The notes beneath the pieces were generated by a model that was not told the origin of the DNA, did not search any database, and saw only the letters and a list, made by a program, of their open reading frames with translations. A stretch of DNA of 64,000 bases from Candidatus Zixiibacteriota bacterium (GTDB taxonomy: Bacteria; Zixibacteria; MSB-5A5; WJJR01): positions 62,001 through 126,000 of the forward strand of contig DASWIS010000008.1 in the NCBI GenBank assembly GCA_036397555.1, read 5' to 3'. Position numbers and translations under genes: made by a program. Shown here piece by piece: positions 1-64,000 of this stretch (position 1 is its first letter; every line of letters starts with the position of its first letter).

Positions 1-678
1 AACATCCTTCTCGCCCAGGAAGTACAAGCCCGACGGATGGCGGAGCAGCGAGCTTTGGAGTCGGCCCGAGTCCAGGGCGCCGTGTTTGTCGATGACATCG
101 GTCATCACAATCTCCGGCACCAGATCGAGTTGGCTGGCGACATCGCCCAGATCAAACGCCAGATCGGCGATGACGGTCTGTCGTCCGGCCTCGGCGAGCG
201 CCACGGCAAGGTTGACGGCCAGTGTCGTGACACCGAGCCCACCCTTCTTGCTGAACACAGCGATGATCTGCCCCGCGCCTTGCACCTGCAAAGTCTCGGT
301 TTCAAATTCGCGCATGATGCGGTCGAGTGCGATGCGCAGCTCGCCCGCCTCAAGCGGCTTGGAGAGGTATTCACTCACACCCGCGCGCATGGCCGACAAG
401 ATCACATCGGGCTTCTTCGATGCTGAAGTCGCGAAGATTCTCAGTCCCGGAAATTCCGCTTTCCACTTTTCGGCCCAGGTCAGCGCCTCGTCGGGCTTGG
501 TCGCCAACTCGAGTAAGATGAGTTTGGGTCGTGTCTTTTGAATCAGTTCCTGCGCGGCGTTAAGGCTTTCGGCTTCTCCGACCAATTGAACGCCTGAGAC
601 GTTGCCCAGGTATTGGCGCACGGCCTTGCGGAATCCGCCGTCTGAATCGATGACGATAATCGGGATATTCTGCATCAT
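1..678 (-). CDS. cpaE: CpaE/TadZ-like pilus localisation ATPase (3' end off the window)
   Basis: The visible 226 residues have a response-regulator-like N-terminal domain (about 5-120) followed by a MinD/ParA-type ATPase domain. The ATPase begins with KKGGLGVTT at about 144-152. The first signature lysine is kept but the usual GK[ST] lysine is replaced by V, a change common in CpaE/TadZ proteins. The receiver domain is degenerate: the phospho-Asp site reads LLEL (Glu near 57), while the later SKP lysine is present. In Tad systems this protein places the pilus machine at the pole. Two adjacent ATG codons (678, 675) could start it. It is the last visible gene of the Tad operon and reads out of the window. 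Confidence 0.88.
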   Translation of the reverse strand, partial: MMQNIPIIVIDSDGGFRKAVRQYLGNVSGVQLVGEAESLNAAQELIQKTRPKLILLELATKPDEALTWAEKWKAEFPGLRIFATSASKKPDVILSAMRAGVSEYLSKPLEAGELRIALDRIMREFETETLQVQGAGQIIAVFSKKGGLGVTTLAVNLAVALAEAGRQTVIADLAFDLGDVASQLDLVPEIVMTDVIDKHGALDSGRLQSSLLRHPSGLYFLGEKDV

Positions 679-733
679 GCGTATTGGACTAACGCCCTCT
701 CCGGATGGTGTCGCCTGCGAGGGCGACAAATGA

Positions 734-1885
734 TTACTCGATCAGTCTGGTTGTGTATAGGAATGTCGGGTCGGATTGATCGACGCAGACCTCGCCTCCC
801 GGTTCGTTGAGGCGCATGAACCGGCCCGTGATCTGATCACCACCCGATGATCCCTCAACAAACAGCACGAATATCTTCGCGACTTCCATCCGCTTCCGGC
901 CGTTTCCTGCGTCTGTCAGGCCAATTGCGGGGTTGAAGAATGCCGCCTTGACGATCCGTGGACTGATGGGGAATGCCGAATTGACGACCGTCCCGGTGGC
1001 GTCATCCCAGGTCGCATCGGGATCCGTTGCGATGATGCAATCGAGACCATCATCGTTCGGACCAGTTTTCTTTCCGGGCTCGACGAGCAATGTATCGCCG
1101 GGCTCGACTGTAAATGAGCTGTCGAGACATCCCTCGCACATCCAGTCACGGTAAGTGTCGCCGCCGCAATCGGGGTTGCCCTTATTGACTGGGGGGAGGC
1201 AGACAGAATAGTACCAGAACTCACCAAAATCGGTCTGACCCCCGTTGGCCAGTACGATTGTGATCTGTTCGCCGAGGTCGGCATCCGTGTACCCGGTCGT
1301 GAGCGGGTCATAGTACTCGTCGGGATTGGTAATGCTGTCCGGATCAAACGCATCATTCGCATTGGCGTCATACCAACGATCCGGTGGCGCCCAGGGTTCG
1401 ATGCATTTGCCGCTACACACCCAGAAGAACTCGGCGGCAGCGCGTGCGGTCATCTCGCCGGCAACGTTGCCATCGTCGAAAATCCGGAGGAAGTAGTTCA
1501 TGAACGGATCGCCGGTGGCTTCGGTCCGATGCGTGGTGACCTCGATCCTCCGCGCTTGCGGGAAGACCACGTCCGCATCGGTTATCACGACAGGATCCAT
1601 GATGTTGCCGTTCCCCGAGTCCACGAGGGCGTTATTCGCACCGGCCGCGAGGATCGCCTCATTCTGTGCGAGAGTCGTGTCCCCCGTCATCCCGCCCACC
1701 AAAGCGCCGGCCAGGGCGGCGGCATCCGCGGCGTTCTGCAATTGCGTACGCACCAGGAGCATCTGGCTGGCGTCGATGGCGTAGACGGCAAAGACCAACA
1801 GGAATGCGATCAGGGCGCCGATCATGACGACAACGGCTCCCCGTTCGTCGCGATACATTCTGTTCAGCTCACGTCTAATCATCAA
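734..1885 (-). CDS. TadG-like Flp pilus-assembly protein
   Basis: A 383-residue protein with one N-terminal membrane segment (about 20-40) preceded by the RDERGAVVV signature. A conserved stretch follows (DASQMLLVRTQLQNAADAA), typical of the TadE/TadG 'Tad' domain (PF13400-like). The rest is a long, Asp/Gly/Thr-rich extracytoplasmic region with several Cys (for example VCSGKC and CEGC), probably disulfide-bonded. TadG-type minor pilins or pseudopilins help build the Flp pilus at the cell envelope. It lies 42 bp downstream of the secretin gene in the same operon. The C-terminal part has no domain that I recognise. Confidence 0.85.
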   Translation of the reverse strand: MMIRRELNRMYRDERGAVVVMIGALIAFLLVFAVYAIDASQMLLVRTQLQNAADAAALAGALVGGMTGDTTLAQNEAILAAGANNALVDSGNGNIMDPVVITDADVVFPQARRIEVTTHRTEATGDPFMNYFLRIFDDGNVAGEMTARAAAEFFWVCSGKCIEPWAPPDRWYDANANDAFDPDSITNPDEYYDPLTTGYTDADLGEQITIVLANGGQTDFGEFWYYSVCLPPVNKGNPDCGGDTYRDWMCEGCLDSSFTVEPGDTLLVEPGKKTGPNDDGLDCIIATDPDATWDDATGTVVNSAFPISPRIVKAAFFNPAIGLTDAGNGRKRMEVAKIFVLFVEGSSGGDQITGRFMRLNEPGGEVCVDQSDPTFLYTTRLIE

Positions 1886-1927
1886 TTCTCCTGGCCTGGA
1901 GCCGGATGTTACCCCCCGTTGCGCCGC

Positions 1928-3115
1928 TTATTCGGATTCGGGAACGGGTGGCCCGGTTGTATCGGTCTCCGTATCCGTGCCGCCCCACGGCAAAGGCGGG
2001 AGCTGTTCCTGGCCCGCCGAATAAAGCCGAGGCGAAACGAGTATCAGCAACTCGTTTTCGGCCGTGCTGCTCTCGTGACGCGTGAACAGCGCTCCCAGAA
2101 TCGGCAGATGGCCAAGTATGGGGATTCGTTGCACATTTTTCACACGCTCGCTCAGCACCAATCCGCCGAGCAGCAGTCCCTGGCCGCTCAAAAGCTCCAC
2201 CGTCGCATCGGCGCGACGGGTCAGAAGCGCGGGAATCGAGAACCCGGACAGGACGACGGCGTTGTTGTAATCGAGACTGCTGACTTCGGGCTTCACTTTC
2301 AGATTGATCAGCGTGGAATCGACGATGGTGGGAACGAAATTGAGCCGGACACCATACTCCTTCCACTCCAGCGCCAATTGTGTGACGCCGCCGGTGTTGG
2401 TCACTGAGACCGGGACCGGAATCTCGCCGCCCGCCAGAAAACTGGCTTCGCTTCCGCTCAGACAGAGCAGATTCGGAGACGCCAGCAGCTTGTAGTCGCC
2501 CCGTTGCTGCAGGGCGCGCACGGCTGCGGAGATCTGATTGTAATCGCCCACAAACCGGAAGAATCCGGAGACGCCCGTGTTGGGCAAGACCGGGACTTTG
2601 GGAACCTGCGTCTGTCCCCCATATGCCCCAACGGTCTTCTGGCCCTCGGTGACAAAGTCGTCATCGTCGTTGACCCAGGTAAAGTCGAAGCCCAGTTCCT
2701 TCAATGTGTTTCGATTCACTTCGCCGATCTGGACTTCCAGCATGATCTGCTGTCCGGAAAAATTCCGGTCGACAACGATGTTGTGCATGACGTATGGGGT
2801 CGTCTCACCGAAGACAATCAGCGTTGTGTTGCCCGCCTCTTTGCCGATGACGACCAGTTCATCGGCGGTGATGGCAACGACGTCGGCCACCGAGTCATTG
2901 GCGACTGAAACGGTCTTGATCTTCTCCCGGTGCCGCAGCACGCGCGAGTGTCCCTGTGTCACCCGGAAATCCTCCACGCGTCCCTGTGCCGGCGCGGAAT
3001 CGGGGCAAAGGAGCATGGCGAAGACAAAGAGGATGGCGAACTTGTAGATGCCGGGGATCGGACGATACGGCACCATCCGACCATCTGGCGGCGCGGGCAC
3101 TCGGTCGATTGTCAT
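1928..3115 (-). CDS. cpaC: Type II/III-family secretin of the Tad pilus (CpaC/RcpA)
   Basis: A 395-residue outer-membrane secretin. A hydrophobic segment at about 24-42 serves as signal peptide. The pilus-formation N-terminal domain (about 50-125) contains KTVSVANDSVADVV and is followed by a short secretin core. Core motifs include VQIGEVNRNTLKELGFDF, LASPNLLCLSG, GGEIPVPV, TVELLSGQGLLLGGLV and PILGHLPILGALF. The ring it forms lets the Flp pilus cross the outer membrane. The next gene upstream, cpaB, ends 9 bp before this start, so the two are probably co-transcribed. A second ATG (residue 14) is possible; both keep the signal segment. Confidence 0.93.
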   Translation of the reverse strand: MTIDRVPAPPDGRMVPYRPIPGIYKFAILFVFAMLLCPDSAPAQGRVEDFRVTQGHSRVLRHREKIKTVSVANDSVADVVAITADELVVIGKEAGNTTLIVFGETTPYVMHNIVVDRNFSGQQIMLEVQIGEVNRNTLKELGFDFTWVNDDDDFVTEGQKTVGAYGGQTQVPKVPVLPNTGVSGFFRFVGDYNQISAAVRALQQRGDYKLLASPNLLCLSGSEASFLAGGEIPVPVSVTNTGGVTQLALEWKEYGVRLNFVPTIVDSTLINLKVKPEVSSLDYNNAVVLSGFSIPALLTRRADATVELLSGQGLLLGGLVLSERVKNVQRIPILGHLPILGALFTRHESSTAENELLILVSPRLYSAGQEQLPPLPWGGTDTETDTTGPPVPESE

Positions 3116-3124
3116 GATGATTCG

Positions 3125-4033
3125 CTATGCTCCGGGTGACTGTCTCAGTGAATCCGTCAATGTGTCGTTGACGGCCGGCTTGACGTCCATGGCCGGCTTC
3201 TCTTTTTTGGCGTGCGTGCCACGGAAAATCGTCATGGTGTCGGGTTTGGCGACCGTCTTGGGCGGGTCGGGCCTGGCTTGTGCTTTTCTGGGCGTCGGCG
3301 ATGGGCGCGGCGGCTCCTCTTCCTTGGGGCCGCTCAGGAGACTTTGGGTCGTCAGTCCCTTTGTTTCTTCTGCCAGCTCCGTGTCGTTGGGGTTGCGCAA
3401 TGACAACTGCAATTTCCCCGCGCTCTGCGCCAGTGCCAGCTTCTCAGCGCTGGGTACATCCACGAGAAGCGTCACCGATTGAGCGGTGATCGGCTCATTC
3501 CCCTTGCTCTCAGTCTGTGCCCCGGATGCCAGCACCTCGATATTCTGGAGAATCGTCTTGGCGAGGGACTCGCGGGAGGATACCTGCTGGTCGACGATGG
3601 CGATGACGTCGACCCGGTCCCCCGGAATCACAAAGCCGCTGACCCCCGAAACCTTGTCGACCTTGATCGAAACAGCCCGCATCGAGGGCTCGATCATCAG
3701 CGAGAGGCCGCCGCCGATCGACGATAACTTGGAAACGAGGACCGGCTCATCCTGAGCGAGGAAGACCTTCGTTGTTTGCCCCACAAGACTGTCGATGACC
3801 GAGACCGCACCTTTGGGCACGCTCTCACGCGGGAACATGGCGATCTTGAGCTTGGACGCGTCCAACGTCTGGCCGAACGACAGGTCGGCCGCAGAGACGA
3901 CAACGGGGGTGAGCAGCGGCCCGGCCGCGGCGGTGCGCGCAGTCTTCTGCAAATACAAAACGACCATGGCGGTCGCCACGGCCGCACAAAGGAATGCCAC
4001 AAATCCAATAACGATGATCGATCGCGAGCGCAT
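3125..4033 (-). CDS. cpaB: Flp pilus assembly protein CpaB (RcpC)
   Basis: A 302-residue protein with an N-terminal membrane anchor (about 7-29) and then an SAF domain, visible as VVSAADLSFGQTLDASKL. The CpaB/RcpC core follows: MRAVSIKVDKVSGVSGFVIP then GDRVDVIAIV. The C-terminal 80 residues are Pro/Lys-rich and low in complexity, probably a periplasmic tail. CpaB is thought to help assemble or stabilise the secretin. It sits between tadE and cpaC with spacings of 20 bp and 9 bp, the usual Tad order. Confidence 0.92.
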   Translation of the reverse strand: MRSRSIIVIGFVAFLCAAVATAMVVLYLQKTARTAAAGPLLTPVVVSAADLSFGQTLDASKLKIAMFPRESVPKGAVSVIDSLVGQTTKVFLAQDEPVLVSKLSSIGGGLSLMIEPSMRAVSIKVDKVSGVSGFVIPGDRVDVIAIVDQQVSSRESLAKTILQNIEVLASGAQTESKGNEPITAQSVTLLVDVPSAEKLALAQSAGKLQLSLRNPNDTELAEETKGLTTQSLLSGPKEEEPPRPSPTPRKAQARPDPPKTVAKPDTMTIFRGTHAKKEKPAMDVKPAVNDTLTDSLRQSPGA

Positions 4034-4053
4034 TCGGCCCCCCTTGGCCGGAA

Positions 4054-4464
4054 CTATCCTTCAAACCTCATCGCCGCCGCCCCCCGCAGGACGAATGTGC
4101 CCGAGAACGGCAATAGCGTTCCCGGAATAACCTGAAAATTGGACGTGACCACAACCAGCATCATGTTGTCGGAATCCGGGCCGCTCACGTCGATCGACGC
4201 CGGCGTGATGCCGGCCGCCGTCAGAACATCCGCAACGCGTGTCGCGGCCGATGTCGAGTCGGCTCCGACCGCCGCCGCTCGGGCTCCTTCACGGGCGGCC
4301 TGTGTCAGCATGTTGGTCTGCATGAGCATCCGACCCAGTTCCGTGATACCGAAAACCAAAATCAACAGCAGCGGCAGGATGAACGCAAACTCAATGACGG
4401 CCTGGCCGGCTTGACGCGAATGCGTCAACCGCTGGATTTTATCGTGAATTCTGAAGTCTGACAT
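4054..4464 (-). CDS. tadE: TadE-like minor pseudopilin
   Basis: A 136-residue protein with the classical TadE signature: GQAVIEFAFILPLLLILVFG is a single membrane segment near residues 20-42, followed by ELGRMLMQTNMLTQAAREGA. A short extracytoplasmic domain ends the protein. TadE-family proteins are processed by the prepilin peptidase and are needed for Flp pilus biogenesis. It lies 54 bp downstream of the prepilin peptidase gene. Nothing is unusual in length or motif. Confidence 0.9.
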   Translation of the reverse strand: MSDFRIHDKIQRLTHSRQAGQAVIEFAFILPLLLILVFGITELGRMLMQTNMLTQAAREGARAAAVGADSTSAATRVADVLTAAGITPASIDVSGPDSDNMMLVVVTSNFQVIPGTLLPFSGTFVLRGAAAMRFEG

Positions 4465-4518
4465 CCTCTATTTCTTTCTGTACAGGACGATTCTCCGTTT
4501 GCACGCGATCTGACGGAC

Positions 4519-5079
4519 TTAAATGATACGGCCCAAAATCAGATATCCATAGAGCCCCAACGCGATGGCCACGCCATACGGGATCATGCCCGCTGTCTGA
4601 GCCAACTGCGTCTCCTTCAGTCCACCGCGAACGCCGCCCAACCGTTGCAAAACGAGCGATGTTGTCCAGTTGGCAATGTTGCCGAATGCCCGCTTCAGCG
4701 TTCCACGCGATAGCGCGGTGATGATGGCGATGACGCCGCCAATGATCGCCGTGTAGAGGAAGATCTGAACAATTGCCGTCAGGCCCATCAATGCACCGAG
4801 CGCCGACATCAGTTTGACGTCCCCGGCGCCCATGCCTCCCACATAATACGGGAGAATCATCAAGGCGAAACCGACGGCCAACCCGCCAGCGGACTGCAAT
4901 AATCCAGTCCGGCCGCCCAGCACGAATCCCAGGATCAGTCCGATGGCGACTGCCGGGAGTGTCACTGCGTTCAATATGCGCCGACGCGCGATGTCGGTGA
5001 TCAGGCAAACCGTTGCCACAACAATGGCACAACTGGTCGGGAGATGGGCTGCGAGTGAAGCGGATGTCAGGTCACTCAA
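4519..5079 (-). CDS. cpaA: Type IV prepilin peptidase, A24 family (TadV/CpaA)
   Basis: A polytopic membrane aspartyl protease with about six hydrophobic segments. The two catalytic motifs are present: an Asp in the first cytoplasmic loop (TDIARRRILN) and MGAGDVKLMSALGALMG, the GxGD motif. It should cleave the Flp pilins and TadE/TadG encoded alongside. I prefer a TTG start at 5079 because GGGAGGAG lies about 8 bp upstream. An in-frame ATG at 5121 lies inside a perfect 15-bp hairpin (5103-5134), which would mask it. With the TTG start the protein is 186 aa. Confidence 0.9.
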   Translation of the reverse strand: MSDLTSASLAAHLPTSCAIVVATVCLITDIARRRILNAVTLPAVAIGLILGFVLGGRTGLLQSAGGLAVGFALMILPYYVGGMGAGDVKLMSALGALMGLTAIVQIFLYTAIIGGVIAIITALSRGTLKRAFGNIANWTTSLVLQRLGGVRGGLKETQLAQTAGMIPYGVAIALGLYGYLILGRII

Positions 5080-5102
5080 TTGTGATTCTCCTCCCGATCG
5101 AT

Positions 5103-5134
5103 GACGCGCCCCAGATTTCAATCTGGGGCGCGTC
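5103..5134 (-). terminator. Strong hairpin between pilin gene and prepilin peptidase gene
   Basis: A perfect 15-bp inverted repeat with a 2-nt centre (arms start GACGCGCCCC and end GGGGCGCGTC). It begins 12 bp after the stop codon of the first pilin gene. There is no U-tract on the minus strand, so it is not a classical intrinsic terminator. It probably protects the pilin mRNA 3' end or attenuates read-through, so that pilins are made in excess over the assembly proteins. Confidence 0.6.
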
Positions 5135-5145
5135 CTGAACCACGT

Positions 5146-5316
5146 TTATGGAGCCGGGGCGGCTTCGATGTCCGCCTGAACACTGTCATACCAGGTCAGG
5201 ATGATCGGAGAAACCGTCGTCACGGCCACGATGAGAAGGACCGACAAGAACGCCGCGAGCATACCCCACTCGATCACGTCCTGTCCCTCCTCGCCACGGA
5301 TGAACTTCCTGAGCAT
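5146..5316 (-). CDS. flp: Flp-type pilin 1
   Basis: A 56-residue type IVb pilin: MLRKFIRGEEGQDVIEWGML, a hydrophobic helix to about residue 40, and an acidic-proline tail ending EAAPAP. The prepilin peptidase should cut after the Gly of EEG, leaving a mature N-terminus QDVIEW. The conserved +5 Glu is present, while the usual +6 Tyr is Trp. It is the major pilus subunit candidate. It is nearly identical in layout to the second pilin gene 86 bp upstream and is separated from the prepilin peptidase gene by a strong hairpin. Confidence 0.92.
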   Translation of the reverse strand: MLRKFIRGEEGQDVIEWGMLAAFLSVLLIVAVTTVSPIILTWYDSVQADIEAAPAP

Positions 5317-5402
5317 TGCGCACTCCTTCGATTAGGTGGACAACCATCCCCCCAACAAATTCGTCTGATTCAGCCGCCCGGCAGATCGGGAGGCACTACC
5401 AG

Positions 5403-5573
5403 TTACGGCGCCGGCGCAGCTTCGATATCTGCTTGCACGGCATCATACCAAGTGAGGACGATCGGCGAGATCGTCGTCACGGCGACAACGAGCAGGACGG
5501 ACAAGAATGCGGCCAGCATGCCCCATTCAATGACGTCCTGGCCTTCTTCGTTGCGAATGAACCGTTTCAACAT
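5403..5573 (-). CDS. flp: Flp-type pilin 2
   Basis: A 56-residue Flp pilin, first gene of the Tad operon. It starts MLKRFIRNEEGQDVIEWGML and ends DIEAAPAP, differing from pilin 1 at only a few positions. The start at 5573 matches its paralogue; longer in-frame starts upstream (for example 5624) would add a tail absent from pilin 1. AAAGGAA lies a short distance upstream as ribosome-binding site. The prepilin cleavage motif G|QDVIEW has Trp instead of Tyr at +6. Tandem duplication of the pilin is the likely origin. Confidence 0.92.
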   Translation of the reverse strand: MLKRFIRNEEGQDVIEWGMLAAFLSVLLVVAVTTISPIVLTWYDAVQADIEAAPAP

Positions 5574-5977
5574 TGCCCTGTTCCTTTCCATGTTGGAACC
5601 GCATGGTCCCTGGGGTTGAATCATTCAAACTTGATATTCTTCATGGGCAGATTCTGTTTATGTCGCTGCGGCGACAATCTCTCGTGCCGGTTCGGCGCCG
5701 GATCGCGGCGATACTCCATCCAAGTGTCAGCATTGTCGGCTTCGTGCGACGGTCCGACAACTGACAGGTCCATAACACGATGCCTGCCGAATTGGGTTGT
5801 ACGAATCGTTACGAGAGCATCAGTGCTCCGGGTTTCCACACAGCTTGCATAAAAGATAACGACTTACGGCGTTTTGTCAATTCCCCCGGACAAAGTCTCC
5901 GTTCTTAGACGCAAGTTTGCTGCCAAGAAAATTCCCAGGAAAACACCACCAGTCGTATGTGACATTTTTATTATCAC

Positions 5978-5993
5978 AATACCTTGTGGTATT
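5978..5993. promoter_or_regulatory. Small palindrome in AT-rich patch upstream of the pilin genes
   Basis: AATACC-TTGT-GGTATT is a perfect 6-bp inverted repeat in the most AT-rich part of the pilin operon's upstream region. It could be an operator or a leader hairpin for the Tad operon, but it lies about 400 bp from the first pilin start. No regulator gene is adjacent. Confidence 0.25.
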
Positions 5994-6042
5994 AGTCGCA
6001 TGCAACGGTGGACGGATGTGCAACTGTGTGCCGATCTGCATA

Positions 6043-6224
6043 GGGCGTGTTGAAAAACTTCCCCTCGGTGATTCGCCTCGATGGGGACGATCCTCCCTCC
6101 GGAGTCGTTCCGAGCCCTTCGGGCGAGGAATCTCCAACGAGTTGTCGGTATCATCGCGCGCACAGAGATGCCTCGCCCGAAGGGCTCGGCATGACATCCA
6201 TGATGGTTTTTTCAACACTCCCCA
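6043..6224. repeat. MITE-like palindromic repeat element
   Basis: About 182 bp bounded by imperfect terminal inverted repeats, GGGCGTGTTGAAAAA at the left and the complement of GGGGAGTGTTGAAAAAA at the right. Inside are two perfect inverted copies of a 19-bp unit (6110-6128 and 6171-6189, CCGAGCCCTTCGGGCGAGG). Each copy can itself form a small GCCC-TTC-GGGC hairpin. It has no coding capacity. The architecture fits a non-autonomous mobile element or a genome-wide intergenic repeat. Confidence 0.6.
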
Positions 6225-6291
6225 TAGTAGATGGCAATGAATCCGTTACCGGACCTGCGAGTCTGAGTCGGCACCGACAACGATCCACCAA

Positions 6292-6966
6292 TCAGCTTTT
6301 GGCGGTGCTATCAGACTGTGCCGTATAAATTTGCTGGAGGTATTCCTCGTACTGCCGTAACCGCTTGCTCAGTTCCGCAACGCGGGTTTCCTGTTGGCGA
6401 GGATTCAGCGGCAAAGGGGCGGGCCATTCCGGTGACCGAAACGTCACAAGCCGGACCACATACTCTGCAAGCCCACGAGACCCGGTGGAGAGCCGCACTC
6501 CGCGGATGGCGAGATCGAGATCATCGATCGTCCAGCACATACCCTCACGCAGTTGGCTCGCGTAAACACCGATCTGGTTGTGCGCCGCCTTGACGACAAT
6601 GGCATCGGAGGGATGCTCGGAGGATTTTGTGAAGCGGATCAACGCATCGCCGTACATCTCCCAATTTTCCAGCTCGACGTAGCGCTCGCCCTCCTGGTAA
6701 CGCTCCCAGAACTCCGCAGCTCCTGCGGCGACTACGGCAGCGATGAGTGACACGATCAGAGCGCCGGCGATCACGCGGCCGACCGCCGTTTTTCGCTGCG
6801 ATTCGGGACGTGGCGGCAACAACAGCAATATCAAGACACCGATCGGACCGGTCAGGCATCCGAGGAGGAACCATCCCGCCTGATTGCGGTTGCGGGACGC
6901 GGCAAACCACGCGCACGCAATGCCGCAAAGCAGCAGGAAAATGAGTACGAAAGGGAGTGCGCTCAT
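6292..6966 (-). CDS. Membrane protein of unknown function
   Basis: 224 residues. The N-terminal third has three likely membrane helices (about 3-21, 31-48 and 64-85) linked by AASRNRNQAGWFLLG and LLPPRPESQ. This layout is common in small uncharacterised inner-membrane proteins. The rest is a soluble domain rich in Glu, Arg and Tyr that ends in a helical segment (SKRLRQYEEYLQQIY). I do not recognise the soluble part. GGAGG lies about 11 bp upstream of the start. No partner gene is obvious: the Tad operon lies beyond the MITE-like element, and the DUF192 gene is about 190 bp away. Confidence 0.65.
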   Translation of the reverse strand: MSALPFVLIFLLLCGIACAWFAASRNRNQAGWFLLGCLTGPIGVLILLLLPPRPESQRKTAVGRVIAGALIVSLIAAVVAAGAAEFWERYQEGERYVELENWEMYGDALIRFTKSSEHPSDAIVVKAAHNQIGVYASQLREGMCWTIDDLDLAIRGVRLSTGSRGLAEYVVRLVTFRSPEWPAPLPLNPRQQETRVAELSKRLRQYEEYLQQIYTAQSDSTAKS

Positions 6967-7158
6967 GCCTCAATTATCCTCCGGGATCGAGTATCCATAC
7001 TCAGCGGTTGGTCGCTGCAATCTCAATATTCCGACGCGCGTCCGGGCAGTCCACGATTTTTTGTTCGCGTTCGCACCGCCGAGGACTGAGTCGGAAGACG
7101 GGGTTCGCCGTCCGTTCCGATCGTTGAATGGCATCGGGACACCGGCAACGGGTCGCAG

Positions 7159-7545
7159 TCAGATGTCGCGGAATTCGATCAAATCGCCGACCACAGTCCC
7201 CGTCGCCTGCAATCGTCCCGCGGCCAGCTCCAGCGCCCCCTGGGCCCGGAGTGAGAGCTTCGAGAGTCGGTTCGGGCGGAGGTGATTCTGAATAACGAGA
7301 ACTCGACCCTCACTGGAGAGAAAGGTCAAATCAATGGGGAACCGCATCCCGAAGGTGTGAATCCACTCGCTGGGTACGATGTACATTCCTTCATCGGGGC
7401 CCAGTTGCTCCCGCCCCAGCAGCCCGCGACGACGATCCTGGCTCCTCGTCGCCCAAAGCACGCGGCTCGCGAGTACTATCCCACCCTTGGAGGCGTTAAT
7501 CGCCTGAACATAGGTTGATGGTGACTTGTAGCTGACGGTATGCAT
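7159..7545 (-). CDS. DUF192 family protein
   Basis: The DUF192 fold (PF02643-like) is recognisable from LASRVLWATRSQDRRRGLLG, WIHTFGMRFPIDLTFLS and ALELAAGRLQATG. The family is a small beta-rich domain of unknown function, often encoded near secretion or pilus genes. The ATG at 7545 gives 128 aa, close to the family length; a TTG at 7641 would add 32 unconserved residues. No signal peptide is visible with this start. It lies two genes from the Tad operon on the same strand, so a link to it is possible but unproven. Confidence 0.75.
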   Translation of the reverse strand: MHTVSYKSPSTYVQAINASKGGIVLASRVLWATRSQDRRRGLLGREQLGPDEGMYIVPSEWIHTFGMRFPIDLTFLSSEGRVLVIQNHLRPNRLSKLSLRAQGALELAAGRLQATGTVVGDLIEFRDI

Positions 7546-7896
7546 CCGGGACAAATGTCCCAACAGACGACCCTCGCGGGAAGTGATTTCATGATGTGAA
7601 CGCAGTGGTCGTGAGGCACGCGTCGGGACAGGCAAAAACAACCAGCCAGGACAACGGGCGGCCGAAATCCTGCGCGCCTTGACTTAATCTGGTCGCCATT
7701 GTCAAACTTCTCCTTCAACCCCCCGGAGGTCTTGCACATTCACTCACCAGGTTCGGCTGTATGCATCGATGGCACCGCATCAAGATTGTGCAGTACTCTT
7801 CAAGCGTGATTCCCGATATTCACCGACGAGTCGTGCCCGTGCCGACGGAGTCTGCAAACCGCCCCGCGCAAACTCTCAGGCCGAAGGAGAGCGCCG
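7546..7896. other. Divergent intergenic region between the DUF192 and ABC exporter genes
   Basis: 351 bp with no convincing gene. It separates a minus-strand gene from the plus-strand ABC operon, so it should carry promoters for both. A 14-bp palindrome (GGGACA-AA-TGTCCC) sits at 7550-7563, immediately upstream of the DUF192 start. AAGGAG lies just upstream of the GTG start at 7897. Confidence 0.5.
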
Positions 7897-8628
7897 GTGA
7901 TACGCACCAATGGATTGACGAAAATATTTCAAGACAGGAAGCATGGAGAGTTGCGGGCAGTCGACGACGTCAGTTTCACATGCGACTCCGGAATCGTGTA
8001 TGGTCTCTTGGGACCCAATGGCGCAGGCAAAACCACGACGCTGCGGATTCTGTCGACCGCACTGCGACCCACGTCAGGAACCGCTCTGGTCAACGGAGTC
8101 GATGTAACCCGGGATCCTCAGAAAGTGAGAATGCAAATCGGATTTCTCTCCGGGACGACAGGACTTTACGGGCGACTGTCTCCGCGTGAAATGGTCACCT
8201 ACTTCGGGCGACTTTACGGAATGCCCATCGATCACATCGACCGAAGAATCGGCGAGATCTTCGAAATGCTGGATATGGAACAGTTTGCAGAGACGCGAAA
8301 CGACAATCTGTCCACCGGAATGAAACAGAAAGCATCGATTGCGCGCTCCGTGGTGCACGACCCGCCGGTGATGATTTTCGACGAGCCCACCACCGGTTTG
8401 GACGTGATGAGCTCAAGGACAATCGTCAAGTTTATCCGACATTGTGCGGATCAGGGAAAGACAGTAATCTTCTCGACGCACATCATGAGCGAGGCGGTTC
8501 GACTTTGCGACCGAATCGGGATCATCCATCGGGGCAGACTCTATGCGGAAGGGACCTCCGACGAATTGCTGCAAAAGACCGGTTCGCGCAATCTCGAGGA
8601 TGCATTCGTATCGATTGTCGGGGAATAG
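7897..8628 (+). CDS. ABC exporter ATP-binding protein (NatA-like)
   Basis: A 243-residue ABC ATPase with Walker A (GPNGAGKTT, about 48-56), signature (LSTGMKQK), Walker B ([14 protein letters not shown]) and the H-loop His in FSTHIMSEA. This is the NatA/CcmA-like subfamily that pairs with ABC-2 permeases. The GTG start at 7897 has AAGGAG upstream. The permease gene begins 3 bp after this stop, so the two form one exporter. Substrate is unknown; Na+ export, peptide or lipid export are all possible for this family. Confidence 0.9.
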
Positions 8629-8631
8629 GCG

Positions 8632-9846
8632 ATGACCCTCTCGCGGATCTCGATCATTTTTCAAAAGGAGCTCATTGACACACTCCGGGATCGGCGCACG
8701 TTGATCTTCATGTTGCTCGTGCCGATCGTTGCAATCCCGCTTCTGCTGATCGGACTGACGTCGCTGATGGTCAGTCAACTGAGTGGACTGGAGGCTGAGA
8801 CGGCGGAAGTCGTCGTCGTGGGGAAGGAGTATCTCCCAGACGGACTGTTGAGCAAATTCGCGGAAAACACGGAACTCACGATTCGTGGTGTCGAGGTGTC
8901 TCGCTATGACGAGTTGTTAGATAGTCTCAGAGCGGGCGCGTTCGAGGCATTATTGAACATTCCGGAGGGGTTTGCCGGGAAGCTCGAACAAGAGCAATCC
9001 TCGTCGATCGCAATCCACGTCGATCAAGCGGAAGTCAAATCGGAAGTCGCCGTGGCGCGAATTCAGGATGCCCTGTCCCGGTACAAAGACGAGTTGGTCT
9101 CCGACCGGCTCTTACAACGTGGGATTCCAGGCGGAGTCTTGATTCCTTTCGAGGTGAATGTCACAAATGTCGCCACGCCGCGAAAGATGGCCGGCCGAGA
9201 ATTCGGTGCATTCCTGCCGTACTTGATCATCATCATGTGTTTCATGGGCGCCATGTATCCCGCAATTGATCTGGCGGCGGGAGAGAAAGAACGCGGAACC
9301 CTCGAAACGCTGCTCGTATCCCCGGCAACACGGGAGGAAATCGTCCTCGGAAAGTATCTTGTCATCGTGTTGGCCGGACTCGTGACCGCCTTTTTGTCGA
9401 TGGGTAGTTTGGGAATCTCTCTGGGGTACGTAATCGACGCGTCCGTGCCGGGCGCCGAGAACATCATGTCGGTTCGGATTGATCCCAGTGCGGCGATTGT
9501 CTCACTGCTGACCATGCTTCCGCTCGCGGGATTCTTCGCCGCAGTGCTGATCTCCGTCTCGGTCTTTGCACGATCGTTTAAGGAAGCGCAAAGCTATGTC
9601 ACGGCCTTGAACATGGCCGTTATTCTACCTGCCTTTGTTTCGATGCTTCCGGGAGTCGATCCCAACTACCTGACGGCTCTGATCCCGGTCGTCAACGCCA
9701 GTCTCATATTGCGGGACGCCGTGTCTGGCACGACCGAATGGCCGTATGTCGGGCTCGCGCTCATTGCCAATTCTGTTCTCGCCTTCCTGACGCTGAGATT
9801 CGCGATGAGTTGGTTCCGCAGAGAATCGATCGTCTTTCGCATGTAG
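8632..9846 (+). CDS. ABC-2 type permease (NatB-like)
   Basis: 404 residues with one N-terminal membrane helix (about 24-48), a large extracytoplasmic domain (about 50-190) and a C-terminal bundle of five to six helices. The motif AAGEKERGTLETLLVSPATR before the second helix pair is diagnostic of ABC-2/NatB permeases. It is translated from an ATG 3 bp after the ATPase stop and completes that exporter. What it exports cannot be told from sequence; the downstream secreted protein gene may simply be a neighbour. Confidence 0.9.
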   Translation: MTLSRISIIFQKELIDTLRDRRTLIFMLLVPIVAIPLLLIGLTSLMVSQLSGLEAETAEVVVVGKEYLPDGLLSKFAENTELTIRGVEVSRYDELLDSLRAGAFEALLNIPEGFAGKLEQEQSSSIAIHVDQAEVKSEVAVARIQDALSRYKDELVSDRLLQRGIPGGVLIPFEVNVTNVATPRKMAGREFGAFLPYLIIIMCFMGAMYPAIDLAAGEKERGTLETLLVSPATREEIVLGKYLVIVLAGLVTAFLSMGSLGISLGYVIDASVPGAENIMSVRIDPSAAIVSLLTMLPLAGFFAAVLISVSVFARSFKEAQSYVTALNMAVILPAFVSMLPGVDPNYLTALIPVVNASLILRDAVSGTTEWPYVGLALIANSVLAFLTLRFAMSWFRRESIVFRM

Positions 9847-10002
9847 CGACCCGCGGTCCCCATGCAACTTCCATATGCTGCCTCGAACCTGATTCAACTC
9901 AACATATATTACCCTCACCACAGGTCCGGCTGTTGCCCGAACTCGTCCTCGCCGCAGCCGGGTACCGACAACAGTTCGGAGCGTTGCATTCGGAGGTCGT
10001 CT

Positions 10003-11673
10003 ATGAGAGTGCGTGAATTTGTAGTGATCGGAGCGTATCTGTTGGGGCTGTCCACGCACGCATTGGCGGTGCCGTCCCAAATCAGCATTCAAGGTAGACT
10101 CACCGATGCGGGAGGAGTGCCGGTGTCACCGGGACCGACATCCATTGGTTTCCGCATCTATGATGCACAGTTTTTGGGGACACAGCTTTGGCCGCCGGGG
10201 ATGGGGTTTGAGTCTCAGACGATCGACATCGGCACGGGCGGACTGTGGAGTGGTTCAATCGGCAAAGACATTCCACTCAATGATTCAGTCTTTGCCGACT
10301 CGGTGCGTTGGCTGGAGATCAGCGTGGGGATGACCATCCTGCCGCGCACTCGGTTGGTGACCGGGCCATATGCGTATCGCGTTGCGACCGTCGATGGCGC
10401 GACCGGCGGAACGATTACCGGCAAAGTCTCAATCGGGCCGGGGCATGTGAACACAGGGGCGGATTGCTTTGTGGCTGGCAATGCCAATCAGGTGATCAAT
10501 GATTATGCGACAGTCGGCGGCGGTCATCTCAATAGTTCCACCGGGGGGGCGGCAACAGTCGCCGGTGGTCAGCAGAACTCGGCGACCGCTTTCGCATCAA
10601 CAGTCGCGGGAGGCGCCGGGAATTACGCAACCGGCATTTACTCGACAGCCGGAGGGGGATTTTTCAACAACTCTGACGCAGACTGGGCGGTTGTCTCGGG
10701 TGGCAACATGAACAGGGCCAGCGGTCTTAGCGCTTCAGTCGGCGGCGGAGGTTATAACAAGGCGCGCGGCTCGCACTCCACCGTTGGTGGCGGCGGCGGC
10801 ATTAATCCCGGTGACTCCAATTCGGCAATCGGCGATTACTCCACCATCGGCGGGGGATCGGAGAATCTCGCATCGGGATCGTCCAGCACTGTCGGCGGTG
10901 GTGTGTCCAACAGCGCCGGTTCCCATTACGCGACGGTGCCCGGAGGGTTTGAAAACGTGGCCTCCGGCAGCTTCTCATTGGCTGCCGGCTGTCGGGCACA
11001 AGCAATTCACAACTCGAGCTTTGTATGGTCGAGTGGCGACATCAACAGTTCTGTTTTCGGTTCGTCTGCGGACAATCAGTTTCTCGTCCGGGCCCCGGCA
11101 GGTGTCGGAATCGGGACGAACACGCCGACCACTGCAACGAGCGGACAAGTTTTGCACGTGCACAATCCTGACGGACCCTCCGCGCTTCGTCTCGGAGATG
11201 GATCTGCCGACGGCAATCAATGGGAAATGCAGTCAACGGTGATCGGGTCGGTCGGTACACTCAACATCAGTAACATCACGGCGCTTACTAACCCCCTACA
11301 GATCACGGGCGACGGCGATGTCAACGTGCTGGGCAACATTTGCGCTGTCAATTTTGCCTGTCCTTCGGATGGTCGGCTCAAGAAGGGCATCCACACGCTG
11401 GAAAATGCCCTGGAGTGTGTCGAGCGTCTTCGCGGTGTGCGATACAATTGGAACGACTCTACGAACGCAGGGCGCCGTCTATTCAATCAAGAGCAGATCG
11501 GTTTGGTCGCTCAGGAAGTTCAAAATGTCGTGCCGCAGGCCGTCCACGAGTTGAGCGACGGTTACCTCGCGGTTGACTACGCGCGCTTGGTCCCGTTGTT
11601 GATTGAGGGGATGAAGGAACAACAACGGCAAATCGAAGAGTTGAGAGCCGAGCTCCGCCAGTCACGGAAGTAG
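10003..11673 (+). CDS. Secreted protein with YadA-like repeats and C-terminal peptidase S74 chaperone
   Basis: 556 aa from the ATG at 10003, which has CGGAGG upstream and a clear signal peptide (LLGLSTHALA). Residues about 25-130 form a domain shared with the gene at 51839-52867 (IQGRLTDAGG to RLVTGPYAYR). Next come about ten Gly-rich 14-16 residue repeats of the form STVGGGxxNxAxG, resembling YadA head or trimeric adhesin repeats (about 165-330). The C-terminus has SDGRLKK, the Ser/Lys dyad motif of the S74 intramolecular chaperone, then GLVAQEVQ and a coiled coil. S74 domains trimerise beta-helical fibres and then cut themselves off. A trimeric cell-surface fibre is the best guess. Confidence 0.85.
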   Translation: MRVREFVVIGAYLLGLSTHALAVPSQISIQGRLTDAGGVPVSPGPTSIGFRIYDAQFLGTQLWPPGMGFESQTIDIGTGGLWSGSIGKDIPLNDSVFADSVRWLEISVGMTILPRTRLVTGPYAYRVATVDGATGGTITGKVSIGPGHVNTGADCFVAGNANQVINDYATVGGGHLNSSTGGAATVAGGQQNSATAFASTVAGGAGNYATGIYSTAGGGFFNNSDADWAVVSGGNMNRASGLSASVGGGGYNKARGSHSTVGGGGGINPGDSNSAIGDYSTIGGGSENLASGSSSTVGGGVSNSAGSHYATVPGGFENVASGSFSLAAGCRAQAIHNSSFVWSSGDINSSVFGSSADNQFLVRAPAGVGIGTNTPTTATSGQVLHVHNPDGPSALRLGDGSADGNQWEMQSTVIGSVGTLNISNITALTNPLQITGDGDVNVLGNICAVNFACPSDGRLKKGIHTLENALECVERLRGVRYNWNDSTNAGRRLFNQEQIGLVAQEVQNVVPQAVHELSDGYLAVDYARLVPLLIEGMKEQQRQIEELRAELRQSRK

Positions 11674-11677
11674 CGCG

Positions 11678-12046
11678 TCATTTGAACGCTTCGACGATGA
11701 TCTTGAATCCCCCATAGGCCATGCGTTTGACGTCAAAGGGCATTGCCATGCCCTCCATCATCTTGGCGATGCGTGGGTCCTTCATCACCTTGGCATTAAC
11801 CTTGTCGCGATGCGCACGGGATTTGTAGACAATCCAGGCGAACACCACGGTCTCGGAGGGTTTGCTCTTCGCTAGATTCGGGAATGAGGCCATCCCCTTG
11901 ATCTTCAAGTCGTCGCCGACACACTCACGATATTCCAGCGCGCCATGCTCGCGCCAAATCTTGCTCGCTTTCTGCGCCATGCCCCGATACGTCGCGAGTT
12001 TGTTCTTGGGAATGGGAAGCACGTAACCATCGACATAGCCCGCCAT
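11678..12046 (-). CDS. DUF1428 family protein
   Basis: A 122-residue protein of the DUF1428 (YbaA-like) family, seen in YVDGYVLPIPKNKLATYRGM, EHGALEYRECVGDD and the ending PFDVKRMAYGGFKIIVEA. It has a dimeric ferredoxin-like fold with no known enzyme activity. The ATG at 12046 has GGGGAGG at ideal spacing, while the upstream ATG (12052) directly abuts that ribosome-binding site. It is the last gene of a three-gene operon with DoxX and SRPBCC proteins. Such trios recur in environmental bacteria, often in stress or detoxification contexts. Confidence 0.85.
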   Translation of the reverse strand: MAGYVDGYVLPIPKNKLATYRGMAQKASKIWREHGALEYRECVGDDLKIKGMASFPNLAKSKPSETVVFAWIVYKSRAHRDKVNAKVMKDPRIAKMMEGMAMPFDVKRMAYGGFKIIVEAFK

Positions 12047-12065
12047 TGTCATCCTCCCCGTTGGT

Positions 12066-12503
12066 TCAGTTCATCTTTTGATAGTTTGATTTCTTCATAC
12101 GCACTGCGTCCAAACTCCACGGACCGGCGCCCGCGGCGGAGAAGTAGAGCCAGACGAAACAATACAGTGCCGCGGCAACGCCGCCGTTCATCGTGGGCCA
12201 GAATCCCTGCGGGAAATGAAACTGAAAATACGCTACCGCCATCATCCCCGAGAGAATGAACGCGACCGGTCGAGTGAACAGCCCGATCAAGATCAATCCG
12301 CCGCCGAATGTCTCCAGAATCCCGCCGAGTCCGGTTTGCGAAAACAACTCGGCGGTGCCGCCGTCGGGGGGGATGCCCATCGGCCAGGCAAACAGCTTCA
12401 TCGTCCCCGACTGGATGAACATGAACGCCGCCACGATGCGCAGCAGACTCTGAAAGTGGCCGCCGCAATTCGCCCACTTGGACACGAGACCTGACTCGCT
12501 CAT
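12066..12503 (-). CDS. DoxX family membrane protein
   Basis: 145 residues with four predicted membrane helices and the DoxX-type motifs LLRIVAAFMFIQSGTMKLF and GILETFGGGLILIGLFTRPV. DoxX-like proteins are small quinone- or redox-related membrane proteins of unclear role. Its ATG overlaps the TGA of the upstream SRPBCC gene (ATGA), suggesting translational coupling. The DUF1428 gene follows 19 bp later. Nothing in the sequence identifies a substrate. Confidence 0.88.
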   Translation of the reverse strand: MSESGLVSKWANCGGHFQSLLRIVAAFMFIQSGTMKLFAWPMGIPPDGGTAELFSQTGLGGILETFGGGLILIGLFTRPVAFILSGMMAVAYFQFHFPQGFWPTMNGGVAAALYCFVWLYFSAAGAGPWSLDAVRMKKSNYQKMN

Positions 12504-12997
12504 TTTGTGCTCCTTGTCTGTTGGGACAGATGTTGATCGAGGAGTCCCAGGGTCTGCTTGAGCCCCCCATCGGCTTGGTAAGTCTTGATCACAGTGTCTC
12601 TGTCCGCAGCGGTCGGGAAGAGCATCCGCACCGTGAGCCGGGTCCGCTCGCCGAGGTCTTCGAATGTAATCGCCGACTCAAAACTGACCGGTTCAGTGCC
12701 CTTCTCCGGGGCGTGCCTGTACACAATATGCTCTGGTTCGGCGACTTCGGTATAGATAATTCGGCTGCGAGAGTCGGTGCCGTCGGGACCATGCATCACA
12801 AATCGCCAGACGCCGCCAGATCGGATGTCGATCTCCTCTTTTGGGACAACGAGGGACCGATGCTGACAGCACGCCCGGCGATGTGCCTTGTCATCAAAGA
12901 CGATGACCATCCCGAAGGGGAACCGGAGCCGCCCGACGTCTTCTTGTTTGAAATCCCCGGACACTTCGAATAGCAGACAGAGCGCAGATTGCCGCAA
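12500..12997 (-). CDS. SRPBCC (AHSA1-like) domain protein with an atypical N-terminus
   Basis: The C-terminal 115 residues match the AHSA1/YndB SRPBCC fold: EEIDIRSGGVWRFVMHGPDG, IIYTEVAEPEHIVY, SFESAITFEDLGERTRLTVR. The usual N-terminus (a beta strand, FDAPxxxVW and WTDP...WWGP) is missing. In its place the frame reads VFDDKAHRRACCQHRSLVVP and Cys-rich sequence. Starts could be TTG 12997, GTG 12964 or ATG 12910; I give the longest. Either the N-terminal helix region has been shortened by indels or this is a decayed copy. It is first in an operon with DoxX and DUF1428 genes. Confidence 0.65.
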   Translation of the reverse strand: MRQSALCLLFEVSGDFKQEDVGRLRFPFGMVIVFDDKAHRRACCQHRSLVVPKEEIDIRSGGVWRFVMHGPDGTDSRSRIIYTEVAEPEHIVYRHAPEKGTEPVSFESAITFEDLGERTRLTVRMLFPTAADRDTVIKTYQADGGLKQTLGLLDQHLSQQTRSTK

Positions 12998-13081
12998 GAA
13001 GCGGGTCGTCGTGCAACATCTTCTCCCGTACTATCGATGCACGGCACTGCCTGAGGCAGGAGCCGTGTCTGAGGGGAGAAC

Positions 13082-13930
13082 ATGAGAACTCCGACATCCG
13101 ATTACGCACGCGTCGCGTCTGCCATCGAACACCTGCGCACTCATCGCGGCAACGGGACATCGCTCGATGATGTGGCCCGTCACGTTGGTCTCAGTCCGTT
13201 TCACTTCCAACGGATGTTTCAACGATGGGCCGGGGTGAGTCCCAAGCAGTTCGCTCAATTCCTGACGTTGACGGAGGCACGGCGACGTCTGGCCGTGTCG
13301 CAGAGCGTGCTCGCCACGGCGTTCGATGTCGGGCTCTCCGCGCCGAGCCGTCTGCACGATCTGTTTCTGCGTTGGGAACGGATCACACCGGGATCGTATC
13401 GCGCCGGCGGCGCCGGACTGGCGATCTCATGGGCGGTTGCTCCAACCCCGTTGGGGTCGGCGTTGTTTGCCCGCGTGGCGCAGGGATTGTGTGGCTTGGC
13501 ATTTCTCGATGAGGCCGGCAAAGCTGCGGCGCGTGTGGAACTATCGCGGCGCTGGCCGAACGCTTCGTTTCAACATGGTCCCGATGAGCTCAAAGCCGAA
13601 GTCGACGCGGTCAATCTCCGACTGGCCGGTGGGCACAGCATGCCCTTGTCGCTTGTGTTGCGCGGGACACCGTTTCAACTGCAGGTCTGGGAAGCCCTGC
13701 TGCGAATCCCGGAGGGCTTGGTTGTCTCGTATGCCGGTCTCGCCGATGTCGTCTGCACTCCGAAGGCGACGCGTGCGGTCGGTGCAGCCGTCGGGGCCAA
13801 TCCGCTGGCAACGCTGATTCCGTGTCATCGTGTGTTACGTGCCAATGGCGACTTCGGCGAGTACCGCTGGGGGGGCACCCGGAAGGTCGCGCTGCTGGCC
13901 CGTGAATGGGCCAAAGCGAATGCGGCCTGA
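13082..13930 (+). CDS. Ada-like AraC regulator fused to O6-methylguanine-DNA methyltransferase
   Basis: 282 residues. The first 105 form an AraC-type helix-turn-helix pair (SLDDVARHVGLSPFHFQRMF and a second HTH). The C-terminal half is a methylated-DNA-protein cysteine methyltransferase with PFQLQVWEALLRIPEG, ATRAVGAAVGANPLATLIP and the active-site PCHRVL. The N-terminal zinc/methylphosphotriester domain of E. coli Ada is absent. It repairs O6-alkylguanine by transferring the alkyl group to Cys and may regulate alkylation-response genes. It is divergent from the SRPBCC operon. Confidence 0.92.
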   Translation: MRTPTSDYARVASAIEHLRTHRGNGTSLDDVARHVGLSPFHFQRMFQRWAGVSPKQFAQFLTLTEARRRLAVSQSVLATAFDVGLSAPSRLHDLFLRWERITPGSYRAGGAGLAISWAVAPTPLGSALFARVAQGLCGLAFLDEAGKAAARVELSRRWPNASFQHGPDELKAEVDAVNLRLAGGHSMPLSLVLRGTPFQLQVWEALLRIPEGLVVSYAGLADVVCTPKATRAVGAAVGANPLATLIPCHRVLRANGDFGEYRWGGTRKVALLAREWAKANAA

Positions 13931-13950
13931 GTTGTTAATTCTCAGGCCGC
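13922..13950 (+). terminator. Hairpin over the end of the Ada-like gene
   Basis: GCGGCCTGAG and CTCAGGCCGC form a perfect 10-bp stem with a 9-nt AT-rich loop; the stop codon lies in the left arm. No strong U-run follows, so termination is plausible but not certain. The next gene is convergent, ending at 13990. Confidence 0.5.
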
Positions 13951-13989
13951 GTTGCCGTGTGAGGTCTTTGGGTACTGCAGTCCGGGCTC

Positions 13990-14814
13990 TTAATTACTTG
14001 ATGCCGTCTCGGATTTGACTTGCACCGAGTTCCCCTCGCCCAATTCAAACTGAAGATTCTGCCCCGGTTCCAGGACGAGTTGTTTGCCCTTGGTGGCGAT
14101 GGCTACGACGCCCCCTGCCACGGCTCCCGCTGCGGCGCCTTTGAGGGCGCCCTTTCCCTTATTCTTGCTCGTCAGTGCCCCCAGCACCGCGCCGGCGGCC
14201 GCGCCGATCCCGACTTTGCCCTCGTCGCTGACCTTATCGCCTTCGCCTTCCAGGTAGAGCGGCTGTGCATTGAGGGTGTACTCACGCCCATCGGCATCGA
14301 CATAGCGATCCACGACCAGTGTCATTTGCGCCTTGCCCGCGGTCCGGTGCGGTTCCTCCAATTGCGTGATGCGTCCCTCGACCGCCGAGCCTGCCGGAAT
14401 CACCGTCGCGCCCTCGGCCAGGATTGGCTCGGTGGTTCTTCCCGCGAATCGGTCGCCGACGGCGTTGGAATCGGTGCGGAGTAATGTCTCAAGCGCCAGT
14501 GTCAGCGGCGTCCCCGTGGGCACACTCACGCTGCGGTAGACCGGTTCGGGAGGACGTTTCGGTTCGGCCACTGGCTGTTTCGTCCTGGGTTCGACCTTGG
14601 GTTCCGATTTCGCCTGAGGCTCGTTTCCCGCCACATCAATCGGCTCCTGCTGTGGCTTGTCATCGGGGAGCTGTTCTGTTGATTCCGAATCCGATTGCTC
14701 TTGCAATGCCGACGCGTTGGCCGGGGGGTCCTGGTCTTTAGTCCCGAGGAAAAACCCGATCCCAAGAGCTGCAACCAATACCACCGCCAGCATGATTCCT
14801 GTCCGACTGTTCAT
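13990..14814 (-). CDS. Secreted/anchored protein with Pro-Glu linker and glycine-zipper
   Basis: 274 aa from the ATG at 14814, which has GGAGG 7 bp upstream; a longer frame to 14988 looks spurious. An N-terminal membrane segment (about 7-25, VVLVAALGIGFFLG) is followed by an acidic, Pro/Lys-rich linker to about 105. A globular domain then contains VPTGTPLTLALETLLRTDS and EGATVIPAGSAVEGRITQLE, like beta-rich domains seen in conjugation and biofilm proteins. A glycine zipper follows (GIGAAAGAVLGAL and GAAAGAVAGGVVAIATKG), which may insert in a membrane. Function unknown. Confidence 0.75.
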   Translation of the reverse strand: MNSRTGIMLAVVLVAALGIGFFLGTKDQDPPANASALQEQSDSESTEQLPDDKPQQEPIDVAGNEPQAKSEPKVEPRTKQPVAEPKRPPEPVYRSVSVPTGTPLTLALETLLRTDSNAVGDRFAGRTTEPILAEGATVIPAGSAVEGRITQLEEPHRTAGKAQMTLVVDRYVDADGREYTLNAQPLYLEGEGDKVSDEGKVGIGAAAGAVLGALTSKNKGKGALKGAAAGAVAGGVVAIATKGKQLVLEPGQNLQFELGEGNSVQVKSETASSN

Positions 14815-14989
14815 CGTGTGCCTCCCTCGCCGGGCGGGTAAGCAGCCCGCCCATCGTGTTTGTTCATTGTACACCGGTGCTGCGGAAGCGTCACGGAGTT
14901 TTGCACGAAGCTGTGGGCGGTTTCCGCCCTCGACCCAGCTCACTCGGGCACAATGACATGCGGCCGTTGCGTAGTTGTAAGGCAGCACG

Positions 14990-16489
14990 CTACCGGGAAC
15001 CGATCATGCTGCGAAGCGCGAAGTAGTCGATCTTTCCGAGTCCCGTTCGCGGCAATCGGTCCACCCGTTCAATGCGCTTTGGAATCTTATAAGGTGCGAG
15101 GGTCTCTCTTAGCGCACGTCGGATCAGTACGTCACTGATCGCCGACCCGGAGTCGCACTCGATCAGCGCCACCAGCGCCTGTCCCCAGACCGCGTCATCC
15201 TCTCCGAGCGCTGCCGCGTCATTGATGCCGTCGATACCCCGCAGTGCCGACTCGACTTCCTCGGCATGAAGCTTTTCGCCGCCGCTGATGATGACGCGGT
15301 CGCGCCGTCCGCGGACATGCAATCGCCCGTACCGATCCAGAGATCCGGTATCGCACGTCTCAAACCAGCCATCGCGCGTGAACGGCACGACCTGCTCCGA
15401 TCCGTCCCAGTATCCCATCGCGACCATTGGCCCTCGCACTTGAATAGTGCCCTCGCAATCGGGGTCCGACCGGCGGCCGTCCCCATCACGAATCTCAACG
15501 TCACACAGCGGAAGCGGGGGAGCCCCGTCGTCTATCGGTTGGCCGCCGAGTTTCGGGGGCCGCGTCGCCACTTGTGAAGCCGTCTCGGTCATCCCGTAGG
15601 TCGGACACAACGGCAACCCGCGCATCGATGCCTCCCGGAGGAGTGTGCTGTCCACGGGGCCGCCGCCGGCCAGGACGGCGCGCAGGTGTTGTGGAAACCG
15701 GGGTGCGGGGTACGCATTCAGGAGTTGCCTGAGCGTCGTCTGCACCAGCGACAGATGCGTGACATGGGCCTGCTCGATCGCACGCATCATCTCGGTAACA
15801 TCAAAGCGTGAGTGAACGACGACCGTCGAGCCGTACAGGGAGGCCCGTATCAGAATCGCGAGCCCGCCGATGTGGTGAATCGGCAGATTCAGCAGCCAGC
15901 GGTCGTCATCCCGGATGCCCAAATTGAGTCCCGACGCCAGCGCGCTGAAGAGATGATTGGCAAAGCTGAGCGCGACACCCTTCGGCACACCGCCGGTCCC
16001 GGACGTCAGGACGATGGAATGGAGACGGTTGGCGTCGATGCAGCCGAAATCCTCTGTGCCCCTCATCGACGCTGGGGGCGGCTCTTCTTCGCTGAGCGCA
16101 GCCATGTCGATCTCGAATTGTGGAATTCCTGTCGGTGCCGAGATTGATTCCGGTGCCTCACGGTCGATCACAACGACGGCCGGATTGATCAATGAGACTG
16201 TCCGTTGCCATTCGCTGTCCGGCAGCGATGGAGAAATCGGCACGACAACCGCCCCTAGACGGGGAATCGCATGGATCATCACCGCAGCCGACACCGACGG
16301 CCGCATCCGCAGGATGACGCGGTCGCCGTTGCGGCATTCGTACGCCAGGAGACGTTGCGCGGCACCCTCGATCATGCGCTCGAGCTGCCCGTACGTGACC
16401 AGCCGCCCGCTCTCGATGAAAGCCAGGTGTTCGGGTCTTGTCCGCGCATGGCGGGTCGTGGGATAGGGAATGGTGCGCGGGATGTTCAT
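14990..16489 (-). CDS. menE: o-Succinylbenzoate-CoA ligase MenE
   Basis: 499 aa, an ANL-superfamily adenylating enzyme. Motifs: LTSGTGGVPKGVALSF (P-loop), PTYGMTETASQVATRP, GWFETCDTGSLDRYGRLHVR and a C-terminal GLGKIDYFAL with the catalytic Lys. It converts o-succinylbenzoate to its CoA thioester in menaquinone synthesis. The assignment as MenE rather than another acyl-CoA ligase rests on its place at the end of a men operon. The ATG at 16489 overlaps the menC stop (ATGA). Longer frames upstream run through menC and are not real. Confidence 0.93.
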   Translation of the reverse strand: MNIPRTIPYPTTRHARTRPEHLAFIESGRLVTYGQLERMIEGAAQRLLAYECRNGDRVILRMRPSVSAAVMIHAIPRLGAVVVPISPSLPDSEWQRTVSLINPAVVVIDREAPESISAPTGIPQFEIDMAALSEEEPPPASMRGTEDFGCIDANRLHSIVLTSGTGGVPKGVALSFANHLFSALASGLNLGIRDDDRWLLNLPIHHIGGLAILIRASLYGSTVVVHSRFDVTEMMRAIEQAHVTHLSLVQTTLRQLLNAYPAPRFPQHLRAVLAGGGPVDSTLLREASMRGLPLCPTYGMTETASQVATRPPKLGGQPIDDGAPPLPLCDVEIRDGDGRRSDPDCEGTIQVRGPMVAMGYWDGSEQVVPFTRDGWFETCDTGSLDRYGRLHVRGRRDRVIISGGEKLHAEEVESALRGIDGINDAAALGEDDAVWGQALVALIECDSGSAISDVLIRRALRETLAPYKIPKRIERVDRLPRTGLGKIDYFALRSMIGSR

Positions 16490-17592
16490 TCCGAGCCACT
16501 CTCGAAGAATCCCTCGACGACTTCGACCCCGAGACCGGGTCGATTGCCGATCTTCAGACGCCCCTCCCGAATCAGCAACGGTCGATCGACCAATCGGGCC
16601 CCAATCGTTCCCGCCGTTGAGAGTCCGGCCGCTATGGTGGCCGGCCATCCCGCAGCCGATAGATGCATGGCCGCCGCGACGCCGATGTCGCTCTCCCACG
16701 TTGAGGTGACCACAACCTGCATGCCGGTCCCGGCGGCGCGATCGATGAGTCTCAGACTGCGCATCATTCCGCCGATGATCATCGGTTTGAGGACGATGAC
16801 ATCACACAACCGGTCCTCACAGAGTCTGATGGCATCATCGCACTCGGTAATCTCCTCATCGAGCGCCAGGCGTACACCATGGGCGCGGCACAGGCCAGCC
16901 GCGTCCCTTGCCGAACCCGGTGGCAGGGGCTGCTCGAGAAACTCCAGATCCAGCTTCGCCAATTGAGGCAGTGCATAGCGCAATTGTGCTGGCGTCCAGG
17001 CGGCGTTGACATCGACTCGCAATGCCGCGTCGGGCGCCGCGTCTCGTGCCGCCAGCACCCGCTCGATGGCCGCGTCGGCGTCGTGATCGACTTTGATCTT
17101 AAACGTGCGGAATCCCCGCTGCGACGAATCACGGATGTGTCGTTCGATTTTCCGGGAGTCGAGTCCATCGACCAAGCCATTGACATCGACATGTGGAGCG
17201 GGATCGTGCGCGAGGCAACACGCCATTGGAAGGCCCTGCTTCCTGGATGCCAAATCGATCCGCGCGACATCGAGGGCGAAGCGCACCGAAGGCAGATCAT
17301 CCGACAGGTCACTCAGGCATGCTTCAGCCGAATCGTCGGTTTGCCGGTTTTCTGCGGAGGTTATGGCCCGAAGAGTTTCGGTACCGTGGAGCCCTGCTTG
17401 CCTCAGCGTTTTCACGACATCGGCGACCGACTCTTTCGAAAACGGAGCCAGCGGTGCTGCATCTCCATAGCCGACCGCGCCGTCATCGTCACGCAATGCA
17501 ATCAGAACGCCGGCCCGCGTTCGATATACACCGTGGGCGGTTGTGATGGGACGCGGCAGATCAACCGTGTATTCGTTGAAGCGCAGCTCCAC
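16486..17592 (-). CDS. menC: o-Succinylbenzoate synthase MenC
   Basis: 368 aa, an enolase-superfamily dehydratase that turns SHCHC into o-succinylbenzoate. Visible active-site motifs are TFKIKVD (Lys pair), RVDVNAAW (metal Asp), LEFLEQPLP (metal Glu), LALDEEITE (metal Asp) and IVLKPMIIGG (second catalytic Lys). The N-terminal capping domain is present (PRPITTAHGVYRTRAG). I chose the GTG at 17592, one base after the menA stop; earlier starts overlap menA. It overlaps menE by 4 bp at its 3' end. Confidence 0.93.
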   Translation of the reverse strand: MELRFNEYTVDLPRPITTAHGVYRTRAGVLIALRDDDGAVGYGDAAPLAPFSKESVADVVKTLRQAGLHGTETLRAITSAENRQTDDSAEACLSDLSDDLPSVRFALDVARIDLASRKQGLPMACCLAHDPAPHVDVNGLVDGLDSRKIERHIRDSSQRGFRTFKIKVDHDADAAIERVLAARDAAPDAALRVDVNAAWTPAQLRYALPQLAKLDLEFLEQPLPPGSARDAAGLCRAHGVRLALDEEITECDDAIRLCEDRLCDVIVLKPMIIGGMMRSLRLIDRAAGTGMQVVVTSTWESDIGVAAAMHLSAAGWPATIAAGLSTAGTIGARLVDRPLLIREGRLKIGNRPGLGVEVVEGFFESGSE

Positions 17593-17593
17593 G

Positions 17594-18508
17594 TCACATT
17601 CCGATGTTGATGCCGATGCCGAACGCCAGCGCATACCACAGTGTCAACCGTGCGGTCGCGGCCAGCGCCGTATTGAATTGGGGCGGTGTCGGCGCACGAT
17701 AGAGCATGGACACCGTGGGCCGTGCGGAGAGTATCGCGATCGACGACGCAAGAACCGTCCATGGCGCCTCATTCCCAACGACCAAAACAACCGGGACAAT
17801 TGCTGCGGTCATCAGCAACAACAAATACTCCCACGCCGAACCATTGGGACCGAGCCGCACCGCCATCGTGCGCTTTCCGGCCCTCAGGTCGGTCTGGCGG
17901 TCTCGGGCGTTGTTGACCACCAGAATCGATGTGACCAACGCGCCCATCGCGACGCCTCCCATCCATGCAACAGACGTCGTCGACAGCGCTTGCACATAGT
18001 AGGAGCCGACGACTGCGACCGGCCCGAAAAATACAAATGTGAACAGGTCACCCCAGCCGTGATAACCGTACGGCTTCGGTCCGCCGGTATAGAAGATCGC
18101 CGCGGCAATCGATGTCAGCCCGATGGCGACTATCGGCCAGCCGCCGCGCATGACAAGGTAAACGCCCACAAGTATCGCCAGCGCGAATACGGTGACCATG
18201 GCAATCGTGATCTGTCCGCGCGTGACCCAGCCGGCCTGTGTCACCCGCAGCGGTCCGACACGCTCGTTGTCGTCGGCGCCGTGCAGGTGGTCGAAGAGAT
18301 CATTGGCGAGGTTCGTGCCAATCTGGATGAGGATGGCGCCCAGCAACGCAGCCAATGCCGAGGGTCCATGGAATGCGTGATCGCGTAACGCGATCGACGA
18401 TCCCACAATAACCGGTGACACCGCCGCCCACAACGTGCGTGGACGCGCCGCCGTGAGCCAGACCTGCACGGTCGAGGGTCTGTCCTGTGATGCGAGTGGG
18501 CCGCTCAT
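17594..18508 (-). CDS. menA: 1,4-Dihydroxy-2-naphthoate polyprenyltransferase MenA
   Basis: 304 aa, a UbiA-family integral membrane prenyltransferase with about eight to nine helices. The two Asp-rich prenyl-diphosphate sites are NLANDLFDHLHGADD (first) and NNARDRQTDLRAGKRTMAV (second). It joins DHNA to a polyprenyl chain, giving demethylmenaquinone. It lies 19 bp downstream of menB and is followed one base after its stop by the menC start, so it is embedded in the men operon. Confidence 0.94.
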   Translation of the reverse strand: MSGPLASQDRPSTVQVWLTAARPRTLWAAVSPVIVGSSIALRDHAFHGPSALAALLGAILIQIGTNLANDLFDHLHGADDNERVGPLRVTQAGWVTRGQITIAMVTVFALAILVGVYLVMRGGWPIVAIGLTSIAAAIFYTGGPKPYGYHGWGDLFTFVFFGPVAVVGSYYVQALSTTSVAWMGGVAMGALVTSILVVNNARDRQTDLRAGKRTMAVRLGPNGSAWEYLLLLMTAAIVPVVLVVGNEAPWTVLASSIAILSARPTVSMLYRAPTPPQFNTALAATARLTLWYALAFGIGINIGM

Positions 18509-18527
18509 GGACCGGCTGAATGAATCG

Positions 18528-19349
<822 letters not shown>

Positions 19350-19353
19350 GCGG

Positions 19354-20220
19354 CTACTCCCTGCCTGTCACGACCGAGCCGCGATCAACGGTTCCGGCGA
19401 TGGGCCGTTCGTCCAATAACTCCGACACGATGTGTGCGCTCATCCGCGGGTTTTCCCAGTGCGGCGCATGCCCGCAATCGGGAATCACACGATGCCGCGC
19501 ATCGGGGATTTTCTGTCTCATGGCGCTGCCGATGGCGCAAAACTTCGAATCGAGCGCGCCGTTGAGAATCAATGTCGGGCAGCGCAGCGATTCCAGCCGT
19601 TCGTGCAATGGTTCCTGCGATCCCGTTCCCATGCCGCGCAGAGACAACGCCAGTCCGCGAGCGCTGTTACCCAGGCGGATCGCGCGGGCGCGCTCGCGCC
19701 GCTTCGGTTCCATCCGGTCTTGCGATTCAAACAGCGGCTGTGCGGTCCATTCAGCGACGAATCGTTCCATTCCGTCGCGTTCGATGCGGTCAGCCAGCGC
19801 CGCGTCGGCAGCCACGCGAGTCTCACGATCTTCCCGATCGCTCAGGCCGGGTGAGGCGCTCTCCAGAATGAGATTCCGGACGAGTCCCGGGTTGCCCATC
19901 GCGACATACAGTGCCAGCCGACCGCCCATCGAGTAGCCCCACAGGTCGATACACGTATGTCCAAGCGAATTCACAAAGTCAACGAATGCCTCGGAAACAC
20001 TCTGCATGCGAAAGGCGACGACGTCGTCTGGCGCGCGGGTGCCGCCGTGTCCCGGCAAGTCGACGGCGATGGTGTGTTTCGCGTGGGACAGGACCGCCGC
20101 CACATCATCCCAGATGCGCAACGATCCGGTAAATCCATGCAACAGGATCAACGGGCATTCCGATGCGTTGCCGCTGCTCGCGTAATGCCAGTCGTAATCG
20201 CCGACACACATCTGTGTCAC
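19354..20220 (-). CDS. menH: SHCHC synthase MenH (alpha/beta hydrolase)
   Basis: 288 aa, an alpha/beta hydrolase with the oxyanion motif [14 protein letters not shown], nucleophile elbow [13 protein letters not shown] (Ser), an Asp in [10 protein letters not shown] and a His in [10 protein letters not shown]. In this setting it should be (1R,6R)-SHCHC synthase, removing pyruvate from the MenD product. The GTG at 20220 overlaps the menD stop (GTGA) with AAAGG upstream; an ATG at 20211 is an alternative. A long frame extending to 20424 lies inside menD and is rejected. Confidence 0.88.
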
Positions 20221-22058
20221 CGTCGTAGACCTTTCAGCGCCTCGGAGACCGCGCGACGAATCTGACGACTGACCTGAAGCGTCGATCGGCGGTCGGTCTT
20301 CACTTCGATCACGCAGGGGCCGCTCTGACTGTTTGCAGCATTCAGTGCGTTCCTGAACTCTTCCTGCGTTGCCGGCCGCCGATATGCTATCGCATAGAGC
20401 GCCGCGGCGTGCGACAAGTCGCATCCGTGCGGCATGGCAATGTACCGTTCAAAGAGCTGCTCGTGTTCCACGAGCGGGAGAAACGAGAAAATGCCGCCGC
20501 CGTCGTTGCTGAGCACGACAATGGTCAACGGTAACCGGTCACGCCCGACCGCCCCGAGGCCATTGACATCGTGCAATACGGCCACGTCGCCGGTGATCAG
20601 TATCGTGCGTCCCGGATGCGCCGACGCGACACCTGCCGCTGTCGATGTCATTCCGTCGATGCCGTTGGCACCGCGGTTGACGATGACACGTATGCGCCTC
20701 AAGGTCGGGGAGACATGCGCATCGGCCAGACGGATCGGCAGACTGTTGGACAGCACAATCGCCGAGCCGTTCGGAGCTTCGTCGAATACGGCCGCAACGA
20801 CATCGCCCTCGAAGACCTCCGCTGCCGCACGCAATCGACGCAACTCACTGAGCGATGCGATCGCTTGCATGTCTGTGGAACGCCAAAGCCCTGTCCAATG
20901 GCTGCGCTGTTTCTCCTTTGACGTCAACAGTCGGCTCATCTGCCTGCAGAAGCCGGTGAGGTCGGCCCGGAGCTTGATCGCCGTCGTTCCTTCAGGGTCG
21001 GACACGGTTTCGTGGTCTGCGACGGCGATCACCGTTTCCTTCGTCAAAGAACTGAGCCACTGGTTCAGTGTCTTCGATGTCGGCAGCGCCCCAAGACGAA
21101 GAACGATGTCCGGTCGGTATGCTGGGTCCGTGGCCACTGACGACAGATACAGATCGTAGTGAGAAAGCATCGTCGCCCCGGATTGGTCGCGCCCGCATGT
21201 TCGCAATTGCGAAGCGATGTCCGCCATGATTGGCGCACCTATTAGGCCCGCGAATTGGCAGGCGATATCGCACAACTCAGAGCCGGACTGTGGTCCACAC
21301 ACGATCACCGGACGTTGCGCTTTTTGCAGGCGAGACGCGATTTCCTGAAGCGTCTCGTCAGAGATTTTATCCCAATCTGCCCCCCTCACCATGGATGTCG
21401 CTGGCCCGCGCTGCGCCCGTTTTGCGCCGAGGATCGACGCACATTCATCCGGAGCCGGCAGAAGCGGTTCATCGAACGGGCAATTCAGATGGACCGGCCC
21501 GCGCGGACGACCCAGGGTGCAGGCGACAGCATCGATCCCTGTCTGAAACCAACCAGACATGTCGTCGTCATCGTCTGTCACCGGGAGCTCGTAAAAGTCG
21601 AGCGCGTATCGACCGTACAGATGGCGCTGATCAATAGTCTGCGGCGCGCCGCTGTCGCGCAGGTGGGGCGGCCGATCGGCGGTCAATACCAGCAGCGGTG
21701 TTCCCGACATCCGTGCTTCGATGACCGCCGGGAAGTAATTGGCCCCCGCGGTCCCGGACGTGCACAAGGCGGCGGCGGGTATTCCGGTGGCTTTGCCGAT
21801 CCCCAATGCGCGAAAACCGGCGCACCGTTCATCCGGCTCGGTCCACACCTGCAGTCCTGGTCGATCGACCGCGGCGGCCACCAGTGGCGCGCAGCGCGCA
21901 CCGGATGAGACAATCATATGGCGTACGCCCGCGATCGCAAGCCCTTCCATTAAAGCGAGCGCGCGGCTGAGATTCGCAGCGGCTGCGTTTAGTGTGGATC
22001 GGCGGACGCATTGACTGCGCGGAGAAACGCCTGCAGTTTGTGTGCTGTTTCGCTCCAC
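20217..22058 (-). CDS. menD: SEPHCHC synthase MenD (ThDP-dependent)
   Basis: About 613 aa. MenD features include WTEPDERCAGFRALG (catalytic Glu region), ALCTSGTAGANYFPAVIEA, LLVLTADRPPHLRDSGAPQ, HLNCPFDEPLLP, and the ThDP/Mg site GDVAVLHDVNGLGAV. It adds a succinyl-semialdehyde unit from 2-oxoglutarate to isochorismate. The usual SPGSRSTPL motif reads SSGARCAPL. The only start that keeps the N-terminal helix is GTG 22058, overlapping menF by about 70 bp; ATG 21950 would trim that helix. Confidence 0.93.
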   Translation of the reverse strand: MERNSTQTAGVSPRSQCVRRSTLNAAAANLSRALALMEGLAIAGVRHMIVSSGARCAPLVAAAVDRPGLQVWTEPDERCAGFRALGIGKATGIPAAALCTSGTAGANYFPAVIEARMSGTPLLVLTADRPPHLRDSGAPQTIDQRHLYGRYALDFYELPVTDDDDDMSGWFQTGIDAVACTLGRPRGPVHLNCPFDEPLLPAPDECASILGAKRAQRGPATSMVRGADWDKISDETLQEIASRLQKAQRPVIVCGPQSGSELCDIACQFAGLIGAPIMADIASQLRTCGRDQSGATMLSHYDLYLSSVATDPAYRPDIVLRLGALPTSKTLNQWLSSLTKETVIAVADHETVSDPEGTTAIKLRADLTGFCRQMSRLLTSKEKQRSHWTGLWRSTDMQAIASLSELRRLRAAAEVFEGDVVAAVFDEAPNGSAIVLSNSLPIRLADAHVSPTLRRIRVIVNRGANGIDGMTSTAAGVASAHPGRTILITGDVAVLHDVNGLGAVGRDRLPLTIVVLSNDGGGIFSFLPLVEHEQLFERYIAMPHGCDLSHAAALYAIAYRRPATQEEFRNALNAANSQSGPCVIEVKTDRRSTLQVSRQIRRAVSEALKGLRR

Positions 22059-23470
22059 TCGGCCTCAGGATCGGAGCCGGCGACGATGCCCGCCCCGGCA
22101 TAAGCCCACGCGCCGTCTTTGTCCACAAGGGCGGAGCGTATCGCCACAGCGAACTCGGCGCGGTCGGCCGACACATAGCCGACGGGACCAGCATACCAAC
22201 CCCGGGCATGCGGTTCCAGCGATCTGATCAGTTCCAGTGCCTCGGGCCGCGGACGGCCCCCGACCGCCGCCGAGGGATGGAGCCGGGTTATGACGTCGCC
22301 CAGCGAGGTTCCGGGCCTAAGCCGCCCGCGCTGGATCGAGCGCAAATGACGAAGCGTGCGCAGGCGCATGATCCGGGGCTCTACGCTTGGTGCATCCTCC
22401 AAGCACAGCGCCGAGATGTCATCCCGGAGCAATCCGGCGACATGTTCATGCTCACGGCAAATCTTTTCGTCCGCGAGCATCAGGCGCTCGATCTGCTCAT
22501 CATCTCCGTAGCCCGTCGGAGGCGACATGGTGCCCGCAATGCAGTCGACCGCGAGGCGATCTTCCTCAAGCTTAAACAGCTGTTCCGGCGAAGCGCCGAC
22601 AAATGACGCGCCCAGGCCGAAGTCGAAGAGGAATGTGAAACAGGAGTCATCAAATCGTCGCAGGCGCTCCAGCACTTCCCAACGATCAGGACGTCCGTCG
22701 CAGCGGAGTCGTACGTGTCGTGACAACACAACCTTGCTCACGCGGTTGGTACTGATGTGCGATAGGGCGTGCCAAACGCCGCGATCCCAATCGTCGCGAG
22801 AATCATCGGCCACGATCGTCCATCGTGAATGGGATTCGAGTCTTCCCGGCGACGTTGGGGGCGCATATCCGGCCAGCACGACATCGAGTCGGGACAGGAT
22901 GTCATGGATGGTGTCCGTTGGCCGGACTTCCGTTGAGGCAATGAGGAACGATCCGGACTGGTCTCTGATCCGCAATGCCTCAGGAACGAACAATCGTACC
23001 GCGCCGAATCCCGCGCCACGCCACTGCGGGTCGTCGGACTCTCTGTCGAACGGCATGCCCCCGATGAAGGCCGGAAGCGCCCCCTCGCCATCGGAATAAG
23101 ATCGACTCTTCAGGATGGATTGCGCTGAATCGATTAGGTCTTTCGTCGAGAACGAATCGGCGATTCTCATTTCCCAGGCCGCACCGATCCCTGCATACTC
23201 GACTCCCTCGCGCGTCCGAAAATAGACCGACGGCACAGCGCTATAACGCGCCAGCCACTCGATCATGTCGTCCTGATTGCACGGCCCTGAGGCGCTGAGC
23301 AATGTCGGCCGACGATCTCTTATGGCATGCTCCAGCGCGCATTGCGCCGCGCGCACGTGCATGGCCGACGCGTGGGGGTGAGGCGAAGCCGGTGTCGTGA
23401 GTTCCGATGTTCCGTCCGCAATCGTAAGACCGCTCTCGTTCGGGTTTCGGATTTCGGCGGTATTTCTCAT
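21989..23470 (-). CDS. menF: Isochorismate synthase MenF
   Basis: 493 aa with a C-terminal chorismate-binding domain: KVVLSRHVRLR (catalytic Lys region), VDCIAGTMSPPTG, LHPSAAVGGRPRPEAL, YAGPVGYVSADRAEFAVAIR and AGAGIVAGSDPEAEWSET. It isomerises chorismate to isochorismate, the first committed menaquinone step. No MenD fusion or lyase domain is present, which argues for MenF rather than an anthranilate or salicylate synthase. It is the first gene of the minus-strand men operon and is divergent from the methyltransferase gene, 100 bp away. Confidence 0.93.
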   Translation of the reverse strand: MRNTAEIRNPNESGLTIADGTSELTTPASPHPHASAMHVRAAQCALEHAIRDRRPTLLSASGPCNQDDMIEWLARYSAVPSVYFRTREGVEYAGIGAAWEMRIADSFSTKDLIDSAQSILKSRSYSDGEGALPAFIGGMPFDRESDDPQWRGAGFGAVRLFVPEALRIRDQSGSFLIASTEVRPTDTIHDILSRLDVVLAGYAPPTSPGRLESHSRWTIVADDSRDDWDRGVWHALSHISTNRVSKVVLSRHVRLRCDGRPDRWEVLERLRRFDDSCFTFLFDFGLGASFVGASPEQLFKLEEDRLAVDCIAGTMSPPTGYGDDEQIERLMLADEKICREHEHVAGLLRDDISALCLEDAPSVEPRIMRLRTLRHLRSIQRGRLRPGTSLGDVITRLHPSAAVGGRPRPEALELIRSLEPHARGWYAGPVGYVSADRAEFAVAIRSALVDKDGAWAYAGAGIVAGSDPEAEWSETAHKLQAFLRAVNASADPH

Positions 23471-23570
23471 CGGCGGACGCTAACATAGGTATCGGCGGAA
23501 CGCACTTCCACTCGATTCTCTGCGGCGACTTCCGCATTGTAGCCGCAACGGTAGCTCCCAAGCGGGAACG
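23471..23570. promoter_or_regulatory. Divergent promoter region of the menaquinone genes
   Basis: Only 100 bp separate menF (minus) and the menG/ubiE gene (plus), so promoters for both transcripts must lie here or inside the coding starts. I could not identify reliable -35/-10 boxes or an operator. Confidence 0.4.
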
Positions 23571-24278
23571 ATGAGCAACGAAATTCGTGAGATGTTTGGA
23601 GCGATTGCCTTGCGGTACGACCGCGCCAATGAGGTGCTGTCGTTCGGCGTGCATCGCCGCTGGCGCCGGCGCGCGGTACGGCTCTCGGGGGCGGCATCGG
23701 GGATGTCGGTCTGCGACTGCGCCACCGGTACCGGCGATCTGGCAATGGCGTTTCAGCGCACGGTCGGCCCCAACGGCACGGTTGTTGGCGTCGACTTCGC
23801 CGACACGATGATCCTCGAAGCGAGACGCAAAGCGGCGAAAGCCGGTCTCGCCATCGACTATCGCGTAGCCGACGTGTTGGCCCTGCCCTTTGACGACCAC
23901 TCGTTCGATATCGCGTCGATCGCCTTCGGCATTCGCAACGTCGACGATCCCCTCCTGGGAGTCAAAGAGATGGCGCGAATCGTTCGTCCCGGGGGGCGGG
24001 TCCTCGTACTCGAGTTCGGCCAGCCCGATGCCGCCCTGTTCGGACGCGTCTATCGTTGGTACAGCCGCCGCGTCATTCCGGCGGTTGGCCGGCTGATCAC
24101 CGGCCGCGCTGCTGCCTACTACTACCTGGCCGAGAGTGCCTCCCGGTTTCCGGCGGGGGAGGCGTTCGGGGCGCTGATGCGGATGACCGGAGTATTCCGC
24201 GAAGTCAGGATCGTGCCGCTCTCCATGAAGATCGCCTACGTGTACGTGGGAACAGTCGACAAATCCACCGGCTCTTGA
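23571..24278 (+). CDS. ubiE: Demethylmenaquinone methyltransferase MenG/UbiE
   Basis: 235 aa, a class I SAM methyltransferase of the UbiE/COQ5 family. Motifs: IREMFGAIALRYDRANEVLS at the N-terminus, VCDCATGTGDLAMAF (SAM motif I), FDIASIAFGIRNVDDPLLGV and GGRVLVLEFGQP. The family-typical YYYLAESASRFP lies near the C-terminus. It performs the last step of menaquinone synthesis. It is divergent from the other seven men genes and completes the pathway within one locus. Confidence 0.94.
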   Translation: MSNEIREMFGAIALRYDRANEVLSFGVHRRWRRRAVRLSGAASGMSVCDCATGTGDLAMAFQRTVGPNGTVVGVDFADTMILEARRKAAKAGLAIDYRVADVLALPFDDHSFDIASIAFGIRNVDDPLLGVKEMARIVRPGGRVLVLEFGQPDAALFGRVYRWYSRRVIPAVGRLITGRAAAYYYLAESASRFPAGEAFGALMRMTGVFREVRIVPLSMKIAYVYVGTVDKSTGS

Positions 24279-24695
24279 ATCTGCAGGAAACCCACACATC
24301 AGTTTTTCGTATAAGCCACATGGAAGGTCACTGGGCTGTGGAAGGCGACTGGATCGACAGTATGACTCTTCAGAAGAAGAGGCACTCACTGCGACGGCTC
24401 CGGAGGCGCTGCGCCTCGGCCCGTCGTCGCAATATCGCGGCGATCCACCAGCAAGTGGGCCGCGTGGGACTATCGCGCGACAGTTCCTCTCAATGTGAGA
24501 CGGCGCGCGGACGCGTCGCCTACCGGGTCGGTCCGCGACGCCCGACGCGACAGGAGCTCCGCAGTGAAGTCGAACTGCGTGCCGCCGAGTTTGATGTGAC
24601 GCTGCATTAGCCGAATCAGGCCCTTGAGGGCTTTCATCTTCCCCGTGACGTGCACGCCCCGGTGTTGTCCAGCCGGGGCGTCTCTCCATGGGATG
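24279..24695. other. 417-bp region without a clear gene
   Basis: Short open frames exist on both strands: plus 24320-24610, Arg-rich, 96 aa; minus 24470-24637, 55 aa, starting MKALKGLIRLMQRH. Neither has a recognisable domain or a convincing ribosome-binding site, and they overlap each other. A hairpin lies at 24654-24681. The region separates convergent ubiE and mobB transcripts. Confidence 0.4.
24654..24681. terminator. GC-rich hairpin between ubiE and mobB
   Basis: ACGCCCCGG and CCGGGGCGT form a 9-bp stem with a 10-nt loop, 14 bp beyond the mobB stop. It resembles the ACGCCCCGG hairpin that ends the SWIB gene at 59111-59146. No clear U-tract follows on either strand. Confidence 0.45.
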
Positions 24696-25241
24696 TTAGT
24701 GCAGCTTCGATGCGGCGCGCGGCCAATCGCTCCGAGCGAAGCTCGCGCGGACGATGTCGCAGATCGACTCCAACGGCTCAAACGGAAGAATTGGGACACC
24801 CGCCTGAATGCGCAGATCGGTCACGACGGCAATCAACCCCTCATCGCCGGAAAACGACGGTTCTTGGATTGCGGGATCGCGGATGCACTCGATTTTCGGG
24901 TGAGGTCCGCCGCGATATCCCTCGTAGATGATTAACTGCGGCGGAATCGGAAGGCTGGCGAACGTCGCTTCAATCCATTCCTCTGACGTCTGTGGCGTAT
25001 GGTTCAGATAGAAGCCCAGTTCCGACTTCGCGACCAATCCGACGGCAATCGCGCCGGCCGTACGCAAGCGATCCGAATCGCGCCCGGGCTTGTCGAAGCC
25101 CACCTCATCTGATGTGTGCTTCACCGACGCGACGCGCGTCCCGGCCGCCGCGAATGCTTCGATCAGACGCACTGTCAGCGTCGTCTTTCCGGAGTTCTTA
25201 TGCCCGACAATGGCGACTGTGGGAATGCGGTAGCTCGTCAT
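24696..25241 (-). CDS. mobB: Molybdopterin-guanine dinucleotide biosynthesis protein MobB
   Basis: 181 aa, a P-loop GTPase-like protein with GHKNSGKTTLTVRLIEA at the N-terminus, VASVKHTSDEVGFDKPGRDSD and a late hydrophobic strand (LIIYEGYRG). MobB helps add guanine dinucleotide to the molybdenum cofactor. Its ATG overlaps the stop of the upstream glycosyltransferase gene (ATGA), an odd functional pairing. No other moa/moe/mob genes or molybdoenzymes are in the window, except a MoaD-like protein at 57286-57558. Confidence 0.88.
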   Translation of the reverse strand: MTSYRIPTVAIVGHKNSGKTTLTVRLIEAFAAAGTRVASVKHTSDEVGFDKPGRDSDRLRTAGAIAVGLVAKSELGFYLNHTPQTSEEWIEATFASLPIPPQLIIYEGYRGGPHPKIECIRDPAIQEPSFSGDEGLIAVVTDLRIQAGVPILPFEPLESICDIVRASFARSDWPRAASKLH

Positions 25242-26512
25242 TCTGCCTCGCGGGCTTGTTGTTTCTCAATCAGTGCCCCTTGGTCACCAGCTCGTGTCCC
25301 TCTATCGGGTCTTCGGATTAGTGATCGAATCCCAGTCATCGCCAAGACGGCGAGTAGGAGGTACGGCGTGAGCAGGTAGCGCGCCTCGGTTATGACCGGG
25401 AGCAGTATGACGCCAGTATAGAGGGCATAGCCAATCAGCATAACTGTCGCTGTGCGATGATCCCGCGATCGCCATGCGGCTCTGACCCCGAAGAGTACCA
25501 ACAGGCCCAGCAACCCCATCATAATACGGCCGAGCGCGAACAGGGCCGGTGCCGACGACAGGTGTCCGCGAGTTCCCGGTATATAAGTCCACGCGAAGGC
25601 CGCTTGACCGAGACAGCGTCCGATGTAACCCGCGGGATCGTTCCGTATGTTCGACATTGCTGCTCGACGCAGCCGTTCACTGGGAACTGGATTGAATTGG
25701 AACTCATCAACGATCAGGCGTTGAAATTCTTCGGTCTGCGACACGCCGACCACCCCTTCCCGACGGTGGATTCGATACAACGGCTCGTCGGTGACAATGT
25801 AGAGCGGGCCCCAATTGGCGACCATCGGGGTGCAGCGGCCTGCAGCGAAGCTGTTTCTTACCAACCACGGTGCCACCACGGCGGCATGCAGCAACAACAC
25901 GATCAGTCCGGTGCGCAGGCGTTTGCGTCGCGTTATGTAGATTCCGACGATGACCACTAACGGCCAGAAAAGATTGACCGGACGGACGTACGTCGAAGCC
26001 CCAAACAGTATACCCGCAGCGATGGGCCAGAGGACGCGTCCCGACCGCAGCGCGCGAAGCAGAGCGTAAACACCTGCGACCGTGAACAGCATGAAGAGCG
26101 GCTCAGCAAACAGACCGTATGTGAGTTCCCGAAGCGGGTCGATCACCACAAGGGTGGCCAGCAGGGCCAGGCCCCAGAGAGGCCCGATAATCTGCTCCGC
26201 CAACAAAGCGGTCAACCCATAAGCACCGAACAGGAGCAGCAGTTGCACATACTGAAAGCCATCAACCGAACCGACGATCGATAGGTACGCCGCAACAATT
26301 GCCGGAAATCCGGGCGGTTTGCCCACAACCGGATGATCGCCATCGTACGTGAACTCTCCCGTCAGCAGGAGGTTTCTTGCCATTTGCAGGTACTCGGCAC
26401 CATCGGAGGCCACGACCAATGTCCGATTTCGCTCCCCCAGCCAGATGTGCATCGCCAGGAGCACCAGGCATATGCTGATCACATACGGCCGGATGGTTCT
26501 CGGCCTCCTCAT
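25238..26512 (-). CDS. Membrane glycosyltransferase, PMT/ArnT (GT39/GT83)-like, copy 2
   Basis: 424 aa from the ATG at 26512, which overlaps the upstream paralogue's stop (ATGA); the much longer open frame to 26854 lies inside that gene. It has about ten membrane helices. The first periplasmic loop carries SDGAEYLQMARNLLLTGEF and GKPPGFPAI, matching dolichyl-phosphate-mannose transferases and related lipid-phosphosugar glycosyltransferases. It shares this layout closely with the next gene upstream. It probably adds a sugar to a periplasmic acceptor, perhaps lipid A, glycan or protein. Confidence 0.8.
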   Translation of the reverse strand: MRRPRTIRPYVISICLVLLAMHIWLGERNRTLVVASDGAEYLQMARNLLLTGEFTYDGDHPVVGKPPGFPAIVAAYLSIVGSVDGFQYVQLLLLFGAYGLTALLAEQIIGPLWGLALLATLVVIDPLRELTYGLFAEPLFMLFTVAGVYALLRALRSGRVLWPIAAGILFGASTYVRPVNLFWPLVVIVGIYITRRKRLRTGLIVLLLHAAVVAPWLVRNSFAAGRCTPMVANWGPLYIVTDEPLYRIHRREGVVGVSQTEEFQRLIVDEFQFNPVPSERLRRAAMSNIRNDPAGYIGRCLGQAAFAWTYIPGTRGHLSSAPALFALGRIMMGLLGLLVLFGVRAAWRSRDHRTATVMLIGYALYTGVILLPVITEARYLLTPYLLLAVLAMTGIRSLIRRPDRGTRAGDQGALIEKQQAREAE

Positions 26513-27786
26513 AACGCGACGCTGCGTGCTTGCACGCGCGAGCGTGTTGCCTGCCAGGCCCGATGCAATCCGGCGAATGCAAGAGGCATCAGTGTCATCA
26601 TCGGAGTGAGTAAGTAGCGCACCTCCGTCCGAACAGGGAATAGCACGAGCGCTGTGTAAATCACGTAGCCGGTGACCAAGCCAACTAACAAAGTGTCTCG
26701 TCGACGCAAAGCCCACGCTCCCGCCAGAGCGCTGACATAGAATACGATCATAAACAGTCGTCCCAACCAGAACATCGTCGGTCGTTCCCACAGCCAGTCG
26801 CGTGTTCCGGGAATGTAGAACCAGGTGAAGAAAAACTGGCGGACACACCGCCACAGATAACCGGCGGGGTCACGTTGGATGCCGTCGATGGCTGCCATGC
26901 GGAATCGTTCATTGGTCCCCCAATTGAACTGAAACTCCCCACGACTGATCGATTGGTATTCGTCGGTGGCCATCGCGGCTGCCGGGCCCTCGTATGTCAG
27001 GATTCGGTAGTGACGCTCACTCGTCATATAGTACAGCATCGACCAATTGGCGACCATTGGAACAACCCGGCCAAAGTGAACGTAGGTCCTCACGATCCAT
27101 GGAAGAATCAGCGCGGTGTGGACAATTAAGACAATGGCCGCCCAGCGAATGCGGTTCCTCTTGCATATCCAGAACACGACGGTCAGCGCAATGGGCCAGA
27201 ACAGATTGATCGGGCGCACATATGTCGACATCGCAAACGCGATTCCGGCCACTGTTGGCCAGTACCATCCACCTTTATCCCGGTGAGTGTAAGCGGCCCA
27301 GAGGCCGAAGAAAGTCAACAGGAAGAACGGCGGCTCCGACATGAGATTGTATGCGAGATACCGGATCGGGTCGGCAAGCACCATAGCCAGCAGCGCCCCC
27401 ACTCCCCACGCCGTTCCAAATACGGCTCTAACCAGCGACGCAGCGAACACAAACCCCATGTACAGGAATGTAATCTGCACAAAGTGAAAGCCGGCCACTC
27501 CCCCAGCGATGAACAAGTACACGGAAATGATGGCAGGAAAACCGGGCGGCTTTCCGACGACGAGATTCGCGCCGTCGTATGTGAATCGGAGCGACGACAG
27601 GAGATTTTCTGCCATGCGGAGATACTCGAGTCCGTCATAAGTGATGAATGGGTCCCACCGAATCTCACCGATTAGAATGTGAAGCCCCAACAGGAGTGCA
27701 ATCGATACGACCCAATGTCGTCGATCCTTCCGATGATCGGTCGTAGGGCCGCTCTCCGATTGCGCCTGTACTTTGAAAGGTGACAT
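26509..27786 (-). CDS. Membrane glycosyltransferase, PMT/ArnT-like, copy 1
   Basis: 425 aa with about ten predicted helices. The loop after the first helix has YDGLEYLRMAENLLSSLRFT and GKPPGFPAIISVYLF. Further shared motifs are STYVRPINLFWP and PGTRDWLW near the C-terminus. It is a tandem paralogue of the following gene, with conserved spacing of all these blocks. The upstream O-antigen ligase gene ends 3 bp before its start is reached (27790 versus 27786). The locus is likely to modify a surface polysaccharide or glycoprotein. Confidence 0.8.
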   Translation of the reverse strand: MSPFKVQAQSESGPTTDHRKDRRHWVVSIALLLGLHILIGEIRWDPFITYDGLEYLRMAENLLSSLRFTYDGANLVVGKPPGFPAIISVYLFIAGGVAGFHFVQITFLYMGFVFAASLVRAVFGTAWGVGALLAMVLADPIRYLAYNLMSEPPFFLLTFFGLWAAYTHRDKGGWYWPTVAGIAFAMSTYVRPINLFWPIALTVVFWICKRNRIRWAAIVLIVHTALILPWIVRTYVHFGRVVPMVANWSMLYYMTSERHYRILTYEGPAAAMATDEYQSISRGEFQFNWGTNERFRMAAIDGIQRDPAGYLWRCVRQFFFTWFYIPGTRDWLWERPTMFWLGRLFMIVFYVSALAGAWALRRRDTLLVGLVTGYVIYTALVLFPVRTEVRYLLTPMMTLMPLAFAGLHRAWQATRSRVQARSVAL

Positions 27787-27789
27787 GTC

Positions 27790-29199
27790 TCAGGTTGATC
27801 GCAGATCAAGTGATTGGTCCGCACGGTACGCCCATTCGTACCAACAACGCACCAGCATCGCGAAGTACAGTGAGATCGTCAGACCTGAGATCGAATAGAA
27901 CTGATGCGCTCCGTAGAAGTATGTCAGCACAATGCCCCACGCGGCCACCAGCAGTGTCAGTACCATGCGGCGATCCTCGAGTGTAACGCACCGCTTGAGC
28001 GTCTCGTGTCCGAGGCGCAGAACGGTGACGAAATACCAGAGAATCGCGGTAGTTCCCACCAATCCTACCTCAGCCAAATAGGTGATGCAATCATTATGCG
28101 CGCCCAACCCTCGGCTGACACCCGCAAAGGGGTGGAAGCGCCAAAATGACAAGTACTCGTGCAAGTGGCTGATCTGGCCCAGTCCGATGCCCATAATCGG
28201 AGACGACAGAAAGACCTTCAATCCGGTCATCCACAGATAGTAGCGAATGCTCATCGAGGTCGATTCACCGGACAGGACCGACGAGATTCGCCTGGCTGCG
28301 TACGAGAACATCGTCGGACGCGACGCAATCGCAAAGATGATGATCGCCCCCAGGGCGCCAGCCACCAGCAGATACCGACGCTTTACTTTGATGTGGGTCG
28401 GCCAATCCATGCGCCATATGATGACAGTCATCACCGCCAGGCTGATTGTCGCTTGCAGCCAGCCGGCACGGGCCAATGACGCAATCTGTGCGAAGATGAG
28501 GATTAACAGCAGCAGTGCCCAGCCGGCAACATGGCGGCGGTGCTCCGCGGTCAGTGCGTGGACGGCCGTATGGCAGATTGCCAGTGACAGAAATAATGGA
28601 AAGAATGCCCCCATGGGGCCGATCACGCGATCGGTTCCCGCTGTGGCAATGAATCTCAGTACGTTTACAACCGCCATCATCGATGTCCCGACCAGCATCA
28701 ACAGCAGAATGCGCCGTACATCCCGAACGGTCAGCAGTGTGAGCGCTGCCAGGAAAAACATCAGAATCTGCACATGGCGGAGCCAGTTGATTACAGCTCC
28801 GGTGAAGTGATACGCTCCGGGCACACCGATCGCGAAAATGGCGAGCATGATCCCGATCACGCGATTCACCGGGCTGTGCACGAACAGCGACGGCCCCTCG
28901 GCCATGCGGACGATCAGCACACCGGCAAGTATGAGCAGAACCGCGATGTCGACGGGGTATACCCCATTGCGGATGGGAAGCGAGAGCCGCAGATACAGGA
29001 GGGCCACGGCGATGTAGATGCCAAAACGTGGCGCCAGCAGGCACACAGCCAGCGCGACGGTACCCAGCGGCGCCAAAGACCAGTACCATCCCCATTGCAA
29101 CGCGGCCAGCGATGCCGCCATCTGCATCGCCACCAGTCCCACGCAGAGAATCGGGACCGTACGATCAGACGTCAGTATCGGTATCGCTGGCATCAGCAC
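27790..29199 (-). CDS. O-antigen ligase/polymerase (WaaL/Wzy) family membrane protein
   Basis: 469 aa with about twelve hydrophobic segments and one longer periplasmic loop near residues 300-370. That loop contains SSPIMGIGLGQISHLHEYLS and GLGAHNDCITYLAEVGLVG, the HxxxNxYL-like region typical of the Wzy_C/O-antigen ligase family. It would polymerise O-units or transfer a polysaccharide from its lipid carrier. It heads an operon with two PMT-like glycosyltransferases and mobB. The start is uncertain: GTG 29199 or ATG 29193. Confidence 0.82.
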   Translation of the reverse strand: MLMPAIPILTSDRTVPILCVGLVAMQMAASLAALQWGWYWSLAPLGTVALAVCLLAPRFGIYIAVALLYLRLSLPIRNGVYPVDIAVLLILAGVLIVRMAEGPSLFVHSPVNRVIGIMLAIFAIGVPGAYHFTGAVINWLRHVQILMFFLAALTLLTVRDVRRILLLMLVGTSMMAVVNVLRFIATAGTDRVIGPMGAFFPLFLSLAICHTAVHALTAEHRRHVAGWALLLLILIFAQIASLARAGWLQATISLAVMTVIIWRMDWPTHIKVKRRYLLVAGALGAIIIFAIASRPTMFSYAARRISSVLSGESTSMSIRYYLWMTGLKVFLSSPIMGIGLGQISHLHEYLSFWRFHPFAGVSRGLGAHNDCITYLAEVGLVGTTAILWYFVTVLRLGHETLKRCVTLEDRRMVLTLLVAAWGIVLTYFYGAHQFYSISGLTISLYFAMLVRCWYEWAYRADQSLDLRST

Positions 29200-29236
29200 A
29201 ATGAGCGGGCGGCGACCTTTCGACGGAATACCACGC

Positions 29237-29267
29237 GAACACTACGCCGCGTGAGAGTATAGTGTTC
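29237..29267. promoter_or_regulatory. Inverted repeat upstream of the O-antigen ligase gene
   Basis: GAACACTA and TAGTGTTC form a perfect 8-bp inverted repeat separated by 15 bp, 38-68 bp upstream of the ligase start. A second palindrome (GGAGAA-TCCA-TTCTCC, about 29275-29290) follows. These could be operator or leader structures; no regulator is adjacent. Confidence 0.3.
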
Positions 29268-29316
29268 ACATCCCGGAGAATCCATTCTCCAAGTGTGACC
29301 CACGATCGAGGTAAGC

Positions 29317-29850
29317 CTAAGTAGGCGCGACCATGGAGCGAAGGCGCCCCAGATCATCGGCGGCCAGCTGCCCAACCCAGCGCTCGTGTTCGGTGCCGGA
29401 TGGATTGTAGAGGATCGAGACCGGAATCGGTCCCGGAAGATCGAAGCGCGCGATGATGTCGTCGAGCGTGCCGTTGTATACGAGGTTATGGTATGGCAGC
29501 CCCTGTCGGGCGCCGAACTGCGAAACCTTCTGAGACGCTTCCTCGATCGTGGCCGCGACCACATTGTCCATGGAGATGCCAAGCAGCGCGAAACGTTCAG
29601 CGGGCAACGATGAGTGCAGCGCGATCAAGTCGGGAGTCTCCGCGACACAGGGTACGCACCAGGTCGCCCAGAGATTGACCAAGACCCACCGCCCCTGATG
29701 ACTACTCAACAGCGAGTCAATGCCGTCGATTCCCCCGACCGACACCGTCGCGGCGCCCGCCGGGGCCTGATCCGATGCCGCTTTGCATCCCAAAGCGAAC
29801 AAGTACACGACAAGACACAATGAGACAACGGCCCGAGTCGACGATTTCAT
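29317..29850 (-). CDS. TlpA-like thiol-disulfide lipoprotein
   Basis: 177 aa from ATG 29850; the frame upstream of this lacks a signal peptide and overlaps the preceding gene. A lipobox (LFALGC, Cys near 21) indicates a lipoprotein. The thioredoxin fold has the active site WATWCVPCVAETPDLIALH and the cis-Pro strand GPIPVSILYNPSG. TlpA/ResA-type proteins reduce disulfides of cytochromes or other envelope proteins. It lies 20 bp downstream of another thioredoxin-fold gene; both are probably in one transcript. Confidence 0.85.
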   Translation of the reverse strand: MKSSTRAVVSLCLVVYLFALGCKAASDQAPAGAATVSVGGIDGIDSLLSSHQGRWVLVNLWATWCVPCVAETPDLIALHSSLPAERFALLGISMDNVVAATIEEASQKVSQFGARQGLPYHNLVYNGTLDDIIARFDLPGPIPVSILYNPSGTEHERWVGQLAADDLGRLRSMVAPT

Positions 29851-29870
29851 TACGCCCCGGTCGGTTCGTC

Positions 29871-30521
29871 TCAACCTTCCGTCTCTTCGGTCTTCATGAT
29901 TTCCGGCTTCCACTTGATGGAACAGCCGAAGGCAACGGTCTCGCTTTCGCCGATCTTCTTGCCGGAGGTCAGTGCCTCCAGCGCGTCGGTTAACTCACGT
30001 TTGGTGATCTCCGACTCTTTCCTGGCATCGTCGATTCGCCCCTGATACACCAGCGTCCGGGTCGAGTCGAAGAGGAACACGTGCGGCGTCACCGTTGGAC
30101 CGTATGCCATCGCGATCTGCTGACTTTCATCGTACAGGTAGGGGAAGTTGAATTTCGCCGATGCGGCCCGCTCTTTCATTTTTTCGAATGAATCATCGGG
30201 GAATGCGCGGACGTCGTTGCAACTGATGGCAGCGACGCCGATCCCCTTCTTGGTGTAGGTCTCCGTCAGCGTCACAAGGCGATCCTGGTAGGCCACGGCA
30301 AACGGGCAATGGTTGCATGTGAAGACGACCAACGTACCGATCTTTCCGGCGATGGCGGCATAGGTGTAATCCTTGCCGTCGGTGCCGGGGAGCTTGAAGT
30401 CGGTTGCCAACTTGCCGATGGCCAGGGTCGAGACTCCCGGCGGCAATGGTGCCTTTGCGCCCATCAGCACGACAGCGATGATGGCACAGCCCAGTCTTGC
30501 GATCCAGCGATTGATCCGCAT
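29871..30521 (-). CDS. Exported thioredoxin-family (redoxin) protein
   Basis: 216 aa from ATG 30521 with AAGGAGG upstream and a signal peptide (residues about 1-24). The AhpC/TSA-Redoxin domain has FTCNHCPFAVAYQDRL (CxxC), AISCNDVRAFPDDS and TPHVFLFDSTRTLVYQGRID. The C-terminal GCSIKWKPE is typical of this subfamily. The substrate is unknown; a role in periplasmic thiol redox chemistry is likely. It is co-oriented with the TlpA-like gene and divergent from the rml operon. Confidence 0.86.
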   Translation of the reverse strand: MRINRWIARLGCAIIAVVLMGAKAPLPPGVSTLAIGKLATDFKLPGTDGKDYTYAAIAGKIGTLVVFTCNHCPFAVAYQDRLVTLTETYTKKGIGVAAISCNDVRAFPDDSFEKMKERAASAKFNFPYLYDESQQIAMAYGPTVTPHVFLFDSTRTLVYQGRIDDARKESEITKRELTDALEALTSGKKIGESETVAFGCSIKWKPEIMKTEETEG

Positions 30522-30765
30522 TGATCCTCCTTGATGCGATTGAGTACGGGAGTCATCTGAACAATCGATTTCCTCGCGACGCCCGTCGGTTAACACTCTG
30601 ATACGCCTGCCCGGCTCCGCCGTTTCGCGACCTGACTAATTCCATCGCTGAATCTCAGAAGTACACCCGGCATGACCCCGCAGATTGGCTCGCTTTCAGT
30701 GTAACCCCTTTGCTATCATAGTGCTCGATGAGTCCTACGGCAATCGACAAACGGGAGACGGGTTC

Positions 30766-31557
30766 TTGAAGGGCGTCGTGCTCGCTGGTGGCCTCGGGCG
30801 GCGGCTTGGCCCACTGACCGAGATCACCAACAAGCATCTGCTGCCAGTTTGGGATCGGCCGATGATTTTCTATCCGTTACGCACACTGATTGAAGCCGGG
30901 ATCGACGAAGTTCTGATCGTCACCGGCGGCCAAAATCCCGGAGACTTCATGCGCCTCTTGGGCGACGGTCGCCAGTTTGGATTCCGCCAGTTGTACTTCA
31001 CATACCAAGGCGGACAGGGGGGCATTGCCGATGCGCTGGGACACGCAGACGAATTTGCGGACGGCGGCAAGGTCTGTGTCATACTCGGCGATAACATACT
31101 CCAACGCAGCATCCGCCCGCAGATCGAACGATTCGAGCATCAGCACGGCGGCGCCCGCATACTGCTCAAACGCGTCCCCATGCCGCAGCGCTTCGGGGTT
31201 CCCGACATCAGAAACAGGTGCATTGTGCGCGTCGTCGAAAAACCCAGGCGGCCGCCGTCGCCCTACGCGGTGATCGGTGTCTATTTCTTCGATGCGGAAG
31301 TATTCGGCATCATCAAGACGCTTCGGCCATCGCGTCGCGGTGAGCTGGAGATTGCCGATGTGATCAACACCTATTTGCGCCATGACACACTGTCTCATGG
31401 CTTCCAGCCCGGCTGGTGGACCGATGCAGGCACTGTTGAATCGCTGTCACATGCCGGGGTCCTGGCGGCCCGGACATGGTTTCGTCCCGGTGCGCGCGAA
31501 CAGTTCGGACCGGCATTTGACCGCTGGGTCAGGATTCGCGCCGCGCGGTCGGCGTAG
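30766..31557 (+). CDS. rmlA: Glucose-1-phosphate thymidylyltransferase (RmlA-like)
   Basis: 263 aa if translated from the TTG at 30766, giving the canonical MKGVVLAGGLGRRLGPLTEI start with GGGAGA at good spacing. An ATG at 30685 would add an unconserved extension. Nucleotidyltransferase motifs are ITNKHLLPVWDRPMIFYPL, YFTYQGGQGGIADALGHA and VILGDNI. It makes dTDP-glucose, the entry to dTDP-deoxysugars. The GGLGRR loop replaces the usual GGSGTR, and the protein is shorter than typical RmlA (about 290 aa). It is the first gene of an rmlA-C-B-D operon. Confidence 0.88.
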   Translation: MKGVVLAGGLGRRLGPLTEITNKHLLPVWDRPMIFYPLRTLIEAGIDEVLIVTGGQNPGDFMRLLGDGRQFGFRQLYFTYQGGQGGIADALGHADEFADGGKVCVILGDNILQRSIRPQIERFEHQHGGARILLKRVPMPQRFGVPDIRNRCIVRVVEKPRRPPSPYAVIGVYFFDAEVFGIIKTLRPSRRGELEIADVINTYLRHDTLSHGFQPGWWTDAGTVESLSHAGVLAARTWFRPGAREQFGPAFDRWVRIRAARSA

Positions 31558-31597
31558 AGTTTACGAGAACTTGAGCTGCTTGCCACCCATCCCTATC

Positions 31598-32110
31598 ATG
31601 GGCATGATGACTTCACATCCAGACGCCGGGTTGTCAATTGTCGGCGCCAGTGTCCGTCAACTCCTCGTGCATCCCGACGAGCGGGGCCGGCTCTTCGAGA
31701 TTCTTCGTGCCGACGACCCTGAGTTTGTCCGATTCGGTCAGGTCTATGTCACGACGGCACACCCCGGCATGGTCAAAGCCTGGCATCACCATCGTCAACA
31801 GACCGACTACTTCTGCCTGATCCAGGGACGGGCTCGTTTCGCCCTTTATGATGCGCGCACCGGTTCGGCGTCAAGGGGTCTCATTGACGAGATCGTCTGT
31901 GACGGCGACAGCCCGCAATTGATCGTAATTCCGCCGGGAGTGTACCACGGCTTTAAGTGCATCGGTGACACCGATGCGATCTGCATCAACTGTCCGACCG
32001 CACCGTACAACTCCGCCGATCCCGACGAACAGCGGCTTGATCCTTTCGAGAACGAGATTCCGTACGATTGGCGTAGTGACCGGTCGGCAAGTTCTTCGAG
32101 GGCGCTATGA
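31598..32110 (+). CDS. RmlC-like cupin (dTDP-4-dehydrorhamnose 3,5-epimerase family)
   Basis: About 170 aa. Motifs: VRQLLVHPDERGRLFEILRA, AHPGMVKAWHHHRQQTDYFC, VIPPGVYHGFKCIG and NCPTAPYNSADPDEQRL, which match the RmlC/cupin family. It lies between rmlA and rmlB, so 3,5-epimerisation of a dTDP-4-keto-6-deoxy sugar is likely. A related isomerase role (FdtA/WxcM-like) cannot be excluded, because the WHHH motif differs from classical RmlC. Starts at 31598, 31604 or 31607 are close alternatives. Its stop overlaps the rmlB start (ATGA). Confidence 0.83.
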   Translation: MGMMTSHPDAGLSIVGASVRQLLVHPDERGRLFEILRADDPEFVRFGQVYVTTAHPGMVKAWHHHRQQTDYFCLIQGRARFALYDARTGSASRGLIDEIVCDGDSPQLIVIPPGVYHGFKCIGDTDAICINCPTAPYNSADPDEQRLDPFENEIPYDWRSDRSASSSRAL

Positions 32111-33114
32111 GACTTCTCGTCACCGGCGGCTGCGGATTCCTGGGATCGCACTTCATTCGTGCGTGGCTGGCGGCGCACTCGGATGACACGGTCATCAATG
32201 TCGATCGCATGACATATGCCGGGGCACACGAGAATCTGCAAGAGGCGCTGGAAAACCCGCATTACCACCATGTCCGGCTCGATGTTGCCGATGAATCGGG
32301 ACTCAATGCGCTGTGGACCGAGCCCTTCGGCTTGATCGTTCACTTTGCCGCCGAAACACATGTCGACCGCTCGCTGGAGAATGCCGCGCAGTTCGTCAAA
32401 ACGAATGTGCTGGGGACCCAAGCGCTGCTCTCGTCGGTCGCCCAGCATGAGGAGACCGAGCCGGTTGTCATTATCGTGTCATCCGACGAAGTCTACGGTC
32501 CCACGCCCAAAGGCGCGATCTTCGGGACCGGCGAGGCGCTGCGTCCGACCAGTCCCTACGCCGCCAGCAAGGCGGCGGCCGACTGGCTGGCGCTCTCGTA
32601 CGCCAAGACGTATGGCCTTGATGTCACCATCGTCCGTTCGGTGAACGTGTACGGCCCGCGCCAGTATCCGGAGAAACTCATTCCGCTGTTTGTCACGCGC
32701 ACGCTGTCCGGTGAACCGCTGCCCTTGTACGGCCACGGACGCCAGAAGCGCTGTTGGCTGTATATCGACGATTTCGTCGCCGGGATGATGGCGTTGCTCT
32801 CCGATCATCCGACGCGTCGCGACAAGCTGGTCTGGCATCTGGGGTCGCGCGATGAACTGGAGAACCGCGCCATCGCCGATATGATCTGTTCGTTATGCGC
32901 CGCCGATCAATCGCTCATCCAGTCGGTCGCCGACCGTCCGGGGCACGACCCGCGTTATGCGCTCGATTACACGCACACCGCCCGCGCCTTCGCCTGGGAA
33001 CCGCGTGTGCCCTTCACTGTCGGGCTGGCGCAGACCGTTGATTGGATCCGCGATCATCTCGATTGGTGCCACGAGCGCACCGGCTGGACACCCGCTTTCC
33101 TGCGAGAATCGTAG
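32107..33114 (+). CDS. rmlB: dTDP-glucose 4,6-dehydratase RmlB
   Basis: 335 aa, an extended short-chain dehydrogenase. It has the NAD site TGGCGFLGSHFIRAWL, the motif VSSDEVYGPTPKG and the catalytic SPYAASKAAADWLALSYAKT (YxxxK). Further family motifs are NVYGPRQYPEKLIPLFV and WLYIDDFV. It produces dTDP-4-keto-6-deoxyglucose. It starts inside the stop of the cupin gene (ATGA overlap) and is followed 9 bp later by rmlD. Confidence 0.95.
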   Translation: MRLLVTGGCGFLGSHFIRAWLAAHSDDTVINVDRMTYAGAHENLQEALENPHYHHVRLDVADESGLNALWTEPFGLIVHFAAETHVDRSLENAAQFVKTNVLGTQALLSSVAQHEETEPVVIIVSSDEVYGPTPKGAIFGTGEALRPTSPYAASKAAADWLALSYAKTYGLDVTIVRSVNVYGPRQYPEKLIPLFVTRTLSGEPLPLYGHGRQKRCWLYIDDFVAGMMALLSDHPTRRDKLVWHLGSRDELENRAIADMICSLCAADQSLIQSVADRPGHDPRYALDYTHTARAFAWEPRVPFTVGLAQTVDWIRDHLDWCHERTGWTPAFLRES

Positions 33115-33123
33115 AGGGCCACG

Positions 33124-34053
33124 TTGCGCACGGATTCGCCTGCCTTCGGCGGCTCACCACGAGTCGCGATCACCGGCGCATCAGGTTTGCTGGGGCAAGA
33201 GCTGATCGGCCAACTGCTTGCGGTGAGCCGAGCCGAATCGTCGGGACGTCAACCCTCCGTCTTCGCCGGATTGCATCAATCGCGCTGGATGCTGCCGACC
33301 GGTGTTGTTCCCTTGCCGCTGGATCTGTACCGGGAACGCACTGTACGCGCGTTCGTCGAGGCGGCGCAAGCCGACTGGATCATTCACACCGCCGCCCTGA
33401 CCGATGTCGACCGCTGCGAGCGCGAACCGGAACTCGCGCAGGAACTGAATGCCAAAGCGACACAGCGTTTGTGCGAGGCGGTCTCCGGCACGCCGACGCG
33501 GATCGTCTATCTCTCGACTGACTATGTCTTCAAGGGCACTCATGGTCCCTACGCCGAAGACGCAGTCCCCAATCCGATCAATGTCTATGGCCGCACAAAG
33601 CTTGAAGGCGAAGCGACCATTCGCCTTTCAGGTGATCAGCATGTCATCGTCCGCACAGCCAGTGTCATAGGACCGTGGCGCAAGACATTCCTCGATGGTA
33701 TGGTCGAAATGATGCGCGATAACCCGCCATTGCGTGCCGCCATCGATCAACGTTCCAACATCACGCCGGTCGACCATCTGGCGAAGGCCGTCATCGAAAT
33801 CGTGGAACACAGGCGATCGGGCGTGTTTCATATCGCCGGAGGCGAGATCATCTCGCGCTACGAATTGGCTATTCGACTCGCTCAGTTGCTCAAATTGTCG
33901 GAGAATGCCGTTAAAGCTGTCCCGTACGAATCCTTGGGGCGTGATGCGAAAAGGCCGCTGCAGGGGGGGCTGCTGGCCCGGCAATCACAGCTATCGGCCA
34001 CGGCACCCTCAATCGAAGAGTCCTTGAGCCGTTGGATTAACATGCGATCATGA
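33124..34053 (+). CDS. rmlD: dTDP-4-dehydrorhamnose reductase RmlD
   Basis: 309 aa starting at TTG 33124, with residues 1-12 unconserved. The NAD(P) site ITGASGLLGQELIGQLL is followed by WIIHTAALTDVDRCEREPE, LSTDYVFKGTHGPYAEDA and NPINVYGRTKLEGEATIR, all diagnostic of RmlD. It reduces the 4-keto sugar to dTDP-rhamnose or a related deoxysugar. It ends the rmlA-C-B-D operon and converges on the DUF486 gene. Confidence 0.93.
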   Translation: MRTDSPAFGGSPRVAITGASGLLGQELIGQLLAVSRAESSGRQPSVFAGLHQSRWMLPTGVVPLPLDLYRERTVRAFVEAAQADWIIHTAALTDVDRCEREPELAQELNAKATQRLCEAVSGTPTRIVYLSTDYVFKGTHGPYAEDAVPNPINVYGRTKLEGEATIRLSGDQHVIVRTASVIGPWRKTFLDGMVEMMRDNPPLRAAIDQRSNITPVDHLAKAVIEIVEHRRSGVFHIAGGEIISRYELAIRLAQLLKLSENAVKAVPYESLGRDAKRPLQGGLLARQSQLSATAPSIEESLSRWINMRS

Positions 34054-34067
34054 CGCCACGGGGCCGA

Positions 34068-34418
34068 TCATCGTGCCTGGTCGGTTACGCCTTGCGGCCA
34101 AAAGGCAAAGCCGACCGCGGCAACAATCAGGGCAAACGAAATCAGATGATTCCAGCGCGGGCTTTCTCCGAGATACAGCATCGCAAAGACCCAAAAGACC
34201 ACCAGCGTGATGACTTCCTGAATGATCTTCAACTGCGTCGCCGAAAATGTCCCATAGCCGATGCGGTTGGCGGGCACCTGGAGGCAGTACTCGAAGAACG
34301 CGATCAGCCAACTGACGGCGATCACCTTCCAGAGCGCGGTCGACTTGTATTTCAGATGACCATACCAGGCCACGGTCATGAAGAGATTGCTAAGGACCAA
34401 CAAGACGATGGTCAGCAT
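34068..34418 (-). CDS. DMT-like small membrane protein, DUF486
   Basis: 116 aa with four membrane helices. The family signature is visible in LSNLFMTVAWYGHLKY, SWLIAFFEYCLQVPANRIGY, TFSATQLKIIQEVITLVVF and AMLYLGESPRWNHLISFALI. DUF486 proteins are small drug/metabolite-transporter-like membrane proteins of unknown substrate. It stands alone between the convergent rmlD gene and the ABC exporter genes. Confidence 0.88.
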   Translation of the reverse strand: MLTIVLLVLSNLFMTVAWYGHLKYKSTALWKVIAVSWLIAFFEYCLQVPANRIGYGTFSATQLKIIQEVITLVVFWVFAMLYLGESPRWNHLISFALIVAAVGFAFWPQGVTDQAR

Positions 34419-34609
34419 CGGTCAGATCCCCCGTTACCGGCCGTTTGGCGCCGGATGATGAGGAGCGATGGTAGGAAGAATTCGTGGGGTTGTCACGAGG
34501 GTTTGCACCGATCCTCACCCCGCCCCCCGCATAGGGTAGTACAGGCGGCCCTGTCGCGAGTGAGGATTTATGATTCGATCGGTCGCCGATTGGCGCCGAT
34601 GAATGTGGC

Positions 34610-35323
34610 CTATGCCGGCTGACCGTTGCCGTTTTCAAGACGGCCGTCGCGCATGTGCAGGGTGCGTTCGGTGCGCATCGGCATGTTGGGATCGTGGGTA
34701 ATCACCATGATCGTGTGCCCCTGCTTCCAGAGTTCCTCGAAGAGGTCGACGATTTCAAGCCCGGAGGCGGTGTCGAGGTTGCCGGTCGGTTCGTCGGCCA
34801 GAATCAAAGCCGGATTGTTCACCAGCGCCCGCGCAATCGCGCAACGCTGCATCTGGCCCCCGGATAGCTCGGTCGGTTTGTGATCAAGCCGGTCGCCCAG
34901 CCCGACGCGCGTCAACACTTCAGTGGCCCGCTCACGACGACGTTTGGCCGCAACGCCCTTAAACACCATCGGCAGTTCGACATTCTCCAACGCGGTCGCA
35001 TAGGGGAGGAGATTGAAGTTCTGAAAGACAAAGCCGATCTGCTCGTTGCGGATTTCGGCGAGACGATTCAGCGGCAGGCCGGCGATTTGTTCGCCGTTGA
35101 AGTGGTAGTGCCCTTCACTGGGGACATCGAGACAACCGAGGATGTTCATCAAAGTCGACTTCCCCGAGCCCGACGGTCCGACCAGCGTCATAAACTCGCC
35201 GCGGCGTACCTGCAGATTGATCCCGCGCAGCGCCTCGACTTTGACTTTGCCGGTATCATAGACTTTGCAGACCTGTTTTAAGTCGATGATGTTTCCGTTC
35301 TGCGTCATTGGTGAATCTCCCAT
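34610..35323 (-). CDS. ABC transporter ATPase, LolD/MacB type
   Basis: 237 aa with Walker A (GPSGSGKSTLMNIL), Q-loop (FVFQNFNLLPY), signature (LSGGQMQRCAIARAL) and Walker B (ALILADEPTGNLD). The D-loop and MacB-type ending (ITHDPNMPMRTERTLHMRDG) are present. This LolD/MacB class powers FtsX-type mechanotransmission exporters. Translation may start at 35323 or at the in-frame ATG giving MTQNGNII. Two FtsX-type permease genes and an adaptor gene lie just upstream on the same strand. Confidence 0.93.
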   Translation of the reverse strand: MGDSPMTQNGNIIDLKQVCKVYDTGKVKVEALRGINLQVRRGEFMTLVGPSGSGKSTLMNILGCLDVPSEGHYHFNGEQIAGLPLNRLAEIRNEQIGFVFQNFNLLPYATALENVELPMVFKGVAAKRRRERATEVLTRVGLGDRLDHKPTELSGGQMQRCAIARALVNNPALILADEPTGNLDTASGLEIVDLFEELWKQGHTIMVITHDPNMPMRTERTLHMRDGRLENGNGQPA

Positions 35324-35339
35324 TCCGCTCCAAATTGCA

Positions 35340-36590
35340 TCATTCGTACCGCAAAGTCTCCGCCGGATTCAGCCCAGCCGCACGGCGTGCCGGAAAGAAG
35401 CCCGACACCAGCCCGATCGACCCTAAAATCGCCACGGTGATCAATCCGATCGGCAAGGAGATCGTCGGCGATCCCAGCCACGACATCGACGACTGCGGAT
35501 CGCGCGGAATCATTGTCAGCAGGTCGGTAATCAACAGCGAAATGAAGATTCCAATAGCGCCGCCGGAGAAGCAGATCAATAGGGCCTCGAGCAAGAACTG
35601 ACGGTGGATCGTGCCCGGTTTGCATCCCAGCGCCATCTTGATTCCGATTTCCTTGGTGCGTTCGCGAATCACCACATACATGATGTTCGCCACGCCGATC
35701 CCGGCGATCAGCAGCGTCATGCCGCCGATGATCCCCATGAAGATTTGCATGCCCAGCATCATATTCTGCATTTCACGGCGTCCCTCGATCGTGTCCCAGA
35801 TCGACAGCGCCTGGTCGTCATCGGGATCGAACTTCAGACGCGCGCCCAGAACTTCATTCAGCCGCCGCTCGACATGCTTGTTGAGGTCGTCGGATTTGGG
35901 CTGAATGACCAGGTTGCTGAGATACTCATGCCCGAACATCGCCTTAAACGTCGGCGCCGGGATCGACGCCTTGTTGACATCGGGACCGCCGTACATCCCC
36001 ATCTGCTGTTTGTCGACTCCGGCGCCGATGACCGTAAACGGCACTCCAGCCACCATCACTGTCTTGCCGACCGGCTGGCCTTCGGGAAAGAGCTGTTCGG
36101 CGAGTTTGTATCCCAGAAAGATCACGCGCCGCTTCTCGGTCATATCGGTCTCATTGATATAACGGCCGCCGATGTCGGGATACTGCGCCCGCATCTCACG
36201 GTACGTCGGATACTCGCCGCAGATGTGCTCCGAGAGGACCGTGCGCCCGCGCACGAGATCGACCCCCCAGCGCGAATACTCTGCACCGATGCGTTCGATC
36301 TCGGGGATGCTGCGCCCGACGACGTCGACATCATCGGGCCGGAATCGGATGCGTCGGCCGCGCGGCAATCCCTCAAACGGAATTGAGGTCTGCCCGCCCC
36401 AGACGATCATGATGTTCTCGCCGAGGCCGCGCTGATTCTTGTCGAGTTGCTCCTTGAGTCCCTGCCCGAACGCCAACAGCAGCAGAATCGACATCGTTCC
36501 CCAGACGATCGCGGTGACCGTCAGGGTCGCGCGCTTCTTCTGTTTGCGGAAGTCCGCCCAGAAGTACTTCAGGAAGTTGCCGATGCCCAT
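35340..36590 (-). CDS. MacB-type ABC permease (FtsX domain), copy B
   Basis: 416 aa: one N-terminal helix, a periplasmic MacB core domain (about 45-265) and three C-terminal helices with the FtsX signature. Recognisable blocks are VTAIVWGTMSILLLLAFGQG, RVIFLGYKLAEQLFPEGQPV, VVIRERTKEIGIKMALGCKP and a final GLVSGFFPARRAAGLNPAET. It shares its whole architecture with the next gene upstream. Together with the ATPase and adaptor it forms a MacAB-like exporter. Confidence 0.92.
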   Translation of the reverse strand: MGIGNFLKYFWADFRKQKKRATLTVTAIVWGTMSILLLLAFGQGLKEQLDKNQRGLGENIMIVWGGQTSIPFEGLPRGRRIRFRPDDVDVVGRSIPEIERIGAEYSRWGVDLVRGRTVLSEHICGEYPTYREMRAQYPDIGGRYINETDMTEKRRVIFLGYKLAEQLFPEGQPVGKTVMVAGVPFTVIGAGVDKQQMGMYGGPDVNKASIPAPTFKAMFGHEYLSNLVIQPKSDDLNKHVERRLNEVLGARLKFDPDDDQALSIWDTIEGRREMQNMMLGMQIFMGIIGGMTLLIAGIGVANIMYVVIRERTKEIGIKMALGCKPGTIHRQFLLEALLICFSGGAIGIFISLLITDLLTMIPRDPQSSMSWLGSPTISLPIGLITVAILGSIGLVSGFFPARRAAGLNPAETLRYE

Positions 36591-36596
36591 GACGGT

Positions 36597-37829
36597 TTAG
36601 AGACGCAACGCCTCGATCGGATTGCAATGCGCCGCGCGCCGCGCCGGGAAATATCCGGCGACCAGGCCGATGGCGCTTAAAACCAGAAAAGTTATGATTC
36701 CCACCGAGGTGGATATGGTCGGCGTGCCGATGTAATCTTCGATGTTGAAACTGGGCACCGCCGACACTACTCCCCAGGCGAACAGAAAGCCGAACAGCCC
36801 GCCGATCCCTGTGAGCGCCAGTGTCTCGAAGACAAACTGGTTCATGATGAATCGCGGCTTGGCGCCGATGGCCATCTTGATGCCGATCTCCTTGGTGCGC
36901 TCCTCGACGACGACATTCATGATGTTGGAGATGCTGACCCCGCCGACGATCAGCGTGAACGCCCCGATCACGCCGAGAAACGTCCGGAAGGCGATGAAGA
37001 AGGCGCTGAAAAACTGCTCATTCTCGGTCGTATCCCACATCGCCAGTGCATTTTCATCGTCGGGATCGAACTTGTACTTCGCTCCGAGTACCTCGTAGAC
37101 GCCATGCTTGACCATCTCCGTATTGCCCGGCTCGTCCGCACGAAACACGATGTTGTTGACCCAGTCGCGACCGTACATCGCCTGAAACGTGGTCGACGGC
37201 ATGAACGCCTTCTGGACATCGCGCCCGCTGTAGGAAGAGTCCTGTTTCTTTTTGACCATGACACCCACGACGGTGAACGGAACACCGTTGACCATCACGA
37301 TCCGCCCGACTGCATTCTCCTCGCCGAATAAACTTTCCTTCAGGTCCGGGCCGAGGAAGATCACGCGGCGGCGTTTCGCCATATCTTCGTCATTGAAAAA
37401 ACGGGAGCCCTCATCGGGGATGATGTTGCGCATCAGCGCGTACTCGGGCCAGATGCCCGAAATCTGCATGAGTTTTTCCGTTCGGCCGACGCGCGCCTTC
37501 GCATCCCACAGCATATACTCGGCGGAGACCAACCCGATCTGCGGGACCTGCTCTTTCATCAGGCGGGCATCACTTTCGCGAAAGCTGATGCGACGATTCC
37601 GCGGCAACCCCTGAAACACTTTCGATGTGCGGCCCGGCCACATGATGACGATGTATTCGCCCATGCCGCGCATCGCCTCCTGCTGTGAGGCGTGGATGCC
37701 CTTGCCGAAAGCAAGCAACAAGACGACCGACGCCGTCCCCCAGAGAATGCCGAAGACTGTCAGCGCCGTTCTCAGTTTCTGCGAACGGATATCGCGATAC
37801 AGTTGTGTGAGGAAAACACCGAGCGCCAT
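36597..37829 (-). CDS. MacB-type ABC permease (FtsX domain), copy A
   Basis: 410 aa with the same layout as copy B: TM1 with TVFGILWGTASVVLLLAFGKG, a periplasmic domain including RVIFLGPDLKESLFGEENAV, then VVVEERTKEIGIKMAIGAKP and the terminal GLVAGYFPARRAAHCNPIEA. MacB normally works as a homodimer. Two different permeases here suggest a heterodimeric exporter. Its 3' end is 6 bp from the copy B start. Confidence 0.92.
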   Translation of the reverse strand: MALGVFLTQLYRDIRSQKLRTALTVFGILWGTASVVLLLAFGKGIHASQQEAMRGMGEYIVIMWPGRTSKVFQGLPRNRRISFRESDARLMKEQVPQIGLVSAEYMLWDAKARVGRTEKLMQISGIWPEYALMRNIIPDEGSRFFNDEDMAKRRRVIFLGPDLKESLFGEENAVGRIVMVNGVPFTVVGVMVKKKQDSSYSGRDVQKAFMPSTTFQAMYGRDWVNNIVFRADEPGNTEMVKHGVYEVLGAKYKFDPDDENALAMWDTTENEQFFSAFFIAFRTFLGVIGAFTLIVGGVSISNIMNVVVEERTKEIGIKMAIGAKPRFIMNQFVFETLALTGIGGLFGFLFAWGVVSAVPSFNIEDYIGTPTISTSVGIITFLVLSAIGLVAGYFPARRAAHCNPIEALRL

Positions 37830-37855
37830 GAATGTGTCCCGCGTCGCCGGATGTG

Positions 37856-38947
37856 CTACTCAATCTTCTTGGGCGGTCGTTCGATCACCTGTGCGCTGTC
37901 CTCGAGACCGGCGATGATCTCGACCTGCAGTCCGTCCGACAGCCCGGTCTCGACCACCAGTTCGATCGGCTCTCCCAGTTCATTGGCCACCTCGACATAG
38001 GCCGAATCACCCCGGAAGGTGACCAGACGTTCCGGCAGCACCAACACCGAGTCCTTCTTGTTGATGATGACCTCGGCATTGGCCGAATATCCGGCGCGCA
38101 GATCGATCGTGTCGGGAACTTCCGTCAGATGGATTTCGACATCGAACAGGATCGTGTTGTCTTCTTTGCGCGCCTTCGGCGAGATCTTATAGAGAGATCC
38201 GCTGACTTTGGCGCTGGGGAGGGCGCCGACTTTGATGTCGACCGGCATCCCTTCGGAGAGCTTGCCGACATCGATCTCATCGACTGTCCCCTTGAACATC
38301 AGGTTTTCCATCGTCGCCATCGTCAGAAGCGCGGTCCCTTCCTGAAACGACGTCAACGGCACCACCGGATCGCCCTCGTTGACATGCCGCGCCAGTATGC
38401 GTCCCGAAATGGGCGAACGGATGGTCGACTCGATGGCACGGTTGGCGATCTTCGTTTTGCCGCTTTCGATCAACGACAACTTCTCCTCGGCGAGATTCAT
38501 GCGCAGATTGGTCTCGTCCAATGTCTGCCGGGATCTTTCAAACTCATCGACCGAGACCAGGTTTTTGCCCATCAGGTCGTTCTTGCGGTCGAAATCGCGC
38601 TTGGCCTGATCGTAGGCCACCGCCGCCAACTGCACATTGCGCTGCGCCTCGGCATACTCCAACGGCGTCGGGTCGGGGGCGACCTCGATCAACGGATCGC
38701 CGACTTTGACCGAATCGCCGAGCTCGACATGAATCCGTTTGACCAACCCGGAAATCTTCGACTTGATGGCGATCTCGTTTTCCGGCTCGATCCGGCCGAT
38801 CGCCAGCGCCTTGTCGACGATCGTGCCGCGCTCGACGGTGACAAACTTAAAGGACGCATCGCTGTGGCCCGAACGCTTCCACACCATGAGCACCAGCGCG
38901 CCCGCCACGATCACGATGCCCAGTCCGATACCGATTTTCTTGAACAT
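37856..38947 (-). CDS. Periplasmic adaptor (MacA/HlyD family)
   Basis: 363 aa with an N-terminal signal-anchor helix (about 8-25), a biotinyl-lipoyl half motif (IAIKSKISGLVKRIHVELGD), a helical hairpin (about 90-165) and the second lipoyl half (IRSPISGRILARHVNEGDPV). The beta-barrel domain reads GMPVDIKVGALPSAKVSG. It would link the two FtsX permeases to an outer-membrane partner; no TolC-like gene is in the window. It is the first gene of the exporter operon. Confidence 0.92.
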   Translation of the reverse strand: MFKKIGIGLGIVIVAGALVLMVWKRSGHSDASFKFVTVERGTIVDKALAIGRIEPENEIAIKSKISGLVKRIHVELGDSVKVGDPLIEVAPDPTPLEYAEAQRNVQLAAVAYDQAKRDFDRKNDLMGKNLVSVDEFERSRQTLDETNLRMNLAEEKLSLIESGKTKIANRAIESTIRSPISGRILARHVNEGDPVVPLTSFQEGTALLTMATMENLMFKGTVDEIDVGKLSEGMPVDIKVGALPSAKVSGSLYKISPKARKEDNTILFDVEIHLTEVPDTIDLRAGYSANAEVIINKKDSVLVLPERLVTFRGDSAYVEVANELGEPIELVVETGLSDGLQVEIIAGLEDSAQVIERPPKKIE

Positions 38948-39131
38948 GAATCAGACTCCCGCGCAGACCACGATTTTCGGTAAGTGCGCCGCCTCCAAAT
39001 CGTTCCGGCGGCGTCGCGAACACCATTCCCTCTACGTTAGCGGCGAATCAATGTTTCGCTTGGGGGGCAAGGGGACTAGAACGCCGCCTGCCAGCATCGC
39101 CGGCGAGCGTAAGATGTTAGAGGCGAGAAAG

Positions 39132-41732
39132 TTACTGACGGGCAATCTGTAACGGACAGGGCTGGCAGTACAGGCCCGCCGGATCCCCGGCCCTGAACGA
39201 AACGTCGATGCAGAGGGTCACATCCAGCAGGTTGATCGCCCCATCGCAGTTGACATCCGTCAGGAAACGCGGGCACAATGCCTCGTGATCGGCCGGCAGC
39301 CCCCGGTACGTCACATCGATAATCCGGACAACGTCAAATACGTTGGATTGCACGCCGTCGCAGTACGGATCGCCATGACAGGTGCACTCGCATTCGCTTC
39401 CGAAGTTCTGCTGAAAAAACGCCGTCGCGGTACTGTCAACGGAAAATAAATCGGCGACCGACGCCAACGCATTCGCGGGCGACTTCGACATTGGATGTAA
39501 CGGGGGAGGTGCGGTGAGAGCAAAAAGGTCGGCGCCCGTGTTGTAGTTGAACGCCGGAATGATGAGAAACTCATCGCCGGACAGCCACGGGTCCAAATCG
39601 CGCCGCGCCACCGTCAGCCAATACATAATCGGCATCGGATCTTCGATAGAATTGCCCATAAAATCGGGGTTCGGCGTTTCGTCGTATTCGTCCAGATAGA
39701 TCCACAACCACTCACGCGGGCCATCCGTCGCCGTGTTGTCCTGATCAACAAAGTACGGCGGCCAGTATCGCCCATCGACCAGACCACCCAAGACGTTGTT
39801 TTCGAGAAAACCAATGGTCAGACGCGTCGGCGGGTCGGTGTCGATGTTCCATGCAGACAGCGGGCAACTCTTAGTGAAGTCCTGAAAGCCATAAGTGCCG
39901 TTTTCAGGATTTACTATGTAAGGCGCAAACTCAGGTCGCGCAGAGGGGTCATCTGCGTTCCGCAGATATCGGTAAGCGTAGGAGACATCGGCGTGGCCGG
40001 AGTCGAAGTTGCCGTCGGCATCGGTCGGCGCCAATTTGATCAGCACATTCGGCAACAACAGCGGACTGACCGGCGCATATGAGCCGAATCCGCGAGTGTC
40101 GCCTGGCCCGCCCCAGCCGATCGCGCCATTGAAACCTTCAAACCCGAGCCCGTCCGCGCCCCCGGCCCACGTGAATCGGAGTGTGCCGTTGGGGATGTCC
40201 CAATCGCCGACCCCGGCGCTTCCCCCGACCACCTTCACCATCATGCCGTCAACGACGGGATAGTCGTCATTCCCCGATTGGTTGCCTTGTCCTGTCAATA
40301 ACGTGTTGCTGACTGTAATGTCCTCGAGATACCACGTGAAATTCCCCGGCTCGCCCTCGAAGCCAACATGGTAGTCGTGCCCCGTCGTCGCCGCTGGATC
40401 GAGTATCAGGGCGTACACTCGTCCATCGGATGATCCGGCGACATGTTCGGCATGAACCGTGTCGACAAAGAGTGGGATTACGCAGGTGTAGTCTCCGCTT
40501 GCCCCGACCATGAGCGCAGCCACAACCTCCTGCGTATCTCCCGGGGCCATTTCGAACGGGCCACAGGATAACATAAAACGACAGTCCGTAGAGTTAGCAT
40601 CGAGCCATCCGGTCTGAGTTACCGGATTTCCGTCCATCACGAACGTCGTCGGTTGGCCCGTCGTCGGGTTGACGATAACGGAGCCATCACGGTCAAGGCC
40701 GCGCATGTACGAGTATGCTTCATAGGCGCTGTTCGGGTCAGTCCCGTTGATGTATTTGTTGAACGCCGTCATCGGCAAGTTGCGATACCCCTGTTCCCAA
40801 ACTTGCCGGCGCGGAATCCACGCCGATGAAGTCGGATCGGCAGCGACAGGACCCTGAAGGATCTTGAAGCCGACGGCTGGGGGATTCTCGCCGTAGATCT
40901 GGTCGTATGAATTGGAATTGTAGGCAAAACCGAGCGATCGCGCCGGGCTGCAACCGACAAAGTCGTCTGATGCGCCGCCCAGGTCGACATCGGCCCACAA
41001 TGAGATGTGCATCTCATCAAGCAGATCGGTGCCCTTGTTCATCAGGGTGTATTGCAGAAAGATCGTGCGTCCCAGGTCGTCGCTGGTATCGTAGGCGTAC
41101 GCATATAGCTGGATTTCTAAATGGAGGAGTCCGACCGAATAGAGACTCGGGTCGCTATCGATGGCATCCTCCGACGCATGATTGAACACCGTCCACAACG
41201 CCAGTTCCCCCAGAATCAGCGGGATTTTATCCCCTTGGGCGTCGAGTGAATCCTGCCCGTCAGCGGCTTTGAGCGCGGGCGCTCCATCGTCGAACGGCCA
41301 CTCCGCGTAGTCCGGATTGCTCAGGCGCGTATCGCCCGTTCGAATTTTGTAAACCCGAAAACGGGGATCGTCGGGCTGGTACGTGCCGTTGGCCATCGGC
41401 CCCGGCGCATAATCGGTTGCGTATTCTGCTGCCGCAACACAGAGCTCCGCATCAGCCATCGCGCTCAGCCAAATCCCGGCGGCAAACATCAAAGTCTTGC
41501 GGCATGTGTCCGGAAAGTAGAGACCGTCATATCGACCGAGATACGCGGTTCGGTCATACGCAATTGAACCCGTGTTCGAGATGAACATGAGCAGGTTGTT
41601 CCCGTCGATAAACGTGCCGTAATCGGGTGACTTGTCACCATTAACGGCAATCGGTTTAACGGCTTCACCCGTAGCTGTCACACTCGTTGCAGCAACGACG
41701 AGTATCGCCCCGACCCAGCATAATGACTTCAC
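39132..41732 (-). CDS. Large secreted protein with Cys-flanked dockerin-like C-terminus
   Basis: 866 aa from GTG 41732 (AAGGA upstream and a clean signal peptide, WVGAILVVAATSVTATG); a start at 41786 would bury that signal. The long body (about 30-770) is Asp/Gly/Asn-rich with no catalytic motif that I recognise. It contains blocks such as YGTFIDGNNLLMFISNTGS and TLMFAAGIWLSAMAD, which I associate with large secreted FCB-group proteins. The last 86 residues are a dockerin-like pair: CECTCHGDPYCDG, NVFDVVRIIDVTYRG, TDVNCDGAINLLDV and YCQPC. Both calcium-type loops have Cys at position 4. Confidence 0.8.
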   Translation of the reverse strand: MKSLCWVGAILVVAATSVTATGEAVKPIAVNGDKSPDYGTFIDGNNLLMFISNTGSIAYDRTAYLGRYDGLYFPDTCRKTLMFAAGIWLSAMADAELCVAAAEYATDYAPGPMANGTYQPDDPRFRVYKIRTGDTRLSNPDYAEWPFDDGAPALKAADGQDSLDAQGDKIPLILGELALWTVFNHASEDAIDSDPSLYSVGLLHLEIQLYAYAYDTSDDLGRTIFLQYTLMNKGTDLLDEMHISLWADVDLGGASDDFVGCSPARSLGFAYNSNSYDQIYGENPPAVGFKILQGPVAADPTSSAWIPRRQVWEQGYRNLPMTAFNKYINGTDPNSAYEAYSYMRGLDRDGSVIVNPTTGQPTTFVMDGNPVTQTGWLDANSTDCRFMLSCGPFEMAPGDTQEVVAALMVGASGDYTCVIPLFVDTVHAEHVAGSSDGRVYALILDPAATTGHDYHVGFEGEPGNFTWYLEDITVSNTLLTGQGNQSGNDDYPVVDGMMVKVVGGSAGVGDWDIPNGTLRFTWAGGADGLGFEGFNGAIGWGGPGDTRGFGSYAPVSPLLLPNVLIKLAPTDADGNFDSGHADVSYAYRYLRNADDPSARPEFAPYIVNPENGTYGFQDFTKSCPLSAWNIDTDPPTRLTIGFLENNVLGGLVDGRYWPPYFVDQDNTATDGPREWLWIYLDEYDETPNPDFMGNSIEDPMPIMYWLTVARRDLDPWLSGDEFLIIPAFNYNTGADLFALTAPPPLHPMSKSPANALASVADLFSVDSTATAFFQQNFGSECECTCHGDPYCDGVQSNVFDVVRIIDVTYRGLPADHEALCPRFLTDVNCDGAINLLDVTLCIDVSFRAGDPAGLYCQPCPLQIARQ

Positions 41733-41898
41733 AGCCGTCCTTCCAGCCCCCGGAATGCAAGTAACTTCCAATATATGCATTTTCATGAAGCTGGCACTCG
41801 CCTCTGGCGGGGCGTGGCAGATTTTGACAGCCAGCTCGTACCGGGCTCAGGCAGAATAGGTTTGGCGAGGTAGCCGCATCAGCACACGCGCGCCGCTG

Positions 41899-43449
41899 TT
41901 AAGAGCACGGATCGCAGAACTGCGACGGGCTGCCGTTGCGGAAGGCGACGTCGACGAATGCGACGACATCGAAGACATTCGTCACGTTGTCGCAGGTGAC
42001 GTCGGTCTGCTCGTTGGGACAGTCGGCATCGAAGACGGGTGTGCCGCTGCGAAAGGCGACATCGACCGCGGCGACCACGTCGAAGACGTCCGTGACCCCG
42101 TTGCACGCCGGATCGGTATGGCACGGGCAGGAACATGGCGGCACGTACTTGGCGACCGCAAAGTCGCCGGAGTTTCCGGCGGTGTTGCCGCAGATCAGGA
42201 CTCCGCCGGAGCCGTCCAGTTCAATCGCCCGGCAGACTTGTGAGAAGATGGGTAAGGTCCCGTTGAGCAACCAGCGAAACCACGCGGAATCGCCCGCCGC
42301 CGTGAACTTGAATGTCGCCCAATCGGTCCAGAACGATCCGGTCGGATATGCCTCGCCCGTCAAGTAAATGTCTCCGTTCGCGTCGGCTTCAATTTCCCGG
42401 ATATTGACCGACGGGCTGATGAACCGGGCCCACAGCGTGTCGCCGTCGCTGTCGTATTTGATGACCGCTGCTTTGCTGGTTGCACCGGACGTGTATACCG
42501 TGCCGCCAAGACAGATGTTGCCGTTGCCGTCGAGGTCCATGTCGCCGACGACATCGGCTCCGGTCCCCGCGCCGACGAAGCGCCTGGTCCAGACCGTATC
42601 GCCGTCTGGCTCGTACCGGATCAGGACGATGTCATTGTCGAAACTCGCGTTCAAACTGACCCCGCAGACATAAATCGTGTCGGCGTCCGCCAGCTTCACG
42701 CGCGCTCCGGCGTCGTTGAGGTTGGCCGGGCCGTTGTAGCGCCGCGTCCAGTCGATGCCGCCTGAGGAGTTGTACTTGATCGTGACAATATCCTGGTTGG
42801 CGAGCGTGCCCTCGCCTGTCCCGACCACATACGCGTTGTCCGTGGCGTCGACTTCGATCCCGAACGGGGTGTCAGGGCCGCCCCCGGCATCGGCAAAGGT
42901 GTCGTCCCATTGGTACGTTCCCGATGCGTCGTAGTGCACGGTCACCCAGTCGGCTCCGTCACCCCCGGTGACCCACACATCGCCGCTGCTGTTGAGCGCC
43001 ATGTCGTTGGGGACCACACCGGCATAGGTTCGTGTCCAGACCGTGTCGCCGTCGGTCGTGTACTTTAAGACCCGCATCCCGACCGTATTGCCCCATCCCG
43101 CGATCATGAGGTGGCCGTCACCGGTCAGTTTTATCACACGCCCCTCTTCAATCGAGGCGCCGGCCGTCAGCGACTTGCGCAGCCAGACCGTGTCCCCGTC
43201 CGGGGTGTACTTGATGACGACGACATGCCGAGGGTTGAACATTCCCACAGGGTGTTGACTGTACCCCGTGACATAGGCATATCCATCATCGTCCACCGCC
43301 ACATCGAGCGCCGCATCAGACAGCCCGGAGGGGCCGTTGTAAATGCGAATCCACGCGGTGTCAATGTCCTCGGCGACCGCGGCCTGGGTTACCGGCCAAG
43401 CCGCGAGCATCGACCCGATCAGGCGTAATACAGTGTGTCTCATTGGCAT
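41899..43449 (-). CDS. Secreted beta-propeller protein with Cys-flanked dockerin-like C-terminus
   Basis: 516 aa from ATG 43449 with GAGG upstream and a signal peptide (LIGSMLAAWPVTQAAVA). The body has about eight SBBP/delta-60-like repeats with the consensus VxIKYxxDGDTVWxR and YVTGxxxG, indicating a beta-propeller. The C-terminal 78 residues are CSCPCHTDPACNG, TDVFDVVAAVDVAFRSG, TDVTCDNVTNVFDVVAFVDV and FCDPCS, a dockerin-like pair again with Cys at loop position 4. It is probably secreted; no ligand is known. Confidence 0.82.
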   Translation of the reverse strand: MPMRHTVLRLIGSMLAAWPVTQAAVAEDIDTAWIRIYNGPSGLSDAALDVAVDDDGYAYVTGYSQHPVGMFNPRHVVVIKYTPDGDTVWLRKSLTAGASIEEGRVIKLTGDGHLMIAGWGNTVGMRVLKYTTDGDTVWTRTYAGVVPNDMALNSSGDVWVTGGDGADWVTVHYDASGTYQWDDTFADAGGGPDTPFGIEVDATDNAYVVGTGEGTLANQDIVTIKYNSSGGIDWTRRYNGPANLNDAGARVKLADADTIYVCGVSLNASFDNDIVLIRYEPDGDTVWTRRFVGAGTGADVVGDMDLDGNGNICLGGTVYTSGATSKAAVIKYDSDGDTLWARFISPSVNIREIEADANGDIYLTGEAYPTGSFWTDWATFKFTAAGDSAWFRWLLNGTLPIFSQVCRAIELDGSGGVLICGNTAGNSGDFAVAKYVPPCSCPCHTDPACNGVTDVFDVVAAVDVAFRSGTPVFDADCPNEQTDVTCDNVTNVFDVVAFVDVAFRNGSPSQFCDPCS

Positions 43450-43615
43450 AGACACCTCTTCGGTTGAACGGCATTGCGAGGGCGGGTAGATCCGTCCAGT
43501 TGGTACTCGCAGACAATTTAACGATTTCTTTGCAAAGCACAATATCTCTGAGAGCGGGCCTCCGCGCGGTGGCGGACGGTTTTTCGCCCGCGCCGCTCTT
43601 TTTTGCAACGCCGTT

Positions 43616-43647
43616 GTGATATTGTCGTAATATCGTTATGATATCAC
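43616..43647. promoter_or_regulatory. AT-rich operator-like repeat upstream of the SPFH gene
   Basis: GTGATAT and ATATCAC form the ends of an imperfect inverted repeat ending 12 bp before the SPFH start codon. ATAT cores lie at 43619, 43630 and 43641, exactly 11 bp apart, so they face the same side of the helix. This is very AT-rich compared with its surroundings. A repressor site overlapping the promoter is a reasonable guess. Confidence 0.4.
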
Positions 43648-43659
43648 AGGAGGAGTGCC

Positions 43660-44517
43660 ATGATTAAAGAGAAACTGCGGTCGGCGGCATCGGGGTGGGG
43701 GATGCTGGGGTTACTGTTGCTGCTGTTCTTCGGGATGATCGTGCTACTCGTTATCAGCCCCGTTCCAACCAAGATCATCGCCGGTGCGATTCTGCTGGTC
43801 GACTTTTTCCTCATGTTCGGGTTTTTTCTGGTCAACCCGAATGAGGGACAAGTCCTGCAATTGTTCGGCGACTACAAGGGGACCGTGCGGGCCAACGGCT
43901 TGCGCTGGGCCAACCCGTTGTTGAGCGCCAAGCGGGTCTCGCTGCGGGTGCGCAACTTCGAGACAGGGAAGATGAAGGTCAACGACATCGACGGCAACCC
44001 GGTTGAGATCGCCGCGATCGTCGTTTGGCGTGTCGTCGATACCGCCGAGGCGGTGTTCGAAGTGGACAATTATGAGGAGTTCGTCCACATCCAAAGCGAG
44101 TCGGCGATCCGCAACCTGGCGACGCAGTACCCCTACGACACGCACGACGACAATCGCATCTCGCTGCGCGGTCACACGCCGACCATTTCCGAGCAGCTCA
44201 AATCGGAAATCCAGGAGCGGCTGGATCGCGCCGGTGTCGATGTTATCGAGGCGCGCATCAGCCATCTGGCGTATGCGCCGGAAATCGCCGAGGCAATGCT
44301 GCGGCGTCAGCAGGCGGGCGCGATCGTCGCCGCGCGGCAGTTGATCGTCGAGGGCGCGGTCGGAATGGTGGAGATGGCGTTAGAGCAACTCTCCGCCAAG
44401 AACATCATCGAGCTGGATCATGAACGTAAAGCGGCGATGGTTTCGAATCTGCTGGTCGTTCTCTGTGGTGAGACATCGACCCAGCCGGTGATCAACACGG
44501 GGACGCTGTACAATTGA
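43660..44517 (+). CDS. SPFH/Band 7 domain membrane protein
   Basis: 285 aa with two N-terminal membrane helices (about 17-36 and 42-61) and an SPFH/stomatin-type domain. Motifs are [60 protein letters not shown] and [20 protein letters not shown]. The family forms large ring-like membrane scaffolds that organise lipid domains or proteases. AGGAGG precedes the start. It is followed by twin palindromes and genes for an Arc-like DNA-binding protein and a DUF4177 protein. Confidence 0.93.
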
Positions 44518-44532
44518 GCCCTTGGCGGGAAG

Positions 44533-44600
44533 TGCTGTCACCCGCCCCCGGGTGACAGCAGACCGCATCGACAGGGCGTCACCCGAGGGCGGGTGACGTC
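44533..44600. promoter_or_regulatory. Twin palindromes between the SPFH and Arc-like genes
   Basis: Two copies of GTCACCCG-N4-CGGGTGAC are centred near 44546 and 44587. The first is extended to a perfect 12-bp stem (TGCTGTCACCCG, 44533-44560). The second has a 9-bp stem (44577-44598). They may be a double operator for the ribbon-helix-helix protein encoded next, or a hairpin that tunes read-through after the SPFH gene. Confidence 0.5.
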
Positions 44601-44638
44601 ACAGTCCATGCCGATGCTGAGTAAACCCTGGAAGGTGA

Positions 44639-44794
44639 ATGACCGATCGCAAACCATTCCTGCTGCGCATCGACCCTGAGCTGATGAAACACTTACAGCG
44701 TTGGGCCGATGATGAACTGCGCAGCGTCAACGCGCAGATTGAGTTCCTCCTGCGCAAGTCACTGCAGGATGCGGGACGGCTCAGGAAAAAGTAA
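44639..44794 (+). CDS. Arc-like ribbon-helix-helix DNA-binding protein
   Basis: 51 aa. The sequence [20 protein letters not shown] then [18 protein letters not shown] fits the Arc/MetJ ribbon-helix-helix fold: a short beta strand (PFLLRI) that would enter the major groove as a dimer, then two helices. GGAAGG precedes the ATG. I recall the same small protein beside SPFH genes in other bacteria. It may autoregulate through the two palindromes just upstream. No toxin gene is adjacent, so an antitoxin role is less likely. Confidence 0.8.
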
Positions 44795-44818
44795 GAACGA
44801 TTCGAGAGGCGGACGACA

Positions 44819-45016
44819 ATGGCAAACTGGGAATACAGGCGCATTGCCATCAAAACCAGCGGCGGGATTTTTCGGCAGATCAGACCCGCGGATGATTACA
44901 CGCCCGTTCTCAACGAGGCCGGACGCGACGGCTGGGAACTGGCGGCCGCGATCCCGATGACCGAGGGCCACGGACGCGTCGCGTCGATTGAGTTTGTGTT
45001 CAAGCGGCTGCGATAG
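44819..45016 (+). CDS. DUF4177-like small protein
   Basis: 65 aa. The pattern NWEYRRIAIKTSGG, LNEAGRDGWELAAAIPM and a terminal IEFVFKRLR matches the DUF4177 family: a small alpha/beta protein with a GWEL core. Its function is unknown. It lies 24 bp after the Arc-like gene in what looks like one transcript with the SPFH gene. A GAGAGG ribosome-binding site lies about 13 bp upstream of the start. It converges on a secreted-protein gene. Confidence 0.75.
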   Translation: MANWEYRRIAIKTSGGIFRQIRPADDYTPVLNEAGRDGWELAAAIPMTEGHGRVASIEFVFKRLR

Positions 45017-45050
45017 GGCCAGTTCGCGTTCGACCATCCCACCGACCGCG

Positions 45051-45959
45051 CTACTGACAAGGGTGACAGAACGTCGTGTCAGGGTCGGCGGCGTAAAAGA
45101 CGACTGCCGCCATCTTGTCCAAATCAGTCTGGTCCGTGTCATCGTCGCAGTCAACATCCGTTGTGTGATACGGGCAACACGGATTGGGGTCGTCCGGCTC
45201 CGGGTAGCTTTGATTGACTACCTGGCTGATCTTGACGACGTCGAGGACGTTGTGGACGGTATCGCAGTATGGGTCGGCGTGGCAGTCGCAGGCGCAACAC
45301 ACGGTGACTAATCCGGCGGTAAATGACGGAATCACTTCCTGACCATCCCCGTCCACGAAAACCAGATGGTTTCCTGGAGATATACACTGCGAGTCAATGA
45401 CAAACTCTCCGTTGCCCTCGGCTACATCGAATACGATTTCGATTGATGGTGTCCCGGAGTCGGGATTTCCATCACTACCAGGATTGAGTGAGTCGATACC
45501 TACGCGTACAAAAAGGACCGCGTCCGGGCTGACAAAGTCGACGGCGGAATCTGGAATACACCACGCCTGTCCATTTGTGTCCGATCTGCAGTATGATCCG
45601 AAATCGAAGCCGCCCGACCACTTGGTGGCGTAGTACCCAGTAACTCCGAAACTGCTGGCGGAGTCCCATGCGGAAAGTCGTCCTCCAGGAACTACCATCG
45701 CCCGTTGCTTCCAAAAGGCGGCTCCGCCGACGGTTCTTAGCTCAAGTGGTAGCAGAACACCTGTCAGAGCGACTTCGTTTGTCAGGTAGACGCCGATTGT
45801 CACACCGGTGTCTCCAGGCGGGACATCTCGTGACTGGATCGTCACCGAGTTTTGCGCCCGCGCGGACGCACAGGCGAACAACGCAATTACGATGAACAGA
45901 GTCGCCAGGATACCCATGCGCCCACCGTTGATCCTCACTCGTTCACCTAAAGCTCCCAT
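45051..45959 (-). CDS. Secreted protein with cohesin-like and Cys-flanked dockerin-like domains
   Basis: 302 aa from ATG 45959, which has GGGAGG at ideal spacing; a signal peptide follows (LATLFIVIALFACASARA). Residues about 35-215 look like a beta-sandwich: VTIQSRDVPPGDTGVTIGVY, VALTGVLLPLELRTVGG and IEIVFDVAEGNGEFVIDS, reminiscent of cohesin or TIG-like folds. The last 82 residues are the dockerin-like pair (CDCHADPYCDTVHNVLDVV, TDVDCDDDTDQTDLDKMA, FCHPCQ). Having both in one chain is notable. The cohesin assignment is tentative. Confidence 0.75.
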   Translation of the reverse strand: MGALGERVRINGGRMGILATLFIVIALFACASARAQNSVTIQSRDVPPGDTGVTIGVYLTNEVALTGVLLPLELRTVGGAAFWKQRAMVVPGGRLSAWDSASSFGVTGYYATKWSGGFDFGSYCRSDTNGQAWCIPDSAVDFVSPDAVLFVRVGIDSLNPGSDGNPDSGTPSIEIVFDVAEGNGEFVIDSQCISPGNHLVFVDGDGQEVIPSFTAGLVTVCCACDCHADPYCDTVHNVLDVVKISQVVNQSYPEPDDPNPCCPYHTTDVDCDDDTDQTDLDKMAAVVFYAADPDTTFCHPCQ

Positions 45960-46157
45960 TGCTAACCTCCCACTTACCGAGGAGCCGGGCCCCTCAGGGA
46001 TTGTCGCACGGGTGTTTGGCCCTGACCGCTTTTGGTCCCCCAAACGGGATCGACATCAGGGCTTGCCTGAGAAACGCTCGCTACTCTGAAGCGCATCGAA
46101 ATGAATGCAGACGATCTCGATGGACTTAACGTGGGCCATCAAAGTGACCTATGTGAA

Positions 46158-46183
46158 CCCTGACGGATAAAGCCCCGTCAGGG
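46158..46183 (-). terminator. Hairpin overlapping the end of the FTP/PepSY gene
   Basis: CCCTGACGG and CCGTCAGGG form a perfect 9-bp stem with an 8-nt loop; the gene's TGA lies in one arm. No U-tract follows on the minus strand, so this is only a candidate terminator or mRNA-protecting structure. Confidence 0.45.
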
Positions 46184-47092
46184 CCACCCCGCCGGAACAA
46201 TTGACGAATCTCTGTAGAATGGCGGCGCGAGTTTGGCCGTGTCGGTGATATCAATCATTGGCCACAGCCGAGGCTTCCCTTCTGTCGACTGTGGTTGCTG
46301 AGGGGCAGGCTTGCCCGATGCACCTCCATGCTTATCTGTCAATTGCGAGTTGGTGTCGTCGGAAGGGCTTGCTTGGGACGGTATGAGCATTCCCCTCGTC
46401 GCACTGATAACTTCCCCAGTGTGCGCATCAATCAGGAAGGAATACCCGGGGAAATGGGATAGCCACGTACTGGCACGCCATACAAGTCGGTACTCATCCT
46501 GCAGTTGCACGATCACCAGCTCGATCGACTTCGGACGCAGTTGAACCGGCTCACCCATGTGCGTCGAAGAAATCGACAGCAACTCATCCGCTCGCACGTT
46601 CGAGGATGCGTCGATGTCAATCCCCGGCACATAGCTGCTTTCAATATACCCCATTCGCAAGTCTTGCTGGAATCTGGCAATGACTTGCGCCCCTTCAACT
46701 TTGACGCCGCCGTAAAACTGCTGGAACCGCATTTGATGGCGCATGAGCGTCACAGAGTCGCGCGGGCCGCCCTGGATCAGTATTAGTTCGCTGCGCGGAT
46801 CGGTCATCCCGAATATGTCCTTGTTGTCTTCCAGGAAGCGATAGACCGCTTCCATCCCCGCCTCCTTGGAGGGATCGCGAATCCGGTCGGACAGGTACCC
46901 CGTGGCCGATCGCGCGACGCCGAGTTCATCGAAGTGTACATTGCTGAACTCGTATTTTTGCCGAAACACCTCAATCCGTCGCTCGCGCGGCTCCTGACAA
47001 AACCCGGTGGCGCCTGTAATCCAATTGACCAGTATTATCATTACGCCAACTGCAAGAGCGCCGCGTCCCAACTGTGCCGACACCATTTGCAT
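46178..47092 (-). CDS. Secreted FTP/PepSY-like propeptide protein without a protease domain
   Basis: 304 aa; GGGAGGAG upstream fixes the start, and residues about 9-32 are a signal peptide. The body resembles the FTP-PepSY propeptide of thermolysin-family (M4) proteases: FLEDNKDIFGM, VTLMRHQMRFQQFYGGVKVE, GAQVIARFQQDLRMGYIESS and a PepSY-like YRLVWRASTWLSHFPGYSFL with DAHTGEVI. M4 enzymes would continue with an HExxH catalytic domain, but here a polar tail and stop follow at once. It could be an orphan inhibitor/chaperone or a truncated protease remnant. Confidence 0.7.
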   Translation of the reverse strand: MQMVSAQLGRGALAVGVMIILVNWITGATGFCQEPRERRIEVFRQKYEFSNVHFDELGVARSATGYLSDRIRDPSKEAGMEAVYRFLEDNKDIFGMTDPRSELILIQGGPRDSVTLMRHQMRFQQFYGGVKVEGAQVIARFQQDLRMGYIESSYVPGIDIDASSNVRADELLSISSTHMGEPVQLRPKSIELVIVQLQDEYRLVWRASTWLSHFPGYSFLIDAHTGEVISATRGMLIPSQASPSDDTNSQLTDKHGGASGKPAPQQPQSTEGKPRLWPMIDITDTAKLAPPFYRDSSIVPAGWP

Positions 47093-47389
47093 GGTCGACT
47101 CCTCCCACTAAACTCAGCTTATGCTGCCGTACTCGCCCATCTGGCAGGTCGGAACTGAAACTGACAAGCCCTCGTGAGTCAGTACCGACAGATTCGTTGT
47201 TTATTCCCATAAATCCATCGAACGCACGTGTCGTGTCAGGCCGTGTGCTTCAATCGTTGAGAATCAGTACAACTGGGCTGGGCGATGGACGCAGGGGGAA
47301 TTATCTCACAAACCGCTCCGACAAACCCTTGTAAAGCGGAGCAATCAGGGAACATGCCGCAGCGGAAGTGCCCCGTTTCCGCACAGCAC
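47093..47389. other. Intergenic region between the FTP/PepSY and cold-shock genes
   Basis: About 297 bp (355 bp counting the cold-shock terminator) with no convincing gene. It should carry the promoter of the FTP/PepSY gene on the minus strand. I see no clear repeat or RNA structure in it other than the terminator at its right end. Confidence 0.5.
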
Positions 47390-47427
47390 AAAAAAACCCC
47401 CGATCCGCCTGCGCGGATCGGGGGTTT
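47390..47427 (-). terminator. Intrinsic terminator of the cold-shock gene
   Basis: A perfect 15-bp stem (AAACCCCCGATCCGC / GCGGATCGGGGGTTT, 4-nt loop) is followed on the minus strand by a run of seven U residues. It lies 20 bp after the cold-shock stop codon. This is a textbook Rho-independent terminator. Confidence 0.95.
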
Positions 47428-47447
47428 AGCGTTCTATGCGTGAACTC

Positions 47448-47648
47448 TTAGAGTTTGCGCACGTTCGCGGCTTGCGGTCCCTTCGGGCCCTGCACGATGT
47501 CAAACTGCACCTGCATGCCCTCGGCGAGGGAACGGAAACCATCGGCCTGAATTGCGGAGTAGTGAACGAACACGTCGTCGCCATCCTCACGCTCGATGAA
47601 ACCGAAACCCTTGCTGTCGTTGAACCACTTGACGGTACCTTCCGCCAT
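47448..47648 (-). CDS. Cold-shock protein, CspA family
   Basis: 66 aa with the cold-shock domain nucleic-acid motifs RNP1 (KGFGFI) and RNP2 (VFVHYSAI), starting [18 protein letters not shown]. It acts as an RNA chaperone. AAAGGAAG precedes the start. The 257-bp gap upstream may hold a long 5' leader, as in many csp mRNAs, but I cannot show its structure. A strong intrinsic terminator follows, so it is a single-gene transcript. Confidence 0.97.
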
Positions 47649-47905
47649 GATCCACTTCCTTTGTTACCGGGACAAAACGGTGTCCCACGTCCGTTGGCCC
47701 CTATGGCCGATGAAACAAGTCGTTCTTTTCTTCAGATTGTCCTGGGATTGTGTTCCGTGGCCGTTCTTGAGAAAAGTCCTACTGTTTCGTTCTACCAATC
47801 CATAAGATCGGCACCCCCTATACATTCGTCCAGCGCTTTTTGTTCCCTTTTTTTGAGAATTGATCCGGGCTGATCCAATCCGAGGGAGGCCGCCGGGCCG
47901 GGAAA

Positions 47906-48820
47906 TTAGTTACCACTGCCCTCCCCATCAGCACAATTCTGGCCGAGGAATTGATCCAGTTCGACCAGACGGTACTGAGGGGACGCCTCGATCGCATGTC
48001 GGATGATCGGCACGTGGCCGGCCCCGATGATCAGCAGCAGACGCTCGCCCGGTCCCTCGGTGAGTCGCGTCAGATTGGCAAAGATCCGGAGGTTGCGGTT
48101 GTACCACCCTGTCTTGGCATCGGCACCGGGGTACTCATCCCCGAACCCGGCCTTGAACGTGCCGATCAGGTAATGCCCATGCCCCACCGCGAGACGGTCG
48201 GGAACATTGATCTGAAGAAATGTCTCAATGAGCGACTGTTGCGCCTTTTGTCGATCTTCGTACTCGTACAGCGACTCATAGAACTCCTCCCACGGCGCCT
48301 CAACGCTGTCAAGCAGTGTGTCCTGACCGTGCTCGACCGCATATTCCCACGGGTTGACGAACGGCTGGTACCAGCGCGCCTTCGCATCGACGGGATACAC
48401 GCGGTCGTGCCCGTTGCCACGCGCCAGACGAAATCCCAGTTGGTAGATCTCGTTGGCCGGCAAGTCGAACTTGTCTGCGAGGTAGGAATCGTATTCGGAT
48501 TTCAGTTTCTCTGCACGGTCGGCGTGAGCCTCCACGGCAATCTTCGTCGGGTGATAGTTCGACAGGCAACGCACGATCTCCCGGATTTCTGACTGACGCG
48601 ACACCGACATGATGTCCACATCGTATTGCGGTTTATAGCCGTCGAGACCCGCGTCCTTGAAGTGGAAGACCCCTAGCACCAAAACGTCCGCCAGAGGCGC
48701 TGGCGGTGTCGGGGGCTGTGCCGCCGCTACTTCAACGCCGATGCAAATGACGGTCGTGACCGATGCGACAGTCGCCGACAACAGCAGGGGTGCGATCAAA
48801 GCAGGGAGCAACTTTCTCAT
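47906..48820 (-). CDS. Exported DUF5694 protein (TraB/ChaN-like superfamily)
   Basis: 304 aa from ATG 48820 with GGGAGG upstream and a signal peptide (about 1-32). The mature part begins LADVLVLGVFHFKDAGLDGY and has KIAVEAHADRAEKLKSEYD, AVGHGHYLIGTFKAGFGDEY and LLIIGAGHVPIIRHAIE. This set fits DUF5694, a relative of the TIKI/TraB/EreA group with paired His and Glu residues that may bind metal. Possible hydrolase; substrate unknown. Confidence 0.82.
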   Translation of the reverse strand: MRKLLPALIAPLLLSATVASVTTVICIGVEVAAAQPPTPPAPLADVLVLGVFHFKDAGLDGYKPQYDVDIMSVSRQSEIREIVRCLSNYHPTKIAVEAHADRAEKLKSEYDSYLADKFDLPANEIYQLGFRLARGNGHDRVYPVDAKARWYQPFVNPWEYAVEHGQDTLLDSVEAPWEEFYESLYEYEDRQKAQQSLIETFLQINVPDRLAVGHGHYLIGTFKAGFGDEYPGADAKTGWYNRNLRIFANLTRLTEGPGERLLLIIGAGHVPIIRHAIEASPQYRLVELDQFLGQNCADGEGSGN

Positions 48821-49220
48821 AGCACCTCCCCTGAGGGGAAGATTGAGTTGCTGGTTACCGCGCATGTGACCTTCCTACGCGTGATTGACAACCGGCAGTT
48901 TGCTCCTCCTTTCTACAATTCAACGGGCGTAGATGTTGAGTTATCGGGATATGGTGCAGTCGCACGCACGCGGCCCCGCATGGAAGCCCATTGCCACGGT
49001 GTGCGCTAAGTAGTCGATCGAGATACACCATTCCTTCCGTGTCGTACATCCCGAGGGCCGACAGCGTAGCGACAATCGGGTCGTGCGGGTCAATCGCGGA
49101 GCATGTGCGGGACTGCGATGCCGCGTCGCATGCTCGTGTGATGCTGCCGATGCGATTGTGGCATCCCCGCCTGCGAGTGTCAAGCGGTTTGCTGTGCTGC
49201 CGATTGGTGAAACGACGGTG
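48821..49220. other. 400-bp region without a clear gene
   Basis: Short frames on the minus strand (64-80 aa) look spurious: unusual composition, no domain and no ribosome-binding site. The region separates two minus-strand genes and should carry the DUF5694 gene promoter. I see no strong hairpin or repeat. Confidence 0.45.
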
Positions 49221-50603
49221 TCAATCCGTCGTCATTGCCGATAGGAACTTCGCCAGATTCGGCCCGCGATCGAGTACGTTGACTACCTCGATCACTCGAT
49301 CCTGACCGCCTCGATCAAGCACATCGTTGGTGAGGGCACGGAACTTCTCTTCGAGATCCGCGTCGGACATCGGATTCTGCGGGTATCCGCGCGGGAAATC
49401 GACATCCTTTCTGACCGTTTTCCCATTCGCGGTCGTAATCTCGACGCCGGCCCACTTCTTCGCCGGAAACTGCCGTTCAAACTCCGGATCCACGACGACT
49501 TCGATTTTTTGCAGAAGCGCACGCAGCTCCGGGTCGTGGATGCGGTCATGTGTGAACTGAAGTGGCGTGACCATCCGGTCGGCGATGGCGACACCGATCA
49601 CATAGGGGAGCGAGTGGTCGGCGGTCTCTTTGGTTTCCGGAACGTACTTTGTCGGATCGGCGAGGATGTCTTTTGCGCGGGCGATCGTTCGCACACGCAC
49701 TTTGGTTACATCCTCCGCTTTGATGTCGTGCTGTTTGACCAGATCGAGCGTGCCGGAAATCGACGAGTGTGTCAGCGCCTCGGTCGGAAACGCCTTGAAG
49801 GCGCAACGTCCGATCCGCCATGACTCGCCCAGCCCGTCGGTCAGTCGGCCCATGTCCCAGTCGGGGCCGAGTAGTTGGCAAAACCCTTCTTTGCCTTCAA
49901 TGATCAATTCGGTCCCGATGTATCCATTCTGCGCAAGGCGCGCCGCCATGACCCCCGAGGCAGTCGCCATCGGATCGACCGTGTTTTTCATCATCGTCAG
50001 TTTCCCGGCGGCGACCGCGCCCATGGTCATGTTGTGGCAGGTCGAGATGCCGACGGCATTGACGATCTGATCCTCCGTCAGCCCCATCATGTATCCCGCC
50101 ACGACCGGCGAGACCATCTGGGTGAGTGAGGCATGGTGCCAGCCGCGCTCACGGATGCCGGGAATGCCCCATTCGCACAGTCGCATCTCCAGCTCGTAGG
50201 CAAGAACGATCCCCGCGATCACATCCTTGCCGCTTCTGCCGCACTGCTCAGCGCAGGTTGTCGCCGCCGGGATCAGGTCGGATGGATGCGAGGGATCGGC
50301 CTCCCAGTAGATGTCGTTGTAGTCCATCACGCGGATCGCCAGCGCGTTCAGCAGTGTTGCCCAGTAGGCATTGGTCTTCGTGCCCGCGCTCCAGACCGTG
50401 GCTTCGGCATTGCCGCCGAATGCCGACAACGTGTGATGCATGATTTCGATGTCTTCATGATGGAATCCGCCGAGCGCACAGCCGCAGGAATCCAACAGAA
50501 AGCGTTTGGCGTGTCTGACCGAATCGGGGTCAATCTGCTCGTACTTCAGAGATCGCGCAAACCGCGCCCACCGGCGGGCAATGCTCATCTGGGGAGTGGA
50601 CAT
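49221..50603 (-). CDS. MmgE/PrpD family protein (2-methylcitrate dehydratase-like)
   Basis: 460 aa from ATG 50603 with GGAG upstream. MmgE/PrpD features include FLLDSCGCALGGFHHEDIEI, WATLLNALAIRVMDYNDIYW, PSDLIPAATTCAEQCGRSGK, GISTCHNMTMGAVAAGKLTM and a C-terminal HDRIHDPELRALLQKIEV. The family includes 2-methylcitrate dehydratase and cis-aconitate decarboxylase. No prpB or prpC neighbours are present, so the substrate is open. It appears monocistronic. Confidence 0.93.
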   Translation of the reverse strand: MSTPQMSIARRWARFARSLKYEQIDPDSVRHAKRFLLDSCGCALGGFHHEDIEIMHHTLSAFGGNAEATVWSAGTKTNAYWATLLNALAIRVMDYNDIYWEADPSHPSDLIPAATTCAEQCGRSGKDVIAGIVLAYELEMRLCEWGIPGIRERGWHHASLTQMVSPVVAGYMMGLTEDQIVNAVGISTCHNMTMGAVAAGKLTMMKNTVDPMATASGVMAARLAQNGYIGTELIIEGKEGFCQLLGPDWDMGRLTDGLGESWRIGRCAFKAFPTEALTHSSISGTLDLVKQHDIKAEDVTKVRVRTIARAKDILADPTKYVPETKETADHSLPYVIGVAIADRMVTPLQFTHDRIHDPELRALLQKIEVVVDPEFERQFPAKKWAGVEITTANGKTVRKDVDFPRGYPQNPMSDADLEEKFRALTNDVLDRGGQDRVIEVVNVLDRGPNLAKFLSAMTTD

Positions 50604-50764
50604 CGGGTCTCCAAGGGGTTGTCGGCGCTTGACTTGGCCATTGACGCCCAAGCGTCCGCAGAGAATCGCGCAAACTCCGCCCAAACGCAAGCGGCTCCGT
50701 CGCTCAAATTGTGCGCGGGGTTGTCGAAAATAGGTATGAGTGCCCTGTCGCAGCGGAGTCGGCC

Positions 50765-51280
50765 ATGCGCATGATCAATGTACCCATGATCCTGTCAAGA
50801 CTGGTCGTGCTGGGCATCTTGGGACTGTTTCTGTATCCCTTCATGCCCGCCAAGCAGAAATGGCAATTGCAGGCAGCGTTCGGCAGCAAAACCGCCGACT
50901 CGCTGCTATGGGAATACTACCGTCCGCCGGTCGCGGGGGCGATGCAGTTTGCTCTCGAATTCCCATTTGCAATTCGTGCGGCCGATGGCCGTGAACTGGC
51001 CAACCGCCGCGATGTCCGGTATGTCGAGCTGGGGGAGTCTCTGTGGCGACGAGGGGAGCAATGGGTTGTCCACCTGCGAAGGGATGCCGTCGACCGGCTG
51101 GCGAAACATCTCAAACAGAATCCCGGCACCGTGCTCCGGGTCGAACTCGACCAGGGCTGGGGTGCCGACTTCAAACTGGAAGAGGCGCAGTCACCACTCT
51201 ACATCGACCCACGACTGTTCACCGATGAACCGGGCTCACTGGTCTATCAGGCCATCGAGGACTGGTACATCGTTCCCTGA
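50765..51280 (+). CDS. Exported or membrane-anchored protein of unknown function
   Basis: 171 aa from ATG 50765 (CGGAG upstream); the longer frame starting at 50711 is less likely. An N-terminal hydrophobic helix (about 9-27, LSRLVVLGILGLFLYPF) is a signal or anchor. The rest is a compact Arg/Trp-containing domain (RRDVRYVELGESLWRRGEQW, TVLRVELDQGWGADFKLEEA) that I do not recognise. Divergent from the MmgE/PrpD gene. No functional clue from neighbours. Confidence 0.65.
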   Translation: MRMINVPMILSRLVVLGILGLFLYPFMPAKQKWQLQAAFGSKTADSLLWEYYRPPVAGAMQFALEFPFAIRAADGRELANRRDVRYVELGESLWRRGEQWVVHLRRDAVDRLAKHLKQNPGTVLRVELDQGWGADFKLEEAQSPLYIDPRLFTDEPGSLVYQAIEDWYIVP

Positions 51281-51375
51281 TCGATCGACGACACCTCGCC
51301 ACCGGTCGGGATTTGGTTGCGCATCATCGCGGTTCACCCCTTCTTGGATGCCGGGACATTCCTCACGGAGGGCTC

Positions 51376-51792
51376 ATGGTACGCGGCATACTGGCAGTGT
51401 TTGTCGGACTGATCGCGATCTTTGTCAGCGTCTATTTCATGACGGGGGCGCTGACCATCGCGTTCGGTCTGGACCCGATGACCACACAGACCCCGCCAGG
51501 GCTGTATCTCTTCTTCAATATACTCCTCGGGATGGTATGCGCCGTCTTCGGTGGCTATGCCGCCGGGCTCGTGGCCCGGCGCGACGAGGTTCGCCATGCG
51601 ATGTATGTCGCAGCAGTGGGGCTCATCCTGGGGCTGGTCTCGTTGGCGATGCCCGCTGAGGGACAACCGATCTGGTATCTTCTGATAACGATCCTGACCA
51701 TGCCTCCCGCGGTCGTATTCGGCGGCTGGGTGCGAATGCGACAAGCGCGACATGATCGGCCCGCACCGACGACTGCCCCGGAATCTGCCTGA
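51376..51792 (+). CDS. Small four-helix membrane protein
   Basis: 138 aa from ATG 51376 with GGAGGG at good spacing. Four hydrophobic segments are visible: about 4-22, 45-66, 76-92 and 100-118. A basic tail follows (MRQARHDRPAPTT). No family motif is recognised; the length and topology resemble small inner-membrane proteins of unknown function. It converges on the secreted-protein gene ending at 51839. Confidence 0.65.
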   Translation: MVRGILAVFVGLIAIFVSVYFMTGALTIAFGLDPMTTQTPPGLYLFFNILLGMVCAVFGGYAAGLVARRDEVRHAMYVAAVGLILGLVSLAMPAEGQPIWYLLITILTMPPAVVFGGWVRMRQARHDRPAPTTAPESA

Positions 51793-51838
51793 TCGGACGT
51801 ACGACTCCATTGCAGCGGCGTCCAACCCCTGTCAGACC

Positions 51839-52867
51839 TTAGCGCGTCGTTAAGTCGACGTCACCGTAGGCCGTGGGAAAGTAGAATGTGTTAAGATGCA
51901 CATTCTCGACCCGCGCGCCGACCACGCCCGCCAGATCGCCGATTAGGAATATCTTCGTCTGTCCCGAGCCGATGGTCATGACGCGCGAAACCATGAAGTT
52001 CTCGTTGACGTGCCCCGTCGGCGAAGCCGACAGGACCGAAAACTTCGCTGAGTAGTTGATGTCGTGCGCCGTGCGAAGGGTCGAAATCGACACGGTCGAG
52101 TAAGTGTCGCCCGAGCCGGAAGTGTGGAACTTATAGAACCAGCCGTTGGCCATCACGACCATGTACCCGCCTTTGGGTACCGTAATCACGGCCGAATCAA
52201 TCACCGACACGGTCGTACTGAGGCTTTTGAGAGCATTGAATGTGTGCGCGATTCCCGGTTCGTCGACCAGACGGTTCGCGGGAATCGATTCCAGTTCGAT
52301 TTCGGTTGAATCGATGGCGCCCTGTGGCAACCGCGCCTCCGAGAGCGTGCCGATGATCAGCTCGCTGGCGCTGATTGTCTTTGGGTGATGGGCATCGGGA
52401 ATGGCGGCATGCAAGGCGATATCGTTGTCGATCTCCGCCGATTCCTCCAGTTCCAACGGCAGGTAGCCGCCGACTTTGTCAGCGTCGTGCGACCGCCAGG
52501 CATAGGGAACCATCACCAGCCGCGAACGCGGAACGAGCGGATCGGAGCTCTCCGGTTCAATCTCCAAGTAGATGCTGTCCAGATAGAATACGAACTCGGG
52601 TATCGAATCCAGCGAACCTAAGAGGACGGCGAAGACCCCCGCGACGGTCGTGACCGAGTGTGTTTCCTCCCAGAGCAAAGTGCCCATGACCGGATCGTTG
52701 AAGAGCCGAAATCCGACATCATAGCTTGAGTCCGGAAGCGGACGTCCCGCTGTGTCCGCCAGCCGCCCTTGATAATTCAGGAGCCGTGGCACATCCCCTG
52801 CCGACGCCGTCGAAACTGACGTGGCGAGGACGACCGCTAACGCGGCGGCAGCCGATTTCACAGACAT
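51839..52867 (-). CDS. Secreted protein sharing an N-terminal domain with the S74 protein
   Basis: 342 aa from ATG 52867 (GGAG upstream; signal peptide AAALAVVLATSVSTASA). The first 110 mature residues align by eye with the S74 protein at 10003-11673. Paired blocks are NYQGRLADTAGRPLP / IQGRLTDAGGVPV, VGFRLFNDPVMGTLLWEE / IGFRIYDAQFLGTQLW and RSRLVMVPYAWR / RTRLVTGPYAYR. The C-terminal half is beta-rich and different, without S74. It probably forms a surface or secreted structure; function unknown. Confidence 0.75.
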   Translation of the reverse strand: MSVKSAAAALAVVLATSVSTASAGDVPRLLNYQGRLADTAGRPLPDSSYDVGFRLFNDPVMGTLLWEETHSVTTVAGVFAVLLGSLDSIPEFVFYLDSIYLEIEPESSDPLVPRSRLVMVPYAWRSHDADKVGGYLPLELEESAEIDNDIALHAAIPDAHHPKTISASELIIGTLSEARLPQGAIDSTEIELESIPANRLVDEPGIAHTFNALKSLSTTVSVIDSAVITVPKGGYMVVMANGWFYKFHTSGSGDTYSTVSISTLRTAHDINYSAKFSVLSASPTGHVNENFMVSRVMTIGSGQTKIFLIGDLAGVVGARVENVHLNTFYFPTAYGDVDLTTR

Positions 52868-53062
52868 CAATGCGCTCCAAGGGCGGGTAAGATAACGCGT
52901 GACTCTTCCAGCCATAATCACTCTGTTTTGAGCGCCGGTGTCAAGACCACCGACGGCCCGCCGCCTCTTGACTGTTATCGGCAATTGGGGTAGGGTGCAC
53001 CAACACACCGGCTCCGGACAAGCGCGTGCTTCGGCGTGTCCGGATGTCAGAGAGAATGGGTG

Positions 53063-53629
53063 ATGACCGACGATGTCCGGTTTGACTGGTCCCAGTTTCG
53101 ACTGGGAATCTACATTCAGAACAGCCCGGAGCATCTGTACCGTCTCTGGACCACGCCGTCGGGGCTGATTCGCTGGTTTCTGCGCACGGCGGCATTTGCC
53201 GCCGCCGACGGTCCGCCAAAAACACCCGCGAAGGCCAAATCATTGCCGCCATACGGTACCCTCAAGTGCCGTCACGATGATGACCCGTGCGGGATCGGCG
53301 ATCGCTACCGTTGGGAGTGGTACTACGACGGCGGAATCAGCGGCGAGGGCTGGATCATCGACGTGCGCCCACCCACTCGTCTGGAGTTCACATTCGGGGA
53401 CCGCATGGAAGTGACCGTCTCCATCCGCAAGCAGGGCAGTTACTCCGAAGTGGACTTGCGTCAGCACGGCATTCCGGTCAACGCTCGCGCGCGGCACGAG
53501 CTGCACATGGGATGCCGCCAGGCATGGACGTTTTTTCTCGCCAATCTCAAGTCGGTGGCTGAGGGTGGCCTGGATTTGCGCGAAACGGAACGCGGCAAGA
53601 GCAAACAACTGCATCTGGTCAACATCTGA
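53063..53629 (+). CDS. SRPBCC (START-like) domain protein
   Basis: 188 aa from ATG 53063. It has the helix-grip pattern IYIQNSPEHLYRLWTTPSGL then RWFLRTAAF, a beta core with DRYRWEWYYDGGISGEGWII and RLEFTFGDRMEVTVSIRKQG, and a C-terminal helix (HMGCRQAWTFFLANLKSVAE). This is the AHSA1/activator-of-Hsp90-like SRPBCC fold with a hydrophobic cavity. Ligand unknown. Unlike the SRPBCC gene at 12500-12997, its N-terminus is complete. Confidence 0.82.
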   Translation: MTDDVRFDWSQFRLGIYIQNSPEHLYRLWTTPSGLIRWFLRTAAFAAADGPPKTPAKAKSLPPYGTLKCRHDDDPCGIGDRYRWEWYYDGGISGEGWIIDVRPPTRLEFTFGDRMEVTVSIRKQGSYSEVDLRQHGIPVNARARHELHMGCRQAWTFFLANLKSVAEGGLDLRETERGKSKQLHLVNI

Positions 53630-53783
53630 GCGGCGGCATCGGGGCACCGGATCGCGATCGTGCCCGAAGTAGTGCTTGGGGCCCTAACATCACTGCCGTA
53701 TCATGCGATCTCCGTGTCGCCGGCAACGATTGCAGACTGCGGACGAGGCGACCATCTAACTTCAAATCAGGAGGGGATTAAAC

Positions 53784-54305
53784 GTGAAATCCCATCGTAT
53801 GGTTTGGCTGGCGGGGGCAATGCTGATGCTCTGGGGGTGCGGCCAGAGCGAGACACCGCCGCCGCAGCAACAATCGCAACAGCCCGCACAGCAGCCGCCA
53901 CAGGGCGAGGCACTGGCCGATTCGGCAGCGGACGGCATCCCGCAGTTGACGGGGGACACCGTCACCACACCATCGGGACTGAAGTACATCGAGATGACCG
54001 AGGGGACCGGTGGCATGCCGCAGGCCGGGCAAATGGTTGTCGTCCACTACACAGGGTGGCTGACCGATGGCACGATGTTCGATTCCTCCCGTAAGAAAGG
54101 ACAGCCCTACTCCTTCCCACTCGGACAAGGCCGGGTGATCAAGGGCTGGGATGAGGGGATTGCTTTGATGAAGGTCGGGGAACGTCGCCTTCTGATCATT
54201 CCCTACGATCTGGCCTATGGCGAAGCTGGCCGTCTGCCGCGCATTCCCCAGCGGGCGACACTGGTCTTCGATGTCGAGTTGCTCGAAGTGAGGACATCCG
54301 GTTAG
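53784..54305 (+). CDS. FKBP-type peptidyl-prolyl isomerase lipoprotein
   Basis: 173 aa starting at GTG 53784 with AGGAGGGG upstream. The lipobox MLMLWGC is followed by a Gln/Pro-rich linker (about 25-48). The FKBP domain has YIEMTEGTGGMPQAGQMVVV, HYTGWLTDGTMFDSS, PLGQGRVIKGWDEGIALM and RRLLIIPYDLAYGE, the complete FK506-binding core. It should act as a periplasmic or envelope proline isomerase. It is followed 20 bp later by a CDGSH gene, and the two probably share one transcript. Confidence 0.93.
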   Translation: MKSHRMVWLAGAMLMLWGCGQSETPPPQQQSQQPAQQPPQGEALADSAADGIPQLTGDTVTTPSGLKYIEMTEGTGGMPQAGQMVVVHYTGWLTDGTMFDSSRKKGQPYSFPLGQGRVIKGWDEGIALMKVGERRLLIIPYDLAYGEAGRLPRIPQRATLVFDVELLEVRTSG

Positions 54306-54325
54306 GCCCGTCTCGGGGTTTGTAT

Positions 54326-54562
54326 ATGAACGAACCGATCATCGCGCAGAAGCAGCCATATGTCCGCGACGAAACTGCACGGACCGTGAAGTGGTGTGCC
54401 TGCGGTCGTTCCGCCGACCAGCCGTACTGCGACGGATCGCACAAGGGGTCGGAGCATCGGCCCCTGGTGATCGAGTTGGCCGAGGGCAGGACAGTGTCGT
54501 GGTGCGGCTGCAAACACTCAGGAAACAAGCCGTTCTGCGACGGCACACACCGTTCGCTTTGA
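54326..54562 (+). CDS. Double CDGSH iron-sulfur protein
   Basis: 78 aa from ATG 54326, carrying two CDGSH [2Fe-2S] motifs: WCACGRSADQPYCDGSH and WCGCKHSGNKPFCDGTH. Each has the Cys3-His1 ligand set CxC...P-x-CDGxH. Two motifs in one small chain are common in bacterial mitoNEET-like proteins, which take part in redox or iron-sulfur handling. It shares a transcript with the FKBP gene and is followed by a terminator. Confidence 0.93.
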   Translation: MNEPIIAQKQPYVRDETARTVKWCACGRSADQPYCDGSHKGSEHRPLVIELAEGRTVSWCGCKHSGNKPFCDGTHRSL

Positions 54563-54585
54563 GCGTCGTGAAGGTTTGACGTTGG

Positions 54586-54617
54586 CCGCCCGACGCCCGT
54601 GCGTCGGGCGGTCTTTT
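54586..54617 (+). terminator. Intrinsic terminator after the CDGSH gene
   Basis: CCGCCCGACGC and GCGTCGGGCGG form a perfect 11-bp stem with a CCGT loop, followed by TCTTTT. It ends the FKBP-CDGSH transcript. Confidence 0.9.
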
Positions 54618-54666
54618 GTGTTATCTTGGCGCCGCCCCATTCCACCCGGAATGGCAGACAAAAGCC

Positions 54667-56142
54667 ATGGTCAGAGACAGACTCACGCTCCGGGCCGCGA
54701 CGGGCTTTCTTTTCGCGACATTGTTGGCGGGTTACATGTCCTCGTGCGGTGGCGACGGCAATGGTCCCAGCGGTCAGGGTTCGGTCGAAGGCGTCGTATA
54801 TCTCCCATTCGATCTGACCGCGGGGCTGCTTCCCGCCTCGTCGGCGACCGTCCGACTCAGCGGCGGCGACTATTCGATGCAGGTCGTGACCGGCGCCGAT
54901 GGCGCGTTTGCATTCGCCGATGCGCCGGCGCGTGAACTGATGCTCACGGCCGACTTTGGATCGTGCGGCAGCGCCGCCTCGATGACCATCGAGATCGTTG
55001 CCGATGAGACCCTGTCGCAGGACATTGTCCTGTCACCGTCCGATCCCGGCAACTGCATCGATCTTCCATACGCCGGCGCGGCACGCATGGTAGTCGATGA
55101 GACCAACAACACCGGATTGCTGCTGTATGACACGCAGTTTCGCCCCAAGCCGTTGCTGGTGCGACTCGATCTGGCCAGTGGTGAGGCGAAAGTCGCGGAA
55201 CTCTCGGATGTGACCAATGTGTTCGACATCGAGCTGGTCAGTTCCGACCTGGCTGTGGTGAATTGCCAGGTGGGAGTGACGTTCGGGCTGCGCTTCTTCG
55301 ACGTTACGACCCTGCAGGCCGACGGAGCAGACATTCCGTATCACAACTCCCAGGGCGCGAGCATCATCCATCCGGGACGGATTGCGCTGGATGCGAGCCA
55401 CTCGACCGTGTTTGCGACCCACGCCTACCGTCCCGGCGGGGCACTGGTCGGCGGGGTCTATGCCATATCGGTCGCCTCGCGATCGCTGATTGATGCCGAT
55501 CTGATCTCCGGCGATGGGAAACCGGGTTTCGACAATGAGCTCGTCGCCGGTGCGATGGTGTGGCCCTACAACGTTGCGTTCGATCCCGACGCCGCACTGG
55601 CCGGGGAGATTCTGGTCGGCAACCGGCAGGGGACATTTGTCACGGCCATCGATTGGTCGCGCTGGGGGACATTCAACCGCGATGCCGGACTCTCGATCCC
55701 GACGACCGGTGTGCGACAGATCGAGATGGACCCGGACGTGACCGGGTTCGGAGTTGTTTTCTGGGATTTTGCCGGTGGCTTCGGTGTGGGAGCATCGGCC
55801 CCCACCCCGATCCTATCATACGAATCCGGCAGTTCAGGATCGGCGCTGACGTATACCGAATCGGGCCGCGATCTGCGGTCGGGAGATCACATTCTGACGA
55901 TCATACCAGAGAGGCAAAGCTGGTTTACGATTGTCTACGATCCGTCCAGTCCCTTTCCTGATCGTCATCATGCGATCGAGCAGCGAAGTCTGACCACGCT
56001 GGGTCCGATCATGCGGTTCAACACCAGTCGTTCAACTGAACCGCCGCTGATTGCGCGGGCATTCGGCATCAACGCCACGACGGGACGCATCTACGTCGGC
56101 TATCAGGCCCTCGCGGTTCTCGAAGTGTTCAGTATACAGTAA
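54667..56142 (+). CDS. Secreted lipoprotein-like protein with propeller-like body
   Basis: 491 aa from ATG 54667. An N-terminal hydrophobic segment (TGFLFATLLAGYMSSCGG) looks like a signal with a weak lipobox before Cys. Residues about 40-125 resemble a carboxypeptidase-regulatory-like beta domain (SVEGVVYLP, DGAFAFADAPARELMLTADF). The rest has repeated strands such as GEILVGNRQGTFVTAIDW and GGVYAISVASRSLIDADLIS, consistent with a beta-propeller. No catalytic motif recognised. The start codon has only a weak ribosome-binding site. Confidence 0.7.
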   Translation: MVRDRLTLRAATGFLFATLLAGYMSSCGGDGNGPSGQGSVEGVVYLPFDLTAGLLPASSATVRLSGGDYSMQVVTGADGAFAFADAPARELMLTADFGSCGSAASMTIEIVADETLSQDIVLSPSDPGNCIDLPYAGAARMVVDETNNTGLLLYDTQFRPKPLLVRLDLASGEAKVAELSDVTNVFDIELVSSDLAVVNCQVGVTFGLRFFDVTTLQADGADIPYHNSQGASIIHPGRIALDASHSTVFATHAYRPGGALVGGVYAISVASRSLIDADLISGDGKPGFDNELVAGAMVWPYNVAFDPDAALAGEILVGNRQGTFVTAIDWSRWGTFNRDAGLSIPTTGVRQIEMDPDVTGFGVVFWDFAGGFGVGASAPTPILSYESGSSGSALTYTESGRDLRSGDHILTIIPERQSWFTIVYDPSSPFPDRHHAIEQRSLTTLGPIMRFNTSRSTEPPLIARAFGINATTGRIYVGYQALAVLEVFSIQ

Positions 56143-56191
56143 TGGGGTTTATGCCACAGGAATTCGGGGGGTGCTTCAGAACGGAGGAAGC

Positions 56192-57283
56192 ATGACGGCG
56201 ACCGGGAGTTCGCTGGCCGTACTGGTTGGAACGCGCAAGGGTGGATTCATCTTCCGCGGAGGCATTGATCGCAGAAGCTGGACAGCCGATGAGCCGTTTT
56301 CGAAGGGAAATCAAGTGCATCATGTTGCGGCCGACGATCGCAGCGGACGTTGGTTTGCCGCAGTGTCATCGGAGATCTGGGGGTCGGCGCTATGGATTTC
56401 CGACGATCGGGGACGCAATTGGAGCGAAATCAAAACGCCACCGCGGTTTGCCGACGGTGACGAACGTTCGCTGAAGAAGATTTGGAATATCAGACCGGGC
56501 CGCCCTGCCGAGAAAGACGTCATCTACGCCGGAGTCGAGCCGGCCGCGCTGTTCCGATCTGCCGACAACGGTGAGACGTGGACGGAAATGGAATCGCTTG
56601 GAAAGCACGAAACGCGGGATAAGTGGTTTCCCGGCGCCGGGGGCCTGATCGCGCACTCCATCGTTCTGCACCCTTCTATTCCGAACCGCATGTGGGTGGC
56701 AATTTCCGCCGCCGGGACATTTCGCACCGATGACGGCGGCAAATCGTGGGTGCCCAGGAACAAGGGTGTGCGCGCGGATTTTCTGCCCGATCCGTTCCCA
56801 CCGGTGGGCCAGTGCGTGCACAAGCTGGTTGCCCACCCAAAACATCCTGATGTTCTGTTTCAACAGAATCACTGCGGCGTATATCGATCCGACAACGGTG
56901 GGGATGACTGGGTCGATCTGTGCGACAATCTCCCGGCCCGCTTCGGATTCCCGATGGCGGTCCATCCGCACAAGCCTCAGACCGTCTATGTCATCCCCGA
57001 AGAGTCCGACCAGGCCCGCGTCACCGTCGGCGGGCGCCTGGCAGTGTGGCGCTCCGATGATGGCGGTGCGGCCTGGCGCGAACTCAACAAAGGTCTCCCC
57101 TCCCGGGGGTCGTACCAGAATGTCCTGCGCGAAGCGATGGCGGTCGATCAACAGCCGACCGCGGGAATCTACTTCGGCACCGCCACGGGGCAGTTGTGCG
57201 GATCACTCGACGAAGGGGAAAGCTGGCAGGTGATCGCCGAATGGCTGCCGCCCATCTACTCGGTCGAAGTCGCCACGTATTAG
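56192..57283 (+). CDS. BNR/sialidase-like beta-propeller protein
   Basis: 363 aa from ATG 56192 (GGAGG upstream). It carries several BNR/Asp-box repeats: SDDRGRNWSEIK, SADNGETWTEME, TDDGGKSWVPRN, SDNGGDDWVDLC, SDDGGAAWRELN and LDEGESWQVI. The fold is a six-bladed sialidase/sortilin-like propeller. There is no signal peptide and no catalytic sialidase set is evident, so a binding or scaffold role inside the cell is more likely. It converges on a MoaD/ThiS-like gene whose stop lies 2 bp away. Confidence 0.85.
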   Translation: MTATGSSLAVLVGTRKGGFIFRGGIDRRSWTADEPFSKGNQVHHVAADDRSGRWFAAVSSEIWGSALWISDDRGRNWSEIKTPPRFADGDERSLKKIWNIRPGRPAEKDVIYAGVEPAALFRSADNGETWTEMESLGKHETRDKWFPGAGGLIAHSIVLHPSIPNRMWVAISAAGTFRTDDGGKSWVPRNKGVRADFLPDPFPPVGQCVHKLVAHPKHPDVLFQQNHCGVYRSDNGGDDWVDLCDNLPARFGFPMAVHPHKPQTVYVIPEESDQARVTVGGRLAVWRSDDGGAAWRELNKGLPSRGSYQNVLREAMAVDQQPTAGIYFGTATGQLCGSLDEGESWQVIAEWLPPIYSVEVATY

Positions 57284-57285
57284 CC

Positions 57286-57558
57286 CTATCCCCCGGAGAT
57301 GGCGGGCATCACGGTGACGATGTCTCCATCAGTCAGCCGGACGTTGGCCACCTCCAACACGCGCACCAGCCGCTTGTTGACAAACACGTTGACATGGACC
57401 CGCAGTTCGCCGGGCTCCGTGAAGATGCGCTCGTACGCGCGCGGGTGGAGCGCCTTCAACGCGGCAAACGACTCACGCAGCGAACCCTCCTCGACGGTTA
57501 TTTCCTGCGCACCGTCGGCGTATTCCCACAATTGCCGCGGCAGTCGGATGGTGATCAT
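57286..57558 (-). CDS. MoaD/ThiS-like ubiquitin-fold protein
   Basis: 90 aa beta-grasp protein with a C-terminal ISGG, the diglycine tail used for adenylation and thiocarboxylation or conjugation. Blocks: MITIRLPRQLWEYADG, HVNVFVNKRLVRVLEVANVR and LTDGDIVTVMPAISGG. It could serve molybdopterin (MoaD), thiamine (ThiS) or a sulfur-transfer/ubiquitin-like pathway. No MoaE, MoeB, ThiF or ThiG is nearby. Its only partner is the convergent BNR propeller gene, a pairing I recall from other bacteria but cannot verify here. Confidence 0.87.
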   Translation of the reverse strand: MITIRLPRQLWEYADGAQEITVEEGSLRESFAALKALHPRAYERIFTEPGELRVHVNVFVNKRLVRVLEVANVRLTDGDIVTVMPAISGG

Positions 57559-57624
57559 GGCTTCGTCACGAGCGTTTTCTACAGTTTACACCGGAGGCAT
57601 GCGGTACCGCCATGCGAGAAATAC

Positions 57625-58269
57625 TTAGGACTTCAGTTCCCGAATTGTCTCGCCGTAGTCCTCAGTCCCGAACAGCCCCGACCCGACGACGAGGACATCC
57701 GCGCCGGCCTCGATTACCCGCCGATACGTCTTCAGGTTGATCCCCCCGTCGACCTCCAGCAGGCAATCGGCACCCGATTGGTCGATGGCCCGGCGGGCGG
57801 CGGCGATTTTCTCGGTGACCGATTCAATATAAGTCTGCCCGGCAAATCCTGGGAATACCGACATCACCAGGAGCAGGTCGAGTGCGCTGAGATAGGGCGT
57901 CACCCTCTCCAGAGGCGTGTCGGGATTGAGGGTCAGCCCGGCTTTTACTCCCAGGCCCCTCAGGCGCTTGATGAGTGCCCTCGGATCCGGGACTGCCTCG
58001 ATATGAAAGGTGACGAAATCAGCACCCTGTTTGGCGAAGGCCTCTGCATACCGTCCTGGGTCGGTCAGCATCAGGTGAACATCGAGGAATGCGTCGGTGG
58101 CACGGTCGAACACCCCGGCGATATCCGGGCCGAAGGAGATATTCGGCACAAAGTGGCCATCCATGATGTCCAGGTGCAGCCAGTCGGCGCCGGCGACGAT
58201 GGCCTTCTGCGCCTCCTCCGCAGCATAGGAGAAATCGCAGGCCAAAACCGATGCGGCGATTTTGATCAT
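57625..58269 (-). CDS. rpe: Ribulose-phosphate 3-epimerase
   Basis: 214 aa from ATG 58269. It is a TIM barrel with SVLACDFSYAAEEAQKAIVA, DWLHLDIMDGHFVPNISFGP, FLDVHLMLTDPGRYAEAF, LLVMSVFPGFAGQTYIESV and VDGGINLKTYRRVIEAGADV. These carry the metal-binding His/Asp set. It interconverts ribulose-5-phosphate and xylulose-5-phosphate in the pentose phosphate pathway. A longer upstream frame to 58515 lacks conservation. It stands alone between the MoaD-like gene and the SWIB gene. Confidence 0.96.
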   Translation of the reverse strand: MIKIAASVLACDFSYAAEEAQKAIVAGADWLHLDIMDGHFVPNISFGPDIAGVFDRATDAFLDVHLMLTDPGRYAEAFAKQGADFVTFHIEAVPDPRALIKRLRGLGVKAGLTLNPDTPLERVTPYLSALDLLLVMSVFPGFAGQTYIESVTEKIAAARRAIDQSGADCLLEVDGGINLKTYRRVIEAGADVLVVGSGLFGTEDYGETIRELKS

Positions 58270-58638
58270 TCTGCCACTCCCATTCGCGTCGGGGTACCCC
58301 GGCCCCTCGCAGAACCCGTCGTATCGCCGCCTTGCCCTTCTAAAAAAATGCGTCTCCCATAGGGGGGAATGCGATTTTCTTCTTGCCAGCCATTGCAAAG
58401 GGGATGATGCTTCCCTCTCGGAGGAAGGCAATGGGCCGCCATGACGCGGCGAGGGGACGCTGCTGCCACAGGGGGTGTGCTCACTGGCGCAGCAAGGGGA
58501 TGATCGAAACGCCATCGTCGAGACTCATTCGGACGTGTGTGTTCGCCTGCGAGTCGGCACGGACACGCTTTTCTCATAGGATCGTTCACGACATTAACCA
58601 GGGGCATTACCAACACTCAACGCTACCGGGAGGTCGTC
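58270..58638. other. Divergent region between rpe and the SWIB gene
   Basis: 369 bp with no convincing gene. It should contain promoters for rpe (minus) and for the SWIB gene (plus, GGGAGG at the right end). Small imperfect hairpins occur near 58400-58445, but I cannot assign a role. Confidence 0.5.
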
Positions 58639-59088
58639 ATGCCGGCAAAGAAGAAGACGACGAGAAAGAAAGCAACAACGCGTCGTAAACCAGCGCGCAA
58701 GAAAACCACCAAGAAGCGCGCCGCCAAGAAGACCGCGAAGCGCAAACCGGCGCGGAAGAAAGCAGCCAAAAAGTCCGCGCGCAAGGCCAAGGGTCGCAAG
58801 AAAGCCGCCCCGAAGAAGGCCAAGTCGAAGCGCAAACCGAATGCTGCATTCATGAAACCGATGCAGCCGTCGGCAATGCTTTCGGCCGTCGTGGGCGCCA
58901 AGGCGATTCCGCGCACCGAGGTCACCAAAAAGCTGTGGGCCTACATCAAGAAAAACGGCCTGCAGGACAAGACCAAACGCACGATGATCAACGCCGATCC
59001 CGCTCTGAAGGCGGTCTTCGGCGGTCGTACGAAGGTCTCGATGTTTGAGATGACCAAGCTGGTCTCCAAGCATCTGAAGGCGGCGTAG
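58639..59088 (+). CDS. SWIB-domain protein with histone H1-like Lys/Arg tail
   Basis: 149 aa from ATG 58639 (GGGAGG upstream). Residues 1-68 are almost entirely Lys, Arg, Ala, Thr and Pro (KKKTTRKKATTRRKPARKK and similar), like eukaryotic H1 tails and bacterial Hc1-like proteins. Residues about 75-149 are a SWIB/MDM2 domain: LSAVVGAKAIPRTEVTKKLW, AYIKKNGLQDKTKRTMINAD and FEMTKLVSKHLKAA. SWIB proteins of this kind occur in Chlamydiae and some other bacteria and are thought to bind DNA or chromosomal proteins. A strong terminator follows. Confidence 0.9.
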   Translation: MPAKKKTTRKKATTRRKPARKKTTKKRAAKKTAKRKPARKKAAKKSARKAKGRKKAAPKKAKSKRKPNAAFMKPMQPSAMLSAVVGAKAIPRTEVTKKLWAYIKKNGLQDKTKRTMINADPALKAVFGGRTKVSMFEMTKLVSKHLKAA

Positions 59089-59110
59089 AACGCGCTGCGG
59101 CACCAAGCAC

Positions 59111-59146
59111 AACGCCCCGGTGGCAGAGCCATCGGGGCGTTTCTCA
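59111..59146 (+). terminator. Intrinsic terminator after the SWIB gene
   Basis: AACGCCCCG and CGGGGCGTT form a 9-bp stem continued by an inner TGGC/GCCA stem, then TTTCTCATTT. It ends the SWIB transcript and lies between that gene and the convergent complex I operon. Confidence 0.85.
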
Positions 59147-59180
59147 TTTGCGTTCGATTCTCTATTGCGCGGAATGCCGG

Positions 59181-60401
59181 CTACCGGTCAACCTCTCCCA
59201 ATACGATGTCGAGTGAGCCGACGGTCGCGACCGCATCGGCGATGAGTACCGGCCGCTCCGAGGACTGCACGATCGCATTCAGCGCCGAGATCGCGGTAAA
59301 GCACGGCGAGCGAACCTTAACGCGCTGCGGCACATCGCTGCCGTCGGAGATGATATAGTAGCCCAGCTCTCCGCGCGGCGATTCCGTGCGGACGTAAGCG
59401 TCACCCTTGGGCGGGCGCACCTTACGAGGGATGGCCTCGCGTACATCCCCTGGGGGCAACGCATCAAGCGCCTGATGGCAGATTCTGACCGATTCGGCCA
59501 TTTCGCAGATGCGCACCATGTACCGGTCCCAGCACGATCCCAACGGTCCGAACTCGCTGGTCCCGGTGATGACGTTCCAGTCGAAACGATCATAGATCGA
59601 GTATGGATCATCGCGCCGCAGGTCCCAGTCCACACCGCAGGCACGCAGGTTGGGGCCGGTGACGCCGTAAGAGATTGCGACATCCCGGGGGAGGACGCCG
59701 ACATCGGCCGTGCGCGCAATGAAAATGTGGTTATACGACAGCAGGTCGTTAAAATCCTTCAGTTTCGGCTCGAAATAGCGCAGAAACTGGCGGCACTTGT
59801 CGGTCCACCCCTCGGGAAAATCGCGCGCCACACCACCGACCCAGATGTAGTTGTACAGCATGCGCGCGCCGCTGAGCCACTCGAATAAATCGAGAATCTT
59901 CTCCCGATCGCGGAAGGCCCACAGAAACGGCGTGAACGCCCCCATGTCGAGCCCGTAGGTGCCCAGTGCGACCAAGTGGCTGGCGATCCGTTGCATTTCG
60001 CAACAGATGACACGGACGTACTCGACACGCTCGGGGACTTTCAGGTCCATCAGGCGTTCGACCGCCACCGCAAACCCCATGTCCTGCGACATCGACGCCA
60101 GATAATCCATGCGGTCGGCGAACGGGAAGATCTCCGGATAGGGCAGGTTTTCGGCGTGCTTTTCAAAGCAGCGGTGCAGGTAGCCGATGTGCGGGCGGAC
60201 GTCCAATACCGCCTCGCCGTCCATCGTCAGTTCCAGACGCAGCACACCGTGTGTGGACGGGTGCTGCGGCCCCATGTTGACCTTGTAGGTGTCGGTGATA
60301 TATGCGCCGGAAAACTTCGGCGGGGCGCCGACGTTGATCAGCAGATCATCATCGTCGATCTCATAGCGCGGCGGCGCCTGCGGTGCAAAGACATCATCCA
60401 T
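59181..60401 (-). CDS. nuoD: NADH-quinone oxidoreductase subunit NuoD
   Basis: 406 aa, the 49-kDa/NuoD quinone-site subunit of complex I. It shows VNMGPQHPSTHGVLRLEL, IGYLHRCFEKHAENLPYPE, DRMDYLASMSQDMGFAVAVE, GPNLRACGVDWDLRRDDPYS and a C-terminal LIADAVATVGSLDIVLGEVD. It cradles the quinone head group with NuoB. It is the last visible gene of this operon, 15 bp after an unusual lipoprotein gene. No NuoC-NuoD fusion occurs; NuoC is separate. Confidence 0.97.
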   Translation of the reverse strand: MDDVFAPQAPPRYEIDDDDLLINVGAPPKFSGAYITDTYKVNMGPQHPSTHGVLRLELTMDGEAVLDVRPHIGYLHRCFEKHAENLPYPEIFPFADRMDYLASMSQDMGFAVAVERLMDLKVPERVEYVRVICCEMQRIASHLVALGTYGLDMGAFTPFLWAFRDREKILDLFEWLSGARMLYNYIWVGGVARDFPEGWTDKCRQFLRYFEPKLKDFNDLLSYNHIFIARTADVGVLPRDVAISYGVTGPNLRACGVDWDLRRDDPYSIYDRFDWNVITGTSEFGPLGSCWDRYMVRICEMAESVRICHQALDALPPGDVREAIPRKVRPPKGDAYVRTESPRGELGYYIISDGSDVPQRVKVRSPCFTAISALNAIVQSSERPVLIADAVATVGSLDIVLGEVDR

Positions 60402-60416
60402 CGAAAGAGTGCGACC

Positions 60417-61025
60417 CTATGGGTTCTGCGTTGAGCCCAGCTCCGATTCGGGCATGTGAGTGAAATGCTGCTTCGGATCCAACAGAAACTGGTATCGTGA
60501 ACGGAAACGCCGGTCGCCCACAAAGTAGACATACACCCAACGGTGGTCCCGGGTGATGGTCTGTTGCGGCAGCGGCCATCCCTTATCTCCGAGGGTGTAC
60601 TCGCCCTCGGGGAGATTCGCCCACTCGTAAGTGATCAGACCGTTGCCGGTCGAATCGGCGACGATAAACCGAAACGCCATCGCGCGATTGACGCGCACAT
60701 GGAACGACTCGGCAAAGTCCTGATCGGGCTGAGCCATCCCTCCGTGTTCCGATGCCGTCTGGATGACCAATGCGGTGTCGCGTTCGAACGGACGCAGTGT
60801 CGAGTAGTTGGGCGCCAGCCGCACGAACTCGGGATCCTCCTTGATCAAATACCCGTAGGAGCGTTCGAATAATTCCGATGACATGTTGTTGGCCGCAATC
60901 GACGGTGCGCCCGAGCCCGACGACCCATCGTTCCCCCCCGAACAACCCCAGCCGACAAGGGTCGCTGTGAGGGTGATGCCTGTCAGAATGCGCACCGTTG
61001 CGCCGTCGATTCTGTGTCTGATCAT
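60417..61025 (-). CDS. Lipoprotein of unknown function inserted in the complex I cluster
   Basis: 202 aa. The N-terminus has a signal with lipobox LVGWGC (Cys about 28) and a Gly/Ser linker. The domain that follows contains FRFIVADSTGNGLITYEWAN, LPEGEYTLGDKGWPLP and WVYVYFVGDRRFRSRYQFLL. I do not recognise a family. It lies between a NuoI-type ferredoxin gene and nuoD with 44-bp and 15-bp gaps and has its own GGGAGA site, so it is probably co-transcribed. A lipoprotein here is unusual; it may be an assembly factor or accessory subunit facing the periplasm. Confidence 0.75.
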   Translation of the reverse strand: MIRHRIDGATVRILTGITLTATLVGWGCSGGNDGSSGSGAPSIAANNMSSELFERSYGYLIKEDPEFVRLAPNYSTLRPFERDTALVIQTASEHGGMAQPDQDFAESFHVRVNRAMAFRFIVADSTGNGLITYEWANLPEGEYTLGDKGWPLPQQTITRDHRWVYVYFVGDRRFRSRYQFLLDPKQHFTHMPESELGSTQNP

Positions 61026-61069
61026 TTCCGCGATCTCCCGAATTAGACTTGCATCCCCACGGGACTGCC

Positions 61070-61576
61070 CTATGGATAAATGCCGATTGTCAGCGTCTTG
61101 CCGTCGACCGACGCCCGCAGCTTCTCGACCTCTTCCGGCGCGTAGGTTGCGTAGTGATGGATCAGGTTGCCGCGATTGTAGACGGAGTTCTCATACTCCT
61201 TGGTCATGTACAAACATTCGGTTGGGCACGGATCGGTGCACAACGAACAGTAGCAGCACTTGGCAAAATCGATATCGAAGCGCAGGACATGCAGCTTCTT
61301 TTTGTGTCCGTCGGAGGTCTCGCCCAAGTCTTCTTCCTTGCCCGCCTTGGCCGTCTCAATGGCAATGCAATCAACCGGGCAGACCCGCGCGCACTGCAGA
61401 CACCCGATGCAATCCTCGATGAGGTTGAACAACTGCCCCTTGGCGCCGATCGGCAAATCCCATGTCTCATCGGGATACTGCAGCGTGACCGGTTTCTTCC
61501 ACAGATGGAGGAAGGTGACGCGCAAACCGACCAGCAACGACCACATTCCGATCAGATGTCTTTTGACTGCACTCAC
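61070..61576 (-). CDS. nuoI: NuoI-type 2x[4Fe-4S] ferredoxin subunit (first of two)
   Basis: 168 aa from GTG 61576 (GAGGGG upstream). Two classical clusters are present: CIGCLQCARVCPVDC and CCYCSLCTDPCPTEC. The N-terminal helix region (LLVGLRVTFLHLWKKPVTLQ) and C-terminal tail match NuoI of complex I, which carries N6a/N6b and passes electrons toward the quinone. A second NuoI-like gene lies at 62797-63465. This copy sits between nuoC and the lipoprotein gene. Confidence 0.88.
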   Translation of the reverse strand: MSAVKRHLIGMWSLLVGLRVTFLHLWKKPVTLQYPDETWDLPIGAKGQLFNLIEDCIGCLQCARVCPVDCIAIETAKAGKEEDLGETSDGHKKKLHVLRFDIDFAKCCYCSLCTDPCPTECLYMTKEYENSVYNRGNLIHHYATYAPEEVEKLRASVDGKTLTIGIYP

Positions 61577-61601
61577 GGTCGTATGCCCCTCGTATACCCG
61601 A

Positions 61602-62177
61602 TCACATGCCGTCCAATTCCGGTTCTCTGATCTCCGGCGGATCGACACGCAGATCGCGGATGGTCCGGGAAATCCAATGTCCGCGGTCCGGGTCCTGACC
61701 TTCAGGGTACGGGACCCGCAATCCGCGATAGAATTCCTGGACCTTGTAGTCCTTGCGCAACGGCCATCCTTCCCAATCGTCGGGGCAGAGGATGCGCCGC
61801 AAGTCGGGATGGCCGTCGAAGACGATTCCCATCATGTCGTACGCTTCGCGTTCGTGCCAATCGGCCGTGCCGAACAGGTGTGACACCGTCGGCACATGCG
61901 GATGCTCGCGGTCAGAGAGTTCGACTTTGAGGGTGATCCTGTGCTTGTGCGCCATCGAGTGCAAATTGTAAGTAACTCCCAGCTTCTCTTTGTCATCGGT
62001 CGAGGAAAGACACATCAGCGATGCCAGCTCGATTCCCGGCTCATCGCGCAGCCACGCGCAGACCTCGGCGACCGCATCGGTCCGCACGACGCAGGAGGGA
62101 TCGACGCCCTCCGCCTGCGGGCCGACGATCTCTCCAAACTGTGCTGCGAGTTTTTGGTGAATCTCCTGCGTCGTCAT
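61602..62177 (-). CDS. nuoC: NADH-quinone oxidoreductase subunit NuoC
   Basis: 191 aa, the 30-kDa/NuoC subunit. Features are ELASLMCLSSTDDKEKLGVT, TVSHLFGTADWHEREAYDMM, GIVFDGHPDLRRILCPDDWE and GWPLRKDYKVQEF. It is a structural subunit of the peripheral arm. It begins 13 bp downstream of nuoB and precedes the first NuoI-type gene by 25 bp. It is not fused to NuoD. Confidence 0.95.
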   Translation of the reverse strand: MTTQEIHQKLAAQFGEIVGPQAEGVDPSCVVRTDAVAEVCAWLRDEPGIELASLMCLSSTDDKEKLGVTYNLHSMAHKHRITLKVELSDREHPHVPTVSHLFGTADWHEREAYDMMGIVFDGHPDLRRILCPDDWEGWPLRKDYKVQEFYRGLRVPYPEGQDPDRGHWISRTIRDLRVDPPEIREPELDGM

Positions 62178-62190
62178 TGGTGTCTGATTC

Positions 62191-62748
62191 TCATGCGGCG
62201 GTCATTGGCGCGAGCTTCTTGCCCAGCAAGGCCTCACGTTTGACTTTCTCCTGCAGCATCATCAGCCCTTCCAACAGCGCCTCCGGTCGCGGCGGGCATC
62301 CCGCCACATAGACATCGACCGGCACCACCTGATCGACCCCTTTGAGCACGTGATACCCGTGCCGCCAGTACGGGCCGCCGCAGGTCGCGCACGATCCCAT
62401 GGACACCACATACTTGGGTTCGGGCATCTGCTCGTACAGGCGCTTGATCCGCAGCGCCATTTTCAGCGTCACCGTCCCGGCAACAATCATCAAATCGGTC
62501 TGACGGGGAGAGGCACGCATGACCCCCATGCCGAAACGGTCGAAATCATAGCGCGCGGCGGCCGTGGCCATCATCTCGATGGCACAGCACGCCAGCCCGA
62601 AGGTCATCGGCCACAGCGACGACTGCCGCGCCCAAGCGAACACTTTGTCGATCGAGGTCACGATAACGTTATTGCCATGACGGCCCTCGAGCGGCAGCGT
62701 GTCTTCGGCCTTCTTGACAATCTTCCGTTCGGTCTCTGTCGTGCTCAT
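62191..62748 (-). CDS. nuoB: NADH-quinone oxidoreductase subunit NuoB
   Basis: 185 aa with the N2 cluster ligands: [20 protein letters not shown] (double Cys), [20 protein letters not shown] and [37 protein letters not shown] lies between them. NuoB holds the terminal [4Fe-4S] cluster that reduces quinone. It follows the second NuoI-type gene and precedes nuoC, with short gaps consistent with an operon. Confidence 0.97.
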
Positions 62749-62796
62749 AAGTCTCCGCGGATGGCCATCCTAAAGCATACAGGATTGATACGTCAA

Positions 62797-63465
62797 TCAG
62801 GCCGCTCTGATTGCCTCTGCAGGCTTCAAATCGCTCGTGAAGCGCTTCTGAAGGGATTCCACGCCCTGTTTGGTCTGCTCCTCCCGCCCATTGAGTTCCA
62901 ACAGTGTCCCGAGGTCCAAAACCATGCCATTTCGCGAGAGTGAGCCGATCTGCGTAATGCCGGTGTCCATGCGGATGGCATCCTCCGGACATGCCTCCAC
63001 GCAGTATCCGCAAAAGACACAGCGGCCAATGTCGATATCGAAAGATTTTGGGCGCTTCTCGATGTCGGGGTCATCGACTTCTTCCGCCACGATCTGGATG
63101 CAGAATGCCGGACAGACGGTTTCGCACATCATGCAGGCGACACAACGTGGTGTGCCATCGGGACGCCGAGTCAGTCTGTGCAGACTCCGCAGTCGCGGGG
63201 CCGAGGGGCGGCGGAATTCCGGATACTGAAAGGTGGCCGCTCCGGGCTCGGTCTTGATCCCGAAGAGCGTCAGCGTGTGACGCCACAGATTCACGAAAAA
63301 GTGCCGTGCGGTCAATGCCAACCCCGATATCACAGCAGGCAGATAGATCCGTTCCCAAAACGTCAGTTCTCGCCGGCGCTCCGAGACATTCACCACGCGA
63401 ACTGTGCGGGGCCGCTCGGCGGCAGCGGGGATGGTGTCTGCCGGTGTGGTGGTGATGTCCGTCAT
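62797..63465 (-). CDS. NuoI-type 2x[4Fe-4S] ferredoxin subunit (second of two)
   Basis: 222 aa from ATG 63465, overlapping the nuoH stop (ATGA). Clusters are CVACMMCETVCPAFC and CVFCGYCVEACPEDA. An N-terminal extension (RELTFWERIYLPAVISGLAL) and a C-terminal extension of about 60 residues (SLSRNGMVLDLGTLLELNGR) go beyond typical NuoI. It lies directly after nuoH, the position NuoI has in many complex I operons. Either this or the 168-aa copy may be the canonical subunit. Their relationship is discussed in the findings. Confidence 0.87.
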   Translation of the reverse strand: MTDITTTPADTIPAAAERPRTVRVVNVSERRRELTFWERIYLPAVISGLALTARHFFVNLWRHTLTLFGIKTEPGAATFQYPEFRRPSAPRLRSLHRLTRRPDGTPRCVACMMCETVCPAFCIQIVAEEVDDPDIEKRPKSFDIDIGRCVFCGYCVEACPEDAIRMDTGITQIGSLSRNGMVLDLGTLLELNGREEQTKQGVESLQKRFTSDLKPAEAIRAA

Positions 63466-64000
63466 TCGATCCACAGTACCACGATGGCCGTGATGATGGT
63501 GTTAGCCAGCGACATTGGCAAAAGAACTTTCCAGCCCAGCGTCATCAACTGGTCAAAGCGAAAGCGGGGCAAGGTCCAGCGAATCAGCATTTGAAACCAG
63601 CAGAAAAACGCAACCTTTGCAATGAACGAAGTCACCCGCAGGCCCTCGACCGCCCAATTGCCCATGGGGATTGTCCCGCCCCACGGAAAGGAGAAGCCGG
63701 CGTCGACGAGATAAGGCACCTGCCAACCGCCGAAGAACAGCGTGGTCACGACCGCCGAGACCAGAATCGTCTCGATGAAATCCGCGAACATGAACATGCC
63801 GAACTTCATCGAGGAGTATTCGACAAAGAATCCAATGATTTCTGACTCCCCCTCGGGAATGTCAAAGGGGATTCGTTTGGTCTCGGCGATGCCGGCAATG
63901 AGGAAGAGGACAAAGCCGACCGGCTGCAGCAACACACCCCACATCGGTAGAAATCCGAACAGCAGTTGGCCCTGTGCCTCGACGATCTGAGTGAGAGAGA
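63462..64000 (-). CDS. nuoH: NADH-quinone oxidoreductase subunit NuoH (5' end off the window)
   Basis: The visible C-terminal 178 residues include SLTQIVEAQ, LIAGIAETKRIPFDIPEGES, EIIGFFVEYSSMKFGMFMFA and MLIRWTLPRFRFDQLMTLGW, all NuoH motifs of the membrane subunit forming the quinone channel. The start lies beyond 64000. It is the first visible gene of this complex I operon and overlaps the next gene by 4 bp. Confidence 0.96.
   Translation of the reverse strand, partial: SLTQIVEAQGQLLFGFLPMWGVLLQPVGFVLFLIAGIAETKRIPFDIPEGESEIIGFFVEYSSMKFGMFMFADFIETILVSAVVTTLFFGGWQVPYLVDAGFSFPWGGTIPMGNWAVEGLRVTSFIAKVAFFCWFQMLIRWTLPRFRFDQLMTLGWKVLLPMSLANTIITAIVVLWIE

Follow-up and report, generated by a model that had tools for sequence, protein, structure and literature searches.

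Dockerins are best known from cellulosomes, and in all characterised cases known to us they bind cohesins. The canonical EF-hand or dockerin loop has 12 residues, with Ca2+ ligands at positions 1, 3, 5, 9 and 12. Disulfide-rich docking modules are found among the fungal dockerins, the fold of which is, as far as we know, unrelated to that of the module described here. The dockerins of clostridia and ruminococci have a hydrophobic intramolecular clasp with ring stacking between Tyr5 and Pro66 (PMC4728124). For Ca. Stygibacter (Cloacimonadota), a cellulosome-like complex was proposed in which a cohesin scaffoldin carries a C-terminal attachment domain, and C-terminal dockerins are found on peptidases and glycoside hydrolases (PMC8542988). 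Part of the same publication refers to the 'planctosome' of freshwater Planctomycetes, a non-cellulosomal cohesin-dockerin system tied to polypeptide degradation (PMC8542988).

Here, a stretch of 64,000 nucleotides from a Candidatus Zixiibacteriota bacterium (the window) was analysed, in which the last ~80 residues of each of three predicted proteins form one cysteine-rich unit with two loops (Table 1). An earlier note on this DNA had placed such a unit, described as a dockerin-like module, at 39135-39392 (-), which is exactly the final 86 codons of the ORF at 39132-41786 (-). The length of 866 aa given for the protein holds for a start at the GTG at codon 19, which yields a plausible signal peptide; read from its ATG, the ORF is longer. 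The two loops with cysteine at position 4 and their CxCxCH and YCxPC flanks are all present as described (CECTCH, DPYCDG, DVNCDGAINLLD and YCQPC), and the cysteine at position 4 recurs, as claimed, in all six loops of the three modules (DPYCDG/DVNCDG, DPACNG/DVTCDN and DPYCDT/DVDCDD). In loop 2, however, most dockerins of the same class that are ordinary in other respects share this cysteine, which thus, taken alone, does not distinguish the module. No Pfam domain was found in gene 1 outside the module. Immediately downstream of gene 1, and in its orientation, lie genes for an ABC ATPase, for two permeases of the MacB/FtsX type and for an adaptor of the HlyD/MacA type (34610-38947, -), and a DUF5694 protein (E 7.6e-46) is encoded near the three module genes at 47906-48865 (-).

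Table 1. Positions of the module-bearing genes and their parts in the window
Feature	Position	Strand	Remarks
Gene 1, predicted secreted, module at end	39132..41786	-	884 aa from ATG; 866 aa from GTG at 41732
Cys-stapled dockerin module 1 (putative staples)	39156..39398	-	profile match at contig C8:101156-101398; AlphaFold2 pLDDT 94.5
Module 1 loop 1, DPYCDGVQSNVFD, Cys at position 4	39333..39371	-	one residue over the canonical EF loop (12)
Module 1 loop 2, DVNCDGAINLLD, Cys at position 4	39222..39257	-	canonical 12 residues
Gene 2, SBBP/delta-60 beta-propeller-type, module at end	41899..43608	-	
Cys-stapled dockerin module 2 (putative staples)	41902..42141	-	profile match at contig C8:103902-104141
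Gene 3, cohesin-like domain joined directly to module	45051..46043	-	
Gene 3 cohesin-like domain	45300..45854	-	AlphaFold2 pLDDT 93.2; 36 best PDB fold matches all cohesins
Cys-stapled dockerin module 3 (putative staples)	45054..45302	-	divergent subtype, common to C7 and C26 paralogs

On the three window modules, no Pfam or NCBIfam model scored above its cut-off. The dockerin model PF00404 gave a single match (E 0.028, 15.1 bits versus a cut-off of 22.9) and none on the other two modules; genome-wide it matched seven times, as compared to 58 modules. The AlphaFold2 model of module 1, computed with 57 paralogs (pTM 0.83), contains two main helices following the two loops. When compared to the PDB with Foldseek, its 11 best matches were all dockerins (probability up to 0.96, E 0.15-3.5), with target TM scores mostly between 0.6 and 0.78. 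All ten matches of a sequence-profile search of the PDB were chains of cellulosomal dockerin-bearing proteins, each of them weak (E 0.07-1.2), and hhalign aligned the module at 98.8% (E 8.7e-17) with a set of 11 dockerins of ordinary type from its own class. Thus, as judged from profile comparison and predicted structure, the module is a dockerin variant in fold and descent and not a separate or new fold. The distinct family proposed in the earlier note stands in so far as it is covered by no Pfam or NCBIfam model, has many copies and contains cysteine pairs that behave like disulfides; it does not stand as a sharply bounded family, since it grades into the ordinary dockerins of its class in both profile and fold. 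No described dockerin family with the same cysteine pattern was found in the family libraries and papers searched, the fungal dockerin model of Pfam had no match on the isolated window modules, and no cysteine-rich or disulfide-bearing prokaryotic dockerin is described in the literature searched, which included few subscription papers. Overall, the observation made in the earlier note is confirmed, and its interpretation is partly supported.

With regard to the Ca2+ ligands, loop 2 fits the canonical pattern (D1, N/D/T3, D5, N9, D12). In loop 1, position 3 is D or N in only 7 of 60 scored modules of this genome, and loop 1 of module 1 has an insertion of one residue. The loop-1 cysteine is present in 43 of these 60 modules and the loop-2 cysteine in all of them. 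Any binding of Ca2+ would be expected mainly in loop 2.

A profile built from the three modules matched 78 places of the 2.63-Mb assembly at E <= 10. In the extracted ORFs, 58 full modules (score above 50 bits) were present in 57 proteins, the three window copies included; with this number of copies and E values down to 1e-42, the pattern is far beyond chance. Cysteine makes up 9.5% of the residues within the module and 1.8% outside. The module is followed by no more than one residue in 44 of the 57 proteins and by no more than 20 in 56; a single protein has its module near the N-terminus and another contains two. Module matches number 47-94 in each of six other genomes from this taxonomic family and 37-54 in genomes of the same order, with fewer or none elsewhere in the class. 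On contig C28 (C28:12018-31825, L068), a tandem array consists of seven genes in the same orientation, each with the module at its end; six of these modules belong to a subtype lacking the third N-terminal cysteine and the loop-1 cysteine, so that the array probably arose by local expansion.

A signal-peptide-like N-terminus was found by a heuristic in 55 of 66 ORFs with a module hit, as compared to 19 of 43 other frames of the window, and most of the 57 proteins are apparently secreted. Their Pfam families include FG-GAP, PKD, TSP3, S8, M14, M4 and trypsin-like peptidases as well as SBBP propellers, cadherin-like domains, lysyl oxidase and plastocyanin.

The module has up to eight cysteines: three before loop 1, one at position 4 of each loop, one in the linker and two in the tail. 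Cysteine occupancy was scored by HMM alignment on 207 modules of many genomes. The third N-terminal cysteine (c) was defined as the one three residues before loop 1, which excludes the cysteine beside GD in class-level dockerins. This residue and the loop-1 cysteine (d) were both present in 126 modules and both absent from 78, with three discordant cases; in this genome alone, 43 modules have both, 23 have neither and none is discordant. On a tree built without the cysteine columns, parsimony requires 15 changes for each of the two and 16 for their joint states, as compared to 15+15 for separate changes, which means that nearly all changes of c and d are simultaneous. Cysteine pairs for which no bond is expected lack this coincidence (c,f 24 = 15+9; c,e 23 = 15+8). 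On well-supported branches only, about three independent pairs change in the same direction, none in opposite directions and one is unchanged, which is too few for significance; the co-change is thus based on the tree without this restriction and on the large number of paralogs. Joint presence and loss of c and d is as expected of one disulfide, and a putative bond between the third N-terminal cysteine and loop-1 Cys4 is thereby well supported, in line with the disulfide-stabilised module proposed earlier.

For the loop-2 cysteine and one tail cysteine (f-g), 19 joint changes were obtained as compared to 9+14 separate ones. Ordinary dockerins of the class often carry just these two, and a module type with four cysteines (G003/G005) lacks the loop-2 cysteine and one of the two tail cysteines. 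A second bond, from loop-2 Cys4 to the first tail cysteine, would accordingly be expected with moderate support. The linker cysteine in 'CP' tracks the N-terminal cysteines (phi 0.73; 16 joint changes as compared to 8+11). These weaker co-losses suggest loop-2-to-tail and head-to-tail or head-to-linker bonds; the two remaining N-terminal cysteines might pair with the linker cysteine and the last tail cysteine, suggestive of a covalent head-to-tail clasp. The pattern as a whole suggests three ranks of staples: loop 2 to tail, the head-linker/head-tail clasp, and loop 1 to head.

Alternatively, the cysteines could bind a metal, either zinc or an Fe-S cluster, and form no disulfides. The CxCxCH motif would be compatible with this, as would the genome, in which searches with DsbA (PF01323) and VKOR (PF07884) gave no match. 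However, cysteines are lost by pairs and not by fours, the pairs flank the loops and termini of the predicted dockerin fold, the cysteine count is even in 61 of 66 modules of this genome, and a CxxCH heme site is absent; we therefore regard metal binding as very improbable. A c-type heme site, which needs CxxCH, was rejected separately, as CxCxCH has the wrong spacing. The lack of a DsbA or VKOR match is a real difficulty for the disulfides, of which each of some 57 exported proteins would have up to four to form.

Possible partners of the module are encoded in the same genome. The mature gene 3 protein begins with a domain of 185 residues that, in isolation, has no match in Pfam, PF00963 included, even at E values as high as 10. 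In a comparison of its AlphaFold2 model with the PDB, ranks 1-36 are taken up entirely by cohesins and complexes of cohesins (E 1.4e-6 to 5.7e-4), and the domain is thus predicted to have a cohesin fold. Genome-wide, this cohesin-like family was matched 19 times, about half of the proteins concerned bearing the Cys-dockerin, and Pfam cohesin adds five matches over cut-off. Altogether, the genome has about 20 cohesin-type proteins for 57 with a dockerin, and some half of the former carry a dockerin themselves. The earlier statement that cellulosome genes are absent is correct for glycoside hydrolases, none of which occurs among the 25 commonest of the 37 Pfam families of the 57 host proteins, but not for cohesins, given the predicted fold of gene 3 and the Pfam matches. 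A 1730-aa protein on contig C2 (C2:1-7505, L055) has an internal and a C-terminal module with a cohesin-like domain in between.

The presence of candidate partners with a predicted cohesin fold also bears on the possibility that the module is merely a disulfide-hardened C-terminal cap against proteolysis, without a specific partner. Up to four disulfides per 80 residues, the peptidases among the host proteins and the partly degenerate loop 1 would suit such a cap. Besides the encoded partners, the strong conservation among the 57 paralogs, with NVFDVVxAVDVAFR in both halves, goes beyond what a cap would seem to need, making this explanation quite unlikely.

The genome encodes SprA, a marker of the type IX secretion system (T9SS), and 30 T9SS tails (TIGR04183). 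Five of these tails are located on cohesin-type proteins (C25, 884 aa and 1010 aa; C30, 847 aa; C8, 1868 aa and 339 aa) and none of the 30 on a module-bearing ORF. The C25 884-aa protein combines its tail with two Pfam cohesin matches, one of them below cut-off. At C25:4.6-11.3 kb (L244, C25:4300-12300), two T9SS-tailed cohesin proteins flank a 256-aa protein with a cohesin-like domain and a single-loop dockerin remnant; this cluster is a candidate scaffoldin locus. An exclusive occurrence of cohesins in T9SS-tailed proteins was rejected, as about half of the cohesin-like proteins bear the Cys-dockerin instead. The module is also not itself a shared T9SS tail, since it is not TIGR04183.

Across 58 genomes of the class, the densities of T9SS tails and dockerins are inversely related (rho -0.43; -0.50 with p 0.04 for 17 family medians), the tail counts being those among the matches listed and a count of 82 meaning at least 82. 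This relation would fit one display route having partly taken the place of the other, but it may be phylogenetic. It could also be taken to mean that the module is a C-terminal sorting or secretion signal that replaces the T9SS tail, is recognised by a dedicated translocon or anchor and has lost cohesin binding. The module's position within one residue of the C-terminus in most host proteins, the fact that the host proteins are of kinds that elsewhere often bear T9SS tails, the absence of ORFs with both module and tail, and the far higher number of T9SS tails in dockerin-less genomes of the class (among the matches listed) speak for a sorting signal. Against it, some modules are internal or flanked by cohesin-like domains (L055, L046, L092), and characterised dockerins, as far as we are aware, bind cohesins; the inverse relation itself may only reflect phylogeny, with tail counts that are lower bounds at 82. 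On balance, we consider such a sorting signal unlikely.

The best reading of the computed features, that is family, copy number, position, dockerin homology, predicted folds, cysteine co-variation and T9SS-tailed cohesins, is in our opinion a cohesin-dockerin display system of non-cellulosomal type, the dockerins of which would be stapled by disulfides; we hold this to be rather probable. Weighing against it are the small number of cohesin-type proteins relative to dockerin proteins, the lack of a DsbA or VKOR match, the missing position-3 ligand in loop 1 of many modules, the few independent c-d pairs on well-supported branches and Foldseek E values that all exceed 0.1. Two EF-type loop-helix units would be held together by up to four disulfides and not solely by Ca2+ and a hydrophobic clasp. 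The C-terminal module of the 57 proteins would most likely plug them into cohesin-type domains; the T9SS-tailed cohesins could be fixed on the outer surface, and the clients would then be displayed on the cell or chained together via the cohesin-dockerin fusions. A wider version, which we put forward tentatively and with a less than even chance of being right, is a non-cellulolytic system of the whole lineage, with T9SS-sorted cohesin sockets on the outer membrane, chaining cohesin-dockerin fusions and ~57 clients on stapled dockerins, the staples having been added pairwise from loop 2-tail through head-tail and linker to loop 1.

If true, the dockerin-cohesin plug would be a general way for this bacterium to arrange its secretome and not a device for cellulose. 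The module would be a natural example of a dockerin hardened by disulfides, with ~200 variants in which the bonds show up as cysteines gained or lost in pairs, and it could be useful toward stable protein-assembly tools. The system would also allow a direct test of how surface display is divided between proteins tagged with a dockerin and type IX secretion.

When compared to type I dockerins (PF00404, non-cellulosomal ones included), the module shares the duplicated loop-helix unit DxNxDGxxNxxD-V(V/I)xx(I/V)xxxF, the C-terminal position on secreted proteins and a predicted fold matching 4fl4, 2vn6 and 1ohz; it differs in having up to eight cysteines and a loop 1 degenerate at ligand position 3, and stays below the Pfam cut-off even at its best E of 0.028. 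As in the clostridial and ruminococcal clasp, head and tail would be held together and the module stabilised, but here the clasp would be covalent, from N-terminal cysteines to those of tail and linker. With the planctosome, the system would share its non-cellulosomal cohesin-dockerin nature, the former belonging to another phylum; we know of neither a T9SS nor cysteine stapling in it. Ca. Stygibacter likewise has cohesin proteins with a C-terminal sorting domain and secreted peptidases with C-terminal dockerins, and since an anchored scaffoldin with dockerin-tagged peptidases was proposed there, the architecture as such has a precedent. In contrast to Ca. Stygibacter, there are 57 clients here, with no glycoside hydrolase among the 25 commonest of 37 families, many cohesin-dockerin fusions in place of a single giant scaffoldin, which was not seen, and dockerins that are probably stapled by disulfides.
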